Shown in pieces: positions 1 through 34,433 of a stretch of DNA of 34,433 nucleotides; position 1 is the first letter of the stretch, and the number at the start of each line of letters is the position of its first letter. The notes below the pieces were generated by a model. The model ran no database searches and had not been told where the DNA came from. It was given only the letters and a program-made list of their open reading frames with translations. Source of the stretch: Pirellulales bacterium (GTDB lineage: Bacteria > Planctomycetota > Planctomycetia > Pirellulales > JAICIG01). The position numbers and the translations under genes were made by a program. The stretch covers positions 1-34,433 of the forward strand of contig DATLUO010000051.1 of NCBI GenBank assembly GCA_035533075.1. The letters are read 5' to 3'.

Positions 1-129
1 GACCAGCGAGCTTGCGAGCGACGGCCCACCGAAGTCAAGCGTCAGGTTGTTTGTCCTGACGCCTGACGCCTGAAACCTGACGCCTCAAATGGTGGGCCGG
101 CGCTCGCAAGCTCGCTGGTCCCACCCTAC
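1..129. repeat. Composite intergenic repeat: two inverted palindromic arms around heptamers
   Basis: An arm at 1-31 (truncated by the window edge) and an arm at 89-129 lie head to head. Each contains AGCGAGCTTGCGAGCG next to a GGCCCACC end, or the reverse complement. Between them are 7-bp units CCTGACG (55-61, 62-68, 76-82) with a variant CCTGAAA (69-75). GCGTCAGG at 39-46 pairs with CCTGACGC at 55-62 to make a hairpin. The element sits directly downstream of the stop codon of the Ser/Thr kinase gene. Related copies are at 3700, 5988, 19632, 27542 and 28613. Confidence 0.85.
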
Positions 130-2022
130 CTACCTTTCAACCTCCTGGGCCAGCTTCTCCCGGGCCTGGGCCACCAGGTCGTCGGCCCAGGGCTTGCCGT
201 CGTACAACTCGATCACCGCCCGCCAGATTTTTTGCGACGTCTGCGGATCGTCGGCCGCCAGCGAGTCGGCCCGGTCGAGCTGCGCGGAAATCCGCTCGCG
301 ATGCTCCTCAGTATACCGCGCCACGTCTTTGCGCAGTTTTCGGAGCTTGCGGCGGGCCAACGCCAGGCATTGCCGCGTGACATCCGGCTGCTCTTCGGCG
401 TCGCCGCCATAGAGATCGACCAAGGCCGTCATTTTTTTCATGCCGACCTCCGGGTCGAGATCGACCTGCTTGAGCGCCTCGATGTAATCGCGCTCCACGG
501 GCGAAAGCTCCTGCGTCTTGCCCCGCAGCCGAGATCGCTTTTCCAGCCGGCGTTCGAGCCGGTCGACCTCGATCCGGTCGAGAAGCTCTTCCAGATCCGG
601 AGTCCGCGGATCGGCCGCGTCGGCGCGCTCGAGAAATGCGGCGATGTCGGCCTCGGCTTCCCCCAGGCTGTCGTTTTCGTTGGCCGCCATGGCCCGAGCA
701 TAAAGTTTCTCGAGGCTGGGCGGTTGCAAAATATACCACGTTGCCAGGCCCAAGCTGGCGATGGCCGCCAGCAACACCAGCACCTGCAGCGAAAACCAGT
801 TGGCGTCTTCGTCCTGTGTCTCGTCGCGTGCCAGGTCCTCACTGGAAACCGTGGTGAATCGCGGTTGCGGGACGGTCGCCGTCGCCTCATGTGCCGACCC
901 GTTCGATTCCGCGGCCGGCAACGGCGCGGCGATGGTGGCCATGTCGGGCGAAAGATTCACCTCCGAACGCAACGCTTTGTGGATGTTGGGCGCCGCCATC
1001 GAAGCCGGCACCTCGGCCAGGCGGTACTCATCACCGCCGGGCGGGATGCGATACGGCACCTCAAGCGAAGGGGCGGCGACATTCTCCGCCGCTACCGTGG
1101 GCGCCGTGGCGATCATTTCGTCGGCGGCCGCTTGGGGGCGATCCGAGGCCGGAGCGTCGTCGCTCTGGACGAACGACTTGCTCGTTGCGTCGGGCCGCAC
1201 GGAGAGTCCGTGCCGCATCGCTTCCAATCGCCGCGAGAGGACCATCGCCGTGGGAATCCGACGCTCCGGGTCTTTTTCCAGCAACAAGGCGATGATGGCC
1301 TCAAGCTCGACCGGCGCATCGGGAGCGAAGCGGCGCAGCGGTTCGGGCTGGGCATACCGTTGCAATTGCAACATCTCGACCATCGTGGCCGCCCGAAACG
1401 GCGGCCGCCGAGCCAACAGCGCGAACATCACGCCACCCAAACTGTATAGGTCGCAACGGTGCGTGACGGGCCGGCCATCGGCCTGTTCGGGGGCCATATA
1501 CTCTGCCGTTCCCAGCACGCCGCCGTCGGCCGTCAGGCCCGTGTTGCCGAACAATTTGGCGATGCCGAAGTCGGAAAGCTTGACGGTGCCGTCGTCGGCC
1601 AGCAGCAAATTGGCGGGCTTGATGTCGCGATGGATCACGCCGCGGTCGTGGGCGTGCTTCAGTGCCCGGCAGACCTGAATCGCCAGGTCGGTCGTTTCGC
1701 GCCAGTCGAACGTGCGGCCGGCCAGCAGCTCTTCTTCCAAGCTGCGGCCCGACACCAGCTCCATGCCGTAAAAGTGGTGGCCGTCCTGCTCGCCGTAACC
1801 GAAGAGCTGCACGATATTCGGATGGTGCAACTTCTTGAGGCTTTCGATCTCCGCCTCAAACCGCTCGCGAAAGCCTTCTTCCTGGGCCAGGGCGGGGGCC
1901 AGCACCTTGACGGCGGCCGGCCCGCCGCTCTCGACGTTGACGGCGGCATAGACTGTGCCCATCCCGCCTCTGCCGAGCTTGCGACCGATTTTGTACGGAC
2001 CGAGCCGCTCAAGTTGAATCAT
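130..2022 (-). CDS. Membrane-anchored eukaryotic-type Ser/Thr protein kinase
   Basis: A protein of 630 residues that phosphorylates Ser/Thr on unknown partners. The kinase domain covers about residues 9-270. Visible are the glycine loop (LGRGGMG, 16-22), the ATP-binding Lys39, the catalytic HRDIKPAN loop (131-138), DFG (151-153) and GT-x-APE (171-179), so it should be active. A low-complexity linker leads to one membrane helix at about 411-431. The remaining ~200 residues are charged and helical and would lie outside the membrane, with no recognised sensor domain. The ATG at 2022 was chosen because the conserved kinase N-terminus starts there and because it overlaps the stop of the upstream gene as ATGA, a translational-coupling arrangement. 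The frame is open further upstream, but that 92-residue extension lies inside the upstream gene. Family assignment is firm; substrate unknown. Confidence 0.95.
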   Translation of the reverse strand: MIQLERLGPYKIGRKLGRGGMGTVYAAVNVESGGPAAVKVLAPALAQEEGFRERFEAEIESLKKLHHPNIVQLFGYGEQDGHHFYGMELVSGRSLEEELLAGRTFDWRETTDLAIQVCRALKHAHDRGVIHRDIKPANLLLADDGTVKLSDFGIAKLFGNTGLTADGGVLGTAEYMAPEQADGRPVTHRCDLYSLGGVMFALLARRPPFRAATMVEMLQLQRYAQPEPLRRFAPDAPVELEAIIALLLEKDPERRIPTAMVLSRRLEAMRHGLSVRPDATSKSFVQSDDAPASDRPQAAADEMIATAPTVAAENVAAPSLEVPYRIPPGGDEYRLAEVPASMAAPNIHKALRSEVNLSPDMATIAAPLPAAESNGSAHEATATVPQPRFTTVSSEDLARDETQDEDANWFSLQVLVLLAAIASLGLATWYILQPPSLEKLYARAMAANENDSLGEAEADIAAFLERADAADPRTPDLEELLDRIEVDRLERRLEKRSRLRGKTQELSPVERDYIEALKQVDLDPEVGMKKMTALVDLYGGDAEEQPDVTRQCLALARRKLRKLRKDVARYTEEHRERISAQLDRADSLAADDPQTSQKIWRAVIELYDGKPWADDLVAQAREKLAQEVER

Positions 2023-3602
2023 CGATGTCCGTCCTTCTCGATGAGCTCCGCGGCCGGAACGCTCGGATGCACCATTCCCCCCTTGGTTCGCTGGATTTTC
2101 GACAGCCCCGACTCTTGCCGGGCCTTCGTCTGTTCCAAATCGGTGAACAGCATCAGATCGCGGTCGAGAACAACGCAGTTCAACGCCTGCAAGGCCAGCA
2201 GGGCCGCCAGCGACAAGCGGAACCAGCGGCCCAGAGACGGCAACCATTCGACCGCCAGCAGGGCGCCGATGGGCATCATGAACAGCCACAGCCGGCACGC
2301 TTCACCGCGGTTTGTGCCGGCAAGATCCAAAAACGCCAGCATGGCCAGCCAGACGCACAACAGCGGATCGGCCCGCCGCAGCACGGCGACTCTGCCGGCC
2401 AGAAAGACCACCAGGGGCAAACCGAGTGCGGCGCCGAACTCAAGCAGATTCACCAGCGTCCAGGCGCCATAGCTCTGCCGATACTGCTGATTGAACTCGA
2501 CGTTCTTGGCGAAATTGACGCTCCAGGTCGACCAGGAGTTATGTCCGGCAAAATAGATCGCCGCAACCACGGCCAACCAGCCCAGCGGCGCGGCGCAAAC
2601 CGATGCGACGGTGGGACGTTTGCCCGTCAGCGACTGGCCGATGATATAGGCCGCCGCCAATCCGCCGATGATAAAAAAACACGTCGAGAAAAACGTGCCG
2701 ACGCCGAGCACGATGCCCGCCAACGCGGCGGCCGGCCACCACCGCCGCTCCCAGGCCGCGTGACTTAAAGCCAGCACGAGGAGTGCGACCGCCGGGTAAA
2801 CCGTATCGCACCGCGGCGCAAACAGGGGTTCCACCGGCAACAGCAGGACGACGCTGGCGACGGCCAAGGCGGCTTTCCGCCCCGCGCGTGCCGCGGCCAG
2901 CCAGGCCGCTGGGATGGCGCCCGCGAAGCAGAGCAGACGGCTGAGGGCGGCGATGGTGGCCAACGCCGCCTGCTCGTTGAGCGGCACGCCGATCGTACCA
3001 CTCATGCGGCGCAGTCGCCACGGCAACTCCCTGGGCGCGAGATCCCACACAAACCGAGCCAGCCGCGGATGCTCCGTATAGAACTTCATGGTGCTGGCGT
3101 AGACGACGACCCAGCCGGGCGGGTTGGCCGAAAAGTGGTGCGGGTCTAAATCGCGAATGATCTCGGCATGATCTTTGAGCAGGTGCGGCAGGTCATTGCC
3201 ATAATGCCGTGCGGCCGCATGAAAGCCGTTCGCACTATACGAGTGCAGGATGGCCCATTTCTGCAACCCGCCAGGCGTGGCCACCTCGCAAAAGAACTGA
3301 AACACCGACGCGAGTGCGATGCAAACGGCGATCGCGCCGACGAACCGCCGGCGCGGGCAGCCGTCGATCCATGTGGCCGCCCACGTCGCCCAGCCGATGA
3401 GCAATGCCACGGCAATCGCGGCCGGCAAAAACAGAACCCATTCCGCCGTGGCTTCGGACCAAACGTCGGGCGTAGGCCAAATCCATTCGTCCGGGATGCC
3501 CAAGGGAAACCAGTCGCCGTCGAAGGCGACGAAGAACGCCGCCAGCGCCGCGGCGCTGATCGCCAGAAGGAGGGCGGGAACGAGGGGTGTCCGGTCAGAC
3601 AT
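2019..3602 (-). CDS. Polytopic membrane protein, possible GT-C type glycosyltransferase
   Basis: A protein of 527 residues with roughly ten to twelve hydrophobic helices, the first at about 8-26. Two features suggest the GT-C (ArnT/PMT-like) fold but do not prove it: an acidic first periplasmic loop (GIPDEW, residues 35-40) and an H-x(4)-NPPGW motif (residues 156-164) in the next large loop, resembling the HPPG-type motif of some lipid-dependent glycosyltransferases. If so, it would move a sugar from a polyprenyl carrier on the outer face of the membrane. Its stop overlaps the start of the Ser/Thr kinase gene (ATGA at 2022-2019), so the two are probably co-translated. No strong Shine-Dalgarno precedes the ATG. 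It could also be a membrane protein without enzymatic function. Confidence 0.85.
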   Translation of the reverse strand: MSDRTPLVPALLLAISAAALAAFFVAFDGDWFPLGIPDEWIWPTPDVWSEATAEWVLFLPAAIAVALLIGWATWAATWIDGCPRRRFVGAIAVCIALASVFQFFCEVATPGGLQKWAILHSYSANGFHAAARHYGNDLPHLLKDHAEIIRDLDPHHFSANPPGWVVVYASTMKFYTEHPRLARFVWDLAPRELPWRLRRMSGTIGVPLNEQAALATIAALSRLLCFAGAIPAAWLAAARAGRKAALAVASVVLLLPVEPLFAPRCDTVYPAVALLVLALSHAAWERRWWPAAALAGIVLGVGTFFSTCFFIIGGLAAAYIIGQSLTGKRPTVASVCAAPLGWLAVVAAIYFAGHNSWSTWSVNFAKNVEFNQQYRQSYGAWTLVNLLEFGAALGLPLVVFLAGRVAVLRRADPLLCVWLAMLAFLDLAGTNRGEACRLWLFMMPIGALLAVEWLPSLGRWFRLSLAALLALQALNCVVLDRDLMLFTDLEQTKARQESGLSKIQRTKGGMVHPSVPAAELIEKDGHR

Positions 3603-3699
3603 GCGTTGGACTTGGCGTGGGGACCGCGAATTGGGCTACCTTCCATTTTGCGCCCAATGACCAGCCGCGGATAGGGGCAATGCCGTCCCACGTGCCATC

Positions 3700-3774
3700 G
3701 TAGGGTGGGAGCGAGCGAGCTTGCGAGCGCCGGCCCACCATCTGGAAGGCGTTGGGCGATAGGCGTTAGGCACT
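3700..3774. repeat. Half copy of the composite repeat: one arm plus heptamers
   Basis: The arm at 3700-3741 starts GTAGGGTGGGAGCGAGC and ends GGCCCACCAT. It is followed by 7-bp units AGGCGTT (3747-3753), GGGCGAT (3754-3760), AGGCGTT (3761-3767) and AGGCACT (3768-3774). There is no second arm; the terminator-like hairpin at 3780 takes its place. Confidence 0.8.
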
Positions 3775-3779
3775 AGCTA

Positions 3780-3811
3780 AACAAAAGCGACGCGCGCGTG
3801 TCGCTTTTGTT
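3780..3811. terminator. Perfect 12-bp hairpin, probable bidirectional terminator
   Basis: AACAAAAGCGAC (3780-3791) pairs perfectly with GTCGCTTTTGTT (3800-3811) around an 8-base loop. The A-rich and T-rich stem ends suit intrinsic termination in either direction. It lies downstream of the minus-strand cyclase gene and overlaps the stop of the small candidate ORF at 3810-3986. A second palindrome, CACGCCGC-CC-GCGGCGTG, follows at 3818-3835. Confidence 0.6.
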
Positions 3812-3986
3812 AAGGCACACGCCGCCCGCGGCGTGCGGCCACGCGCTGGAGGTGCTGCTGGAGGGCCACGTGCTGCCGACGGACGTGCAACCGAAGTCGC
3901 ACCAGTTCCAGAACATTGGACGCGACAAACGTGTCGCCTGCCGCGCCGGCCGAGGCCCTTTCGTCGATCGCGGCAACAATCGCCAT
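3810..3986 (-). CDS. Candidate small ORF, 58 residues, unknown
   Basis: An ATG at 3986 opens a 58-codon frame whose TAA lies in the terminator-like hairpin at 3780-3811. The product starts MAIVAAIDERASAG and ends in a basic helical segment (LQRVAARRGRRVP). An in-frame stop lies just upstream of the ATG, and no clear Shine-Dalgarno is visible. In its favour are the placement directly before a perfect hairpin and a G/C bias at third codon positions; against it are the small size and lack of any recognised family. If it is not real, 3836-4020 holds no gene that I can see. Confidence 0.3.
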   Translation of the reverse strand: MAIVAAIDERASAGAAGDTFVASNVLELVRLRLHVRRQHVALQQHLQRVAARRGRRVP

Positions 3987-4020
3987 GCCACATGGTCACA
4001 AGCCGTTCCGCCGGGGCCGG

Positions 4021-5712
4021 CTAATACAGCGCGATCGCCCGGCCCGGACCTCCGTGACAGTCGCGGATTTTAATCGCGGCGAAGAGGAAATAAGCCCCTT
4101 CCGGCAGTTTGCCGAGATTGGTCAAGAACTCGACGCCCAGCATGCCGTTGCTGCCCAGCGCCCAATAGGTGAAGCACGCCTGTCGGGGACCAACGCCGCC
4201 GAGTGTCGGGCCGTCGGTGCCCACGCAACGTATCCCTTTCTTCGCCAGGTAGACCACCGCCTCGGCGCCGAGGGCCGGCCAGCCTTCGCGTTTGCCGTTC
4301 AGCGGGTCGGCCATGAACGCCTGGCCTTCCGGCAGCGATCGGAAGTTGTCGTCGGTGTAATCGCTGCGGAACAACACGATGTCGCCCGGCGGCAAGTCGC
4401 CGTGCCGTTCTTCGTAGCTCCGGATCTGGGCCACGGTAATTTCGGGCGAGCGCGGCCATTGCGATTGATCGGTCGTGCCGATCAGCGGCCGCACGTCGAT
4501 CACTCGGGCCCGGCCGCACGTTTGGCTCAAGGGAACTTGCTCGGCGGTGACGTTGCTCGTTCCGCGCGGGCCAAAGAGTTTCTCGTATTCCGCCAGCCAG
4601 CCACGCACGTCGGCCGCGTAACTGCGGTTGTCGAATCCTTCGGGCGGCAGAGCGAAGGCGGGCGGAACCAGGTGCGTGCCGGCCTGCGAATCGAAGATGT
4701 GCGCGACGTGATACGTGCCGAGATGGGCGGCGAAAAAGAGCGGCACTTTCAAGTACGGCTGGCGGTGATGGCCCACGCCCGGCCCCGGCCAGGTCACCGG
4801 ATAATCCGTCGACAGGGTCACCGAAAGATCGATCGCCCGTTTGCTCCGGGCAGACTCGATCAGGCGACTTGCCAAAGGTTGGCCCACGACGCCCAGTGCC
4901 CGACATTCGGCGTAAAGACCTTCGGCATGTTTCAGCGGCAGCATGCAATAGAAGGCGCCGGTCGCCGGCAACTGGCCCAGCCCCGTGGCGCTCTCGGTCC
5001 AGATCATGCCGTATTTGAGTCCGGCGAAGTGCGTCGGTTCGGCCAGGTCTGGGATCGGTCCCATGCTGGCGCTGTCGGTGCCGAGGGTCATCACTTTTCG
5101 GCCGGCGAGATACTCCATGCAGTCGGGACCGGGGTCGGGCCAGGCGGGCGTCTTGCCTTCCAGCGGACCAGCCAGGAACCGCCGGCCCTCCGGTAAAGGT
5201 CGATAGAACTTGTCTGTATAGCGGCTGCGAAAGAGCGCCACGTCGCCCGGAGCGAGCGGGCGATGCTCGCGCTCCCAGGCGATGATTCGTTCCTTCTTGA
5301 TTAGCTCGCTATGGCCGTCGGGCGCCGACGCCACCACGTCCTCGCAATCGATCACGCACGCTTCGCCGCCAAATTGCCAGGCCGGGGCTTTGTCGGTGTA
5401 GACGCGGCCATAGGGGTTGGCGTTGGGCAAATGCGTGTCGGGGTGCGGCACCGAGTGGGGCGGCACGTCCATCTGCGTGCCGCAGTTGCCGTCGATCAAG
5501 AGAGTATCGGTGTTGAACGGGCTCAGCGGGCCGATCTGGCGATGCCGAGTGATCGCGAAAGGCGGCCAACCGGCCGGCCAATTGCACGGCATGTCGGGGG
5601 CGATAAGCAAGGAAAGATCGACGACTTTTGGTTGATCGGCCGAGCACGGGCGGAACGGTGCGGCCAACAGGGCGGCCAGGAGAATCGTGGCGATTCGCGT
5701 GCTCGTGTTCAT
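4021..5712 (-). CDS. Secreted protein with two tandem cyclase (kynurenine formamidase-like) domains
   Basis: A protein of 563 residues with a signal peptide at about 1-25, so probably exported. Two cyclase-family (PF04199-like) domains follow at about 28-285 and 293-563. Each has the family's W-P, F-x-S-x-Y-T-D and late glutamate segments. The metal-site signature of the family is H-x-G-T-H-x-D-x-P-x-H. In domain 1 it reads N76-C-G-T-Q80-M-D82-V-P-P-H86, keeping the Asp and last His but losing the first two His. In domain 2 it reads Q343-A-G-T-H-L-V-P-P-A-F352 (His at 347, Val at the Asp position), keeping only one ligand. Typical members are single-domain proteins of about 200-260 residues. 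A good Shine-Dalgarno (AAGGTGG) precedes the ATG. Hydrolase activity on a cyclic or amide substrate is the family expectation, but the altered ligands make it uncertain. Confidence 0.88.
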   Translation of the reverse strand: MNTSTRIATILLAALLAAPFRPCSADQPKVVDLSLLIAPDMPCNWPAGWPPFAITRHRQIGPLSPFNTDTLLIDGNCGTQMDVPPHSVPHPDTHLPNANPYGRVYTDKAPAWQFGGEACVIDCEDVVASAPDGHSELIKKERIIAWEREHRPLAPGDVALFRSRYTDKFYRPLPEGRRFLAGPLEGKTPAWPDPGPDCMEYLAGRKVMTLGTDSASMGPIPDLAEPTHFAGLKYGMIWTESATGLGQLPATGAFYCMLPLKHAEGLYAECRALGVVGQPLASRLIESARSKRAIDLSVTLSTDYPVTWPGPGVGHHRQPYLKVPLFFAAHLGTYHVAHIFDSQAGTHLVPPAFALPPEGFDNRSYAADVRGWLAEYEKLFGPRGTSNVTAEQVPLSQTCGRARVIDVRPLIGTTDQSQWPRSPEITVAQIRSYEERHGDLPPGDIVLFRSDYTDDNFRSLPEGQAFMADPLNGKREGWPALGAEAVVYLAKKGIRCVGTDGPTLGGVGPRQACFTYWALGSNGMLGVEFLTNLGKLPEGAYFLFAAIKIRDCHGGPGRAIALY

Positions 5713-5789
5713 GATCCACCTTGTTGATGAAACCGATCGTTTTCGCTTACCCTAGACAGCAGCCAAGGCACGGTCAAGCATCGCATCGC

Positions 5790-5819
5790 TTGCCAGACAT
5801 GACTCGCCGCGGCTATACT
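5790..5819 (+). promoter_or_regulatory. Sigma-70-like promoter, TTGCCA-N18-TATACT
   Basis: The -35 box TTGCCA is at 5790-5795 and the -10 box TATACT at 5814-5819, spaced by 18 bp. The predicted start is about 5825, exactly where the structured element at 5824 begins. It faces the aldolase gene. Confidence 0.5.
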
Positions 5820-5823
5820 TCAC

Positions 5824-5943
5824 GCGGCCGAGAATGAGACATCGGCGGTGGCTGGGGCAGAGCTTGGCCAGGTGGAGGCTGGCGCTTCGTTCATCTCGGC
5901 GGCCAAGCGATGCCCCGGTTGGGCGCACCGGGGCATCGCTTTT
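5824..5943 (+). ncRNA. Candidate small or leader RNA ending in an intrinsic terminator
   Basis: About 120 nt lie between the promoter at 5790-5819 and a strong terminator. That terminator has 5905-5918 pairing perfectly with 5928-5941 (14 bp, 9-base loop), followed by a T-run at 5940-5943. The 5' segment GCCGAGAATGA (5828-5838) can pair with TCATCTCGGC (5892-5901) with one bulged A, enclosing a GCCAG/CTGGC hairpin with a GTGGAGG loop. The same 5' segment is also the exact reverse complement of 5959-5974 (16 bp), beyond the terminator, which allows an alternative fold. It does not match 4.5S/SRP RNA or any riboswitch that I recognise. It could be a stand-alone sRNA or an attenuating leader for the aldolase gene. 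Confidence 0.45.
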
Positions 5944-5987
5944 CCTCGCGGCAACACCTCTCATTCTCGGCCGCCTGATGTCTACCG

Positions 5988-6030
5988 ATGGTGGGCCGGC
6001 GCTCGCAAGCTCGCTCGCTCACACCCTACG
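5988..6030. repeat. Single palindromic arm of the composite repeat family
   Basis: The copy reads ATGGTGGGCCGGCGCTCGC at one end and ends in CACCCTACG, with GCTCGC repeated inside. It lies between the terminator at 5943 and the ribosome-binding site of the aldolase gene, so it would be in that gene's 5' leader if transcription reads through. Confidence 0.8.
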
Positions 6031-6057
6031 GCGTTTTTCAGCCAACGAGGTACAACC

Positions 6058-6849
6058 ATGTCGCTTCCGATGAACCATCTCGATCTTTTCCGCCAACGTC
6101 TCGATTCGGGCAAGTTTTGCCTGGGCCCGGCCATCACGCTGACGGACCCGGTGGTCACCGAGGCACTGGCCCCGAGCGTCGATTTTTTCTGGATCGACTT
6201 GGAACACAACCCTCTGAGCCTGGAGTCGGTGACCGCGCATCTGATCGCCGCTCGGGCGGGCGGAGCGCCGGCGCTGGTCCGCGTGCCCTGCTCGGACGTG
6301 GCCTGGATCAAGCGCGTGCTCGACGTGGGCGCTGAAGGGATCATCGTTCCGCAAATCCGCTCGGTCGCCGAAGTGCGGAGCATCGTTTCGGCCTGCCGCT
6401 ATCCGCCGGTCGGCACCCGCGGTTTCGGCCCGCGCCGCGGCTGCAATTATGGCCGCGACGACAACCAGACCTACCTGGCCGAGGCGAACCGCCGCGTGTT
6501 CGTGGCCATCCAAATCGAGACGGCCGAAGCCTACCACCAGCTCGACGCGATCCTGGACGTGCCCGGTTTCGATTCGATTGTGATCGGTCCCAACGACCTG
6601 TCGGGATCGCTGGGTTTGATGGGCCAACTGGACCATCCACAGGTGGTGGAGGCGGTGGCTTCCATCGCCTCGCGTTCGCGGGCGGCGGGCCGTTACGTGG
6701 GCATCGGCATGGCGCCCGACGTGGAACACGCCCTGCGCGCCGCGCGGCAGGGGGTGCAATGGGTGCAGGTCGGCGGCGACTGCGGTTTTCTCATCGAATC
6801 GGCCGAGCGGCTCTATTCACGCATCCGCGAGCGGTGCGATTCACGGTGA
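6058..6849 (+). CDS. HpcH/HpaI-family class II aldolase
   Basis: A cytoplasmic enzyme of 263 residues from the metal-dependent HpcH/HpaI family, which splits 2-keto-3-deoxy sugar acids or related hydroxy-oxo acids into pyruvate and an aldehyde. Expected positions are present: His50 in DLEHNP, Arg75 in RVP, Glu154 in IQIET and Asp180 in GPNDLSGS. Length is normal (about 255-270). The ATG at 6058 was chosen because GAGG at 6047-6050 gives a proper Shine-Dalgarno and homology starts there; the longer open frame runs back through the repeat arm and the RNA element. No sugar-acid pathway genes adjoin it, so the substrate cannot be inferred. The family is clear. Confidence 0.93.
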   Translation: MSLPMNHLDLFRQRLDSGKFCLGPAITLTDPVVTEALAPSVDFFWIDLEHNPLSLESVTAHLIAARAGGAPALVRVPCSDVAWIKRVLDVGAEGIIVPQIRSVAEVRSIVSACRYPPVGTRGFGPRRGCNYGRDDNQTYLAEANRRVFVAIQIETAEAYHQLDAILDVPGFDSIVIGPNDLSGSLGLMGQLDHPQVVEAVASIASRSRAAGRYVGIGMAPDVEHALRAARQGVQWVQVGGDCGFLIESAERLYSRIRERCDSR

Positions 6850-6878
6850 ACCACCGTGGAAAAGGCACACGAAATCGG

Positions 6879-6908
6879 TTGACATTGGCCGGTTCTTCGA
6901 CCTAAACT
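6879..6908 (+). promoter_or_regulatory. Candidate promoter, TTGACA-N18-TAAACT
   Basis: A consensus -35 box (6879-6884) and TAAACT (6903-6908) lie between the aldolase stop and the terminator at 6959. Transcripts would start near 6915. Confidence 0.45.
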
Positions 6909-6958
6909 GTTTCAATCCGCCCTTGCTCGCGACGGGCAAACCATTTTGAGATGCTGTG

Positions 6959-7002
6959 AAAGCTCCGCGTGCCCCCCTCAGGCACGGCCGGAGCTTTTTT
7001 TT
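6959..7002 (+). terminator. Strong intrinsic terminator upstream of the giant kinase gene
   Basis: AAAGCTCCG (6959-6967) pairs with CGGAGCTTT (6989-6997) and CGTGCC (6968-6973) with GGCACG (6981-6986), leaving a two-base GC bulge. Eight T follow at 6995-7002. It may simply end the aldolase transcript. With the promoter at 6879-6908, however, it would create an ~85-nt transcript or a controllable leader for the kinase gene at 7054. Confidence 0.8.
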
Positions 7003-7053
7003 GTGCATGAGGCGTTACGTCAGAATCTTCCTTTACGGCAACTGAGGCCCATC

Positions 7054-10000
7054 ATGGCGACGGTCGCACCAGACAAACATTCGTCAACGGCTGGCTCCAA
7101 CGGAAACGGCGACAAAGTCGCGCGGCGTGCCACGCGTGCTATTGTCGGCAAAGTCGATAACGGGCGCCCCGCGTCCGCGCCACAAAGCGAAACGCCCGTC
7201 CACAAAGACGACGGCCGCGACCTGCTCGACAAGCGGCAATTATTGGCCGCCCTGATGGCCCTCAAGAAAGGCGAGTTCCGTGCCCGGCTTCCCTCGGACC
7301 TGACCGGCATCGATGGCAAGATCGCCGACACCTTCAACGACGTGATCGAGCTCAACCAACGGATGGCCAACGAGCTGGAACGGCTCAGCCGCGTCGTCGG
7401 CAAAGAGGGGCGGCTGTCGCAACGCGCGGCCATCGGCTCTCTCAGCGGCGCTTGGGCCGATTCCATCGCCTCCGTCAACGCCCTCATCGGCGATCTCGTC
7501 TATCCCACCACCGAAATCGCCCGCGTGATCGGCGCCGTGGCCAAAGGCGATCTGTCGCAGACCATGGCCATGGAGACCGAGGGCCGCCCGCTCAAGGGCG
7601 AGTTCTTGCGCACCTCGAAAACCGTGAATACGATGGTCGAGCAGCTCAGCTCGTTCGCCAGCGAAGTCACCCGCGTGGCCCGCGAAGTGGGCAACGAAGG
7701 AAAGCTCGGCGGGCAAGCCAAAGTGAAAGGCGTGGCCGGCACCTGGAAAGACCTGACCGACAGCGTGAACTCGATGGCCGGCAACCTCACCGGGCAGGTG
7801 CGCAACATCGCCGCCGTGACCACGGCCGTGGCCAACGGCGACTTGTCGAAGAAGATCACCGTCGACGTCAAAGGGGAGATTCTCGAACTCAAGAACACCA
7901 TCAACACGATGGTCGATCAGCTTCGCTCCTTTGCCAGCGAAGTGACCCGCGTGGCCCGCGAAGTGGGCACCGAAGGCAAGCTGGGCGGGCAGGCCGACGT
8001 GCCGGGCGTGGCCGGCACCTGGAAGGATCTCACCGACAACGTGAACTTCATGGCCGGCAATCTCACCAGCCAGGTGCGCAACATCGCCGACGTGACCAAG
8101 GCCGTGGCCGCCGGCGACCTCTCGCGCAAGATCACGGTGGACGTGAAGGGTGAAATCCTGGAGCTGAAAAACACGGTCAATACGATGGTCGATCAGCTCA
8201 GCTCCTTCGCCGCCGAAGTGACCCGCGTGGCCCGCGAAGTGGGCACCGAAGGCAAACTGGGCGGGCAGGCCGACGTGCGCGGCGTGGCCGGCACCTGGAA
8301 GGACCTCACCGACAGCGTGAACTTCATGGCCGGCAACCTCACGGCCCAGGTGCGCAACATCGCCGCGGTGACCACCGCCGTGGCCAACGGCGACCTCTCG
8401 AAAAAGATCACCGTCGATGTGAAGGGCGAAATCTTGGAGCTGAAAGACACGATCAACACGATGGTTGATCAGCTCCGCGCGTTTGCCAGCGAAGTGACGC
8501 GCGTGGCCCGCGAAGTGGGCACCGAAGGCAAGCTCGGCGGACAGGCCGACGTGCCCGGCGTGGCCGGCACCTGGAAAGACCTGACCGACAACGTGAACTT
8601 CATGGCCGGCAATCTCACGGCCCAGGTGCGCAACATCGCCGACGTGACCAAGGCCGTGGCCGCCGGCGATCTGTCGCGCAAAATCACGGTGGACGTGAAG
8701 GGTGAAATCCTGGAGCTGAAAAACACGGTCAATACGATGGTCGATCAGCTCAGCTCCTTCGCCGCCGAAGTGACCCGCGTGGCCCGCGAGGTGGGCACCG
8801 AAGGAAAACTGGGCGGTCAGGCCGACGTGCGCGGCGTGGCCGGCACCTGGAAGGACCTCACCGACAGCGTGAATTCGATGGCCGGCAACCTCACGGTGCA
8901 GTTGCGCGACGTGTCGAAGGTGGCCACGGCCATCGCCACCGGCGACTTGACGCAGAAGATCACCGTCGATGTGCGCGGCGAGATTTTGCAGATCAAGAAC
9001 GTGATCAATACGATGGTCGATCAGCTCAGCTCCTTCGCCGCTGAAGTGACCCGCGTGGCCCGCGAAGTGGGCACCGAAGGAAAGCTCGGCGGTCAGGCCG
9101 ACGTGCGCGGCGTGGCCGGCACCTGGAAAGACCTGACCGACAGCGTGAACTTCATGGCCGGCAACCTCACCGGGCAGGTGCGCAACATCGCCGCCGTGAC
9201 CACGGCCGTGGCCAACGGCGACCTCTCCAAGAAAATCACCGTGCCCGTGCGCGGAGAAATTCTGGAACTGAAAGACACGATCAATACGATGGTCGATCAG
9301 CTCAACTCGTTCGCCAGCGAAGTGACCCGCGTGGCCCGTGAAGTGGGCACCGAAGGCAAGCTCGGTGGCCAAGCCGACGTGCGCGGCGTGGCCGGCACCT
9401 GGAAAGACCTGACCGACAGCGTGAACTCGATGGCCGGCAACCTCACCGGGCAGGTGCGCAACATCGCCGCCGTGACCACGGCCGTGGCCAACGGCGACTT
9501 GTCGAAGAAAATCACCGTCGATGTTAAGGGCGAGATTCTGGAGCTGAAGAACACGATCAATACGATGGTCGATCAGCTCCGCTCGTTCGCCAGCGAAGTC
9601 ACGCGTGTGGCCCGCGAAGTAGGCACCGAAGGCAAGCTCGGTGGCCAGGCCGACGTGAAGGGCGTGGCCGGCACCTGGAAAGACCTGACTGACAGCGTGA
9701 ACTTCATGGCCGGCAACCTCACCGGCCAGGTGCGCAACATCGCCGACGTGACCAAAGCCGTGGCCGCCGGCGACTTGTCGAAGAAAATCACCGTCGATGT
9801 GAAGGGCGAGATTTTGGAGCTGAAGAACACGGTCAATACGATGGTCGATCAGCTCAACTCGTTCGCCAGCGAAGTGACCCGCGTGGCCCGCGAAGTGGGC
9901 ACCGAGGGAAAACTGGGCGGCCAGGCCGATGTGAAGGGCGTGGCCGGCACCTGGAAAGACCTGACCGACAACGTGAACTTCATGGCCGGCAACCTCACCA

Positions 10001-13000
10001 GCCAGGTGCGCAATATCGCCGACGTGACCAAAGCCGTGGCCGCCGGCGACCTCTCGCGCAAGATCACGGTCGACGTGAAGGGCGAAATCCTGGAGTTGAA
10101 AGACACCATCAACACGATGGTCGATCAGCTTAACTCGTTCGCCAGCGAAGTGACCCGCGTGGCCCGCGAAGTAGGCACCGAAGGGAAGTTGGGCGGCCAG
10201 GCCGACGTGAAGGGTGTGGCCGGCACCTGGAAAGATCTCACCGACAACGTGAACTTCATGGCCGGCAACCTCACCAGCCAGGTGCGCAACATCGCGGTCG
10301 TGGTCACCGCCGTGGCCAACGGCGACCTGACGCGCAAGCTGGCGGTCGATGCCAAGGGCGAAATCGCCGCGCTGGCCGACACGATCAACGGCATGATCGA
10401 CACGCTGGCCACGTTTGCCGACCAGGTGACCACGGTGGCCCGCGAAGTGGGCGTCGAAGGCAAGCTCGGCGGTCAGGCCAGCGTGCCCGGCGCCGCCGGC
10501 ACGTGGAAAGACCTCACCGACAACGTGAACCAGCTCGCCAACAATCTCACCACCCAGGTGCGTGCCATCGCCGAAGTGGCCACCGCCGTGACCAAGGGCG
10601 ACCTGACGCGCAGCATCACGGTCGAAGCGTTCGGCGAAGTGGCCGAGTTGAAGAACAACATCAACGAAATGATCGTGAACCTCAAGGACACGACGCTCAA
10701 GAACAACGAGCAAGATTGGCTCAAGACCAACATGGCCAAGTTCAGCCGCATGTTGCAGGGCCAAAAGGACCTGCTGGCGGTGGGCCGCTTGATCTTGTCG
10801 GAACTGGCCCCGGTGGTTTCGGCCCAGCAGGGCGCCTTCTACACGATGGACGTGACGGGCGAAGATCCGGTGCTCAAGCTGCTGGCCAGCTACGCCTACA
10901 AAGAACGCAAGAACATCGACAACGTGTTCAAGATGGGCGAGGGCCTGGTGGGCCAGTGCGCCCTGGAGAAGGAGAAAATCCTGCTCACGAACGTTCCGGC
11001 CGACTACATCAAGATCACCTCCGGCCTGGGCGAAGCGTCGCCGCTGAACGTGATCGTCATCCCCATCGTGTTCGAAGGGCAAGTCAAGGCGGTGATGGAG
11101 CTGGCGTCGTTCGACCGCTTCAGCCCCACGCACGAGACCTTCCTCGATCAGTTGACCGAGAGCATCGGCATCGTGCTCAACACCATCGAGGCCAACACCC
11201 GCACGGAAGACCTGCTCAAGCAGTCGCAATCGCTGGCCCGCGAGCTGACGACGCAGCAACAAGAGTTGCAGCTCACCAACCAGCAGTTGGGCGAAAAGGC
11301 GCAACTGCTCGCCCAGCAGAACGTGGAAGTGGAGCGCAAGAACCAGGAAGTCGAGCAGGCCCGCCGCGCATTGGAAGAGAAGGCCACGCAGTTGGCCCTC
11401 ACCACGAAGTACAAATCGGAATTCATGGCCAACATGTCGCACGAGCTGCGGACGCCGCTCAACAGCTTGTTGATCCTTTCCGATCAGCTTGCCCGCAACA
11501 CCGAGGCAAATCTCAACCCGCGGCAAGTCGAGTTCGCCCAGACGATCCACGCTTCGGGCAACGACCTGCTCTCGCTGATCAACGACATTTTAGACATCTC
11601 GAAGATCGAGTCCGGCACGGTCGTTCTCGACGTGGGGGACATCAGCTTCCGCGATCTGCACGATTACGTCGAGCGGAGCTTCCGCCACGTGGCCGAAAGC
11701 AAGCGGCTGGGCTTCAGCCTCAGTTTCGCGCCCGATCTGCCGTTTGCCTTGCAGACCGACGTCAAGCGCTTGCAGCAGGTCATCAAGAACCTGCTGTCGA
11801 ACGCCTTCAAATTCACCGAGCGGGGTGTGGTCTCGTTCCACGTGGCGACGGCCCGTGCCGGCTTCAGCACCGAGAACGATACGCTCCGCCGAGCGCCGTG
11901 CGTGCTGGCGATTTCGGTCTCCGACACGGGCATCGGCATCCCGGCCGACAAGCAGCAACTCATCTTCGAGGCCTTCCAGCAGGCCGACGGCAGCACCAAC
12001 CGCAAATACGGCGGCACCGGTCTGGGTCTGGCGATCAGCCGCGAGATCGCCAATCTGCTGGGCGGTGAGATCCGCCTGCAAAGCGAGCCGGGCAAGGGGA
12101 GCACCTTCACCCTTTACCTGCCGCAGGTCTATGTGCCGGCCAAGCCGGTGCGCCGCGAGCTGACTCCCGCGATGCATAAGGCCAAGGCTTCGGCGCAGCT
12201 CATCGAGGCCGAGGCGGCCTTGGCGGCCGAAGAGGACGCTGAACTCGGCCCCGCCACGATCGAAGTGGACGACGACCGCGACCGCCTGCAAGCCAGCGAC
12301 AAAGTGGCTTTGATCGTGGAAAACGACCCCATTTTCGCGCGCCTGATGTTGGAGGTCGCCCGCGAGGACGGCTTCAAAGCGGTGGTCGCCGCGCGCGGCG
12401 CCGAAGCGCTGATTCTCGTTCACCAGCTCCGCGTACACGCCGTCACACTCGATATCCACTTGCCCGACATCGACGGCTGGCGCGTTTTGGCTCAGTTGAA
12501 GGAAGACCTCTACACGCGCCATATACCGGTCTACATCGTGACCACCGAAGAAGAACGCGAACGCGGGCTGAAGATGGGCGCCATCGGCGCGTTGGCCAAG
12601 CCGCTGCAGCGGAGAGACGATCTGGGGCCGGTGTTCGACCGCTTGCGCGCGGCGGCCGCGCCGGGCCTGAAGACGCTGTTGATCGTCGGTCCCGACGACG
12701 CGCGCCGCGCCGAGATCGTCGATCTTGTCGCCGGCGACGACATTCAAACGATCGCCATCAACTTCGGCGACGCGGCGCTGGGCGCGTTGAAAGCACAATG
12801 TCCGACTTGTGCGGTCGTTCTGACGGCCGGATCGCCGCGGCGGCTGTTCGAGTTCTTGGAGGCGATTCGACGCCTGCCGGAGCTGGAAAACCTGCCGACG
12901 ATTGCGGAAGTCGACGACGAGCTGTCGATCGAAGACGAACAGCGCTTGAAGCGGCTGGCACAAACGATGGTGGTCAAAGACGTCCGCTCGCCCGAACGGT

Positions 13001-13473
13001 TGGTCGACGAGGTCGCCTTGTTTTTGCACCGCCCGGTGGAGCTGCTGCCGCAGGCCCGCCGTGAAATGTTGGAACGGCTGCACCGGGCCGAAGCCGTGTT
13101 GGCCGGCAAGAAAGTGTTGCTGGTCGACGACGACATCCGTAACATCTTCGCCATGACCAGTGTTTTGGAACGGCACGCCATGCAGGTCTTTTCGGCGGAG
13201 ACGGGCACGGCGGCACTCGACTTGTTGAACGGCATGCCCGATATGGACGTCGTGCTCATGGACATCATGATGCCGCACATGGACGGATATGATACGATGC
13301 GGGCCATCCGTGCCTCGGAGCAGTTCAGTTCGTTGCCGATCATTGCCTTGACGGCCAAGGCCATGAAGGGCGACCGCGAGAAGTGCATTGAGGCCGGCGC
13401 GTCGGATTACATCGCCAAGCCGGTCGATACCGAGCACCTGTTGGCGATGCTGCGTGTGTGGCTACATAGATAG
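7054..13473 (+). CDS. Giant cytoplasmic poly-HAMP hybrid histidine kinase with three receiver domains
   Basis: A protein of 2139 residues with no membrane helix. Order: an N-terminal degenerate HAMP-like unit (~65-198), eleven 92-residue HAMP-type repeats (199-1210), a GAF domain (~1235-1385), a coiled coil (~1390-1450), HisKA with the phospho-acceptor His1463 in SHELRTP, an HATPase domain with N and G boxes, receiver 1 (Asp1800 in [11 protein letters not shown]), a degenerate receiver 2 (~1873-2008) and receiver 3 (Asp2070 in [11 protein letters not shown]). The architecture matches poly-HAMP kinases such as fungal group III kinases (Nik1/Os-1 type), which are cytoplasmic and respond to osmotic or antifungal stress; the signal here is unknown. 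The start at 7054 has GAGG six bases upstream, and the longer frame would run back across the terminator at 6959-7002. A second hybrid kinase follows downstream, so phosphotransfer between them is plausible. Confidence 0.95.
7648..10683 (+). repeat. Eleven in-frame tandem 276-bp repeats coding for HAMP units
   Basis: Units begin at 7648 and recur every 276 bp without any indel to 10683. Each encodes a 92-residue unit starting [14 protein letters not shown] and ending NTMVDQL. Units 1-10 are nearly identical in protein; unit 11 and the tail of unit 10 diverge. Two linker types alternate ([15 protein letters not shown] and [15 protein letters not shown]), and unit 5 has a unique one ([15 protein letters not shown]). 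Confidence 0.97.
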
Positions 13474-13476
13474 TGG

Positions 13477-13614
13477 TCAGGGTTCAGGGTTCAGGGTTCA
13501 GGGTTTTGGACTTGGGTCTTGGGACTTGGGTCTTGGGTCTTGGAAGGCAACGCGATCCCTCATCCCTCATCTGAACCCTGAACCCTGAACCCCGAACCCC
13601 GAACCCTGAACCCC
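13477..13614. repeat. Inverted heptamer arrays filling the gap between two kinase genes
   Basis: Left array: TCAGGGT four times (13477-13504), then TTTGGAC and TTGGGTC/TTGGGAC units (13505-13539). Right array: ATCCCTC twice (13555-13568), then TGAACCC/CGAACCC six times (13572-13613). The outer TCAGGGT and TGAACCC families are reverse complements, so the block can fold into a long hairpin. The right array touches the GTG start of the next gene and leaves no Shine-Dalgarno. Confidence 0.92.
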
Positions 13615-15768
13615 GTGACCGACGAAGAGCTAGGCGTCCTGATCGTCGATGATCGTCACGACAAGCTGCTGGCGCTGTCGGCGGCCTTGGCCGACGTCTG
13701 TCCGCACATCGCCACCGCCGACTCGGGACGCGCCGCGCTGAAGCTGCTGCTGGAACGCAGCTTCGCCGTGATCCTGCTCGATGTGAACATGCCCGGCATG
13801 GACGGGTTCGAGACGGCCACCCTCATTCGGCAGCGGCAGCGGTCGGAATCGACGCCGATTATTTTCATCACGTCGTTCGGCGACGACATGCACGTCAGCC
13901 GCGGCTACTCGCTGGGCGCCGTCGATTACATCCTGGCCCCGGTGGTGCCCGAAGTTCTTCGCACCAAGGTCATGGTGTTTCTCGACCTGGCGCGAAAGAC
14001 GCGCGAGGTCGAGCTGCAGGCGCGGCGGCTGGCGCATCGCGCGGAGCAACTGCACAAATTATCGGAGGCCTCGCTGGCGATCCATTCGGCCATGTCGATG
14101 GAAAAGATGCTGCAGGTCATCACCGACACGGCCCGCGAGATCATCGGCGCCCACCGGGCCACGGCGGTGACCACGTGGGACCAGAACTGGGCCCGCTGCA
14201 AGACGACTCTTTCCCTGTCGCCGGAATTCGAACCGCGGCGGCCGCTGCTGTCGCCGTCGAGCGGCTGCGAGCTGCACACGTTGTGGCTGGCGCTGGGCCG
14301 CGCCGGCCGGCTTTCGTCGGCCGAGTTGCTGGCGCATCCGGCCTGGCACTCGCTGGGGCGATCGTTGTGCGATCTCGGCCAGCCGCCGGATTGGTTGGCC
14401 GCTCCTTTGACGGGGCGCGACGGCCGCGATATGGGCCTGTTGCACGTCTGCGGCAGGTGCCAGGGCGATTTCACGCCCGAAGACGAAGCGGTGCTGCTGC
14501 AGCTCGCCCAGATGGCGTCGATCGCCATCGAAAACACGCTCAACAGCGAGGCCCGCGAAGCGAACCGCATCAAGGACGAGTTTCTGGCGACGCTGTCCCA
14601 CGAGCTGCGAACGCCGCTCACCGCCATGCTCGGCTGGACGCAGCTTTTGCGCAGCGGCGCGCTGACCGCCGACGAAGAGGTCCGCGGCCTGGAGATTATC
14701 GAGCGCAATGTGCTCGCGCAGGCCAAGCTGATCGACGACCTGCTCGACGTCTCGCGGATCATCACGGGCAAGCTGCGATTGAACGTGCGGCCGTTGTCGC
14801 TGGCTTCGGTGATCGAGGCGGCCCTGGACGTGGTGCGGCCCGCCGCCGACGCCAAGGCGATTCGCTTCGAGCCGCTGCTCGACACACGGGCCGGACACGT
14901 TACCGGCGACCCCGACCGTCTGCAGCAGGTGGTCTGGAACCTGCTGGTCAACGCCGTCAAATTCAGTCCGGTGGGCGGCACGGTCCGTGTCTCTCTGACA
15001 CGACAGGGATCGTGGTCGCAGATCGAAGTCGCGGATGAAGGCGAGGGAATTGATTCCGACATCATGCCCCACATTTTCGACCGCTTTCGCCAGGCCGACA
15101 GCAGCACGCGACGCTCGCACGGCGGGTTGGGTCTGGGGCTGGCGATCGTCCGCCATGTGGTCGAGCTGCACGGCGGCAGCGTTCGCGCGGAAAGTTTGGG
15201 GACCGGCCACGGAGCCACGTTCGTCGTCGAGCTGCCGATGTCGGCGGTGGTCGCCGAGGGGCATGCGCAGCGGCCAGATACATCGGCGCCGCGGGCCGCC
15301 GCCCCGCGGGCCGAAATCGACTTGTCGGGCGTGCGCGTGCTGGTCGTCGATGACGAGCCCGACGGCCGCGAGGCCATTGCCAAAGTCCTGGCGATCTATC
15401 ATGCCCAAGTGGCGACCGCCTCGTCGGCGCGAGAAGCGCTGGCCCTTTTTGCCCAGGCCCGGCCCGACGTGCTGATCAGCGACATCGGCATGCCGGAACA
15501 GGACGGCTACGATCTGATCCGCCGGGTGCGCGACCTGGCGCCCGCGGACGGCGGGCGCGTGCCGGCCATGGCCTTGACGGCTTTTGCCCGTGAGGAAGAC
15601 CGACTGCGGGCGATCGAAGCGGGCTTTCAGGTTCACGCCATCAAGCCGGTGCAGCCGGCGGAGTTGGCGGCCGGCGTGGCCAAGCTTGCCGGCCGCGATG
15701 CCGCCTCGTCCGGGCCGAGCGGCGACGGACACGGCGTTTCTGCGAACCCGCTGGTTGCGGCGGGGTGA
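13615..15768 (+). CDS. Hybrid histidine kinase, REC-GAF-HisKA-HATPase-REC
   Basis: A cytoplasmic protein of 717 residues. The N-terminal receiver (about 6-125) has DD12-13 and the acceptor Asp56 in LLDVNMPGMDG. A GAF-type sensor follows (~150-310). HisKA has His329 in SHELRTP, the HATPase domain has N-box and G-box motifs to about residue 540, and a C-terminal receiver has Asp623 in ISDIGMPEQDG. The GTG at 13615 is used because the receiver begins at residue 6 and the space before it is wholly heptamer repeat; no Shine-Dalgarno is visible. Only 141 bp separate it from the poly-HAMP kinase on the same strand. Its N-terminal receiver suggests it takes phosphate from another kinase, plausibly that neighbour. 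Confidence 0.94.
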   Translation: MTDEELGVLIVDDRHDKLLALSAALADVCPHIATADSGRAALKLLLERSFAVILLDVNMPGMDGFETATLIRQRQRSESTPIIFITSFGDDMHVSRGYSLGAVDYILAPVVPEVLRTKVMVFLDLARKTREVELQARRLAHRAEQLHKLSEASLAIHSAMSMEKMLQVITDTAREIIGAHRATAVTTWDQNWARCKTTLSLSPEFEPRRPLLSPSSGCELHTLWLALGRAGRLSSAELLAHPAWHSLGRSLCDLGQPPDWLAAPLTGRDGRDMGLLHVCGRCQGDFTPEDEAVLLQLAQMASIAIENTLNSEAREANRIKDEFLATLSHELRTPLTAMLGWTQLLRSGALTADEEVRGLEIIERNVLAQAKLIDDLLDVSRIITGKLRLNVRPLSLASVIEAALDVVRPAADAKAIRFEPLLDTRAGHVTGDPDRLQQVVWNLLVNAVKFSPVGGTVRVSLTRQGSWSQIEVADEGEGIDSDIMPHIFDRFRQADSSTRRSHGGLGLGLAIVRHVVELHGGSVRAESLGTGHGATFVVELPMSAVVAEGHAQRPDTSAPRAAAPRAEIDLSGVRVLVVDDEPDGREAIAKVLAIYHAQVATASSAREALALFAQARPDVLISDIGMPEQDGYDLIRRVRDLAPADGGRVPAMALTAFAREEDRLRAIEAGFQVHAIKPVQPAELAAGVAKLAGRDAASSGPSGDGHGVSANPLVAAG

Positions 15769-15831
15769 CACGGCGCTGCTGGTCCCGCCTTGAGCTTGAG
15801 GGTCCTCCTCCGGCATGGGTAGCACGACAAT

Positions 15832-15884
15832 TTGACAAAGTCTGAGCCTTGCCGTAAATTTACTGCATCAAGTAAATTTACTGC
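15832..15884 (+). promoter_or_regulatory. Promoter with two palindromic operators before the ATPase gene
   Basis: TTGACA (15832-15837), 17 bp, TAAATT (15855-15860) is close to consensus. The 10-bp palindrome GTAAATTTAC occurs at 15854-15863, covering the -10 box, and at 15872-15881, over the likely start site. The direct repeat extends to GTAAATTTACTGC with an 18-bp period. The sites are strikingly A/T-rich for this genome. Such placement is typical of a repressor binding cooperatively, possibly autoregulation by the ATPase's own winged-helix region (inference). From 15769 to the promoter I see no gene. Confidence 0.7.
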
Positions 15885-15908
15885 GCCACCTCTTCAACGG
15901 GCAAAGAC

Positions 15909-17153
15909 ATGGTCACCGCCAAGTCCGCGAATCCGTACCGTCCCGGCGCCGGCCACATGCCCGTCTATCTGGCCGGCCGGGAACAGGAACGAGACGAGTT
16001 TGCCCGGTTGCTGGCCCAGAAAACCGTGTTTCAAAACATGGTCTTGACCGGGCTTCGGGGCGTCGGCAAAACCGTCTTGCTCGAGACGCTGAAGCCCTTG
16101 GCCATCAAGCAAAAATGGCTGTGGGTGGGCACCGATCTTTCCGAAGCGGCCAGCATCAGCGAAGAGAGAATCGCCGTCCGCTTGATGACCGATATGTCGG
16201 TGGTCACCGCCGCACTCGTCGCCGGACGCCGCGAACTTCGCCCGATCGGCTTTCGGCGCTCCGTCTCCACGCCGGTTCCTTTGACCTTTCCGACCATGCT
16301 CGGCATCTTTCAGCAAACCCCAGGACTGATCTCCGATAAGCTCAAGGCCGTCTTGGAGTTGGTCTGGAGTTGCCTCCGCGATCAGCAGCCACGCATCCGC
16401 GGCATCGTGTTCGCCTATGACGAGGCGCAAAACATGTCGGACCATGCGGGCCGAAACGAGTTTCCGCTCTCATTGATGCTGGATGTTTTCCAGTCGATCC
16501 AAAAAAAGGAGATTCCTTTCATGCTGATGCTCGTCGGCTTGCCGACCTTGTTTCCCAAGTTGGTCGAGGCCCGGACCTACTCGGAACGAATGTTTCACAT
16601 CGTGACCCTCGACCGCCTGAACGAAGCAGCGAGCCGAGACGCGATTCTCAAGCCGATTTCCGATGCGCGGTGCCCGGTCAAATTCAGTCCGGCGGGCATC
16701 AACGCGATTCTCGCGGCTTCGGGCGGGTACCCGTACTTCCTCCAATTCATCTGCCGCGAGGCGTTCGACGCCTACTTGCAAGATCTCGACAAAGGCGGCA
16801 GCCGCCTGCTGATCGGCGAGATCACGCGCAAACTCGACTCCGATTTTTTCGCCGCGCGTTGGTCCAGGGCTACCGACCGGCAAAGAACGCTGCTCGCCGT
16901 GATCGCGAACGTCGACGAGAGCGACACGGAATTCACCGTCCGTCAGATCGAAGAAAAGGCGCGCGAGCTGCTCGCGCGGCCATTCAGCAAGAGCCAGATC
17001 AGCCAGATGCTCGCGAAGCTCGCCCAGGTCGGTCTCGTGTACAAAAACCGGCACGGCAAATACGCCTTCGCGGTCCCGCTGTTGGGCCAATTCATCAAGC
17101 GGCAGATCGAGATCAATGGAGATTGGTGGGATGAGGAGTTGCGCGACCGGTGA
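15909..17153 (+). CDS. AAA-family ATPase with C-terminal winged-helix region
   Basis: A protein of 414 residues. The N-terminus NPYRPGAG followed by YLAGRE resembles a widespread bacterial family of uncharacterised ATP-binding proteins related to AAA_16/ORC-like ATPases. Walker A is GLRGVGKT (48-55), and Walker B is IVFAYDE (Asp171, Glu172). Residues ~320-400 look like a winged helix (FSKSQISQMLAKLAQVGLVY), so DNA binding is plausible. It stands alone behind a tightly organised promoter/operator. Its 3' end meets the stub of a convergent PIN toxin gene, which suggests it arrived as a cassette. Cellular role unknown; a defence or mobile-element function cannot be shown from the sequence. Confidence 0.88.
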   Translation: MVTAKSANPYRPGAGHMPVYLAGREQERDEFARLLAQKTVFQNMVLTGLRGVGKTVLLETLKPLAIKQKWLWVGTDLSEAASISEERIAVRLMTDMSVVTAALVAGRRELRPIGFRRSVSTPVPLTFPTMLGIFQQTPGLISDKLKAVLELVWSCLRDQQPRIRGIVFAYDEAQNMSDHAGRNEFPLSLMLDVFQSIQKKEIPFMLMLVGLPTLFPKLVEARTYSERMFHIVTLDRLNEAASRDAILKPISDARCPVKFSPAGINAILAASGGYPYFLQFICREAFDAYLQDLDKGGSRLLIGEITRKLDSDFFAARWSRATDRQRTLLAVIANVDESDTEFTVRQIEEKARELLARPFSKSQISQMLAKLAQVGLVYKNRHGKYAFAVPLLGQFIKRQIEINGDWWDEELRDR

Positions 17154-17178
17154 TGTTCGCGTCCAGGTAGATCCGCAC
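17113..17178 (-). pseudogene. Truncated PIN-domain (VapC-like) toxin stub
   Basis: Nine bases after the stop of the antitoxin-like gene, a GTG opens with VRIYLDANITG, which looks like the first beta strand and catalytic Asp of a PIN domain. After about 10-12 codons the resemblance ends and a stop follows at 17113-17115. The change coincides with the stop codon of the convergent ATPase gene (17151-17153). A whole PIN toxin needs about 130 residues. I did not find the remainder on the other side of the ATPase gene. Confidence 0.55.
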
Positions 17179-17187
17179 CGCTTATGC

Positions 17188-17493
17188 CTATGTGCGTTCG
17201 TCAGGACTCAAAACGTCACGCCAGCGCTGTTCGTAGGCATCTTCGTCAGCTTGTCGTTCTTCTTCGAGTTGCTCGAAATCCTTATCGTCCAAGCCAGGGT
17301 AGCCACGCCGTTGCTGTCGCGACTTAATGTGGCTGATGGTGTCGGTAATGCTGCCATGTTGCGCCGTTTTGCTTGAAGCCGGGACGAGCACCACGGTCAC
17401 CGGTCCAGGGGCGAGGTTCGGCTTTTCGTGCAACCCCAGCGTGCCGTCGCTTTTCAGCGTAGCATCGACGGTCACTTCAGGGTTTGCCGGCAT
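17188..17493 (-). CDS. Small conserved protein, probable antitoxin of a PIN-type pair
   Basis: A protein of 101 residues. The N-terminal part (TVDATLKSDGTLGLHEKPNL, then PGPVTVVLVP) resembles a short beta-rich domain common in planctomycete and cyanobacterial small proteins encoded just before PIN-domain toxins. The C-terminal part (~60-101) is acidic and helical, as expected for a toxin-wrapping segment. The start at 17493 follows GGAG about ten bases upstream; the same frame stays open much further upstream without a homologous product. The stub of a PIN gene lies nine bases downstream, so this looks like an orphan antitoxin. Coding status is fairly sure; function is inferred from the family pattern and the neighbour. 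Confidence 0.7.
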   Translation of the reverse strand: MPANPEVTVDATLKSDGTLGLHEKPNLAPGPVTVVLVPASSKTAQHGSITDTISHIKSRQQRRGYPGLDDKDFEQLEEERQADEDAYEQRWRDVLSPDERT

Positions 17494-17555
17494 GTTTGAA
17501 CATCTCCATCTCCTTAAAGATAGCCCGATCCCGTCGCCCTGTCGAACTCGCCGCA

Positions 17556-18362
17556 TTACCACGGGTTCCGCCAGTCGCCCCAGCGCTCGAGGTAGAGCTG
17601 ATAAGCCCGCACGGCGCCGGCCCGCTCTTCGAGCCACACCTTGGTGGCGGCGATCCGTTGTTGCTCGTCTTCGAGCGAGAGCTGGCCGACCAGCACCCGC
17701 GTGCGCAAGAAGACGAAGTACGTGTCGAGCACGTCGCAACGGCAGTAATCGTTGATCTCGGCCAGCTTGCCGGCCTCGTACAGGTCTTGCACCATGTGGC
17801 CTTGCACGTCCATTTTGCCGGGCTTGCCGAGCAGATTGGCCGCCAGATTCAGCCCGCCCGTGAACCGCGTCGAGCCAAAGTTCGTGAGCAGCTCTTGCAG
17901 GTCGAGATGACCTTCGACGTTATAGCGATGGCGCGGCTGATCGAAACTCTTGGCGTTGAGATTGAACCAGCCCGCCAGGCTGATGCCAAAGCGGAACGCC
18001 GCCAACTCCAACAGCGGCACATCGAACGAGCGGCCGTTGAAACTGACCAGCGTCGGCCGGCCGTAGCGCTCCCAGCCGCGCCAGAAGTGCTCGGTGATCA
18101 CGTGCGGGCGAAAGCTCGGCTCGTCGAGCGCCACCAGATCGAGCAGGCGATAGTCGGCCGCGACCTTGGCGATGGCCAACGACAGCGGCACCTGGAACGT
18201 ATAGGGAATGAAATCGCTTTCGAACTTCGCCAACAACTCGGCCCGGTAACGGGCGACCGCGGCGGCCGGCGGCAAGTTGTCGCCGGGATAGCGCAACCGC
18301 GACACCAACTCGCCGTCGGCGATGCTTTCGATATCGAAGACGAAGTAGCGGACGTCCGACAT
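17556..18362 (-). CDS. Predicted 3'-5' exonuclease related to the PolB exonuclease domain
   Basis: A protein of 268 residues with the RNase H-like DEDD fold of the DNA_pol_B_exo2 type (PF10108-like). Motif I is FDIES with Asp10 and Glu12. Motif II is SFNGRSFDVPLLE with Asp114, and H-L-D-L carries Asp154. Motif III is CDVLDTYFVFLR with Asp210. It should remove 3' nucleotides using two metal ions; the biological substrate is not known. An ATG at 18374 is also possible and would add four residues. The leader immediately upstream (18376-18465) holds two unusual hairpins and a T-run, so expression may be attenuated. Confidence 0.9.
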   Translation of the reverse strand: MSDVRYFVFDIESIADGELVSRLRYPGDNLPPAAAVARYRAELLAKFESDFIPYTFQVPLSLAIAKVAADYRLLDLVALDEPSFRPHVITEHFWRGWERYGRPTLVSFNGRSFDVPLLELAAFRFGISLAGWFNLNAKSFDQPRHRYNVEGHLDLQELLTNFGSTRFTGGLNLAANLLGKPGKMDVQGHMVQDLYEAGKLAEINDYCRCDVLDTYFVFLRTRVLVGQLSLEDEQQRIAATKVWLEERAGAVRAYQLYLERWGDWRNPW

Positions 18363-18375
18363 GTTTCTGCGCATG

Positions 18376-18465
18376 AAAAAGGCCCGCGTAGGCGGGGCAG
18401 GTACCTACGCGAGCCAACTAACTGGGGCCTACCGCAGGCGGGGCAGGAACCTGTGGCGGGCCAAC
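18376..18465 (-). promoter_or_regulatory. Leader with twin covarying hairpins and a T-run before the exonuclease gene
   Basis: Two ~38-nt hairpins, 45 bp apart. The one next to the gene has an 11-bp stem (CGCGTAGG with CCTACGCG, plus GGC with GCC around one mismatch). The distal one has GGCC with GGCC and CCGCAGG with CCTGTGG around an internal mismatch. The stems differ in sequence but keep pairing, while the loop CGGGGCAGG followed by TA or AA (plus strand) is invariant. On the minus strand the proximal hairpin is followed by TTTTT (18380-18376), two bases from ATG 18374. It could be an attenuator, a structured RNA, or the terminator of the upstream DNase gene. Confidence 0.6.
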
Positions 18466-18471
18466 GTCTCG

Positions 18472-18499
18472 TAATTTAGCAATCCCGCGTTGGATTGCA
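18472..18499 (-). promoter_or_regulatory. Candidate promoter, TTGCAA-N16-TAAATT
   Basis: Reading the minus strand, TTGCAA (18499-18494), 16 bp, TAAATT (18477-18472). Transcription would begin about 18465, at the first of the twin hairpins. The spacer includes an inverted repeat GCAATCC/GGATTGC (18479-18498). Confidence 0.45.
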
Positions 18500-18576
18500 A
18501 GCACTTTTTTGAAAAATTTTGGCCGGGGGTCCGGCGAAAGGGCGCGACGGCTGCCGGAAGCGTTAAAATCCGCGGC

Positions 18577-19545
18577 TTAGCGAAGATTTTCCGGGCGACC
18601 GCCGGCCGCCAGCGCCGCTCCGCCGCCCTCTTCCAGGGCGAATTCGGCCCAGATCGGCAGATGGTCGGAGACGGCCAGCGCCTGCTGCAGAGAAAGGTGG
18701 AACTCGTGCATCAGGTCGAACACGCCGGCATGCCGCGCGTATTCGACCGTCGTTCGCGAGTCGAACAAGATGTTGTCGTAGAGGTGCGTGCCGCGCGTGT
18801 TGGTGGGCACGCCCGAAATCACCCAAGTGATGTAAGCCACTTGGCCCAGTTCGCCCAGATGACGGTCGTCGGCGTTGAGATCGCCCAGCAGGATGATGTC
18901 GTCTTCTCCACGGCCGTCGTCGCGCACGGCCCGGAACACGTCGTCGAGCACGTTCAGCTCGGCCTGGGCCTCGTCGGGGTCGGTGTGGATGTCGATCAGG
19001 GTGAACGTGAAGGCACGGTCGGGCGGCGGCCCGCGCACGCGAAAACCGGCCACCAGTGGCTCGCGGTGCAACAGATCGTCGGGGTCGTCCACCGTGTAGA
19101 CGTTCTGGCGGTCGCACTCGACGCTGGCGGCGTTGTAGATGAAGGCGTATTGCTCCTTGCTGTTCGTGCGTCCCAGCCGCGGGCCGATGACGTAGTCGTA
19201 GTGCGAGCCGTCGGCATTCACCAGTTCCAAAAACCGCGGCAGCAAGTCATCGCTGGCGTCGCGGATTTCCTGGACGGCGACGACGTCGAAATAGCGCACC
19301 ACGCGGGCCAGCAGGTCGGCCGCCTGGGTGTTGGCCAGCTTCTTTTCGCCGAACACCTGGATGTTGAACGACGCCACGCGGACGGTATTGCCGCTGCGTT
19401 CGATCGGCGGCGCGCCGGCCAGCGTGCCGCCGGCTCCGCCCCCCAGCGGCAGGTGCTGCCAGAACCCACCGGGAAGCTTCGAGTTGGCGTACCAGGCAAG
19501 CGCCGCCACGAGCGCCGCCGCGATGGAGATCAATCGTTTCCGCAC
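18577..19545 (-). CDS. Membrane-anchored DNase I-like endonuclease
   Basis: A protein of 322 residues. An N-terminal hydrophobic helix (about 5-20) anchors or exports it. The rest is an endonuclease/exonuclease/phosphatase domain closely resembling animal DNase I: ASFNIQVFGEKK (Asn61), VQEIRD (Glu93), YDYVIGPRLGR, IDIHTDP (His187), GDLNADD (Asp222, Asn224), THLYDNIL (Asp257) and SDHLP (Asp294, His295). All the catalytic positions expected of DNase I are present, so it is probably an active, metal-dependent DNA endonuclease outside the cytoplasm. The GTG at 19545 is chosen because a strong Shine-Dalgarno AAGGAGGG lies at 19557-19550; an ATG at 19587 would place that site inside the gene. Confidence 0.93.
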   Translation of the reverse strand: MRKRLISIAAALVAALAWYANSKLPGGFWQHLPLGGGAGGTLAGAPPIERSGNTVRVASFNIQVFGEKKLANTQAADLLARVVRYFDVVAVQEIRDASDDLLPRFLELVNADGSHYDYVIGPRLGRTNSKEQYAFIYNAASVECDRQNVYTVDDPDDLLHREPLVAGFRVRGPPPDRAFTFTLIDIHTDPDEAQAELNVLDDVFRAVRDDGRGEDDIILLGDLNADDRHLGELGQVAYITWVISGVPTNTRGTHLYDNILFDSRTTVEYARHAGVFDLMHEFHLSLQQALAVSDHLPIWAEFALEEGGGAALAAGGRPENLR

Positions 19546-19631
19546 CGGTCCCTCCTTGGTCGGCCCCAGGATACCCGAATCCCGCATTGCGGCCCTAGGC
19601 CAGATTGTTGATCGGTCCGTAGCGCACGAGC

Positions 19632-19790
19632 GTAGGGTGGGACCAGCGAGCTCGCGAGCGCCGGCCCACCGCCAACGGGTTCAGGGTTCAGGGTTCAGGA
19701 ATACCTGAACTGACCTTTGCCCGACGCCTGACGCCTGACGCCTGAACATGGTGGGCCGGCGCTCGCAAGCTCGCTCGCTCCCACCCTACG
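19632..19790. repeat. Full composite repeat: inverted arms around two heptamer arrays
   Basis: Arm 1 is at 19632-19671 and the inverted arm 2 at 19748-19790. Inside are TCAGGGT units (19681-19694, then TCAGGAA to 19701) and CGACGCC/TGACGCC units (19722-19742). It lies in the divergent region between the DNase I-like gene and the gene at 20181. Confidence 0.9.
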
Positions 19791-19842
19791 ACGCCCCCGT
19801 TGGCGCGAACGCTTCTCACCCGGGCGGCGTAGCAATTATCAG

Positions 19843-19899
19843 GACGGGACGTCCTCCAAAGAGACGCGCTTGAAGCGCCGGAGGACGCCCCGTCTTTTT
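19843..19899 (+). terminator. Long hairpin with T-run
   Basis: A 15-bp stem (19843-19857 with 19880-19894, one A/C mismatch) encloses a smaller GCGCTT/AAGCGC hairpin and is followed by five T (19895-19899). No plus-strand gene precedes it, so it may be another dispersed hairpin repeat or may end an unrecognised transcript. From 19900 to 20180 I see no gene. Confidence 0.55.
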
Positions 19900-20180
19900 G
19901 TTAACGGCTGACGGTTCTGCCTGTCGGGACCGCCGCGCCGGATGACGCGGCGGCCGATTTGACCCGATCGGCAAGGCTTCGCCAGCGACGGCGAAAATCG
20001 TGGCGGCAATCGGCTTGCCTTTGCCGCCCCGGCCGCAGCCGGGTGCTAGACTAGTTTTGTGGCGGAGTGTCACCGGGCCGGCATGCCGCGGCCGGGGCAA
20101 TCGGCCGGCGGATCCGGTAAAGCGGGCAGTTCCGTCCGTGCGGGCAAGGGCGAAGACAACGAAGAGGCATTAGGGCATCC

Positions 20181-20879
20181 ATGGGCTTCCTGAAGAAGTT
20201 CTTTCGCAACGTGTTTCGCGACGGCGCGGCGCCCACCGGCACCGCCAGCAGCTTTGAGCGGCTGAGCGAAGAGGAGTTGGAGGCACACTTGGGCGTCGTC
20301 CGCTACGGCAGCTTCACCTTGACCGACGCCATCCGGCCGTCGTACGACCTGCAAGTCGTGCCCGCTCAGGGTTACCGGCACGACGTCTACCACGACGAGC
20401 AGTCGCGCGCCGCCGTGCCGGTGTTGATGGGCGCCGCCTCGAACCAGCACTTGTTCGAGGTCTTCATGGAGCTGCTCGACCCGCTGGGCTTCGAGGTCGA
20501 CGTGGTGCTGGAAACCAGCCACAACCGCGAGAACCGGGGGCACGTCGATCTCTATCGAGAACATATCGACCTGCCCGTGCTCAAGAGCGTCCTCTATGAA
20601 TACGAAGAGCTCTTGCTGAACGACGGCTGCACCGGGATCGCGGTGCTCAATCCCGGCATTCCGCAAGAAGTGCAATTCGACGAGCACAAGCTGCTGATCG
20701 TCTACGGCGAGAACCTCCGCGAGTTCGAAGAGATATTCTCAGGTCGCGGCGTGCCTTGCGACGATCAGATGAAGTTCATTACCGAAGCCGAGCACGTTCA
20801 TTCCTCCAGCGACCAGTATCTGGAGCAGTTCGAAGAGCTGAAGATGCGGCTGGGCATGGATTCGTTCGGCGGCTGGTAA
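20181..20879 (+). CDS. Conserved hypothetical protein, 232 residues
   Basis: I recognise no domain of known function. The product is soluble and acidic, with no signal peptide or membrane helix. It begins with a basic amphipathic stretch (MGFLKKFFRNVF) and ends with a helical acidic segment (SSDQYLEQFEELKMRLGM). The middle mixes beta-like stretches such as RPSYDLQVVPAQGY with D/E-rich turns. The ATG has AGGG six bases upstream. It has its own transcription direction, with a convergent WD40 relic downstream and a hairpin at 20903-20967 between them. Coding is supported by length, composition and the start site. Confidence 0.8.
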   Translation: MGFLKKFFRNVFRDGAAPTGTASSFERLSEEELEAHLGVVRYGSFTLTDAIRPSYDLQVVPAQGYRHDVYHDEQSRAAVPVLMGAASNQHLFEVFMELLDPLGFEVDVVLETSHNRENRGHVDLYREHIDLPVLKSVLYEYEELLLNDGCTGIAVLNPGIPQEVQFDEHKLLIVYGENLREFEEIFSGRGVPCDDQMKFITEAEHVHSSSDQYLEQFEELKMRLGMDSFGGW

Positions 20880-20902
20880 TTGCCCGCGGTCGAGTGGCCG
20901 AC

Positions 20903-20967
20903 GGTTGGGAATTGGTGATCGATGGCCCGCGCCATGAGCCGTTTCGGCGCGTCACCAATTTCCAACC
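20903..20967. terminator. 16-bp stem between convergent genes
   Basis: 20903-20918 pairs with 20952-20967 through 16 bp, with one G/T wobble, around a loop that itself contains ATGGC/GCCAT. There is no T-run, so intrinsic termination is only possible. Its position between the stop at 20879 and the convergent stop at 21003 fits a shared end signal. Confidence 0.45.
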
Positions 20968-21002
20968 CACGGCCATTCGCGCCGGCGAACGCTTCAGCGT
21001 CA

Positions 21003-21850
21003 TCATTTCGCTGCGCTCAGTTTGACGCCTTGCGTGGCGGACGGGGCGAGCTCCCACAACGAAACCGCGCCACCCGCTCCGTCGCGGCCGGCGGCGGCCA
21101 ATGTTCGGCCGTCGGGCGAAAAGGCCACCTGCTGAATGTCGCCATGGGCTCGCGTCTCCAGAATTCCCAGCGGTTCGGCGACGTCGACGCGCCAAAGTCG
21201 TAGCGTGCCATCGGCCGAGCCGCTGAGCAACGTCCGGCCATCCGGAGAAAAGGTCAAGTCGTGGATGCCGCGCAGATGGCCGGTGAGCTGTCTTCTACTG
21301 CCAGTTTGGAGATCGATCAGATCGATCGTGGAGTCGCTATTGCCGACCGCAAGCGTGCGATCGTTCGGCGCCAGCGCCAGGACGTTCGCCTGGGGGGCAG
21401 GCCCTAAATCTTCTTCGCTGCCATTGGCCTCGTCCAAATTGCAGCGCAGCAGCCGCAGACTGCTCCCGGTTGAAAAAACCGCCTGATTTCCGTCCGATGT
21501 AAACACGGGCATAAGCCCTACATACGCTCGGTGAAGTCGCTTGCTCGGCAAATGCCATATTTCTGTTGCCTGTCCGCGCAAAGCCAACCAATGTCCATCG
21601 CGGGAAACGGTCAGCCGGTCGACAAGGTTGGCGCCGCGTTTTAAGACGCGCACCGAGGCACGATCCTCTTGAACATGCACGATCTGTCCCTCTCGGCCCA
21701 CTGCGGATGCTGGGCAACGTACTGTTCGACGTCGACCCGTTCGCCGCGTTGCAGCCGCGCGGCGACCTCATCGACGACCTCGGCCATCGCCCATTCCGAC
21801 GAGCCAGTGCCGCTCGGCGGCGCGCATTCGGGCGACAGGCGTTCGAGCAT
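21003..21850 (-). pseudogene. Relic of a Ser/Thr kinase-WD40 fusion, kinase domain deleted
   Basis: The 5' part, from ATG 21850, reads MLERLSPECAPPSG and then VAARLQRGERVDVEQYVAQH, like the N-terminal leader of planctomycete kinases that precedes the catalytic domain. Around 21700 it runs in another frame into a WD40 region that is open to 21003. About five WD-type blades can be seen, for example LTFSPDGRTLLSGSADGTLRLW and VAFSPDGRTLAAAGRDG. The whole kinase domain (about 270 residues) and the rest of the propeller are missing. A GTG at 21701 could still start a 232-residue WD40 fragment. Loss by a single internal deletion with a frameshift is the simplest reading. Confidence 0.7.
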
Positions 21851-21925
21851 GGCAACGGCTTCACATAAAGCGAGGGGAATCCCCCGTTAGCCTACTCGCC
21901 GTCCAGCCGGATTGCCAGCATTTGC

Positions 21926-22037
21926 GTGGTCCGTGGTCCGTGGTTAGCGGTTAGCGGTTAGTGGTTAGTGATTAGTGGTTAGTGATTAGTGGTTAGTGGT
22001 TAGTGGTTAGTGAACCCAAGACCCAAGACCCAAGTCC
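21926..22037. repeat. Sixteen consecutive heptamers with drifting sequence
   Basis: The 7-bp phase is unbroken: GTGGTCC twice, GTGGTTA, GCGGTTA twice, GTGGTTA and GTGATTA alternating, then GTGAACC, CAAGACC twice and CAAGTCC. The motif changes family halfway without losing the register. It sits upstream of the two-gene module at 22153. Confidence 0.93.
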
Positions 22038-22069
22038 TGGACCTGCGAGATGTTTCCCTTGACGGCCGG

Positions 22070-22099
22070 TTGCCGTGCGCGGTGCGAGGCGGCTAAAAT
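22070..22099 (+). promoter_or_regulatory. Candidate promoter, TTGCCG-N18-TAAAAT
   Basis: TTGCCG at 22070-22075 and TAAAAT at 22094-22099. It would start transcription about 45-50 bases before the ATG at 22153. Confidence 0.45.
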
Positions 22100-22152
22100 A
22101 AACTGGTGGCCCGCAAGTCGCCGCTCGATCGTTTTTTTGCTGAATCGCCACG

Positions 22153-22377
22153 ATGATTACGATAACTTTCGCCGATCACGAAACCGAAAAACGGGCCCTC
22201 GCTTTTTTGCTGGGCCGTTTCTCCGGTCGTGTGCTTCGTTCAGGCGAGCATCTTGTGCCCGAAGCGGCTCTTGAAGCGCTCGCCGCTCAAGACATTTCTT
22301 TTACCGTCAAGGGAAAGGCGACGTATGAGCAGCAAGTGGCGGCGCTACGAGGTGCTGCTCCCGATTCAGTTCAATGA
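22153..22377 (+). CDS. Small protein, first gene of an overlapping pair
   Basis: A product of 74 residues beginning MITITFADHETEKRAL, with an alpha/beta look and an ATYEQ segment near the end. I think it belongs to a small family found with the next gene, but I cannot name a function. Its last 53 bases overlap the next gene in another frame. A promoter lies about 55 bases upstream; the Shine-Dalgarno is weak. The pairing of two tiny overlapping genes resembles toxin-antitoxin or regulator pairs, but nothing in the sequence proves this. Confidence 0.65.
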   Translation: MITITFADHETEKRALAFLLGRFSGRVLRSGEHLVPEAALEALAAQDISFTVKGKATYEQQVAALRGAAPDSVQ

Positions 22378-22645
22378 CGGTCGCGAAATCCCGCCGGAAT
22401 GGCTCGCGGATGCCGTTTTGGAAATCGTCACCCGCTTCGGTGCGGCGAGCTACGAAACGCAAAAGGTCGAAGGCCACTGGCGTCACGCCGGCGTAACGTA
22501 CCGCGACACCTTGGTGAAGGTTGTGGTTGACGTGGCGGATTCCAAGGAGCATCGCCAATGGCTCAAGGCTTTCCGCGATCGATGGAAAGCGAAGCTGGAG
22601 CAGATCGAATTATGGATGGTCAGCTATCGCATCGACGTTGAATGA
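22325..22645 (+). CDS. Conserved small protein, second gene of the overlapping pair
   Basis: A product of 106 residues starting MSSKWRRYEVLLPIQFNDG and ending WMVSYRIDVE. The RYEVLLP and FNDG start, the GHWRHAGVTYRD centre and the KLEQIELWMVSYRI end recall a widespread bacterial family of unknown function. It is probably soluble with mixed alpha/beta structure. The ATG at 22325 is inside the preceding gene. A longer frame from 22229 exists but has no similarity-like extension. Heptamer arrays follow its stop at 22645. Confidence 0.75.
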   Translation: MSSKWRRYEVLLPIQFNDGREIPPEWLADAVLEIVTRFGAASYETQKVEGHWRHAGVTYRDTLVKVVVDVADSKEHRQWLKAFRDRWKAKLEQIELWMVSYRIDVE

Positions 22646-22660
22646 ATCGAACTCACGGGA

Positions 22661-22741
22661 ACCCAAGACCCAAAACCCAAGACCTAAGACCCACGACCGC
22701 GCCCGCAATCAAAAATCCAAAATCGAAAATCCAAAATCCCC
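22661..22741. repeat. Heptamer arrays of two families between convergent genes
   Basis: ACCCAAG/ACCCAAA/ACCTAAG/ACCCACG units (22661-22695) are followed by AATCAAA, AATCCAA, AATCGAA, AATCCAA and AATCCCC (22707-22741). The second array ends two bases from the stop codon of the sigma factor gene. The AATCCAA family returns at 33280 and, inverted, at 34069. Confidence 0.9.
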
Positions 22742-22742
22742 A

Positions 22743-23324
22743 TCACTCTTCCCCCAACACCTCCCTCAATCTCTTCAGCGCCCTCAGCGCCCTCACCTTG
22801 ACCGTCCCTTCCTTGATGCCCAGCGCGGCGGCCGTCTCGGCCACTGAAAGCTGCTCCAGGTGCCGCAGCACGAGCACCTCGCGGTCGTCGGGCGAAAGCC
22901 GATCGAGGCCGGCCCGTACGCGTGCCCGCAGTTCGTCGCGCACCATCCCTGCTTGCGGGTCGGCCGCCACGTCGACCAGCCGGCTGGCCAGTTCGGCCGC
23001 CGACTCGTCGGGCAAGCTCAGCACGCTCCGCTCCTCGCGCGACACGCTGCGGCGTTTGGCATAGAGGTGTGCCCGCTGCATGTCGATCAGCCGCTCGAAC
23101 GTGAGCGACCGCAGCCAGACATAGAACGGCACTTCGACCATCATCGACTCCTGAATGACATCCAACGGATCGAGCCTGGCCTTGAGCCTTTTATCCATCC
23201 GCAGCGTGAGCACGTTTTTCAAGCGGTCCCGCTGCCGCCCGAGCGCCTCCATGCCCGCACGTTCGTCGCCTTTTCGGGCCCGCGCCGGCAGCTCTTCGGT
23301 GTCGGGTTCTTTGGTGCGAGGCAT
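22743..23324 (-). CDS. ECF-type RNA polymerase sigma factor with a shortened region 2
   Basis: A protein of 193 residues. Region 2 includes LDPLDVIQE (51-59) and PFYVWLRSLTFERLID (66-81). Region 4 (about 135-190) has DREVLVLRHLEQLSVAE and the helix-turn-helix ALGIKEGTVKVRALRALKRL. It would direct RNA polymerase to a small regulon. Compared with similar planctomycete sigma factors, about 12 residues are missing between VIQE (residue 59) and PFYVW (66), inside region 2, in frame. No anti-sigma gene is adjacent. Heptamer repeats occupy the leader directly before the ATG, and no Shine-Dalgarno is visible. The family is clear; activity is uncertain because of the gap. Confidence 0.88.
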   Translation of the reverse strand: MPRTKEPDTEELPARARKGDERAGMEALGRQRDRLKNVLTLRMDKRLKARLDPLDVIQESMMVEVPFYVWLRSLTFERLIDMQRAHLYAKRRSVSREERSVLSLPDESAAELASRLVDVAADPQAGMVRDELRARVRAGLDRLSPDDREVLVLRHLEQLSVAETAAALGIKEGTVKVRALRALKRLREVLGEE

Positions 23325-23331
23325 GCGAAGA

Positions 23332-23358
23332 GGGTTCGGGGTTCGGGGTTCGGGGTTC
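23332..23358. repeat. Short TTCGGGG heptamer array upstream of the sigma factor gene
   Basis: TTCGGGG at 23335-23341, 23342-23348 and 23349-23355, flanked by GGG and TTC. It starts eight bases from the ATG of the sigma factor gene. Between it and 23630 I see no gene. Confidence 0.85.
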
Positions 23359-23447
23359 CAAGGCCGTCATGTTTAGCGCTCAGGACGTTGACGTACGTTC
23401 GGTGCTCGTGCCGCCAGCTAATCTGCCTGTCGTCAAGTTGATCTCAG

Positions 23448-23464
23448 GTGTCAACCGTTGACAC
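23448..23464. promoter_or_regulatory. Perfect 8-1-8 palindrome, possible operator
   Basis: GTGTCAAC, a central C, then GTTGACAC. It lies about 125 bp upstream of the sigma factor gene. Its length and symmetry are those of a dimeric repressor site; no regulator can be assigned. It may equally be a remnant of a mobile element end. Confidence 0.4.
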
Positions 23465-23630
23465 GTCTCAAAAGGGGGGAGCCAGCGGCTTCCTAGCCAC
23501 TACTCGCTCTCAGTTCAGCAGGTCGCCGCGCTTCTCGTTGAGATTATCTTTGGCGTAAGTGGCCCACAACCAGTTTCCTTCGTTTCCTTCTGTTGAATTG
23601 CCAGTCCGCCCACGGCAAGCTACTTGGCGC

Positions 23631-23649
23631 GCTGGGAAGCCCATCCTCC
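23631..23649. repeat. Copy of the GGAGGATGGGCTTCC repeat family
   Basis: The plus strand reads GCTGGGAAGCCCATCCTCC, directly after the stop codon of the DUF4214 gene. A decayed inverted partner may lie at 23473-23500. Clear relatives are at 34106-34198. Confidence 0.6.
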
Positions 23650-23651
23650 TG

Positions 23652-24926
23652 TCAACTGGTGTGTTCCTTGTAGTACTCCGCCGAGCCGGTGAAGCCGGCG
23701 ATCACGTCTTCGTTGGTCTCGCCGTTGGCGAACTGCGCGAGCCAATAGGCGAGCCCGCCTGCGTCGGCGGCTCGGCCCAGGTAGTGCATATAGTCGTCGT
23801 TGATGAGCTGTGTGTTGTTCTCGGTGCTGCCGGCGATGCCCGTCGCCACCTGCGAGCGCGTCTGGCCGGCCGCCAACTCGCTTTCCCAAAAACCTTCGCC
23901 CGCCGTGTCAGCCATACGACCCAAGAGAAGCTGACAGGCCGCGTCGATCCAGTCCTTATCGGTGCCGCCGGCGTTCTTGTAGAACTCGTCGGTGGCAATG
24001 AAACCCGCCTCCAGCCCTTGGTCGGTCAGTCCGTTCTGCAATTGCGAGGTCCAGAATTGGATGCCCGCCGCGTCGGCCGCTCGGCCCAAGAGCGTCAAAT
24101 AGTCGGGCTTGATGACGAAGTTCTCGTAATACTCGGCGCTGTGGACGATCGCCTGCGCGACGTCGCTGATCGCCATGCCGCCGACGATCTGCTGGGTCCA
24201 ATACTGCAAACCGGCCGCGTCCGCTGCGCGGCCCAAGACGTCGAGAAACACGGCGGCCACGTATTTCGCTGAGGCCGTGGCTTGCGGACCGACGGTCGCA
24301 TTGCCGTTGAGCACTGTCGAGACGCCCTCTTCGATCGCGGTGATCTTGGTGGCGAATTCGCCGGCGGAGGTGTTGGTGTGCGAGCCGACGACGGTGTAGG
24401 TACCGCTCGATTCGCTCACGGTGCCGGCCGAGGTCTGGCCGTCGCCCCAGTCGATCGTGGCGGAGAGGCCGGAGGCCGGTTCGCTGCCGTCGCCGTGCGT
24501 GAAGGTGGCCACGGTGGCCGCTGAGATTGCCGTGCCCGGCGTGCCGGTGAGTGCCGCGCCTGTGCCGTTGATCGGCGCTTCGGTTACGGTAACGCTGTCG
24601 GTGGCCGTGGCGTCGGGCAAGCCGGCGCGCCGAATTACCACGTTCACGGTTTCGGGCGATGCGCTCTCTTCAGCATAGACGTGGCTGCCCGTGACGGTGA
24701 ACACGCCGCTGGGGTCGGGGCCGGTGATGGCGCCGGCCGAGGCACTCGAGCCGTCGCCCCAGTCGATGGTGGCCGAGTAGCCGCTGAGCGGGCCCGCTCC
24801 ATTAGGATCGGTGAAGGTGGCCACGGCGGCATTCAAGGTCGTTAGCTCTGCCGCGGAGATCGCGCCCACGGCGGTGGCACTTACAGCGACTCCGGCGATA
24901 GCGGAAACCGTCACGGCATCCTGCAC
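23652..24926 (-). CDS. C-terminal part of a large surface protein, PKD-like and DUF4214 repeats
   Basis: About 424 residues remain. Residues ~20-210 hold two PKD/Calx-like units (SATIDWGDGSSASAG and SATIDWGDGQTSAG). Residues ~220-424 hold four DUF4214-type repeats with LGRAADAAGLQYW-like cores near 231, 280, 335 and 383. In planctomycetes such modules end very long secreted or adhesive proteins. There is no signal peptide and no ribosome-binding site. An in-frame stop lies about 36 bases before the GTG at 24926, and the upstream reading frame belongs to an immunity-like gene. It therefore looks like the tail of a giant gene whose front was lost by recombination. Expression is doubtful. Confidence 0.75.
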   Translation of the reverse strand: MQDAVTVSAIAGVAVSATAVGAISAAELTTLNAAVATFTDPNGAGPLSGYSATIDWGDGSSASAGAITGPDPSGVFTVTGSHVYAEESASPETVNVVIRRAGLPDATATDSVTVTEAPINGTGAALTGTPGTAISAATVATFTHGDGSEPASGLSATIDWGDGQTSAGTVSESSGTYTVVGSHTNTSAGEFATKITAIEEGVSTVLNGNATVGPQATASAKYVAAVFLDVLGRAADAAGLQYWTQQIVGGMAISDVAQAIVHSAEYYENFVIKPDYLTLLGRAADAAGIQFWTSQLQNGLTDQGLEAGFIATDEFYKNAGGTDKDWIDAACQLLLGRMADTAGEGFWESELAAGQTRSQVATGIAGSTENNTQLINDDYMHYLGRAADAGGLAYWLAQFANGETNEDVIAGFTGSAEYYKEHTS

Positions 24927-24927
24927 G

Positions 24928-25221
24928 TCAACATCGGGGGACGCGTTTCCCAGCGACCGCCGTCAGCTCGCGCAAGGCATCCAACGAACGGCTTCGCAAC
25001 GCATCTTCATCCAAGTCCGATTGGCCGCGGAGTTTCGGATCCGGGCAGAAAGCGTCCACATCCGCGAATAACTGGTTGAGCACGCTGAAGGCCGCGTCGG
25101 GCAGACGGGCCGATTCGTTCTTGAACATTTTCAGGTACGAAGATTCGAATGTCTCGGCGTTGATTGCCCCTGAAGCGAATCGCTCGATTAACTGAACGTA
25201 TTTGGCAACGGCCGCTTCCAT
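24928..25221 (-). CDS. Colicin D-type immunity protein homologue
   Basis: A product of 97 residues. The helical pattern IERFASGAINAETFESSYL, LNQLFADVDAFCPDPKLR and DEDALRSRSLDAL fits the colicin/pyocin immunity family (PF09204-like), whose members bind and block a tRNA-cleaving toxin. The ATG at 25221 is the first after an in-frame TGA. The last ~12 residues (TAVAGKRVPRC) fall at the junction with the DUF4214 fragment and may be non-native. No toxin gene is next to it; upstream is a broken four-helix-bundle gene. It may be an orphan immunity gene or the remnant of a polymorphic toxin locus. Confidence 0.65.
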   Translation of the reverse strand: MEAAVAKYVQLIERFASGAINAETFESSYLKMFKNESARLPDAAFSVLNQLFADVDAFCPDPKLRGQSDLDEDALRSRSLDALRELTAVAGKRVPRC

Positions 25222-25242
25222 AAAAACTCATCCACCTGAGAA

Positions 25243-25303
25243 GGAGGGACGGAGAAACAGGAGCGAGGGAGAGACGGAGAGACGGAGGGAGTGAGCGAGG
25301 GAC
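25243..25303. repeat. Purine-rich GAGGGAC/GGAGAGA repeat, inverted copy at 25700
   Basis: Degenerate 7-8-bp units of GGAGGGAC, GGAGAGAC and GCGAGGGA fill 25243-25303. A pyrimidine-rich counterpart (CGTCCCTCCGTCTCTC and CGCTCCCTCTCTCCGTC) lies at 25700-25746. Together they flank the four-helix-bundle pseudogene like a loose inverted repeat. Confidence 0.7.
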
Positions 25304-25644
25304 TCATGGAAGGACCCAGTCGTCGGAGTTGCGGCTCATGTTCACGAGCATGCCGATGATTGCGTCGCCGCCAGATTCGAGCAGACCGACCGCGACGCGC
25401 GACGAATCTGCCCGGTCAGGGAATATCGCTCTTCCGCGGGAAAGCGCTTCGAGAGGTGAAAGATCTTCATCGCCGCGGCAAAGGCACGCTGGCCCGGATT
25501 ATTCATGGCCCCACACTAACCCGAAGCGCAAGCGAGGAAGGGCAAACAACTTACCTCGCTTGCGCTTCGGGTTGGTATGCGCCCAGTCTGCGCTGGAATT
25601 CGTGGGGCCATGAATAATCCGGGCTGGTAGACCTCAAGATCCAT
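25304..25644 (-). pseudogene. Four-helix-bundle protein gene, broken by an insertion and a deletion
   Basis: The start MDLEVYQ is read at 25644-25624. After the 131-bp element it resumes at 25488 with RAFAAAMKIFHLSKRF, then EERYSLTGQIRRASRSVCSN. This is the signature of the four-helix-bundle / 23S rRNA intervening-sequence protein family (usually ~120 residues). About 50 codons are then missing and the frame shifts. The typical C-terminus DAIIGMLVNMSRNSDDW follows, ending at the TGA at 25304-25306. Two independent lesions are therefore present, and the gene is dead. Family assignment is by eye but strong. Confidence 0.8.
25493..25623. mobile_element. 131-bp MITE-like element with 22-bp terminal inverted repeats
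   Basis: Perfect 22-bp terminal inverted repeats are at 25493-25514 and 25602-25623 (outer bases CCCGGATTATT / AATAATCCGGG). They are flanked by the 4-bp direct repeat CTGG at 25489-25492 and 25624-25627. Inside is a second perfect 20-bp inverted repeat (25518-25537 and 25554-25573, beginning AACCCGAAGCGCAAG). Removing the element and one CTGG restores the reading frame MDLEVYQ-RAFAAAM of the host pseudogene. It encodes nothing and would need a transposase from elsewhere. Confidence 0.88.
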
Positions 25645-25748
25645 AATGCCGCCTAACTGTGCGTCCCATCTACGGTAACCCCGTACCGGTTCTTCGTGAC
25701 CGTCCCTCCGTCTCTCAGTCGCTCCCTCTCTCCGTCTTTCCCTCGCTG

Positions 25749-27500
25749 TTACACCGCCGCGCGTGCCCGTAAAGTGCGGCCGATCACCACGACCGCCTCG
25801 ATCACCAGCAGCACGCCGAGGCCCAGCAAGACCGCCGTGATCGGCCCGTTCACGTCGAAGCGGCCCTGTTGCCAGACCTCGCTGAAACTGGCGGCCCATT
25901 CATAAAGGATCATCCCGAGCATGCTGAAGGTAATCACCACCATGAAGGCGGCCGGAACCGCCGTGTACAGCCAGCGCTTGCCGGTCCGCAGCAGCCAGAC
26001 GGTGACGCCGATCAGCGTCAGCGCCGCCAGCAATTGGTTGGCGGTGCCGAACAGCGTCCAAAACACTTTCCAGGCCGGCACCGGCTTGCCGCTCAGCGGA
26101 TCGACCAACGTCTGCAACACCAGGTACATCGGCGGCACCAACGTCAGCACCGTGCAAACGAGCTTGCCCCTCGGCCCGCGCCAACCGGTGAACTCTTCCA
26201 GCACGTAGCGCCCCAGCCGCGTACAGACATCGAGCGTGTCGTAGATGAACGTGGCAAAGGCCAGCAGACAAAAACTGTAGAGATAGTGGTGGGCCGCGTC
26301 GTAGCTCATGCCCAGGCCGCTGGCCAACAGGCCGATGAACCGCGAGATTCCCTCGGCGAAAATGACGTCGGGGTTGCCCGTGGCCCCTTTCGCCAGAATC
26401 ATCACGCAGCTCAGCGAGATCACGGCTACAAACGCCTCCAACAGCATGCAGCCGTAGCCGATCGACTTGGCGTCGCTTTCCACACGCAACTGCTTGGACG
26501 ACGTGCCCGAACTGATCATCGAATGAAAGCCGCTGCACGCCCCGCAGGCGATGGTGACGAACAGCACGGGGAAAATCAGCATCGTTTTTCCGCCTTGCAC
26601 CACACTGAAGCCGAGAAACTTCGGGTAGGTGATATCGATGGCCTGCCCCATCAAGCTGGCGGCCACAATGCCCAAGAATGCCAGCAACACGGTCGCCGAG
26701 AGGAAGTAGCCACCCAGGTAGCCCCGCGGCTGCAACAGCGCCCATACGGGCACCACCGATGCCACGCCGCAATAGACCAAGAGCAAAATGTCCCACGACT
26801 TGGCGGCGCTGCCGCCATAGCGAAGCGCGTCGGGAATGGAAATCGGCATATAGGGTCCGGCCCAAATCGACAGCAGCACCAGCGGCATGAAGATGACGGT
26901 GGCCCAGGTGAGCGGCAGCCGCGTGTAGCGCAGCACGAGCCCCATGACGACCGCCAGGCCGAGATACATCATCGACGAGCTGGCCACCGCCTCGCCCGTC
27001 GCCACGGCCTCGCTGCCCGCGGCGGGATTCGGAGCGAACGTACTGGCCGTAATATCGGTAAAGGCGACCACGATGTAGACCAGCGCGATCCAGACGAACG
27101 ACAGAAAGAGCAGGTAGGCCCGGCGGCTCATGTGCTCGCGGACGATGTCGGGAATACTGCGGGCCTTGTGCCTGACGCTGGCCACCAGCGAAGTCATGTC
27201 ATGGACTCCGCCGATAAAGATGCTGCCGACGAGAATCCATAGGATGGCCGGCAGCCAGCCGAACCACAGCCCGGCCACGATCGGGCCGACGATCGGCCCG
27301 GCGGCGGCGATGGCCGAAAAATGTTGCGAAAAAAGGTAGGGGGCCGGCGTGGGCACAAAATCTTCGCCGTCATTGATCTCGACGGCCGGGGTGGGCACCT
27401 CGTCGCGCAGGTCGAGTTGCCGGGTCAGCCAACGGCCGTAGGTCAAATAGGCCGCGATCAGGATGATGCCCGTACCGATGGTGATGGCCAGTAGGCTCAT
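25749..27500 (-). CDS. cstA: Carbon starvation protein CstA family transporter
   Basis: A polytopic membrane protein of 583 residues with about fifteen hydrophobic segments. Family hallmarks are present: an N-terminal helix with YGRWL, then AAAGPIVGPIVAGLWFGWLP, GGVHDM, SGFHSMISSGTSSKQL and a C-terminal helix cluster. CstA homologues take up pyruvate or peptides when carbon is scarce. The ATG at 27500 is preferred because the hydrophobic start MSLLAITIGTGI is typical; an ATG at 27533 would add 11 hydrophilic residues. No two-component or cstR-like regulator is adjacent. Upstream lies a composite repeat at 27542-27708, so the promoter must be inside or beyond it. Confidence 0.93.
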   Translation of the reverse strand: MSLLAITIGTGIILIAAYLTYGRWLTRQLDLRDEVPTPAVEINDGEDFVPTPAPYLFSQHFSAIAAAGPIVGPIVAGLWFGWLPAILWILVGSIFIGGVHDMTSLVASVRHKARSIPDIVREHMSRRAYLLFLSFVWIALVYIVVAFTDITASTFAPNPAAGSEAVATGEAVASSSMMYLGLAVVMGLVLRYTRLPLTWATVIFMPLVLLSIWAGPYMPISIPDALRYGGSAAKSWDILLLVYCGVASVVPVWALLQPRGYLGGYFLSATVLLAFLGIVAASLMGQAIDITYPKFLGFSVVQGGKTMLIFPVLFVTIACGACSGFHSMISSGTSSKQLRVESDAKSIGYGCMLLEAFVAVISLSCVMILAKGATGNPDVIFAEGISRFIGLLASGLGMSYDAAHHYLYSFCLLAFATFIYDTLDVCTRLGRYVLEEFTGWRGPRGKLVCTVLTLVPPMYLVLQTLVDPLSGKPVPAWKVFWTLFGTANQLLAALTLIGVTVWLLRTGKRWLYTAVPAAFMVVITFSMLGMILYEWAASFSEVWQQGRFDVNGPITAVLLGLGVLLVIEAVVVIGRTLRARAAV

Positions 27501-27541
27501 GGCTTTGTTCGTTGGATGAAGGAAGCGGTGCAATAGACATT

Positions 27542-27708
27542 GTAGGGTGGAAAAAGCGAGCTTGCGAGCGCCGGCCCGCCATGTTTGAGGCGATAGGCGA
27601 TAGGCGTTGGGCGTTAGGACAGCATCTTCACACCGCGCCTAACGCCCATCGCCTGACGCCTCCATTACGGTGGGCCGGCGCTCGCAATCTCGCTGGCCCC
27701 ACCCTACG
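27542..27708. repeat. Full composite repeat upstream of cstA
   Basis: Arm 1 is at 27542-27582 and the inverted arm 2 at 27669-27708. Inner left heptamers are AGGCGAT twice, AGGCGTT and GGGCGTT (27588-27615). Inner right heptamers are CCTAACG, CCCATCG and CCTGACG (27638-27658), reverse complements of the left type. A partial third arm (TGGTGGGCCG) follows at 27711. The whole is an imperfect 167-bp palindrome. Confidence 0.9.
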
Positions 27709-27745
27709 TTTGGTGGGCCGATGGCAATCCCGTGCGATGGCGAGA

Positions 27746-28342
27746 TCAATGCTCGCCGAAACGGCGCGATTCGACGGTCTCCACCTTCCCGCTGCGATTG
27801 CGAACGATCAACGCGGCGGCATGCTCGGTCTGTTCGATGAGCCGAAGGCCCTTTTCGGGACCCAGTACGCACACGGCCGTGGCCAGACTGTCGGCCGAGA
27901 TGCAATCGGCGGCAATCACGGTGACGCTGCTCTGATCGGTCAGCCCCAGACCCGTGGCCGGATCGACGATGTGCGAATAGCGCTGGGCGTCGAACACCAC
28001 GTGTTGAAAAGCGTCGCCCGACGTGGTGACCGCCTGGTCGTGCAAACCCAGATACCGGCTGGGCGGCCCGGCGGCGTCGAGAGGAGCGATGCCGATCTTC
28101 CAGCCCTCTTGGCCGGGCGGAGGACTGGCCGCCAGAATGTCGCCGCTGGCGTCGATCAATGCCCGGTGGATGCCGTGCCGCCGGAGCACGGCCATTGCCT
28201 GATCGACGGCGTAGTCGGCGGCGATCCCGCCCAGATCGAGCCGCATGCCGGGCACGAGAAGCCGGGCGGTGCGCCGGGAAGGGTCGAGTTTCAGCTTTTG
28301 GTAGCCCACCGCCGCCCGCGCTTCGGCCAGCCGCTCGGCAGC
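27746..28342 (-). pseudogene. C-terminal fragment of an ApbE-type FAD:protein FMN transferase
   Basis: About 199 codons. Visible are GMRLDLGGIAADYAVD, the ASGDI segment, VTTSGDAFQ, YSHIVDPATG and DSLATAVCVLG, all diagnostic of ApbE, which attaches FMN to Thr of a target protein using FAD. The N-terminal ~130 residues, including the signal peptide, are absent. The frame is joined in register, through a TGA at 28343-28345, to the start of a Uma2-like gene. A GTG at 28309 could start 187 residues, but without the N-terminal half it should be inactive. Confidence 0.78.
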
Positions 28343-28468
28343 TCACCGCGGGGCCAGGACGTGCCAGTTATCTTCGTGCTCGCGCAATTGCTCATACAGT
28401 TGCCAGGAGATGCCGGAAAGCACGATCCGACGTTCGCCGTGAAGCACAGTTTTTTTGACGGTCGCCAT
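28343..28468 (-). pseudogene. N-terminal fragment of a Uma2-family nuclease-like gene
   Basis: ATG 28468 opens MATVKKTVLHGERRIVLSG, then ISWQLYEQLREHEDNWHV. This is the usual opening of planctomycete Uma2 (DUF820) proteins, which are normally about 190-220 residues. After 41 codons the frame hits a TGA exactly where the ApbE fragment begins. The catalytic core is missing. The 145 bp upstream (to 28612) hold only an unassigned short frame beginning MKLEYVVAEVSYLPSD. Confidence 0.6.
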
Positions 28469-28612
28469 CTCCGTCCAATTAGCGGTGTTGAACAACGCCA
28501 CGAACATTGCCTGGCTCGCCAGCTATTGATCTGTGGGACATTAAAGTCCGACGGAAGGTATGAAACCTCAGCCACCACATATTCCAGCTTCATTATTCGG
28601 CCTCGGCGCCGC

Positions 28613-28639
28613 GTAGGGTGGGCCGGCGCTCGCACGCTC
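28613..28639. repeat. Partial arm of the composite repeat family
   Basis: GTAGGGTGGG is joined directly to CCGGCGCTCGCACGCTCG, so the centre of the arm is deleted. It lies just downstream of the DUF4340 gene stop. Confidence 0.65.
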
Positions 28640-28652
28640 GTCTCAGCCTACT

Positions 28653-30422
28653 TCACTCGGGAAGTTTCTTGTCTTCTTCCTTCAGCAGATTCTCCTCGCC
28701 CTCATGCCCCTCGTGCTCGTCCTTCTTCGTCTCGTCGGCCGAAGGGGCCTTCTTCTTGATGATGTCGTCGCGACCGAGGTGAATCTTCTGATACGTGCTG
28801 TCCGAGACGATGTAATACCAGTTGGCGAAGCGGCCGCTCAGCTCCTTGGCCTTTTCTTCGCCCTGCTTGACCTTGTCTTTGTACTCTTTCTCCTTGCGCT
28901 CGTTCTCCTTCGTGACGCGTTCGCGCGCCAGTTCTGCGGGCGTTTTCGGCTTGGCAAGCACCGGATTCTTCGTTTCCGGCTTTGCCTTGTCGCTCTTGGG
29001 CGGTTTCTTTTCCGCTTTTGGTTTGGCCGGCTTCTCGGCCTCCTCGTTGACCGCTTCGCTTTCTTCATCGGCCAGCGCCAATAGCCCTGCGGCGTCGTTC
29101 AGGACCGATTCGATGGCCGAAGTCTTTTCGGCATCCTCCTTGGGCTCTTCTTTCCCTTCCGGCGCGGCTTCTTCTTTCGCCGGTGCTTCGCCGGGCAACT
29201 CCTCCAATTCGGGCTTGGTCAACAGGTCTTCGTTGAACTGGGCCGTGACCATGATATAGCGGTTGGCGCCGGGCCCCTTGCCTTTGTCGTCGGCCTTGTC
29301 TTCATCGCTTTCCTCGGCCGGCTCTTCGTCGCCGCCCTTCTCGCCGCCGCCGGCAATTCGGCCGAAGCGGAGCGTGTATTGCACGCCCTCTTTGGTGCCG
29401 CAGATCACTTCGCCTTCGTTGGAGACAATCTCCTGTGGGCCGCCGCCGATGCTCGCCACGCGGAAGCCGGCGACCAGCAGCGATTCCTGGGCCTCTTCAT
29501 TGGTAGCCAGACCTTCGCCCGCCCGCAGGTCGGCCGCCAGGCCCTCCGGCTTGGGACGCACGTCGACGATCTTCAAGTCGTCCAACGCGGTCTTCAGGTC
29601 GTTCAGCTTCGTGGAGTTCAACTCCTCGTCGTCGGTGAGCGTCTGCGGCTCGTATTCGCGGCTCTCGAGGTTGAACACTTCGAGTTCTTGCAGCTTCCAT
29701 TTCGAGTCTTTCGCGTCATAGCGCACGTCGATCTTGCTGCGCGGATCGATGCCCCGCCGCAGCTCGTCGATCGAGTAGTCATTGAACGCCACCCGCTCGA
29801 TGTCCCAGGCGTTGAGCTTGAGCAGGTCCTTTTCGATCCAGTCTTCGAACTTGGTCGAAAACTTGTCGGTCTTCAGCTTGACGACGTACACCGGATCCTG
29901 GCCGGGGATGCGCACATAGTACAAATCGGTCTGGCCTTTGACCGGCTTGCCGATGATGATCTGCGCCAGCTTCTTGCCCGACGGGTCTTCCATCGTCACC
30001 CGCTTGCCCACTCCGGTGGTTCCCGACGCCAGCGACTTGGGATCGGGATCGACGACGCCATAGGTGACGTGCATCGAGGGATCGTCGGTTTCGATGTTGA
30101 TGGTCTCGCAGCCCACCAGGGCGGCGGCCGCCTCACCGAGTTGCTGGCTGGCGTCGGCCGGATAATCGTGGTGCGAGGGAATCCGCCACAGGCCGTTCTG
30201 TTCGGCCACTTTGAAAGGCTTCAGCGTCGCCGTGTCGGGATCGTATTCAATGATCTCCAACGATTTGGCCGATTCGGGTTTCAAGTCGGCGAACAGCGAC
30301 TTGCCGACGAGTTGCCGTTTGCTCTCGTCGGTTTCCGCGGGTCCTAGATGGGTCCAAACGCCGACGGCCACGGCCACTACCGCCGCCGCCACGAAGCCCA
30401 CCGTTTTGATCATTTCGTTCAT
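28653..30422 (-). CDS. DUF4340 domain protein of a Gld-type ABC operon
   Basis: A protein of 589 residues. An N-terminal membrane helix (about 5-24: MIKTVGFVAAAVVAVAVGVW) is followed by a long extracytoplasmic region. DUF4340-type segments are seen at about 65-260 (NGLWRIPSHHDYPAD; DLYYVRIPGQDPVYVVK) and again near 300-340 and 510-570. A long Lys/Glu-rich stretch (about 400-530) is low complexity. In many bacteria a DUF4340 gene follows gldF/gldG-like genes, as here: the fused permease-GldG gene ends 82 bp upstream on the same strand. Its molecular role is unknown. The ATG at 30422 has AAGG eight bases upstream; the longer frame to 30458 lacks support. Confidence 0.9.
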   Translation of the reverse strand: MNEMIKTVGFVAAAVVAVAVGVWTHLGPAETDESKRQLVGKSLFADLKPESAKSLEIIEYDPDTATLKPFKVAEQNGLWRIPSHHDYPADASQQLGEAAAALVGCETINIETDDPSMHVTYGVVDPDPKSLASGTTGVGKRVTMEDPSGKKLAQIIIGKPVKGQTDLYYVRIPGQDPVYVVKLKTDKFSTKFEDWIEKDLLKLNAWDIERVAFNDYSIDELRRGIDPRSKIDVRYDAKDSKWKLQELEVFNLESREYEPQTLTDDEELNSTKLNDLKTALDDLKIVDVRPKPEGLAADLRAGEGLATNEEAQESLLVAGFRVASIGGGPQEIVSNEGEVICGTKEGVQYTLRFGRIAGGGEKGGDEEPAEESDEDKADDKGKGPGANRYIMVTAQFNEDLLTKPELEELPGEAPAKEEAAPEGKEEPKEDAEKTSAIESVLNDAAGLLALADEESEAVNEEAEKPAKPKAEKKPPKSDKAKPETKNPVLAKPKTPAELARERVTKENERKEKEYKDKVKQGEEKAKELSGRFANWYYIVSDSTYQKIHLGRDDIIKKKAPSADETKKDEHEGHEGEENLLKEEDKKLPE

Positions 30423-30504
30423 CGCTCTGCCTTGGGCGTTTCGCCCGTCATTGCTCACAAAAAAGGAACCGAGAATTCGTCAACGTCAACCGCGGCGACG
30501 CGGC

Positions 30505-33279
30505 TCAGCGCAGCCGGCTGCGGGCCACGCCCTCACGCTCGTGCGCGCGCCGGTTGAAAAACACCCCCAGACCGACCAGCATCGGCAAGATCGGCGGCAG
30601 CACCACCGCCCACATCTTATACCAGTCTTGCTCGCGCGTAACCTGCAGGTTCAAGTCGCGCTCGATCTTGGTGACCTTCTGATCCAGATCCTTTTGAAGC
30701 TGCCGCTTGCGGGCGTCCAACCGTTGGTTGCCTTCCCGCTCCAGGATCTGCAGCCGCTGCATCAGCTCGATCGTGTTCATCTTTTCGCCACGTTTCTTCA
30801 ACTCGGACACGCGCTTGTCGAGCTCGGCCTGCTCTTTCGCCGTGGCCTCTTCCAAATCCTTGCGCTTCTCCAGCTTTTCCTTTTCAGCCGCCACCTTGGC
30901 GTCTTTCGTCTTCTCTTCGATGGTGGCCAACACGCGGTGCTTCAAGCGGCGCTTGCGAATGTCGATGAACCGGTCGTCGCCCGCCAGCGCGTCGAGCACG
31001 TTGAGCGTGAAGGTGATGTTGTCCAGGCTCAAATCCAGTTCGCGATCGGGATCCTGACTTTGTTGCCGGAACTGGAAAAACTCTTGATAGAAAAGGTCGA
31101 TGTCGGCGACCACCACCGCGTTGATCTCGGTGCGCTTCTTCTTTTCCTCCTTGTCGCCGTCCTTCTTCTCGTCCGCCTCGCTTTCTTTGGCGGTTTCTTC
31201 GGCGTCCTCCTCCGGCAGCTTGCCGGTGATGTGGGCCGCCAGAGTGTAGTAATCGCGCGTGGGCTTGCGGCGCGGGTTCGGATTCAGCCCCCCGCCGCCA
31301 CCGAAGGGATTCATTGTTTGCAGGTCGGAAAAGGCGACCTCGGCCGTCTCGTCGCCGGTCTGCAACAGCGGCTCGAACTTCATGTCCGATGCGTTCAGAT
31401 GCTTGAGCGATCCGGCATACAACAGCAGCACTTGTTGCAAGCCCGAGCTGATGGGGTCTTTTTGGCTGAACACCGGATGGTCTTTTTTGTCTTCGCTGGC
31501 GCCGGCGTCGATGAACAGCCATTCCGGCGTGACCGCCAGCTCGAGCTTTGGATAGGGATTGTAGTATTGGCAGACGAGTTCGTGGGCCTCGAATTCGATG
31601 CCCAGCAGCTTCCATAATTCACGGATGTCGCCCTTCGGCAGCGGCTGCTGCCCGCCAAACATCATCATCTGCTGCGGCGGTCGCTTGGGGGCCGTTGTGC
31701 CCGGAACGTCGCGAGTGAGAGAAAGCGGATCTTCGAAAATCGCCGTGGGAATTCCGCGCTTCACCGCCGCCACGAAGTTCTTCATCTGTTCGGGCGAAAG
31801 CGACGACGGCTGCACCGCGAACAAGACGTCGATGTCGTCCTTGACCGGTGTGTCGGCATTCACCTGCACCACGTCATATTGTTTTTCCAACTCGTCGATC
31901 AGCAAGTCGTTGCGGCCTTGCGTAAACGTCTGCATGTTGAAGCTGGCATACAGCTTGGCGTCGGTGACGAGCACGCCCAGCTTCTGACGCTTCTCTTCCG
32001 ACACCGTGGCGATCGACCGGGCCAATTCATATTCCACGGGCACCGCCGGACCGAGAAACGGCACGACGACTTTTTCCAGACCCGACGTGAAGGCGACGCC
32101 CATGTAAATCTGTTCGCGGCTCACCGCGCCGCGCGTCCGCGAAAAGACCGGCTGCGGCGTGATGTTGAACTGCTGCTCGGCCTGCTGCGCCTCGGGACTG
32201 AGCGGTTTCGTGTCGTGAATCCGCAGCCTCACCAGGTTCTTGCCGCGGGCCGCGAACTCGCGCAGCATCGAGAGCAGATCGAGCCGCGTTTTGACGTAGG
32301 ATTCCGGCACCTCCGGGCTGATATAGGCGTCGATCTTCACCGTCCGCTTCAGGTTGCCCAACAACTCGCGCGTCTTCGGCGACAGCGAGCTGAGGCCCTC
32401 GGCCGTCACGTCGGCACGCAAATCGAAATGCTGCAAGATCATCACCACGCCCACGGCAATGCCGATCAGCGAGCCTCCCCGCAGCAGATAATGCGGACCC
32501 AGCGACAGCCCGTCCTTGCCGCCCTGCCAATGCCGGCGGCCGATGAGCACCATGCTCAAGTAGAGCATCACCACCACGGTCAGCACAAAGTAGGAGACGC
32601 CCGAAAGGCTGACCACGCCGCGGCCAAAATCGCGGAACTGCTCTTCCAGGCTCCATTGTTTCACCGGAATGGCCCACTCGGCCGGCATGATCACATCGGC
32701 GTTGGCCGCGAAGGCCAACGGTGCGTTGAACAACGTCCCCAGCACAAAGCCGACCGTGAGGTTGCCGGTCAGGAACGAGGCCACCATGCCGATCGAGAGC
32801 ATCGCCGCCCCCACCAGCCAGTAACCGAAGTAGGTGCCGAAAAACAGTCCCAGGTCAGGCCCCACCGGCTGGTCGGGCAAGGGGTGCTTCGGATACGCCA
32901 GCCAGCTCAGCACCGAAAGGTTGCAGATCATCGAAAACAGCAGGGCCACGCTATAAATCGCCACCGCCGCCAGATACTTGCCCAGCACCACGTCGAAATC
33001 CGCGGCGGGAATCGTCAGCAGCAACTCGTCGGTCCCTTGCCGCCGCTCCTCGGCCCAAATGCTCATCGTGATGGCCGGAATGAAGACCAGCATGATGTAG
33101 GGCAGATAGCGGTTGAGCTGGTCGAGATTCGCCAGGTTCGAGCTGAAGAAGTCGTTCGGCCAGAAGGCCGCGAACGAACTCAACAGCACGTAGACGCAGA
33201 TGAACACATACCCGGTCGGGTTGGCGAAATACGAGTTGAAATTCCGCCTAAAAATGGCGCTGACAACGTTGAAGTTCAT
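30505..33279 (-). CDS. Fused ABC-2 permease and GldG-like protein
   Basis: A protein of 924 residues combining two usually separate components. Residues ~1-240 form an ABC-2 permease with six membrane helices (start FRRNFNSYFANPTGYVF; SIWAEERRQGTDELLLTIP), as in GldF. After further helices at about 232-295, residues ~300-640 form a GldG-like (PF09822-type) region with LSPKTRELLGNLKRTVKIDAY. A Glu/Lys-rich insert, a coiled coil (~790-890) and a C-terminal helix with a basic tail (NRRAHERE) follow. It would pair with the ATPase encoded just upstream. Gliding is not implied, since Gld-like transporters occur in non-gliding bacteria. The space before its ATG is entirely heptamer repeat. Confidence 0.93.
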   Translation of the reverse strand: MNFNVVSAIFRRNFNSYFANPTGYVFICVYVLLSSFAAFWPNDFFSSNLANLDQLNRYLPYIMLVFIPAITMSIWAEERRQGTDELLLTIPAADFDVVLGKYLAAVAIYSVALLFSMICNLSVLSWLAYPKHPLPDQPVGPDLGLFFGTYFGYWLVGAAMLSIGMVASFLTGNLTVGFVLGTLFNAPLAFAANADVIMPAEWAIPVKQWSLEEQFRDFGRGVVSLSGVSYFVLTVVVMLYLSMVLIGRRHWQGGKDGLSLGPHYLLRGGSLIGIAVGVVMILQHFDLRADVTAEGLSSLSPKTRELLGNLKRTVKIDAYISPEVPESYVKTRLDLLSMLREFAARGKNLVRLRIHDTKPLSPEAQQAEQQFNITPQPVFSRTRGAVSREQIYMGVAFTSGLEKVVVPFLGPAVPVEYELARSIATVSEEKRQKLGVLVTDAKLYASFNMQTFTQGRNDLLIDELEKQYDVVQVNADTPVKDDIDVLFAVQPSSLSPEQMKNFVAAVKRGIPTAIFEDPLSLTRDVPGTTAPKRPPQQMMMFGGQQPLPKGDIRELWKLLGIEFEAHELVCQYYNPYPKLELAVTPEWLFIDAGASEDKKDHPVFSQKDPISSGLQQVLLLYAGSLKHLNASDMKFEPLLQTGDETAEVAFSDLQTMNPFGGGGGLNPNPRRKPTRDYYTLAAHITGKLPEEDAEETAKESEADEKKDGDKEEKKKRTEINAVVVADIDLFYQEFFQFRQQSQDPDRELDLSLDNITFTLNVLDALAGDDRFIDIRKRRLKHRVLATIEEKTKDAKVAAEKEKLEKRKDLEEATAKEQAELDKRVSELKKRGEKMNTIELMQRLQILEREGNQRLDARKRQLQKDLDQKVTKIERDLNLQVTREQDWYKMWAVVLPPILPMLVGLGVFFNRRAHEREGVARSRLR

Positions 33280-33314
33280 AATCCAAAATCCAAAATCGAA
33301 AATCCAAAATCAGG
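33280..33314. repeat. Heptamer array filling the intercistronic gap of the ABC operon
   Basis: AATCCAA, AATCCAA, AATCGAA, AATCCAA and AATCAGG in unbroken 7-bp phase. One end touches the ATG of the permease-GldG gene (33279); the other contains the TGA of the ATPase gene (33310-33312). The translation-initiation region of the downstream gene is therefore made of TTGGATT repeats on the coding strand, with at best GGA as a weak Shine-Dalgarno. Confidence 0.92.
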
Positions 33315-34047
33315 CCACGGCACTCGTCAATTGATGAAAATGCTCTTCCAACGGCTTGCCGTCGGCGGTCAGTTCGCGCGGCGTGCCATCGTAAATCAGC
33401 CGCCCTTCGTTGATGAACAGCACCCGGCTGGCCATCGCCTCCACCTCTTGCAGAATGTGCGTCGAGAGCAGAATCGTCTTGTTCTGGCCGAGCCGGCGGA
33501 TGGTGTCGCGCACTTCGCGAATCTGGTTCGGGTCGAGACCCGCCGTCGGCTCGTCGAGAATCAGCACGTCGGGCTCGTGCAGCAGGGCCTGGGCCATGCC
33601 CACGCGCTGCCGATACCCCTTCGACAACTTGCCGATCGCCTTGCCGATCACGCTGCCCAAGGCGCACAACTCGACCACCGCGGCGATCCGCTCGCGGCGA
33701 TAAGCCCCGGTCATGCCGCGGGCGTCGGCGAAAAATTCCAGCAGGCTGCGGGGAGTCATGTCGGGGTAGAGCGGCCCGTTTTCGGGCAAATAACCCAGCC
33801 GCGTCGAGCCGGCCAGCCGATCGACCGACATGTCGTGGCCGGCGATCTTGGCGATGCCCGCCGACGGGGCCAGGTAGCCGGTCAGCAGCTTCATGGTGGT
33901 GCTTTTGCCGGCGCCGTTGGGCCCCAGAAAGGCGACCACTTCGCCTTGGCGGATACTGAAGGTCACGTCCTGAATGGCGGTGAAGTCGCCGTAATACTTC
34001 GACAGGCCGATCGCCTCGATCATGGCCGGACGCGATTCATCTGCCAT
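33310..34047 (-). CDS. ABC transporter ATP-binding protein (GldA-like)
   Basis: A protein of 245 residues with all ATPase motifs: Walker A GPNGAGKS (42-49), signature LSKGYRQR (141-148), Walker B VLILDEP (161-167), D-loop GLD and the switch His197 in STH. The pattern GYLPENGPLYPDMTP is typical of gliding-type/ABC-2 exporters (GldA, NatA-like). It would power the permease encoded immediately downstream. The ATG at 34047 is used; a TTG at 34053 is possible and is slightly better spaced from GGGAG. First gene of a three-gene minus-strand operon. Confidence 0.95.
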   Translation of the reverse strand: MADESRPAMIEAIGLSKYYGDFTAIQDVTFSIRQGEVVAFLGPNGAGKSTTMKLLTGYLAPSAGIAKIAGHDMSVDRLAGSTRLGYLPENGPLYPDMTPRSLLEFFADARGMTGAYRRERIAAVVELCALGSVIGKAIGKLSKGYRQRVGMAQALLHEPDVLILDEPTAGLDPNQIREVRDTIRRLGQNKTILLSTHILQEVEAMASRVLFINEGRLIYDGTPRELTADGKPLEEHFHQLTSAVA

Positions 34048-34068
34048 CGTCAATCGGTCTCCCTCTGC

Positions 34069-34089
34069 TTGGATTTTGGATTTTGGATT
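34069..34089. repeat. Three TTGGATT heptamers upstream of the ABC operon
   Basis: TTGGATT at 34069-34075, 34076-34082 and 34083-34089, 21 bases before the ATG at 34047. This is the reverse complement of the array at 33280-33314 in the same operon. Confidence 0.88.
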
Positions 34090-34105
34090 TGCGGCTTTTC
34101 GCCAA

Positions 34106-34198
34106 CGGAGGATGGCCTTCCTAGGCCCTCACCAATAGGAGGATGGCCTTCCCAGGCCGTCGCCGTTTGGGGTGACGGGCTAGGAAGCCCATCCTCCG
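34106..34198. repeat. Three copies of the GGAGGATGGCCTTCC repeat, two forming a long hairpin
   Basis: Copies at 34106-34127 and 34137-34161 are direct; the third at 34174-34198 is inverted. The second and third pair over about 24 bp with a few mismatches around a 12-base loop. From 34199 to 34433 I see no convincing gene; an A/T-rich stretch at 34258-34272 could belong to a promoter of the ABC operon, but the boxes are poor. Confidence 0.8.
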
Positions 34199-34433
34199 AG
34201 GCCGCCTTCGCTACCGCCGCAAGGGGCAGCGCCGTGCCGGGCGTGCGGAAAACCCCAAAAATAATATCCCCGTCGCGCCCTGTCTATAGCTACCAGCAAT
34301 TCCCGGCGAGCATGCCTTGCGGAGCCGATGGCCGACCCACGGCCCTCCACGCGCGCGACTTGGTTGCACTCGTACGATAAGATAGTCGATCCAGCGAAAG
34401 CAAGTAGACTCGCAAACGTGACGACCAACCGTT

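Follow-up and report, generated by a model that had tools for sequence, protein, structure and literature searches.

A previously unlisted family of predicted small RNAs with a conserved CUGCCCC terminator loop in one order of planctomycetes

The 6C RNA of actinobacteria (RF01066), which corresponds to B11 in mycobacteria, is described in three reports as carrying C-rich loops that pair with G-rich ribosome binding sites (PMC10470900, PMC12395582, PMC9569102). In M. marinum B11 the seed, which represses messages that have G-tracts in this region, is reported to be the C-rich loop of the terminator (PMC12395582), and the targets of M. abscessus B11 are reported to have complementary ribosome binding sites (PMC10470900). 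6C RNA is further presented as chaperone-independent in the title of Mai et al. 2019, a paper cited in PMC10470900. For planctomycetes, the literature searched described no small-RNA family. The Rhodopirellula-1 motif is a candidate structured RNA of Planctomycetes and Proteobacteria that is probably cis-regulatory (Weinberg et al. 2010, PMC2864571); what it shares with the RNA described here is that it is a planctomycete candidate RNA, and the comparison is by description only, the table of that paper giving no Rfam accession. Intrinsic attenuators and leader RNAs offer a further point of reference, as a promoter, hairpins and a terminator right before a coding start are features that they share with the locus considered below.

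This locus lies in the window, by which we mean the whole 34,433-nucleotide stretch of DNA analysed. On the minus strand, a promoter read from the sequence as TTGCAA-N16-TAAATT (18500..18473) stands just before two hairpins, in agreement with the initial annotation (Table 1). Both hairpins of the minus-strand RNA carry the loop (U/A)CCUGCCCC and keep AGGU(U/A)CCUGCCCCGCCU, and their differing lower stems still pair. The predicted fold of the RNA (-44.5 kcal/mol) consists of exactly hairpins 1 and 2, and both are matched by R1, a covariance model built on the second hairpin, so that the twin hairpins with a shared loop stand as first noted. The loop then quoted, CGGGGCAGG, is however the complement of the one transcribed, CCUGCCCCG. 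Five T do follow the second hairpin, and hairpin 1 has no U-run of its own, but the start codon of the exonuclease gene is not directly behind them. Because the alignment of exonuclease orthologues begins at residues 5-8, the start is probably ATG 18362, which leaves 14 nt between the U-run and the gene, and the automatically called ATG 18374 is probably wrong. The latter codon is part of '(A/T)TGCGC', a sequence conserved at the tail of the RNA gene.

Table 1. Features of the small-RNA locus and its flanking genes, in positions of the window
Feature	Positions	Strand	Basis
Upstream gene: endonuclease/exonuclease/phosphatase family protein (PF03372)	18577..19587	-	Pfam E 2.1e-11
-35 element TTGCAA, putative small-RNA promoter	18495..18500	-	Sequence; element recurring in most family copies
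-10 element TAAATT, 16-nt spacer to -35	18473..18478	-	Sequence; family promoter scores
Predicted small RNA, ~92 nt	18376..18467	-	Two-hairpin fold; start estimated from -10
Hairpin 1, loop AGGUUCCUGCCCCGCCU, double-loop variant, no U-run	18426..18462	-	Partial R1 match 18427-18461, E 0.0019
Hairpin 2 (terminator hairpin), loop ACCUGCCCC	18381..18415	-	R1 match 18368-18416, E 1.6e-11; covariation in 90 copies
Intrinsic-terminator U-run, TTTTT	18376..18380	-	Sequence
Conserved ATGCGC directly after U-run	18369..18374	-	GCGC common after family U-runs
Downstream gene: DNA_pol_B_exo2 3'-5' exonuclease (PF10108)	17556..18362	-	Pfam E 1.8e-54; probable start ATG 18362

The hairpins of the window are not a product of chance, because the same genome holds seven strong R1 copies (E 1e-11 to 2e-7) in addition to hairpin 1 of the window, and the covariance-model search that the initial annotation had proposed for planctomycetes returned homologues in 160 of 296 genomes of the order (91 of 121 genera). 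Copy number per genome reaches 12 in this set. An exact 16-base pattern matched 11 of 39 genomes, in part at tandem arrays, and the copies inspected share one anatomy on one strand: promoter, variable hairpin, conserved-loop hairpin and T-run. One array comprises five small-RNA genes (G010:C364:7776-8957) and another three (G021:C188:85780-86223), at spacings of ~190-450 bp and with promoters wherever the sequence was inspected. In a phylum-wide draw, R1 matched five of 343 genomes, four of them of the same order; the single match outside the order, in G508 of the same class, was rejected as an ordinary terminator with another loop and without CUGCCCC. When 84,980 species genomes were scanned independently for the loop, its closing stem and a T-run, 99 stretches were returned, nearly all bearing planctomycete names, mostly Pirellulales, Thermoguttaceae and Pirellulaceae, alongside some vague or unlikely labels ('bacterium' for L193 and L255, a Flavobacterium MAG for L242). 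A match in Mageeibacillus (L184) was set aside as chance, with 33% GC and no extended stem, and one labelled 'Nealsonbacteria' (L164) is a full copy on what appears to be a mis-binned planctomycete contig. The same scan found no copy of the motif in named Proteobacteria. The family is multi-copy and limited to the order to which the window's genome belongs, the named matches being Pirellulales, Thermoguttaceae and Pirellulaceae. Searches of Rfam with the window and 13 related loci gave no match at the gathering score and nothing significant at relaxed thresholds. We conclude that these predicted RNAs form a previously unlisted small-RNA family.

The claim that selection acts on RNA structure together with a recognised loop is strongly supported by comparison of 90 copies of hairpin 2, gathered by R1 mostly without selection for exact sequence. 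Across its 13-pair stem, standard pairs fill 96.4% of cells versus 80.6% in shuffles, in an alignment that was fitted to the model structure and so favours pairing, though with a large margin over shifted partners. Double-sided changes occur at 12 of the 13 pairs, and the covariation score is 0.548 versus 0.242, with none of 500 shuffles scoring as high. All 89 alignment rows that span the loop core have CTGCCCC there, next to variable bases, and the stem position beside the loop drifts between A-U, G-C and U-A. The terminator loop has nine nucleotides and presents the invariant seven, CUGCCCC. Since the seed set was found by exact loop pattern, the outermost loop bases are invariant partly through this choice; the CUGCCCC core itself is conserved, because the loop variants recovered by R1 (GGUUCUGCCCCACC, GGUUGCUGCCCC and AAGUACCUGCCCCACUU) keep it. 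Conservation extends past the U-run: GCGC comes next in 56 of 78 copies, versus five of the 64 terminator-like sites used for comparison, and an independently selected set shows it in 55 of its 102 copies.

The elements are organised as genes in their own right. A sigma70-like promoter scoring at least 11.5 precedes 70% of copies, a score reached in 7% of shuffles and at 2% of sites elsewhere, and the end of the -10 element lies at a fixed distance (median 33 nt) from the start of the R1 model. The predicted RNAs are ~70-90 nt long, with a median of 70 nt, and for 74 of 77 the fold consists of exactly two hairpins, the first of which begins at the predicted transcription start. The sequence of hairpin 1 is hardly conserved, with 73 different 5' arms in a set of 76, and the hairpin folds well below shuffles (mean z -2.7). 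The loops found in it most often, GCAA, CUUG and UUCG, are classically stable RNA tetraloops. Covariation of hairpin 1 was not above shuffles in a MAFFT alignment of 16 similar copies, in which the stem is too conserved and the alignment poor, and an arm-swap test of this hairpin is biased since the arms were chosen by folding. The flanking genes of 73 copies show all four possible arrangements: 40 copies have a divergent gene upstream, on the strand opposite to the RNA; downstream, 51 are followed by a gene on their own strand and 22 by one on the other. Because these orientations are mixed, the elements are neither gene-end terminators nor dedicated leaders. Most have their own promoter and their own terminator in an intergenic region, as is required of a trans-acting small RNA, and on these sequence features the family almost certainly consists of independent small-RNA genes.

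The same observations bear on the simplest alternative, namely a plain family of intrinsic terminators, or a REP-like DNA repeat, with no RNA function. Such a family would also present a strong GC-rich hairpin with a U-run in dispersed, multi-copy form. However, it would account neither for a promoter at fixed spacing, nor for the frequent upstream genes on the opposite strand, nor for an invariant loop on drifting stems, the stable tetraloops of hairpin 1 and a gene order around the nuo locus (below) that is conserved across several families. This reading is exceedingly improbable, and a plain terminator or REP-type repeat is set aside on the grounds of promoter, orientation and loop conservation; a scatter at random gene ends only, which the initial annotation had named as the mark of a plain terminator family, is not what was found.

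The most frequent surroundings of the small-RNA genes are those of complex I. In 32 loci nuoA lies next downstream, with nuoB, nuoC and nuoD behind it, and a divergent M20 peptidase gene occupies the upstream position in 28 loci, names that we assigned by reading the sequences. This linkage spans several families of the order, and the site beside the complex I (nuo) operon is the commonest ancestral location. The interval from the small RNA to nuoA contains a separate promoter of the type TTGACC-N17-TAGAAT, and the nuo operon is therefore more than an extension of the small RNA. Nine of 30 such loci (L075, L077, L083, L109, L124, L137, L168, L234 and L240) also have a palindrome, TTTGTGA-N6-TCACAAAG, in this interval, which we take to resemble the operator of the NADH-sensing repressor Rex. 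Judging from these sites, redox state (NADH) may control complex I in these planctomycetes. At a second conserved site, seen in ~14 loci (e.g. L127, L132, L139, L142, L144 and L171), the RNA lies between two genes that, from reading their sequences, are presumably a divergent hypothetical gene and one for a beta-barrel-like outer-membrane protein.

These surroundings weigh on the proposal, along the lines of the initial annotation, that the hairpins form a cis-acting leader or attenuator that senses a ligand, a protein or another cue and thereby sets read-through into the downstream gene, here the exonuclease. The proximity of the window's U-run to the probable exonuclease start, the conservation of a double-loop form before the same exonuclease in G001, and the majority of downstream genes on the same strand are all in its favour. 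A leader would, however, be expected before one class of co-transcribed gene, and the survey of downstream genes suggested at the outset found no common class: nuoA is the commonest, a sizeable minority of downstream genes are on the other strand, and in the nuo copies the RNA is followed by a separate promoter. Further, the exonuclease is unlinked to the RNA in other families, and no alternative antiterminator fold is evident, as far as minimum-free-energy folds allow this to be inferred. Unlike attenuators and leader RNAs, the planctomycete family taken together shows no fixed association with the genes downstream. A leader function is therefore quite unlikely for the family, and independent small-RNA genes remain the preferred reading, with a cis role possible for the copies in the window and in G001.

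The tandem sensor that was initially envisaged does have a counterpart in double-loop forms, in which hairpin 1 carries the seed loop as well, but these are a minority variant of ~5% of copies. Besides the window, they occur in G001 (L100/L192), G028 (L113), G163/G203 (L104/L105) and G269 (L154), and at L170 and L193. In G000 and in G001, of a sister genus, a double-loop RNA lies directly before the same exonuclease (81% identical protein), at a distance of 24 nt in G001, and the upstream gene differs between the two. In other families, the places of the exonuclease and the R1 matches do not coincide. The window leaves no room for a separate exonuclease promoter after the U-run. Transcription of the exonuclease in G000 and G001 must come by read-through from the small-RNA promoter or from further upstream, and hence a cis role may have been added in these two genomes.

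In mechanism, the closest resemblance appears to be with the actinobacterial 6C/B11 RNA, yet the planctomycete family is not a member by Rfam score. Like 6C/B11, its RNAs are short, promoter-driven and multi-copy in some genomes, and they have a C-rich loop in an intrinsic terminator hairpin; the two hairpins of the planctomycete RNA compare with two or three in 6C/B11. Unlike 6C/B11, they belong to another phylum, their loop reads CUGCCCC where 6C/B11 has at least six consecutive C, and they have the conserved GCGC after the U-run. Further, the main planctomycete type has one C-rich loop, whereas 6C is defined by two hairpins with loops of at least six C each. The gathering cut-off of RF01066 (47 bits) was passed by none of 39 relatives and by none of the 296 genomes of the order, and the window gave no 6C match even at E<=10. 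Nearer to 6C is a two-hairpin RNA in G006 (L310, G006:C1:133583-133659), a genome in which neither the pattern nor R1 has a match; it scores 40.7 bits to RF01066, below the cut-off, and has the loops UUUCCCC and UGUCCCCCC and the ending UUUUUAUGCGG. A second kind of terminator hairpin, with a seven-C loop, occurs in family f17, in G093 (L315, G093:C69:18209-18277) and G097 (L317, G097:C161:2383-2459). From the RNAs of these three genomes, the order may harbour a wider range of C-loop terminator RNAs than just the CUGCCCC family.

Based on this resemblance, a mode of action can be proposed. The stable 5' hairpin and the 3' terminator would protect both ends of the RNA, and the RNA so protected would expose one C-rich seed loop. 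The CUGCCCC loop would then pair in trans with message sites of the GGGGCAG type and repress or otherwise regulate them, in an Hfq-independent manner comparable to that of the C-rich terminator loop in 6C/B11 RNA. The window copy would be double-headed, its hairpin 1 too presenting a seed loop. Hfq was found in none of 39 genomes of the order, including that of the window. We regard a free-standing small-RNA family that acts by Hfq-free C-loop pairing in trans as likely, and pairing between loop and mRNA, taken by itself and argued by analogy, as somewhat favoured. The fuller picture, an order-wide, Hfq-independent class of ~70 nt that has converged on 6C/B11, is anchored at nuo, reaches 12 copies, is partly double-headed and serves as an exonuclease leader in the window's family, is put forward tentatively. 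A search for GGGGCAG, GGGCAGG and their sub-words at called gene starts showed no consistent enrichment, the starts and gene calls being rough, and GGGCAG was depleted there in one set. In 39 genomes, GGGGCAGG-N4-11-ATG had ~990 matches versus ~630 for a scrambled word, a difference that has no per-word background rate and is not evidence.

The main rival to seed pairing is sequestration of a protein, by the logic of CsrB or 6S RNA, in which many copies would soak up a protein with specificity for the CUGCCCC loop. Binding of a protein would equally fix a loop, and several copies per genome, tandem arrays and double-loop forms would all suit a decoy. However, the stem next to the loop drifts, so that the protein would have to read the loop alone, and no candidate protein has been identified. 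We consider such a decoy unlikely, and pairing of the C-rich loop with messages is the reading carried forward.

A widespread, easily recognised and multi-copy small RNA would provide a direct handle on post-transcriptional control in planctomycetes. It would also offer an independent test of the chaperone-free seed in a C-rich terminator loop, an idea that has so far been actinobacterial. Finally, double-loop forms, which have emerged repeatedly, and the conserved linkage to complex I yield concrete predictions.

Follow-up and report, generated by a model that had tools for sequence, protein, structure and literature searches.

REPINs with heptamer repeats between their arms, and a RAYT flanked by the same REP sequence, in a Pirellulales genome

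Introduction

Short palindromic arms recur in a stretch of 34,433 nucleotides from a Pirellulales bacterium (GenBank assembly GCA_035533075.1, contig DATLUO010000051.1, here C51), called the window below, and some of them are set head to head around tandem heptamers. What are these arms, how have they spread, and how did heptamers come to lie between them? The original prediction, made from the sequence alone, listed eight arms of about 40 bp and a partial one at 28613, and considered REP/BIME-like units moved by a RAYT-type transposase, DNA architectural sites or transcript-end hairpins. Our follow-up indicates that the arms are very probably REP sequences and their inverted pairs REPINs, non-autonomous elements copied in trans by an HUH/tyrosine transposase (RAYT) encoded on contig C135 of the same genome. 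They represent a form, proper to one species, of this known class of tiny mobile elements of bacteria and are unusual in that many copies hold seven-base tandem repeats, in variable number, between the arms.

Materials and methods

The source genome is a draft of 8.54 Mb in 296 contigs (99.0% complete, 2.7% contaminated). Whole-genome figures are pattern counts; direct reading covered about 14% of the genome, a sample of 1,162,538 bases including the window. The contigs of this sample were partly picked for listed arms or Y1 matches, so that it describes the arms and not their density. Genes were called with our own hexamer script (810 genes, 83% coding), and their starts are uncertain. A loose regular-expression scan for arms was dropped, having returned 133 matches against 62 in the reversed control, and a profile with 0 matches in the control was used instead. 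The two planctomycetes compared for heptamers were picked for having them.

Results

All nine arm places in the window were found again by repeat search, alignment and profile, with limits within about 1-4 bases of those first given, and the three inverted pairs enclosing heptamers proved real in the repeat search. Base 1 of the window is base 1 of the contig, and the arm there is truncated by the contig end. The features are as follows (no strand is given for elements that have none).

1-129: REPIN 1, with a left arm at 1-30 that is truncated by the contig start, a subfamily-1 heptamer spacer at 31-90 and a right arm at 91-129 (repeat search, profile, linker search, L227)
3700-3739, plus: single REP arm whose inner flank holds GGCGTTA-type heptamers, no second arm found (repeat search, profile)
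5990-6029, minus: single REP arm (profile)
13477-13613: stand-alone heptamer element without REP arms, G-rich then C-rich, units TTCAGGG and TTGGGTC followed by TGAGGGA and TTCAGGG (G-strand spelling)
19632-19670, plus: REPIN 2 left arm, outer end GTAG (profile)
19671-19749: REPIN 2 spacer, 79 nt, subfamily 2, with a GGGTTCA array at about 19677-19699, a linker and a GACGCCT array at about 19719-19743 (repeat search, linker search, L224)
19750-19789, minus: REPIN 2 right arm (profile)
21925-22034: stand-alone heptamer element, G-rich then C-rich, with differing units TTAGTGG and TTGGGTC
27542-27580, plus: REPIN 3 left arm (profile)
27581-27668: REPIN 3 spacer, 88 nt, with inverted GGCGATA/GGCGTTA-type heptamers (repeat search)
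27669-27707, minus: REPIN 3 right arm (profile)
28613-28651 (found again as 28617-28651), minus: solo palindrome GTAG...CCCACC-CTAC, probably a collapsed REPIN (repeat search, profile)

The window contains longer repeats as well. At 6946-13473 (plus strand), a 2175-aa hybrid histidine kinase contains HAMP domains (11-12 matches) that correspond to eleven tandem repeats of 276 nt; behind them come GAF, HisKA, HATPase and two receiver domains. Direct repeats of 312 nt lie at 24438-24783 within a predicted minus-strand gene.

The commonest arm in the genome is GTAGGGTGGGACCAGCGAGCTTGCGAGCGCCGGCCCACC. The pattern GTAGGGTGGGNNNAGCGAGCTTGCGAGC, with up to 3 mismatches, occurs in 757 copies (376 forward, 381 reverse), where the original prediction would have been given up at fewer than a few dozen; the backwards-read control gave 0. 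In 809 kb the profile matched 82 arms at E<0.01, and the reversed sequence gave no match. Conservation above that of neutral spacer, claimed from the window, is thus far beyond chance as a likeness among arms; selection on individual sites found no support, and the likeness reflects recent copying of one family. The arm pattern was absent from 96 relatives (1 of the same family, 95 of the same order), and an exact arm match was sought without success in a wider genome contig collection, from which the source genome is possibly excluded.

The REP unit of 39-40 bp consists of an unpaired GTAG followed by a bulged hairpin closed by GGTGGG/CCCACC. Among the 110 arms starting at model position 1, the head is GTAG in 94 and GTAA in 16, and the 6-bp stem with a bulged inner stem formed in all five arms folded. 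Single arms fold at -9.6 to -10.3 kcal/mol with z of only -1.3 to -1.8, mildly better than shuffles. The unpaired 5' tag, the adjoining stem-loop and the high copy number are those of GTAG-REPs; extragenic placement is less certain, with 46 of 123 arms overlapping our home-made gene calls; of these arms, 30 lie no more than 200 nt from a start that is itself uncertain, and 14 lie deep inside. Outside GTAG, the search for a target-site consensus gave a mild C/T preference at position -1 (0.27 bit) and nothing more.

The 1.16-Mb sample contains 123 arms, 72 paired and 51 single. Neighbours less than 250 bp apart were +- in 36 cases and ++ in one, never -+ or --, and all 36 close inverted pairs point GTAG outward, never inward. 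Randomly placed arms gave a mean of 3.7 close neighbours in any orientation (maximum 10 in 500 trials). The paired arrangement is therefore found well beyond the window, with 36 head-to-head pairs against 0 tail-to-tail. The REPIN whose fold was computed as a whole reaches -63.9 kcal/mol (z -11.5); inverted REPs, outward tags and, in this one case, a single-hairpin fold are the traits of a REPIN. Paired arms show no clear gain in conservation over single arms (47.4 and 46.3 bits, p 0.23; exact consensus in 37/72 and 19/51). CCCACC runs straight into CTAC or TTAC in 9 of 45 single arms and in none of the 65 paired arms tested. Since such solo palindromes occur only among single arms, they fit deletion between the CCCACC repeats of a pair, and the partial arm at 28613-28651 is probably a REPIN collapsed in this way.

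A Y1 gene with the same flanking arms, as the original prediction suggested looking for, lies on C135 (L083).

1423-1461, plus: arm, 33 nt before the start codon
1495-2055: RAYT reading frame, 186 aa, GTG start
2077-2115, plus: arm, 21 nt after the stop
2188-2226, minus: inverted arm further downstream

Pfam Y1_Tnp (PF01797) matches 12 places in the genome and NCBIfam NF047646 gives 17 matches with E up to 1.63, many of them weak or fragmentary; the best NF047646 match is on C135 (170 bits, cut-off 80). Residues 1-171 of the C135 protein match E. coli TnpA-REP (PDB 4er8, E 6.6e-37), and its motifs DHWH and YVHWNP presumably correspond to the HUH motif and the catalytic tyrosine. A TnpA-REP-type HUH-Y transposase with the same REP on both sides has the traits of a REPtron and is the predicted cognate transposase of the arm family. 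On contig C138 (L095, about 41052-41250), a frameshifted remnant covers C135 residues 121-185 in two frames at 69-77% identity, with a REP arm just behind its stop; it is a decayed second REPtron. The best PF01797 match, on C67 (L031), has a REPIN 1 kb away and was rejected as the cognate gene: the palindrome immediately beside it is a different one, and the gene is scored as IS200.

Several Y1_Tnp places are flanked by other palindromes. The Y1 gene in L031 (C67) lies between palindromes of the GCCGCGTAGCGGC and CCGTGGGC...GCCCACGG types, and that in L032 (contig C218) is flanked by a palindrome of the AGCCGGCTTTAGCCGGCT type. On contig C26 of the source genome (G000), a 330-aa frame with two Y1_Tnp domains (19509-20291, L037/L039) lies within tandem palindromic units CATGCCGCCCGCTTGCCGGGCGG. 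On contig C190 (about 2640-3074, L042/L085), a RAYT-like gene is flanked by another GTAG-headed palindrome, GTAGGGAACGCC...GGCGTTCC, and the genome thus seems to hold several couples of RAYT and palindrome.

A scan of named genomes yielded 18 relatives of the C135 RAYT. The flanks of nine (L190-L198, 53-78% identity) were read, seven in records titled planctomycetes and two (L194, L196) in a MAG titled Candidatus Nealsonbacteria, and by eye GTAG-headed inverted palindromes stand on both sides of all nine. The two nearest relatives (76 and 78% identity) have an arm closely resembling that of the C135 family, and in the others its body differs more, again by eye. This covariation of RAYT and REP is directly observed, and in the sequences compared the palindrome bodies appear to diverge along with the enzyme. 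The genome of L190, with the 76%-identical RAYT, contains 65 copies of its own REP variant (control 0). No heptamers were found in its REPINs, a weak test in that 20 stretches around the 65 listed sites gave 2 close pairs and the second arm is differently shaped.

The pair spacers fall into two classes, 18 of the 36 measuring 10-19 nt and 18 measuring 41-108 nt, in place of the constant length of a single group. Short spacers are most often 18 nt long and centred on GACGTC. Among the 18 long ones, 13 contain period-7 repeats (one of these, 68 nt long, was assigned through its linker, its run being short), two contain period-8 runs and three neither. The long spacers mostly consist of two heptamer arrays, a left one rich in G and a right one rich in C: C outnumbers G in the right half of all 13 heptamer spacers and in the left half of none. 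At least five repeat types lie between or behind arms (GGCGTCA, GGGTTCA with GACGCCT, GGCGTTA, GGATTTT and 8-mers).

Two spacer subfamilies were followed through the genome by their linkers. The linker of subfamily 1 has 33 matches, and of the 30 fetched, 22 have both arms, 4 the left only, 2 the right only and 2 none; that of subfamily 2 has 19 matches (6 both, 9 left only, 2 right only, 2 none), and some copies of the subfamilies are truncated by contig ends. Counted by eye, the left array of subfamily 1 varies from one to about six units and that of subfamily 2 from two to about fifteen. Linker copies with flanking arms throughout the genome show that the heptamer REPINs have been copied together with their heptamers. 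In subfamily 2 (L211-L222) the right arm is lost more often than the left, and several copies stop just past the CGCCT unit; the bias in arm loss may hint at one-ended copying.

Heptamers are also found by themselves. A strict scan of the sample returned 120 period-7 arrays, while no other period between 4 and 13 gave more than 2; 83 of the 120 are outside our home-made gene calls. Head-to-tail 7-bp units, intergenic position and over-representation relative to other periods are traits of STRR-like repeats. There are about ten unit types, and frequent ones in the spelling of the G-rich strand are TTCAGGG, TTTTGGA, TCAGGCG, TTAGTGG and TGAGGGA. Of 78 strong arrays, those within REPINs included, 45 have a partner of opposite polarity ahead of the G-rich strand, none has one behind, and 33 have no partner. 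Among neighbouring arrays within 150 bp, away from REP arms and at a permissive threshold, the order was G-then-C in 25 cases and C-then-G in none (GG 9, CC 9); neighbours with differing units gave 13 and 0, and units sharing at most 4 of 7 bases 10 and 0. One C-then-G pair enters when the window is widened to 300 bp, and an earlier TRF-based count with other thresholds (up to 150 bp) gave 22 and 1. The sample contains 33 G-then-C elements, 24 of them without REP arms. As the G-then-C order is its own reverse complement, the direction of replication or transcription is unable to set this polarity, and the order is present in all four gene contexts. A terminator-like origin, with gene direction setting the G-rich strand, was rejected (8 G and 10 C in ++ contexts, 16 and 16 in -- contexts). 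That the stand-alone elements are cores of other palindromes was likewise rejected, mean flank complementarity being 5.46 against 5.88 for mismatched flank pairs.

In the two other planctomycetes, 30 and 13 period-7 arrays stand against at most one of any other period, with forward partners for 3/29 and 6/13 and backward partners for 0 and 0. Period-7 arrays were found in 2 of 20 relatives, sampled at 3-20 kb each, and the GGGTTCA pattern in 6 of 294 genomes of the phylum, the source genome among them; none of 229 genomes in the class of G386 had the Xanthomonas-type GGGAATC pattern. Ku was rejected as the gene behind the heptamers: it does not track them, being present in 2 of 4 genomes with heptamers and in 4 of 13 others. 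In another planctomycete (G008, L182 near 5048), a perfect GTAG palindrome, GTAGGACGGATTGCAATCCGTCCTAC, lies amid heptamer arrays, so that REP-like DNA and heptamers meet there too.

Discussion

The reading of the arms as REPs and of their pairs as REPINs copied by the C135 RAYT, the first of the possibilities originally raised, is well supported because of the copy number, the GTAG head, the head-to-head pairing, the arm-flanked RAYT gene and the matching, diverged palindromes of its relatives. Somewhat against it count the paired arms, which are not clearly better conserved, the variable spacer length and the 51 of 123 arms that are single, as do the 2 close pairs, free of heptamers, that the L190 genome gave; no empty site or excision read came to light. 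From what is known of the family and from the anatomy of the locus, a REPIN present as single-stranded DNA would form a hairpin whose foot, together with GTAG, would be recognised by the RAYT, which would then cut the element and move or copy it. The base form would be a REPIN with a 10-19-nt spacer, from which several subfamilies would have gained heptamer arrays inside the pair, with G-rich arrays to the left and C-rich ones to the right. These arrays would sit in the upper hairpin stem and travel along when the REPIN is copied, their unit number changing. On the plain reading, the heptamers are thus passengers of the hairpin stem in changing number, possibly growing by slippage.

The heptamers themselves could be ordinary microsatellites produced by polymerase slippage, with the G-then-C polarity coming from selection for hairpins or from their templated repair, and we would give this somewhat less than an even chance. 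A bacterial excess of heptamers and slippage as its explanation have been published (PMC4692102, PMC4679880), the unit number varies among copies, and same-unit pairs are able to fold. However, only period 7 is enriched among periods 4-13, and the polarity holds for units sharing at most 4 of 7 bases, where hairpin folding does not require it. The strict period together with the unit-independent order is not accounted for by simple slippage, and the two make the origin of bacterial heptamer repeats testable.

It is rather unlikely that the heptamer REPINs are composite in origin, with single REPs inserting to the left and right of heptamer hairpins that were already there and the whole then moving as a unit, the heptamers being older than the REPIN at the founding sites. 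The armless heptamer elements and the variety of repeat types next to arms would fit such a history. Against it, heptamers are far more frequent between arms than outside: of 82 arms, 33 have them in the inner 110 bp and 10 in the outer 110 bp (random windows: 105/5000), though copies within one subfamily are not independent. In addition, the ends of long spacers resemble short spacers by eye, which fits acquisition inside an existing REPIN.

The other possibilities originally raised, architectural sites and transcript-end hairpins, found no support. It is improbable that the arms are terminators, mRNA-stabilising hairpins or gyrase/IHF-type sites, each kept by selection. A whole REPIN does form a strong hairpin, and E. 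coli REPs have secondary roles. Yet the pairs lie in all gene contexts (-- 13, ++ 12, +- 6, -+ 4), and the arms are absent from the relatives searched. By our home-made gene calls, 59 of the 123 arms lie nearest to the 3' end of a gene and 49 nearest to a 5' end, without a clear preference for 3' ends.

Heptamer arrays might also be scars of DNA ends, a highly doubtful proposal. G-rich heptamers would be added to 3' ends at a break and the ends then joined, giving G-then-C junctions like those of head-to-head telomere fusions; the tips of REPIN hairpins would be a preferred place, and the RAYT would then spread the loops. The two ends would not need to carry the same unit. Such scars would explain the one-way polarity, its validity for differing units (13:0) and its presence in all gene contexts. 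Counting against them are Ku, which does not track the heptamers, the stand-alone elements, which are not in palindromes, and the partnerless arrays (33/78). We know of no enzyme for the addition of heptamers at DNA ends. If the proposal were true, it would mean a telomere-like end-healing activity in bacteria.

Finally, movement of the arms by a RAYT of this genome other than the C135 enzyme is extremely unlikely: the NF047646 matches and the many contigs leave room for one, but in a scan of 27 loci the arms outside C135 lie roughly 1 kb or more from the gene (L031/L094, L032, L035/L086) or behind the C135-like remnant in L095, C135 alone is an intact gene with arms immediately on both sides, several other Y1 loci carry other palindromes, and the relatives of C135 carry related ones.

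The REPINs of this genome share with those of P. fluorescens SBW25 (Bertels and Rainey 2011, PMC3116915) the inverted REP doublets, the hairpin, the many extragenic copies and the REP-flanked RAYT. The spacing described for SBW25 is typical for each group (71 or 110 bp), whereas here it is 10-19 or 41-108 nt, the long spacers being mostly heptamers in variable number. Doublets are reported to be clearly better conserved than singlets in P. fluorescens, whereas no clear difference is seen here. With the GTAG REP super-family (Di Nocera et al. 2013, PMC3733652) the arms share the GTAG tag, head-to-head dimers with outer GTAG and repeat-specific REPtrons. These authors describe GTAG families in Planctomycetes, Rhodopirellula baltica included, as well as variable dimer spacers, so that a fixed length is not defining. 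Our family, compared with theirs by text description, could coincide with one of the 24 for which they give consensus sequences. Dimers inserted in palindromes and structured spacers are reported there, and tandem heptamers within dimers go unmentioned in the sections on GTAG families, links to other repeats, dimers and transposases. Searches of the open-access literature gave no paper that we recognised as describing heptamer arrays within REP dimers or heptamers at breaks.

The enzyme of the E. coli REP/BIME system, TnpA-REP (PDB 4er8), is homologous to the C135 RAYT, and the stem sequence differs. GTAG recognition is described for E. coli (PMC6006769); in GTAG family 3, which holds the Escherichia REPs, TT dimers outnumber HH dimers, and the dimers of Enterobacteriaceae are heterodimers (PMC3733652). 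One RAYT with its own REP family is a known pattern (PMC6006769, PMC3733652), and the series of nine relatives with co-diverging enzyme and palindrome should be useful for learning how RAYTs read REPs.

The heptamers of Xanthomonas and Nostoc (Rehm et al. 2015, PMC4692102) have in common with ours the period of 7, a mostly intergenic position and G-richness, and those of Beggiatoaceae and cyanobacteria (PMC4679880) the period and the mostly intergenic position. Rehm et al. report 70 and 75 convergent plus/minus pairs of the same unit in two xanthomonads. Published work already covers GTAG REPs and head-to-head dimers, with their occurrence in Planctomycetes (PMC3733652), as well as the heptamer excess and the convergent single-unit pairs of Xanthomonas (PMC4692102). 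To these the present analysis adds a planctomycete REPIN family of about 760 arms with its putative RAYT, and REPIN subfamilies with differing array lengths, in which nature has in effect replicated an experiment on repeat growth, a single element standing at many sites with a variable unit number. Compared with the heptamers described in those reports (PMC4692102, PMC4679880), this genome stands apart in its about ten unit types, its frequent differing-unit pairs of one polarity and its arrays inside a mobile REPIN.

Follow-up and report, generated by a model that had tools for sequence, protein, structure and literature searches.

Why should tandem repeats built from different words, lying in the gaps between genes, share a period of seven nucleotides? 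The question is raised by the window analyzed here, the whole stretch of 34,433 nucleotides that forms contig C51 in the draft genome (8.54 Mb, 296 contigs) of a Pirellulales bacterium. A first-pass annotation, made from the letters of the window alone, had noted arrays of eight words with period 7, had considered the words unrelated and the changes between them to occur without loss of register, and had proposed one generating process with a fixed 7-bp step.

Heptamer over-representation in bacteria has been reported since at least 2007 with no agreed cause, and a polymerase footprint was earlier suggested as the reason for slippage by 7 bp (both as cited in PMC4692102). The GGGAATC and GGGGA(C/T)T heptamers of Xanthomonas and Nostoc show an excess, polarity at gene edges, and conservation of slots with length variation, the same slots holding repeats of variable length in two species; their function was left open (Rehm et al. 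2015, PMC4692102). The STRR repeats of heterocystous cyanobacteria include, as cited in the same paper, three heptanucleotides in Calothrix. TAACTGA direct repeats of Beggiatoaceae, Cyanobacteria and Bacteroidetes have been proposed as translation-regulator sites (MacGregor 2015, PMC4679880).

Results

The arrays named by the first-pass annotation were all confirmed where it had placed them, by Tandem Repeats Finder and by lag analysis. The arrays of the window and the elements associated with them are as follows.

55..85, - strand: (CCTGACG)n, G-strand word GGCGTCA; adjoins a REP inner arm
3747..3771, + strand: (AGGCGTT)n, weak
13477..13543, + strand: arm in which GGGTTCA changes to GGGTCTT; begins 3 nt past the TAG (13471-13473) that ends the histidine kinase gene upstream
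13555..13613, - strand: arm of ATCCCTC then CTGAACC (G-strand GGGATGA, GGGTTCA); ends 1 nt short of the start codon GTG at 13615
19661..19759, no strand: GTAG-type REP pair with inner arms CCGGCCCACC...GGTGGGCCGG, enclosing the next two arrays
19677..19699, + strand: (GGGTTCA)n within the REP pair
19719..19745, - strand: (GCCTGAC)n within the same REP pair, the different-word converging partner of 19677..19699
21925..22012, + strand: focal left arm, CGTGGTC to GGTTAGC to GGTTAGT, a single unbroken lag-7 segment, G-rich on the + strand
22014..22034, - strand: focal right arm, (ACCCAAG)3, G-strand word GGGTCTT; converges on the 21925..22012 arm
22661..22698, - strand: (ACCCAAG)n, the inner of the two words that make up an arm
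22707..22739, - strand: (AATCCAA)n, the outer word of that arm; 3 nt separate its end from the stop codon of the 22743-23324 gene
23332..23358, + strand: (GGGTTCG)n, close to the start of the 22743-23324 gene (- strand)
25260..25302, + strand: left arm of octamers of the GGAGAGAC type, a minority period-8 class
25702..25744, - strand: octamer-like right arm, C/T-rich, period 8/16; converges with 25260-25302
27588..27618, + strand: (AGGCGAT)n, drifting to AGGCGTT
about 33280..33311, - strand: (AATCCAA)n, occupying the whole gap between two - strand genes, from the TGA of an ABC-ATPase to the following ATG
34069..34090, + strand: (TTGGATT)n, G-strand word GGATTTT

Nearly all of the gap between the TAG of the histidine kinase and the next GTG (13474-13614) is array. 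The gap with the octamer arrays also holds a long inverted repeat, AACCCGAAGCGCAAGCGAGG...CCTCGCTTGCGCTTCGGGTT (~25517-25575). Repetition of another kind lies at 7627-10625, where about 11 in-frame copies of a 276-bp (92-aa) repeat, 85% matching, lie toward the N terminus of a hybrid histidine kinase of 2175 aa and are likely a ladder of HAMP domains. Rfam and tRNA searches of the window gave zero matches.

When the internal 276-bp repeats of the kinase were set aside, the window contained 15 exact runs at lag 7 (at least 11 matches), against 0-1 at each other lag from 1 to 13. The rest of the genome was sampled as stretches amounting to 1.4 Mb, with genes called by a simple dicodon model and repeats counted per lag. 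In the 734 kb of this sample that lay outside stretches picked for arrays, 73 exact lag-7 runs of at least 12 were found, against 0-4 per other lag (1-13). Intergenic arrays, counted with tolerance for mismatches, numbered 93 at lag 7 and 1-6 at the other lags from 3 to 13, with 2 at lag 6 and 4 at lag 8; lag 7 is thus the sole strong peak, and lag 14 and higher multiples are elevated because of it. Neither of the outcomes that the first-pass annotation had named as refuting, a missing excess at lag 7 or peaks of equal height at 6 and 8, was observed. These counts rule out chance and base composition as the cause of the arrays. The arrays are real, and 7 is their dominant, not their absolute, period. 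About 18 perfect copies of CGCTCTC (L052:6119-6248) reach the end of contig C34, and some contigs of the related genome G001 also begin in heptamer arrays, so that assemblies probably under-count them.

Read on the G-rich strand, the array words form a vocabulary specific to the genome and are mostly GGNNNNN, the commonest being GGGTTCA, GGATTTT, GGTTAGT, GGCGTCA, GGGATGA, GGCAGAA, GGCGTTA, GGTCCGT and GGGTCTT, together with the G-poor GCAATTT. With overlapping units included, the GGGTTCA pattern GGGTTCAGGGTTCAGGG has 590 matches genome-wide against 1 for its reversed control, and the GGATTTT pattern GGATTTTGGATTTTGGA has 173 against 0. Several word families are therefore present, but not eight unrelated ones: TTGGGTC and ACCCAAG are the same word read from the two strands, TTCGGGG and TCAGGGT differ by one substitution, and about six words are left after strand and one-base variants are merged. 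Arms of the GCAATTT type surround a core at L018:218-322, L044:8857-8975 and L045:12877-12983; the L018 and L044 elements resemble each other in this core, AGTCGGTTCGGG...CGATTTC, which is possibly a small mobile element in its own right.

Register is indeed kept across the word changes at 21925-22012 and 13477-13543. It is not kept for the ACCCAAG block at 22014-22034, whose register with the left arm is meaningless because the block lies in the opposite orientation. Genome-wide, the offsets between different words of one arm are scattered and are zero in 3 of 15, which excludes register as a general rule. Only some word pairs are in register, and certain pairs reuse the same junction, GGGTTCA to GGGTCTT in register and GGGTTCA to GATGAGG at an offset of 5. 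Rare octamer arrays have the same convergent layout (25260-25302 with 25702-25744 in the window, L144:18238-18363, and contigs L227 and L242), and in L227 the octamers adjoin related heptamers. Such arrays show that a rigid ruler of 7 is not required, inheritance of the period from older arrays being sufficient; the in-register drift at 21925-22012 likewise means that period 7 may merely be inherited. A single generating process remains supported by shared words at hundreds of places, strict convergence, arrays bounded by codons and word swaps at orthologous slots; the fixed step proposed for it does not.

The arrays are strongly polarized. Among neighboring arrays within 200 nt in this genome, the G-strands converge in 49 pairs and diverge in none (binomial p 4e-15), and the same was found for pairs of different words (23:0), pairs outside REP elements (38:0) and pairs separated from every gene by more than 40 nt (11:0), the last being beyond the reach expected of selection at start and stop codons. 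The center of convergence is the middle of the gap, often a hairpin or a REP pair. Selection for hairpins is insufficient as a cause, since unlike words do not pair and still converge 23:0, and since a hairpin is possible in either order. Of the arrays that lie no more than 25 nt from a gene, 78 are directed away from the gene and 10 toward it, at stops and starts alike; single arrays more than 25 nt from a gene have no polarity (16:15).

A possible, if somewhat doubtful, explanation is ordinary slippage in place by a polymerase that favors ~7 bp, with purifying selection restricting the arrays to intergenic DNA and selection at the level of mRNA orienting them, so that G-poor leaders precede starts and G-rich tails follow stops. 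Such slippage would agree with the heptamer excess in many bacteria and the polymerase-footprint idea, as cited in PMC4692102, with arrays that are imperfect and length-variable and in which transitions are the dominant changes, and with the confinement of single-array polarity to the first 25 nt from genes. However, it gives no reason to choose the same word, and the same few words turn up at numerous loci whose flanks differ, in another class of the phylum and on unrelated contigs as well. Nor does it account for convergence away from genes and between unlike words, or for a stop side that is as polarized as the start side.

Arrays also tend to begin and end at gene edges. Of 188 arrays, 68 come to within 10 nt of the end of a gene, against 33 expected if they were uniform within their own gaps, and many begin within the stop codon in word register (TAG|TGGTTAG, tAG|GGTTCAGGG, GATGA|GGGATGA). 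The stop is TAG in 23 of 39 in-register cases and in 385 of 1151 genes (33%; Fisher p 0.0009), an excess that may in part reflect selection favoring a stop codon where gene and array meet. Divergent gaps are under-represented among those with arrays (11/167, against 84/569 tandem gaps). The ends have preferred phases that depend on the word: GGGTTCA arrays start A|GGGTTC in 33 of 53 and end CAG or CAGG in 37 of 53, and GGATTTT arrays end GGATT in 22 of 33. Unrelated contigs gave the same modal phases (26/60 and 25/60 for GGGTTCA, 12/18 for GGATTTT), and no start or end phase was seen for GGTTAGT arrays. Variation showed no gradient from tip to base, both array ends being about equally variable.

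Three orthologous slots could be compared with one relative, G001, the sole genome of the same family that was found (~72% identity for the 30505-33279 protein). At the first slot (L149:4631-4717) a convergent GGGATGA array fills the gap in our genome; the orthologous genes of G001 (71-75% identity) lie 4 nt apart, as TAG GATC ATG, with no array. The array begins past the corresponding GAG codon and provides a new TGA stop. At the second slot, the window gap from 33280, (AATCCAA)n corresponds, between the same genes of G001, to 100 nt of convergent GGCTGGT/GGTTGGT words. At the third, (TGAACCC)n precedes the GTG at 13615, and (CACCAAC)n precedes the orthologous GTG of G001. At both of these slots the polarity and the codon boundaries agree between the two genomes. 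The GGTTGGT pattern has 42 matches in G001 and 12 in our genome. On these comparisons, slots and polarity are retained, or else re-made, as the words change. A search of relatives for the 22743-23324 protein gave matches at paralogue level only, and there were no arrays at those places.

Two slots that are kept in the relative despite a change of word could also mean that folding outweighs sequence, as would be expected if G-rich heptamers were functional G-quadruplex or RNA elements that fold and regulate or insulate the neighboring genes, with orientation under selection. The GGGAATC repeats of Xanthomonas and Nostoc obey the same orientation rule and fold into G-quadruplexes in vitro (PMC4692102). 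We nevertheless consider this explanation unlikely. There is no preference for four G-tracts (GGGTTCR arrays with 2-6 tracts number 32, 13, 15, 12 and 7), GG-only words such as GGATTTT and the GG-less GCAATTT are common, one slot is simply absent in G001, and the window holds zero Rfam matches.

Part of the arrays is associated with mobile elements. GTAG-tagged 39-bp REP units (GTAGGGTGGGACCAGCGAGCTTGCGAGCGCCGGCCCACC) number 100 in the 1.4 Mb, and the genome has 12 Y1_Tnp matches; in 23 of the 100 an array lies no more than 40 nt away on the inner side, against 6% expected. This enrichment, the transposase matches, and the finding that some array-bearing REP spacers are recognizable copies of one another would be explained if the arrays were passengers of mobile GTAG-type REP pairs, whose Y1 (RAYT-like) transposases spread words by way of the spacers. 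As an account of the arrays at large this is distinctly unlikely, since REPs are involved in only 25-32 of 121 array groups, and the remainder have mostly unrelated flanks and the same polarity (38:0). Hitchhiking on REPs thus fails as a full explanation. The units resemble the GTAG REP elements described in PMC3733652 in being 39-bp GTAG palindromes and pairs accompanied by Y1 transposases, and they enclose part of the arrays; REPs cover only about a quarter of the array groups and leave the heptamers themselves unexplained.

Polarity, word-specific phases, seeds of microhomology and the occurrence of the same words in distant lineages resemble addition from a fixed template, and the bacterial system DRT10 demonstrates that bacteria are capable of such synthesis (PMC12632851). 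It is nonetheless extremely unlikely here that a reverse transcriptase adds the heptamers from an RNA template in the manner of telomerase. In this genome RVT_1 is matched by group II-like fragments and by a single retron-outgroup reverse transcriptase, which is divided between two contig ends; neither an enzyme of the kind required, whose RNA template would exceed one repeat in length, nor a template RNA was identified. Dozens of words would in addition need many templates. Across 26 genomes RVT_1 did not track the arrays, G253 having arrays and no RVT_1 match, and many genomes with no array-word matches carrying reverse transcriptases. Ku did not track them in these genomes either, array matches occurring with no match to Ku in G330, G253, G274 and G118, some of which are incomplete drafts. 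Presence and absence therefore give no support to Ku/NHEJ or an RVT_1 reverse transcriptase as required partners. The retron-outgroup enzyme (L070:1057-1998 and L071:1258-1770, at the ends of contigs C13 and C225) lies ~300 bp from a divergent gene with a LigD 3'-phosphoesterase domain.

GGGTTCA arrays were found in 12 of 392 sampled Planctomycetota genomes, strongly so in G330, which belongs to another class of the phylum (102 GGGTTCA matches, with GGATTTT also present). A further set of 45 IMG/VR stretches, a few of which share a contig, was chosen by the GGGTTCA or GGATTTT word and spans 43-70% GC; the reversed-order control word matched 2 stretches. Lag 7 scored 192 in this set against 0-23 for the other lags from 3 to 13, an excess that is partly built in by the selection. 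The way in which the contigs were found does not build in the arrays of further words or the polarity: 25 stretches hold further heptamer words (GGAGTTA, GTGAAGA, GGCTAGT and more), pairs converge in 28 cases and diverge in 1, and arrays at gene edges point away in 87 and toward in 21. Host DNA or prophage may be among these contigs. On contigs L251, L232, L233 and L244 convergent GGGTTCA arrays have in common a hairpin-like core, GACGCGCAAGCGG, which resembles the inner part of the REP in our genome.

Discussion

We tentatively favor the hypothesis that the heptamer arrays copy themselves and are added, in one direction, to the 3' ends left where intergenic DNA breaks, a mechanism that we infer from sequence. 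A break or a stalled fork in a gap, for which palindrome centers would be good sites, would leave two 3' ends. Each end could anneal, through 2-4 bases of microhomology (AG, TAG, ATT), to the C-rich strand of an array elsewhere, and an ordinary polymerase with slippage could then extend it by a few repeats, after which the ends would be joined to each other. The intergenic DNA lying between the codons would be lost and replaced, and selection would spare the genes. Period 7 would be inherited, each array being copied from an older one, and the words would drift by substitution and rarely by insertion, the latter giving octamers. Inward-pointing G-strands on both sides would follow because the 3' ends are extended on a C-rich template, and this is the simplest single rule for convergence with any pair of words and away from genes. 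Words common to many loci imply a template in trans, either other arrays or a dedicated RNA. Ordinary polymerases copying arrays through microhomology are preferred here because RVT_1 and Ku do not track the arrays.

Self-copying is supported by the lag-7 excess, the shared words, the 49:0 polarity, the counts at gene edges, the empty and swapped slots, the phases and the drift. It should be interpreted with some caution, since no break, intermediate or copying event was seen in what is a static sequence. The lack of polarity among single arrays more than 25 nt from a gene (16:15) counts against its simple form. Simple growth at the tip might predict a gradient of variation, yet both ends are about equally variable. 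Moreover, the word-specific end phases fit a fixed template or AGG-N4-AGG seeds better than copying in random phase. A dedicated and widespread activity could be imagined that adds heptamers to intergenic 3' ends from fixed templates of ~1.4 units, with word sets specific to each genome, in a telomere-like capping followed by the rejoining of genes, but we regard this as very unlikely.

The arrays share with the repeats of Rehm et al. a G-rich unit of 7, intergenic position, scatter over the genome, sense orientation near stops and antisense near starts, and rarity between divergent genes. Those repeats belong to one word family per genome, whereas our genome has dozens of words, composite arms and convergent pairs of unlike words, as well as replacement of gaps, different words at orthologous slots and no preference for four units. 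STRR repeats, compared here by their description in citing work, are likewise tandem heptamers dispersed in the genome with several words per organism, but the present host is a planctomycete, the nearest named matches to a protein of the window being from distant Planctomycetota, and not a heterocystous cyanobacterium; in those parts of the literature that were accessible, no report of STRR polarity or slot turnover was found. TAACTGA repeats are also tandem, intergenic heptamers, often just upstream of starts and patchy in phylogeny, and differ in consisting of a single word, related heptamers being seldom repeated. With DRT10 and telomerase (PMC12632851) the arrays have in common the polarity of the G-rich strand toward ends, and fixed phases of the kind that template-bounded addition would give; unlike DRT10, they do not follow RVT_1, and no DRT10-like reverse transcriptase was found here.

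The first-pass annotation had known of no description of drifting, multi-word arrays tied to palindromes. This holds in part: drifting multi-word convergent arrays and the turnover of words at slots were not found in the searchable literature, and a literature search gave no direct report of heptamers in planctomycetes, but heptamer excess and edge polarity have been published (PMC4692102). New here are a vocabulary of many words, unlike words that strictly converge, slots that are empty or hold another word in the relative, phases that depend on the word, a minority of octamers, and negative results for reverse transcriptase and Ku.

In conclusion, convergence, changes at slots and fixed phases turn the origin of these arrays into a testable choice between directional copying into a gap and slippage in place. 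If the arrays are copied, bacterial intergenic DNA would have a self-propagating part that rewrites the space between genes while the genes themselves stay unmoved.
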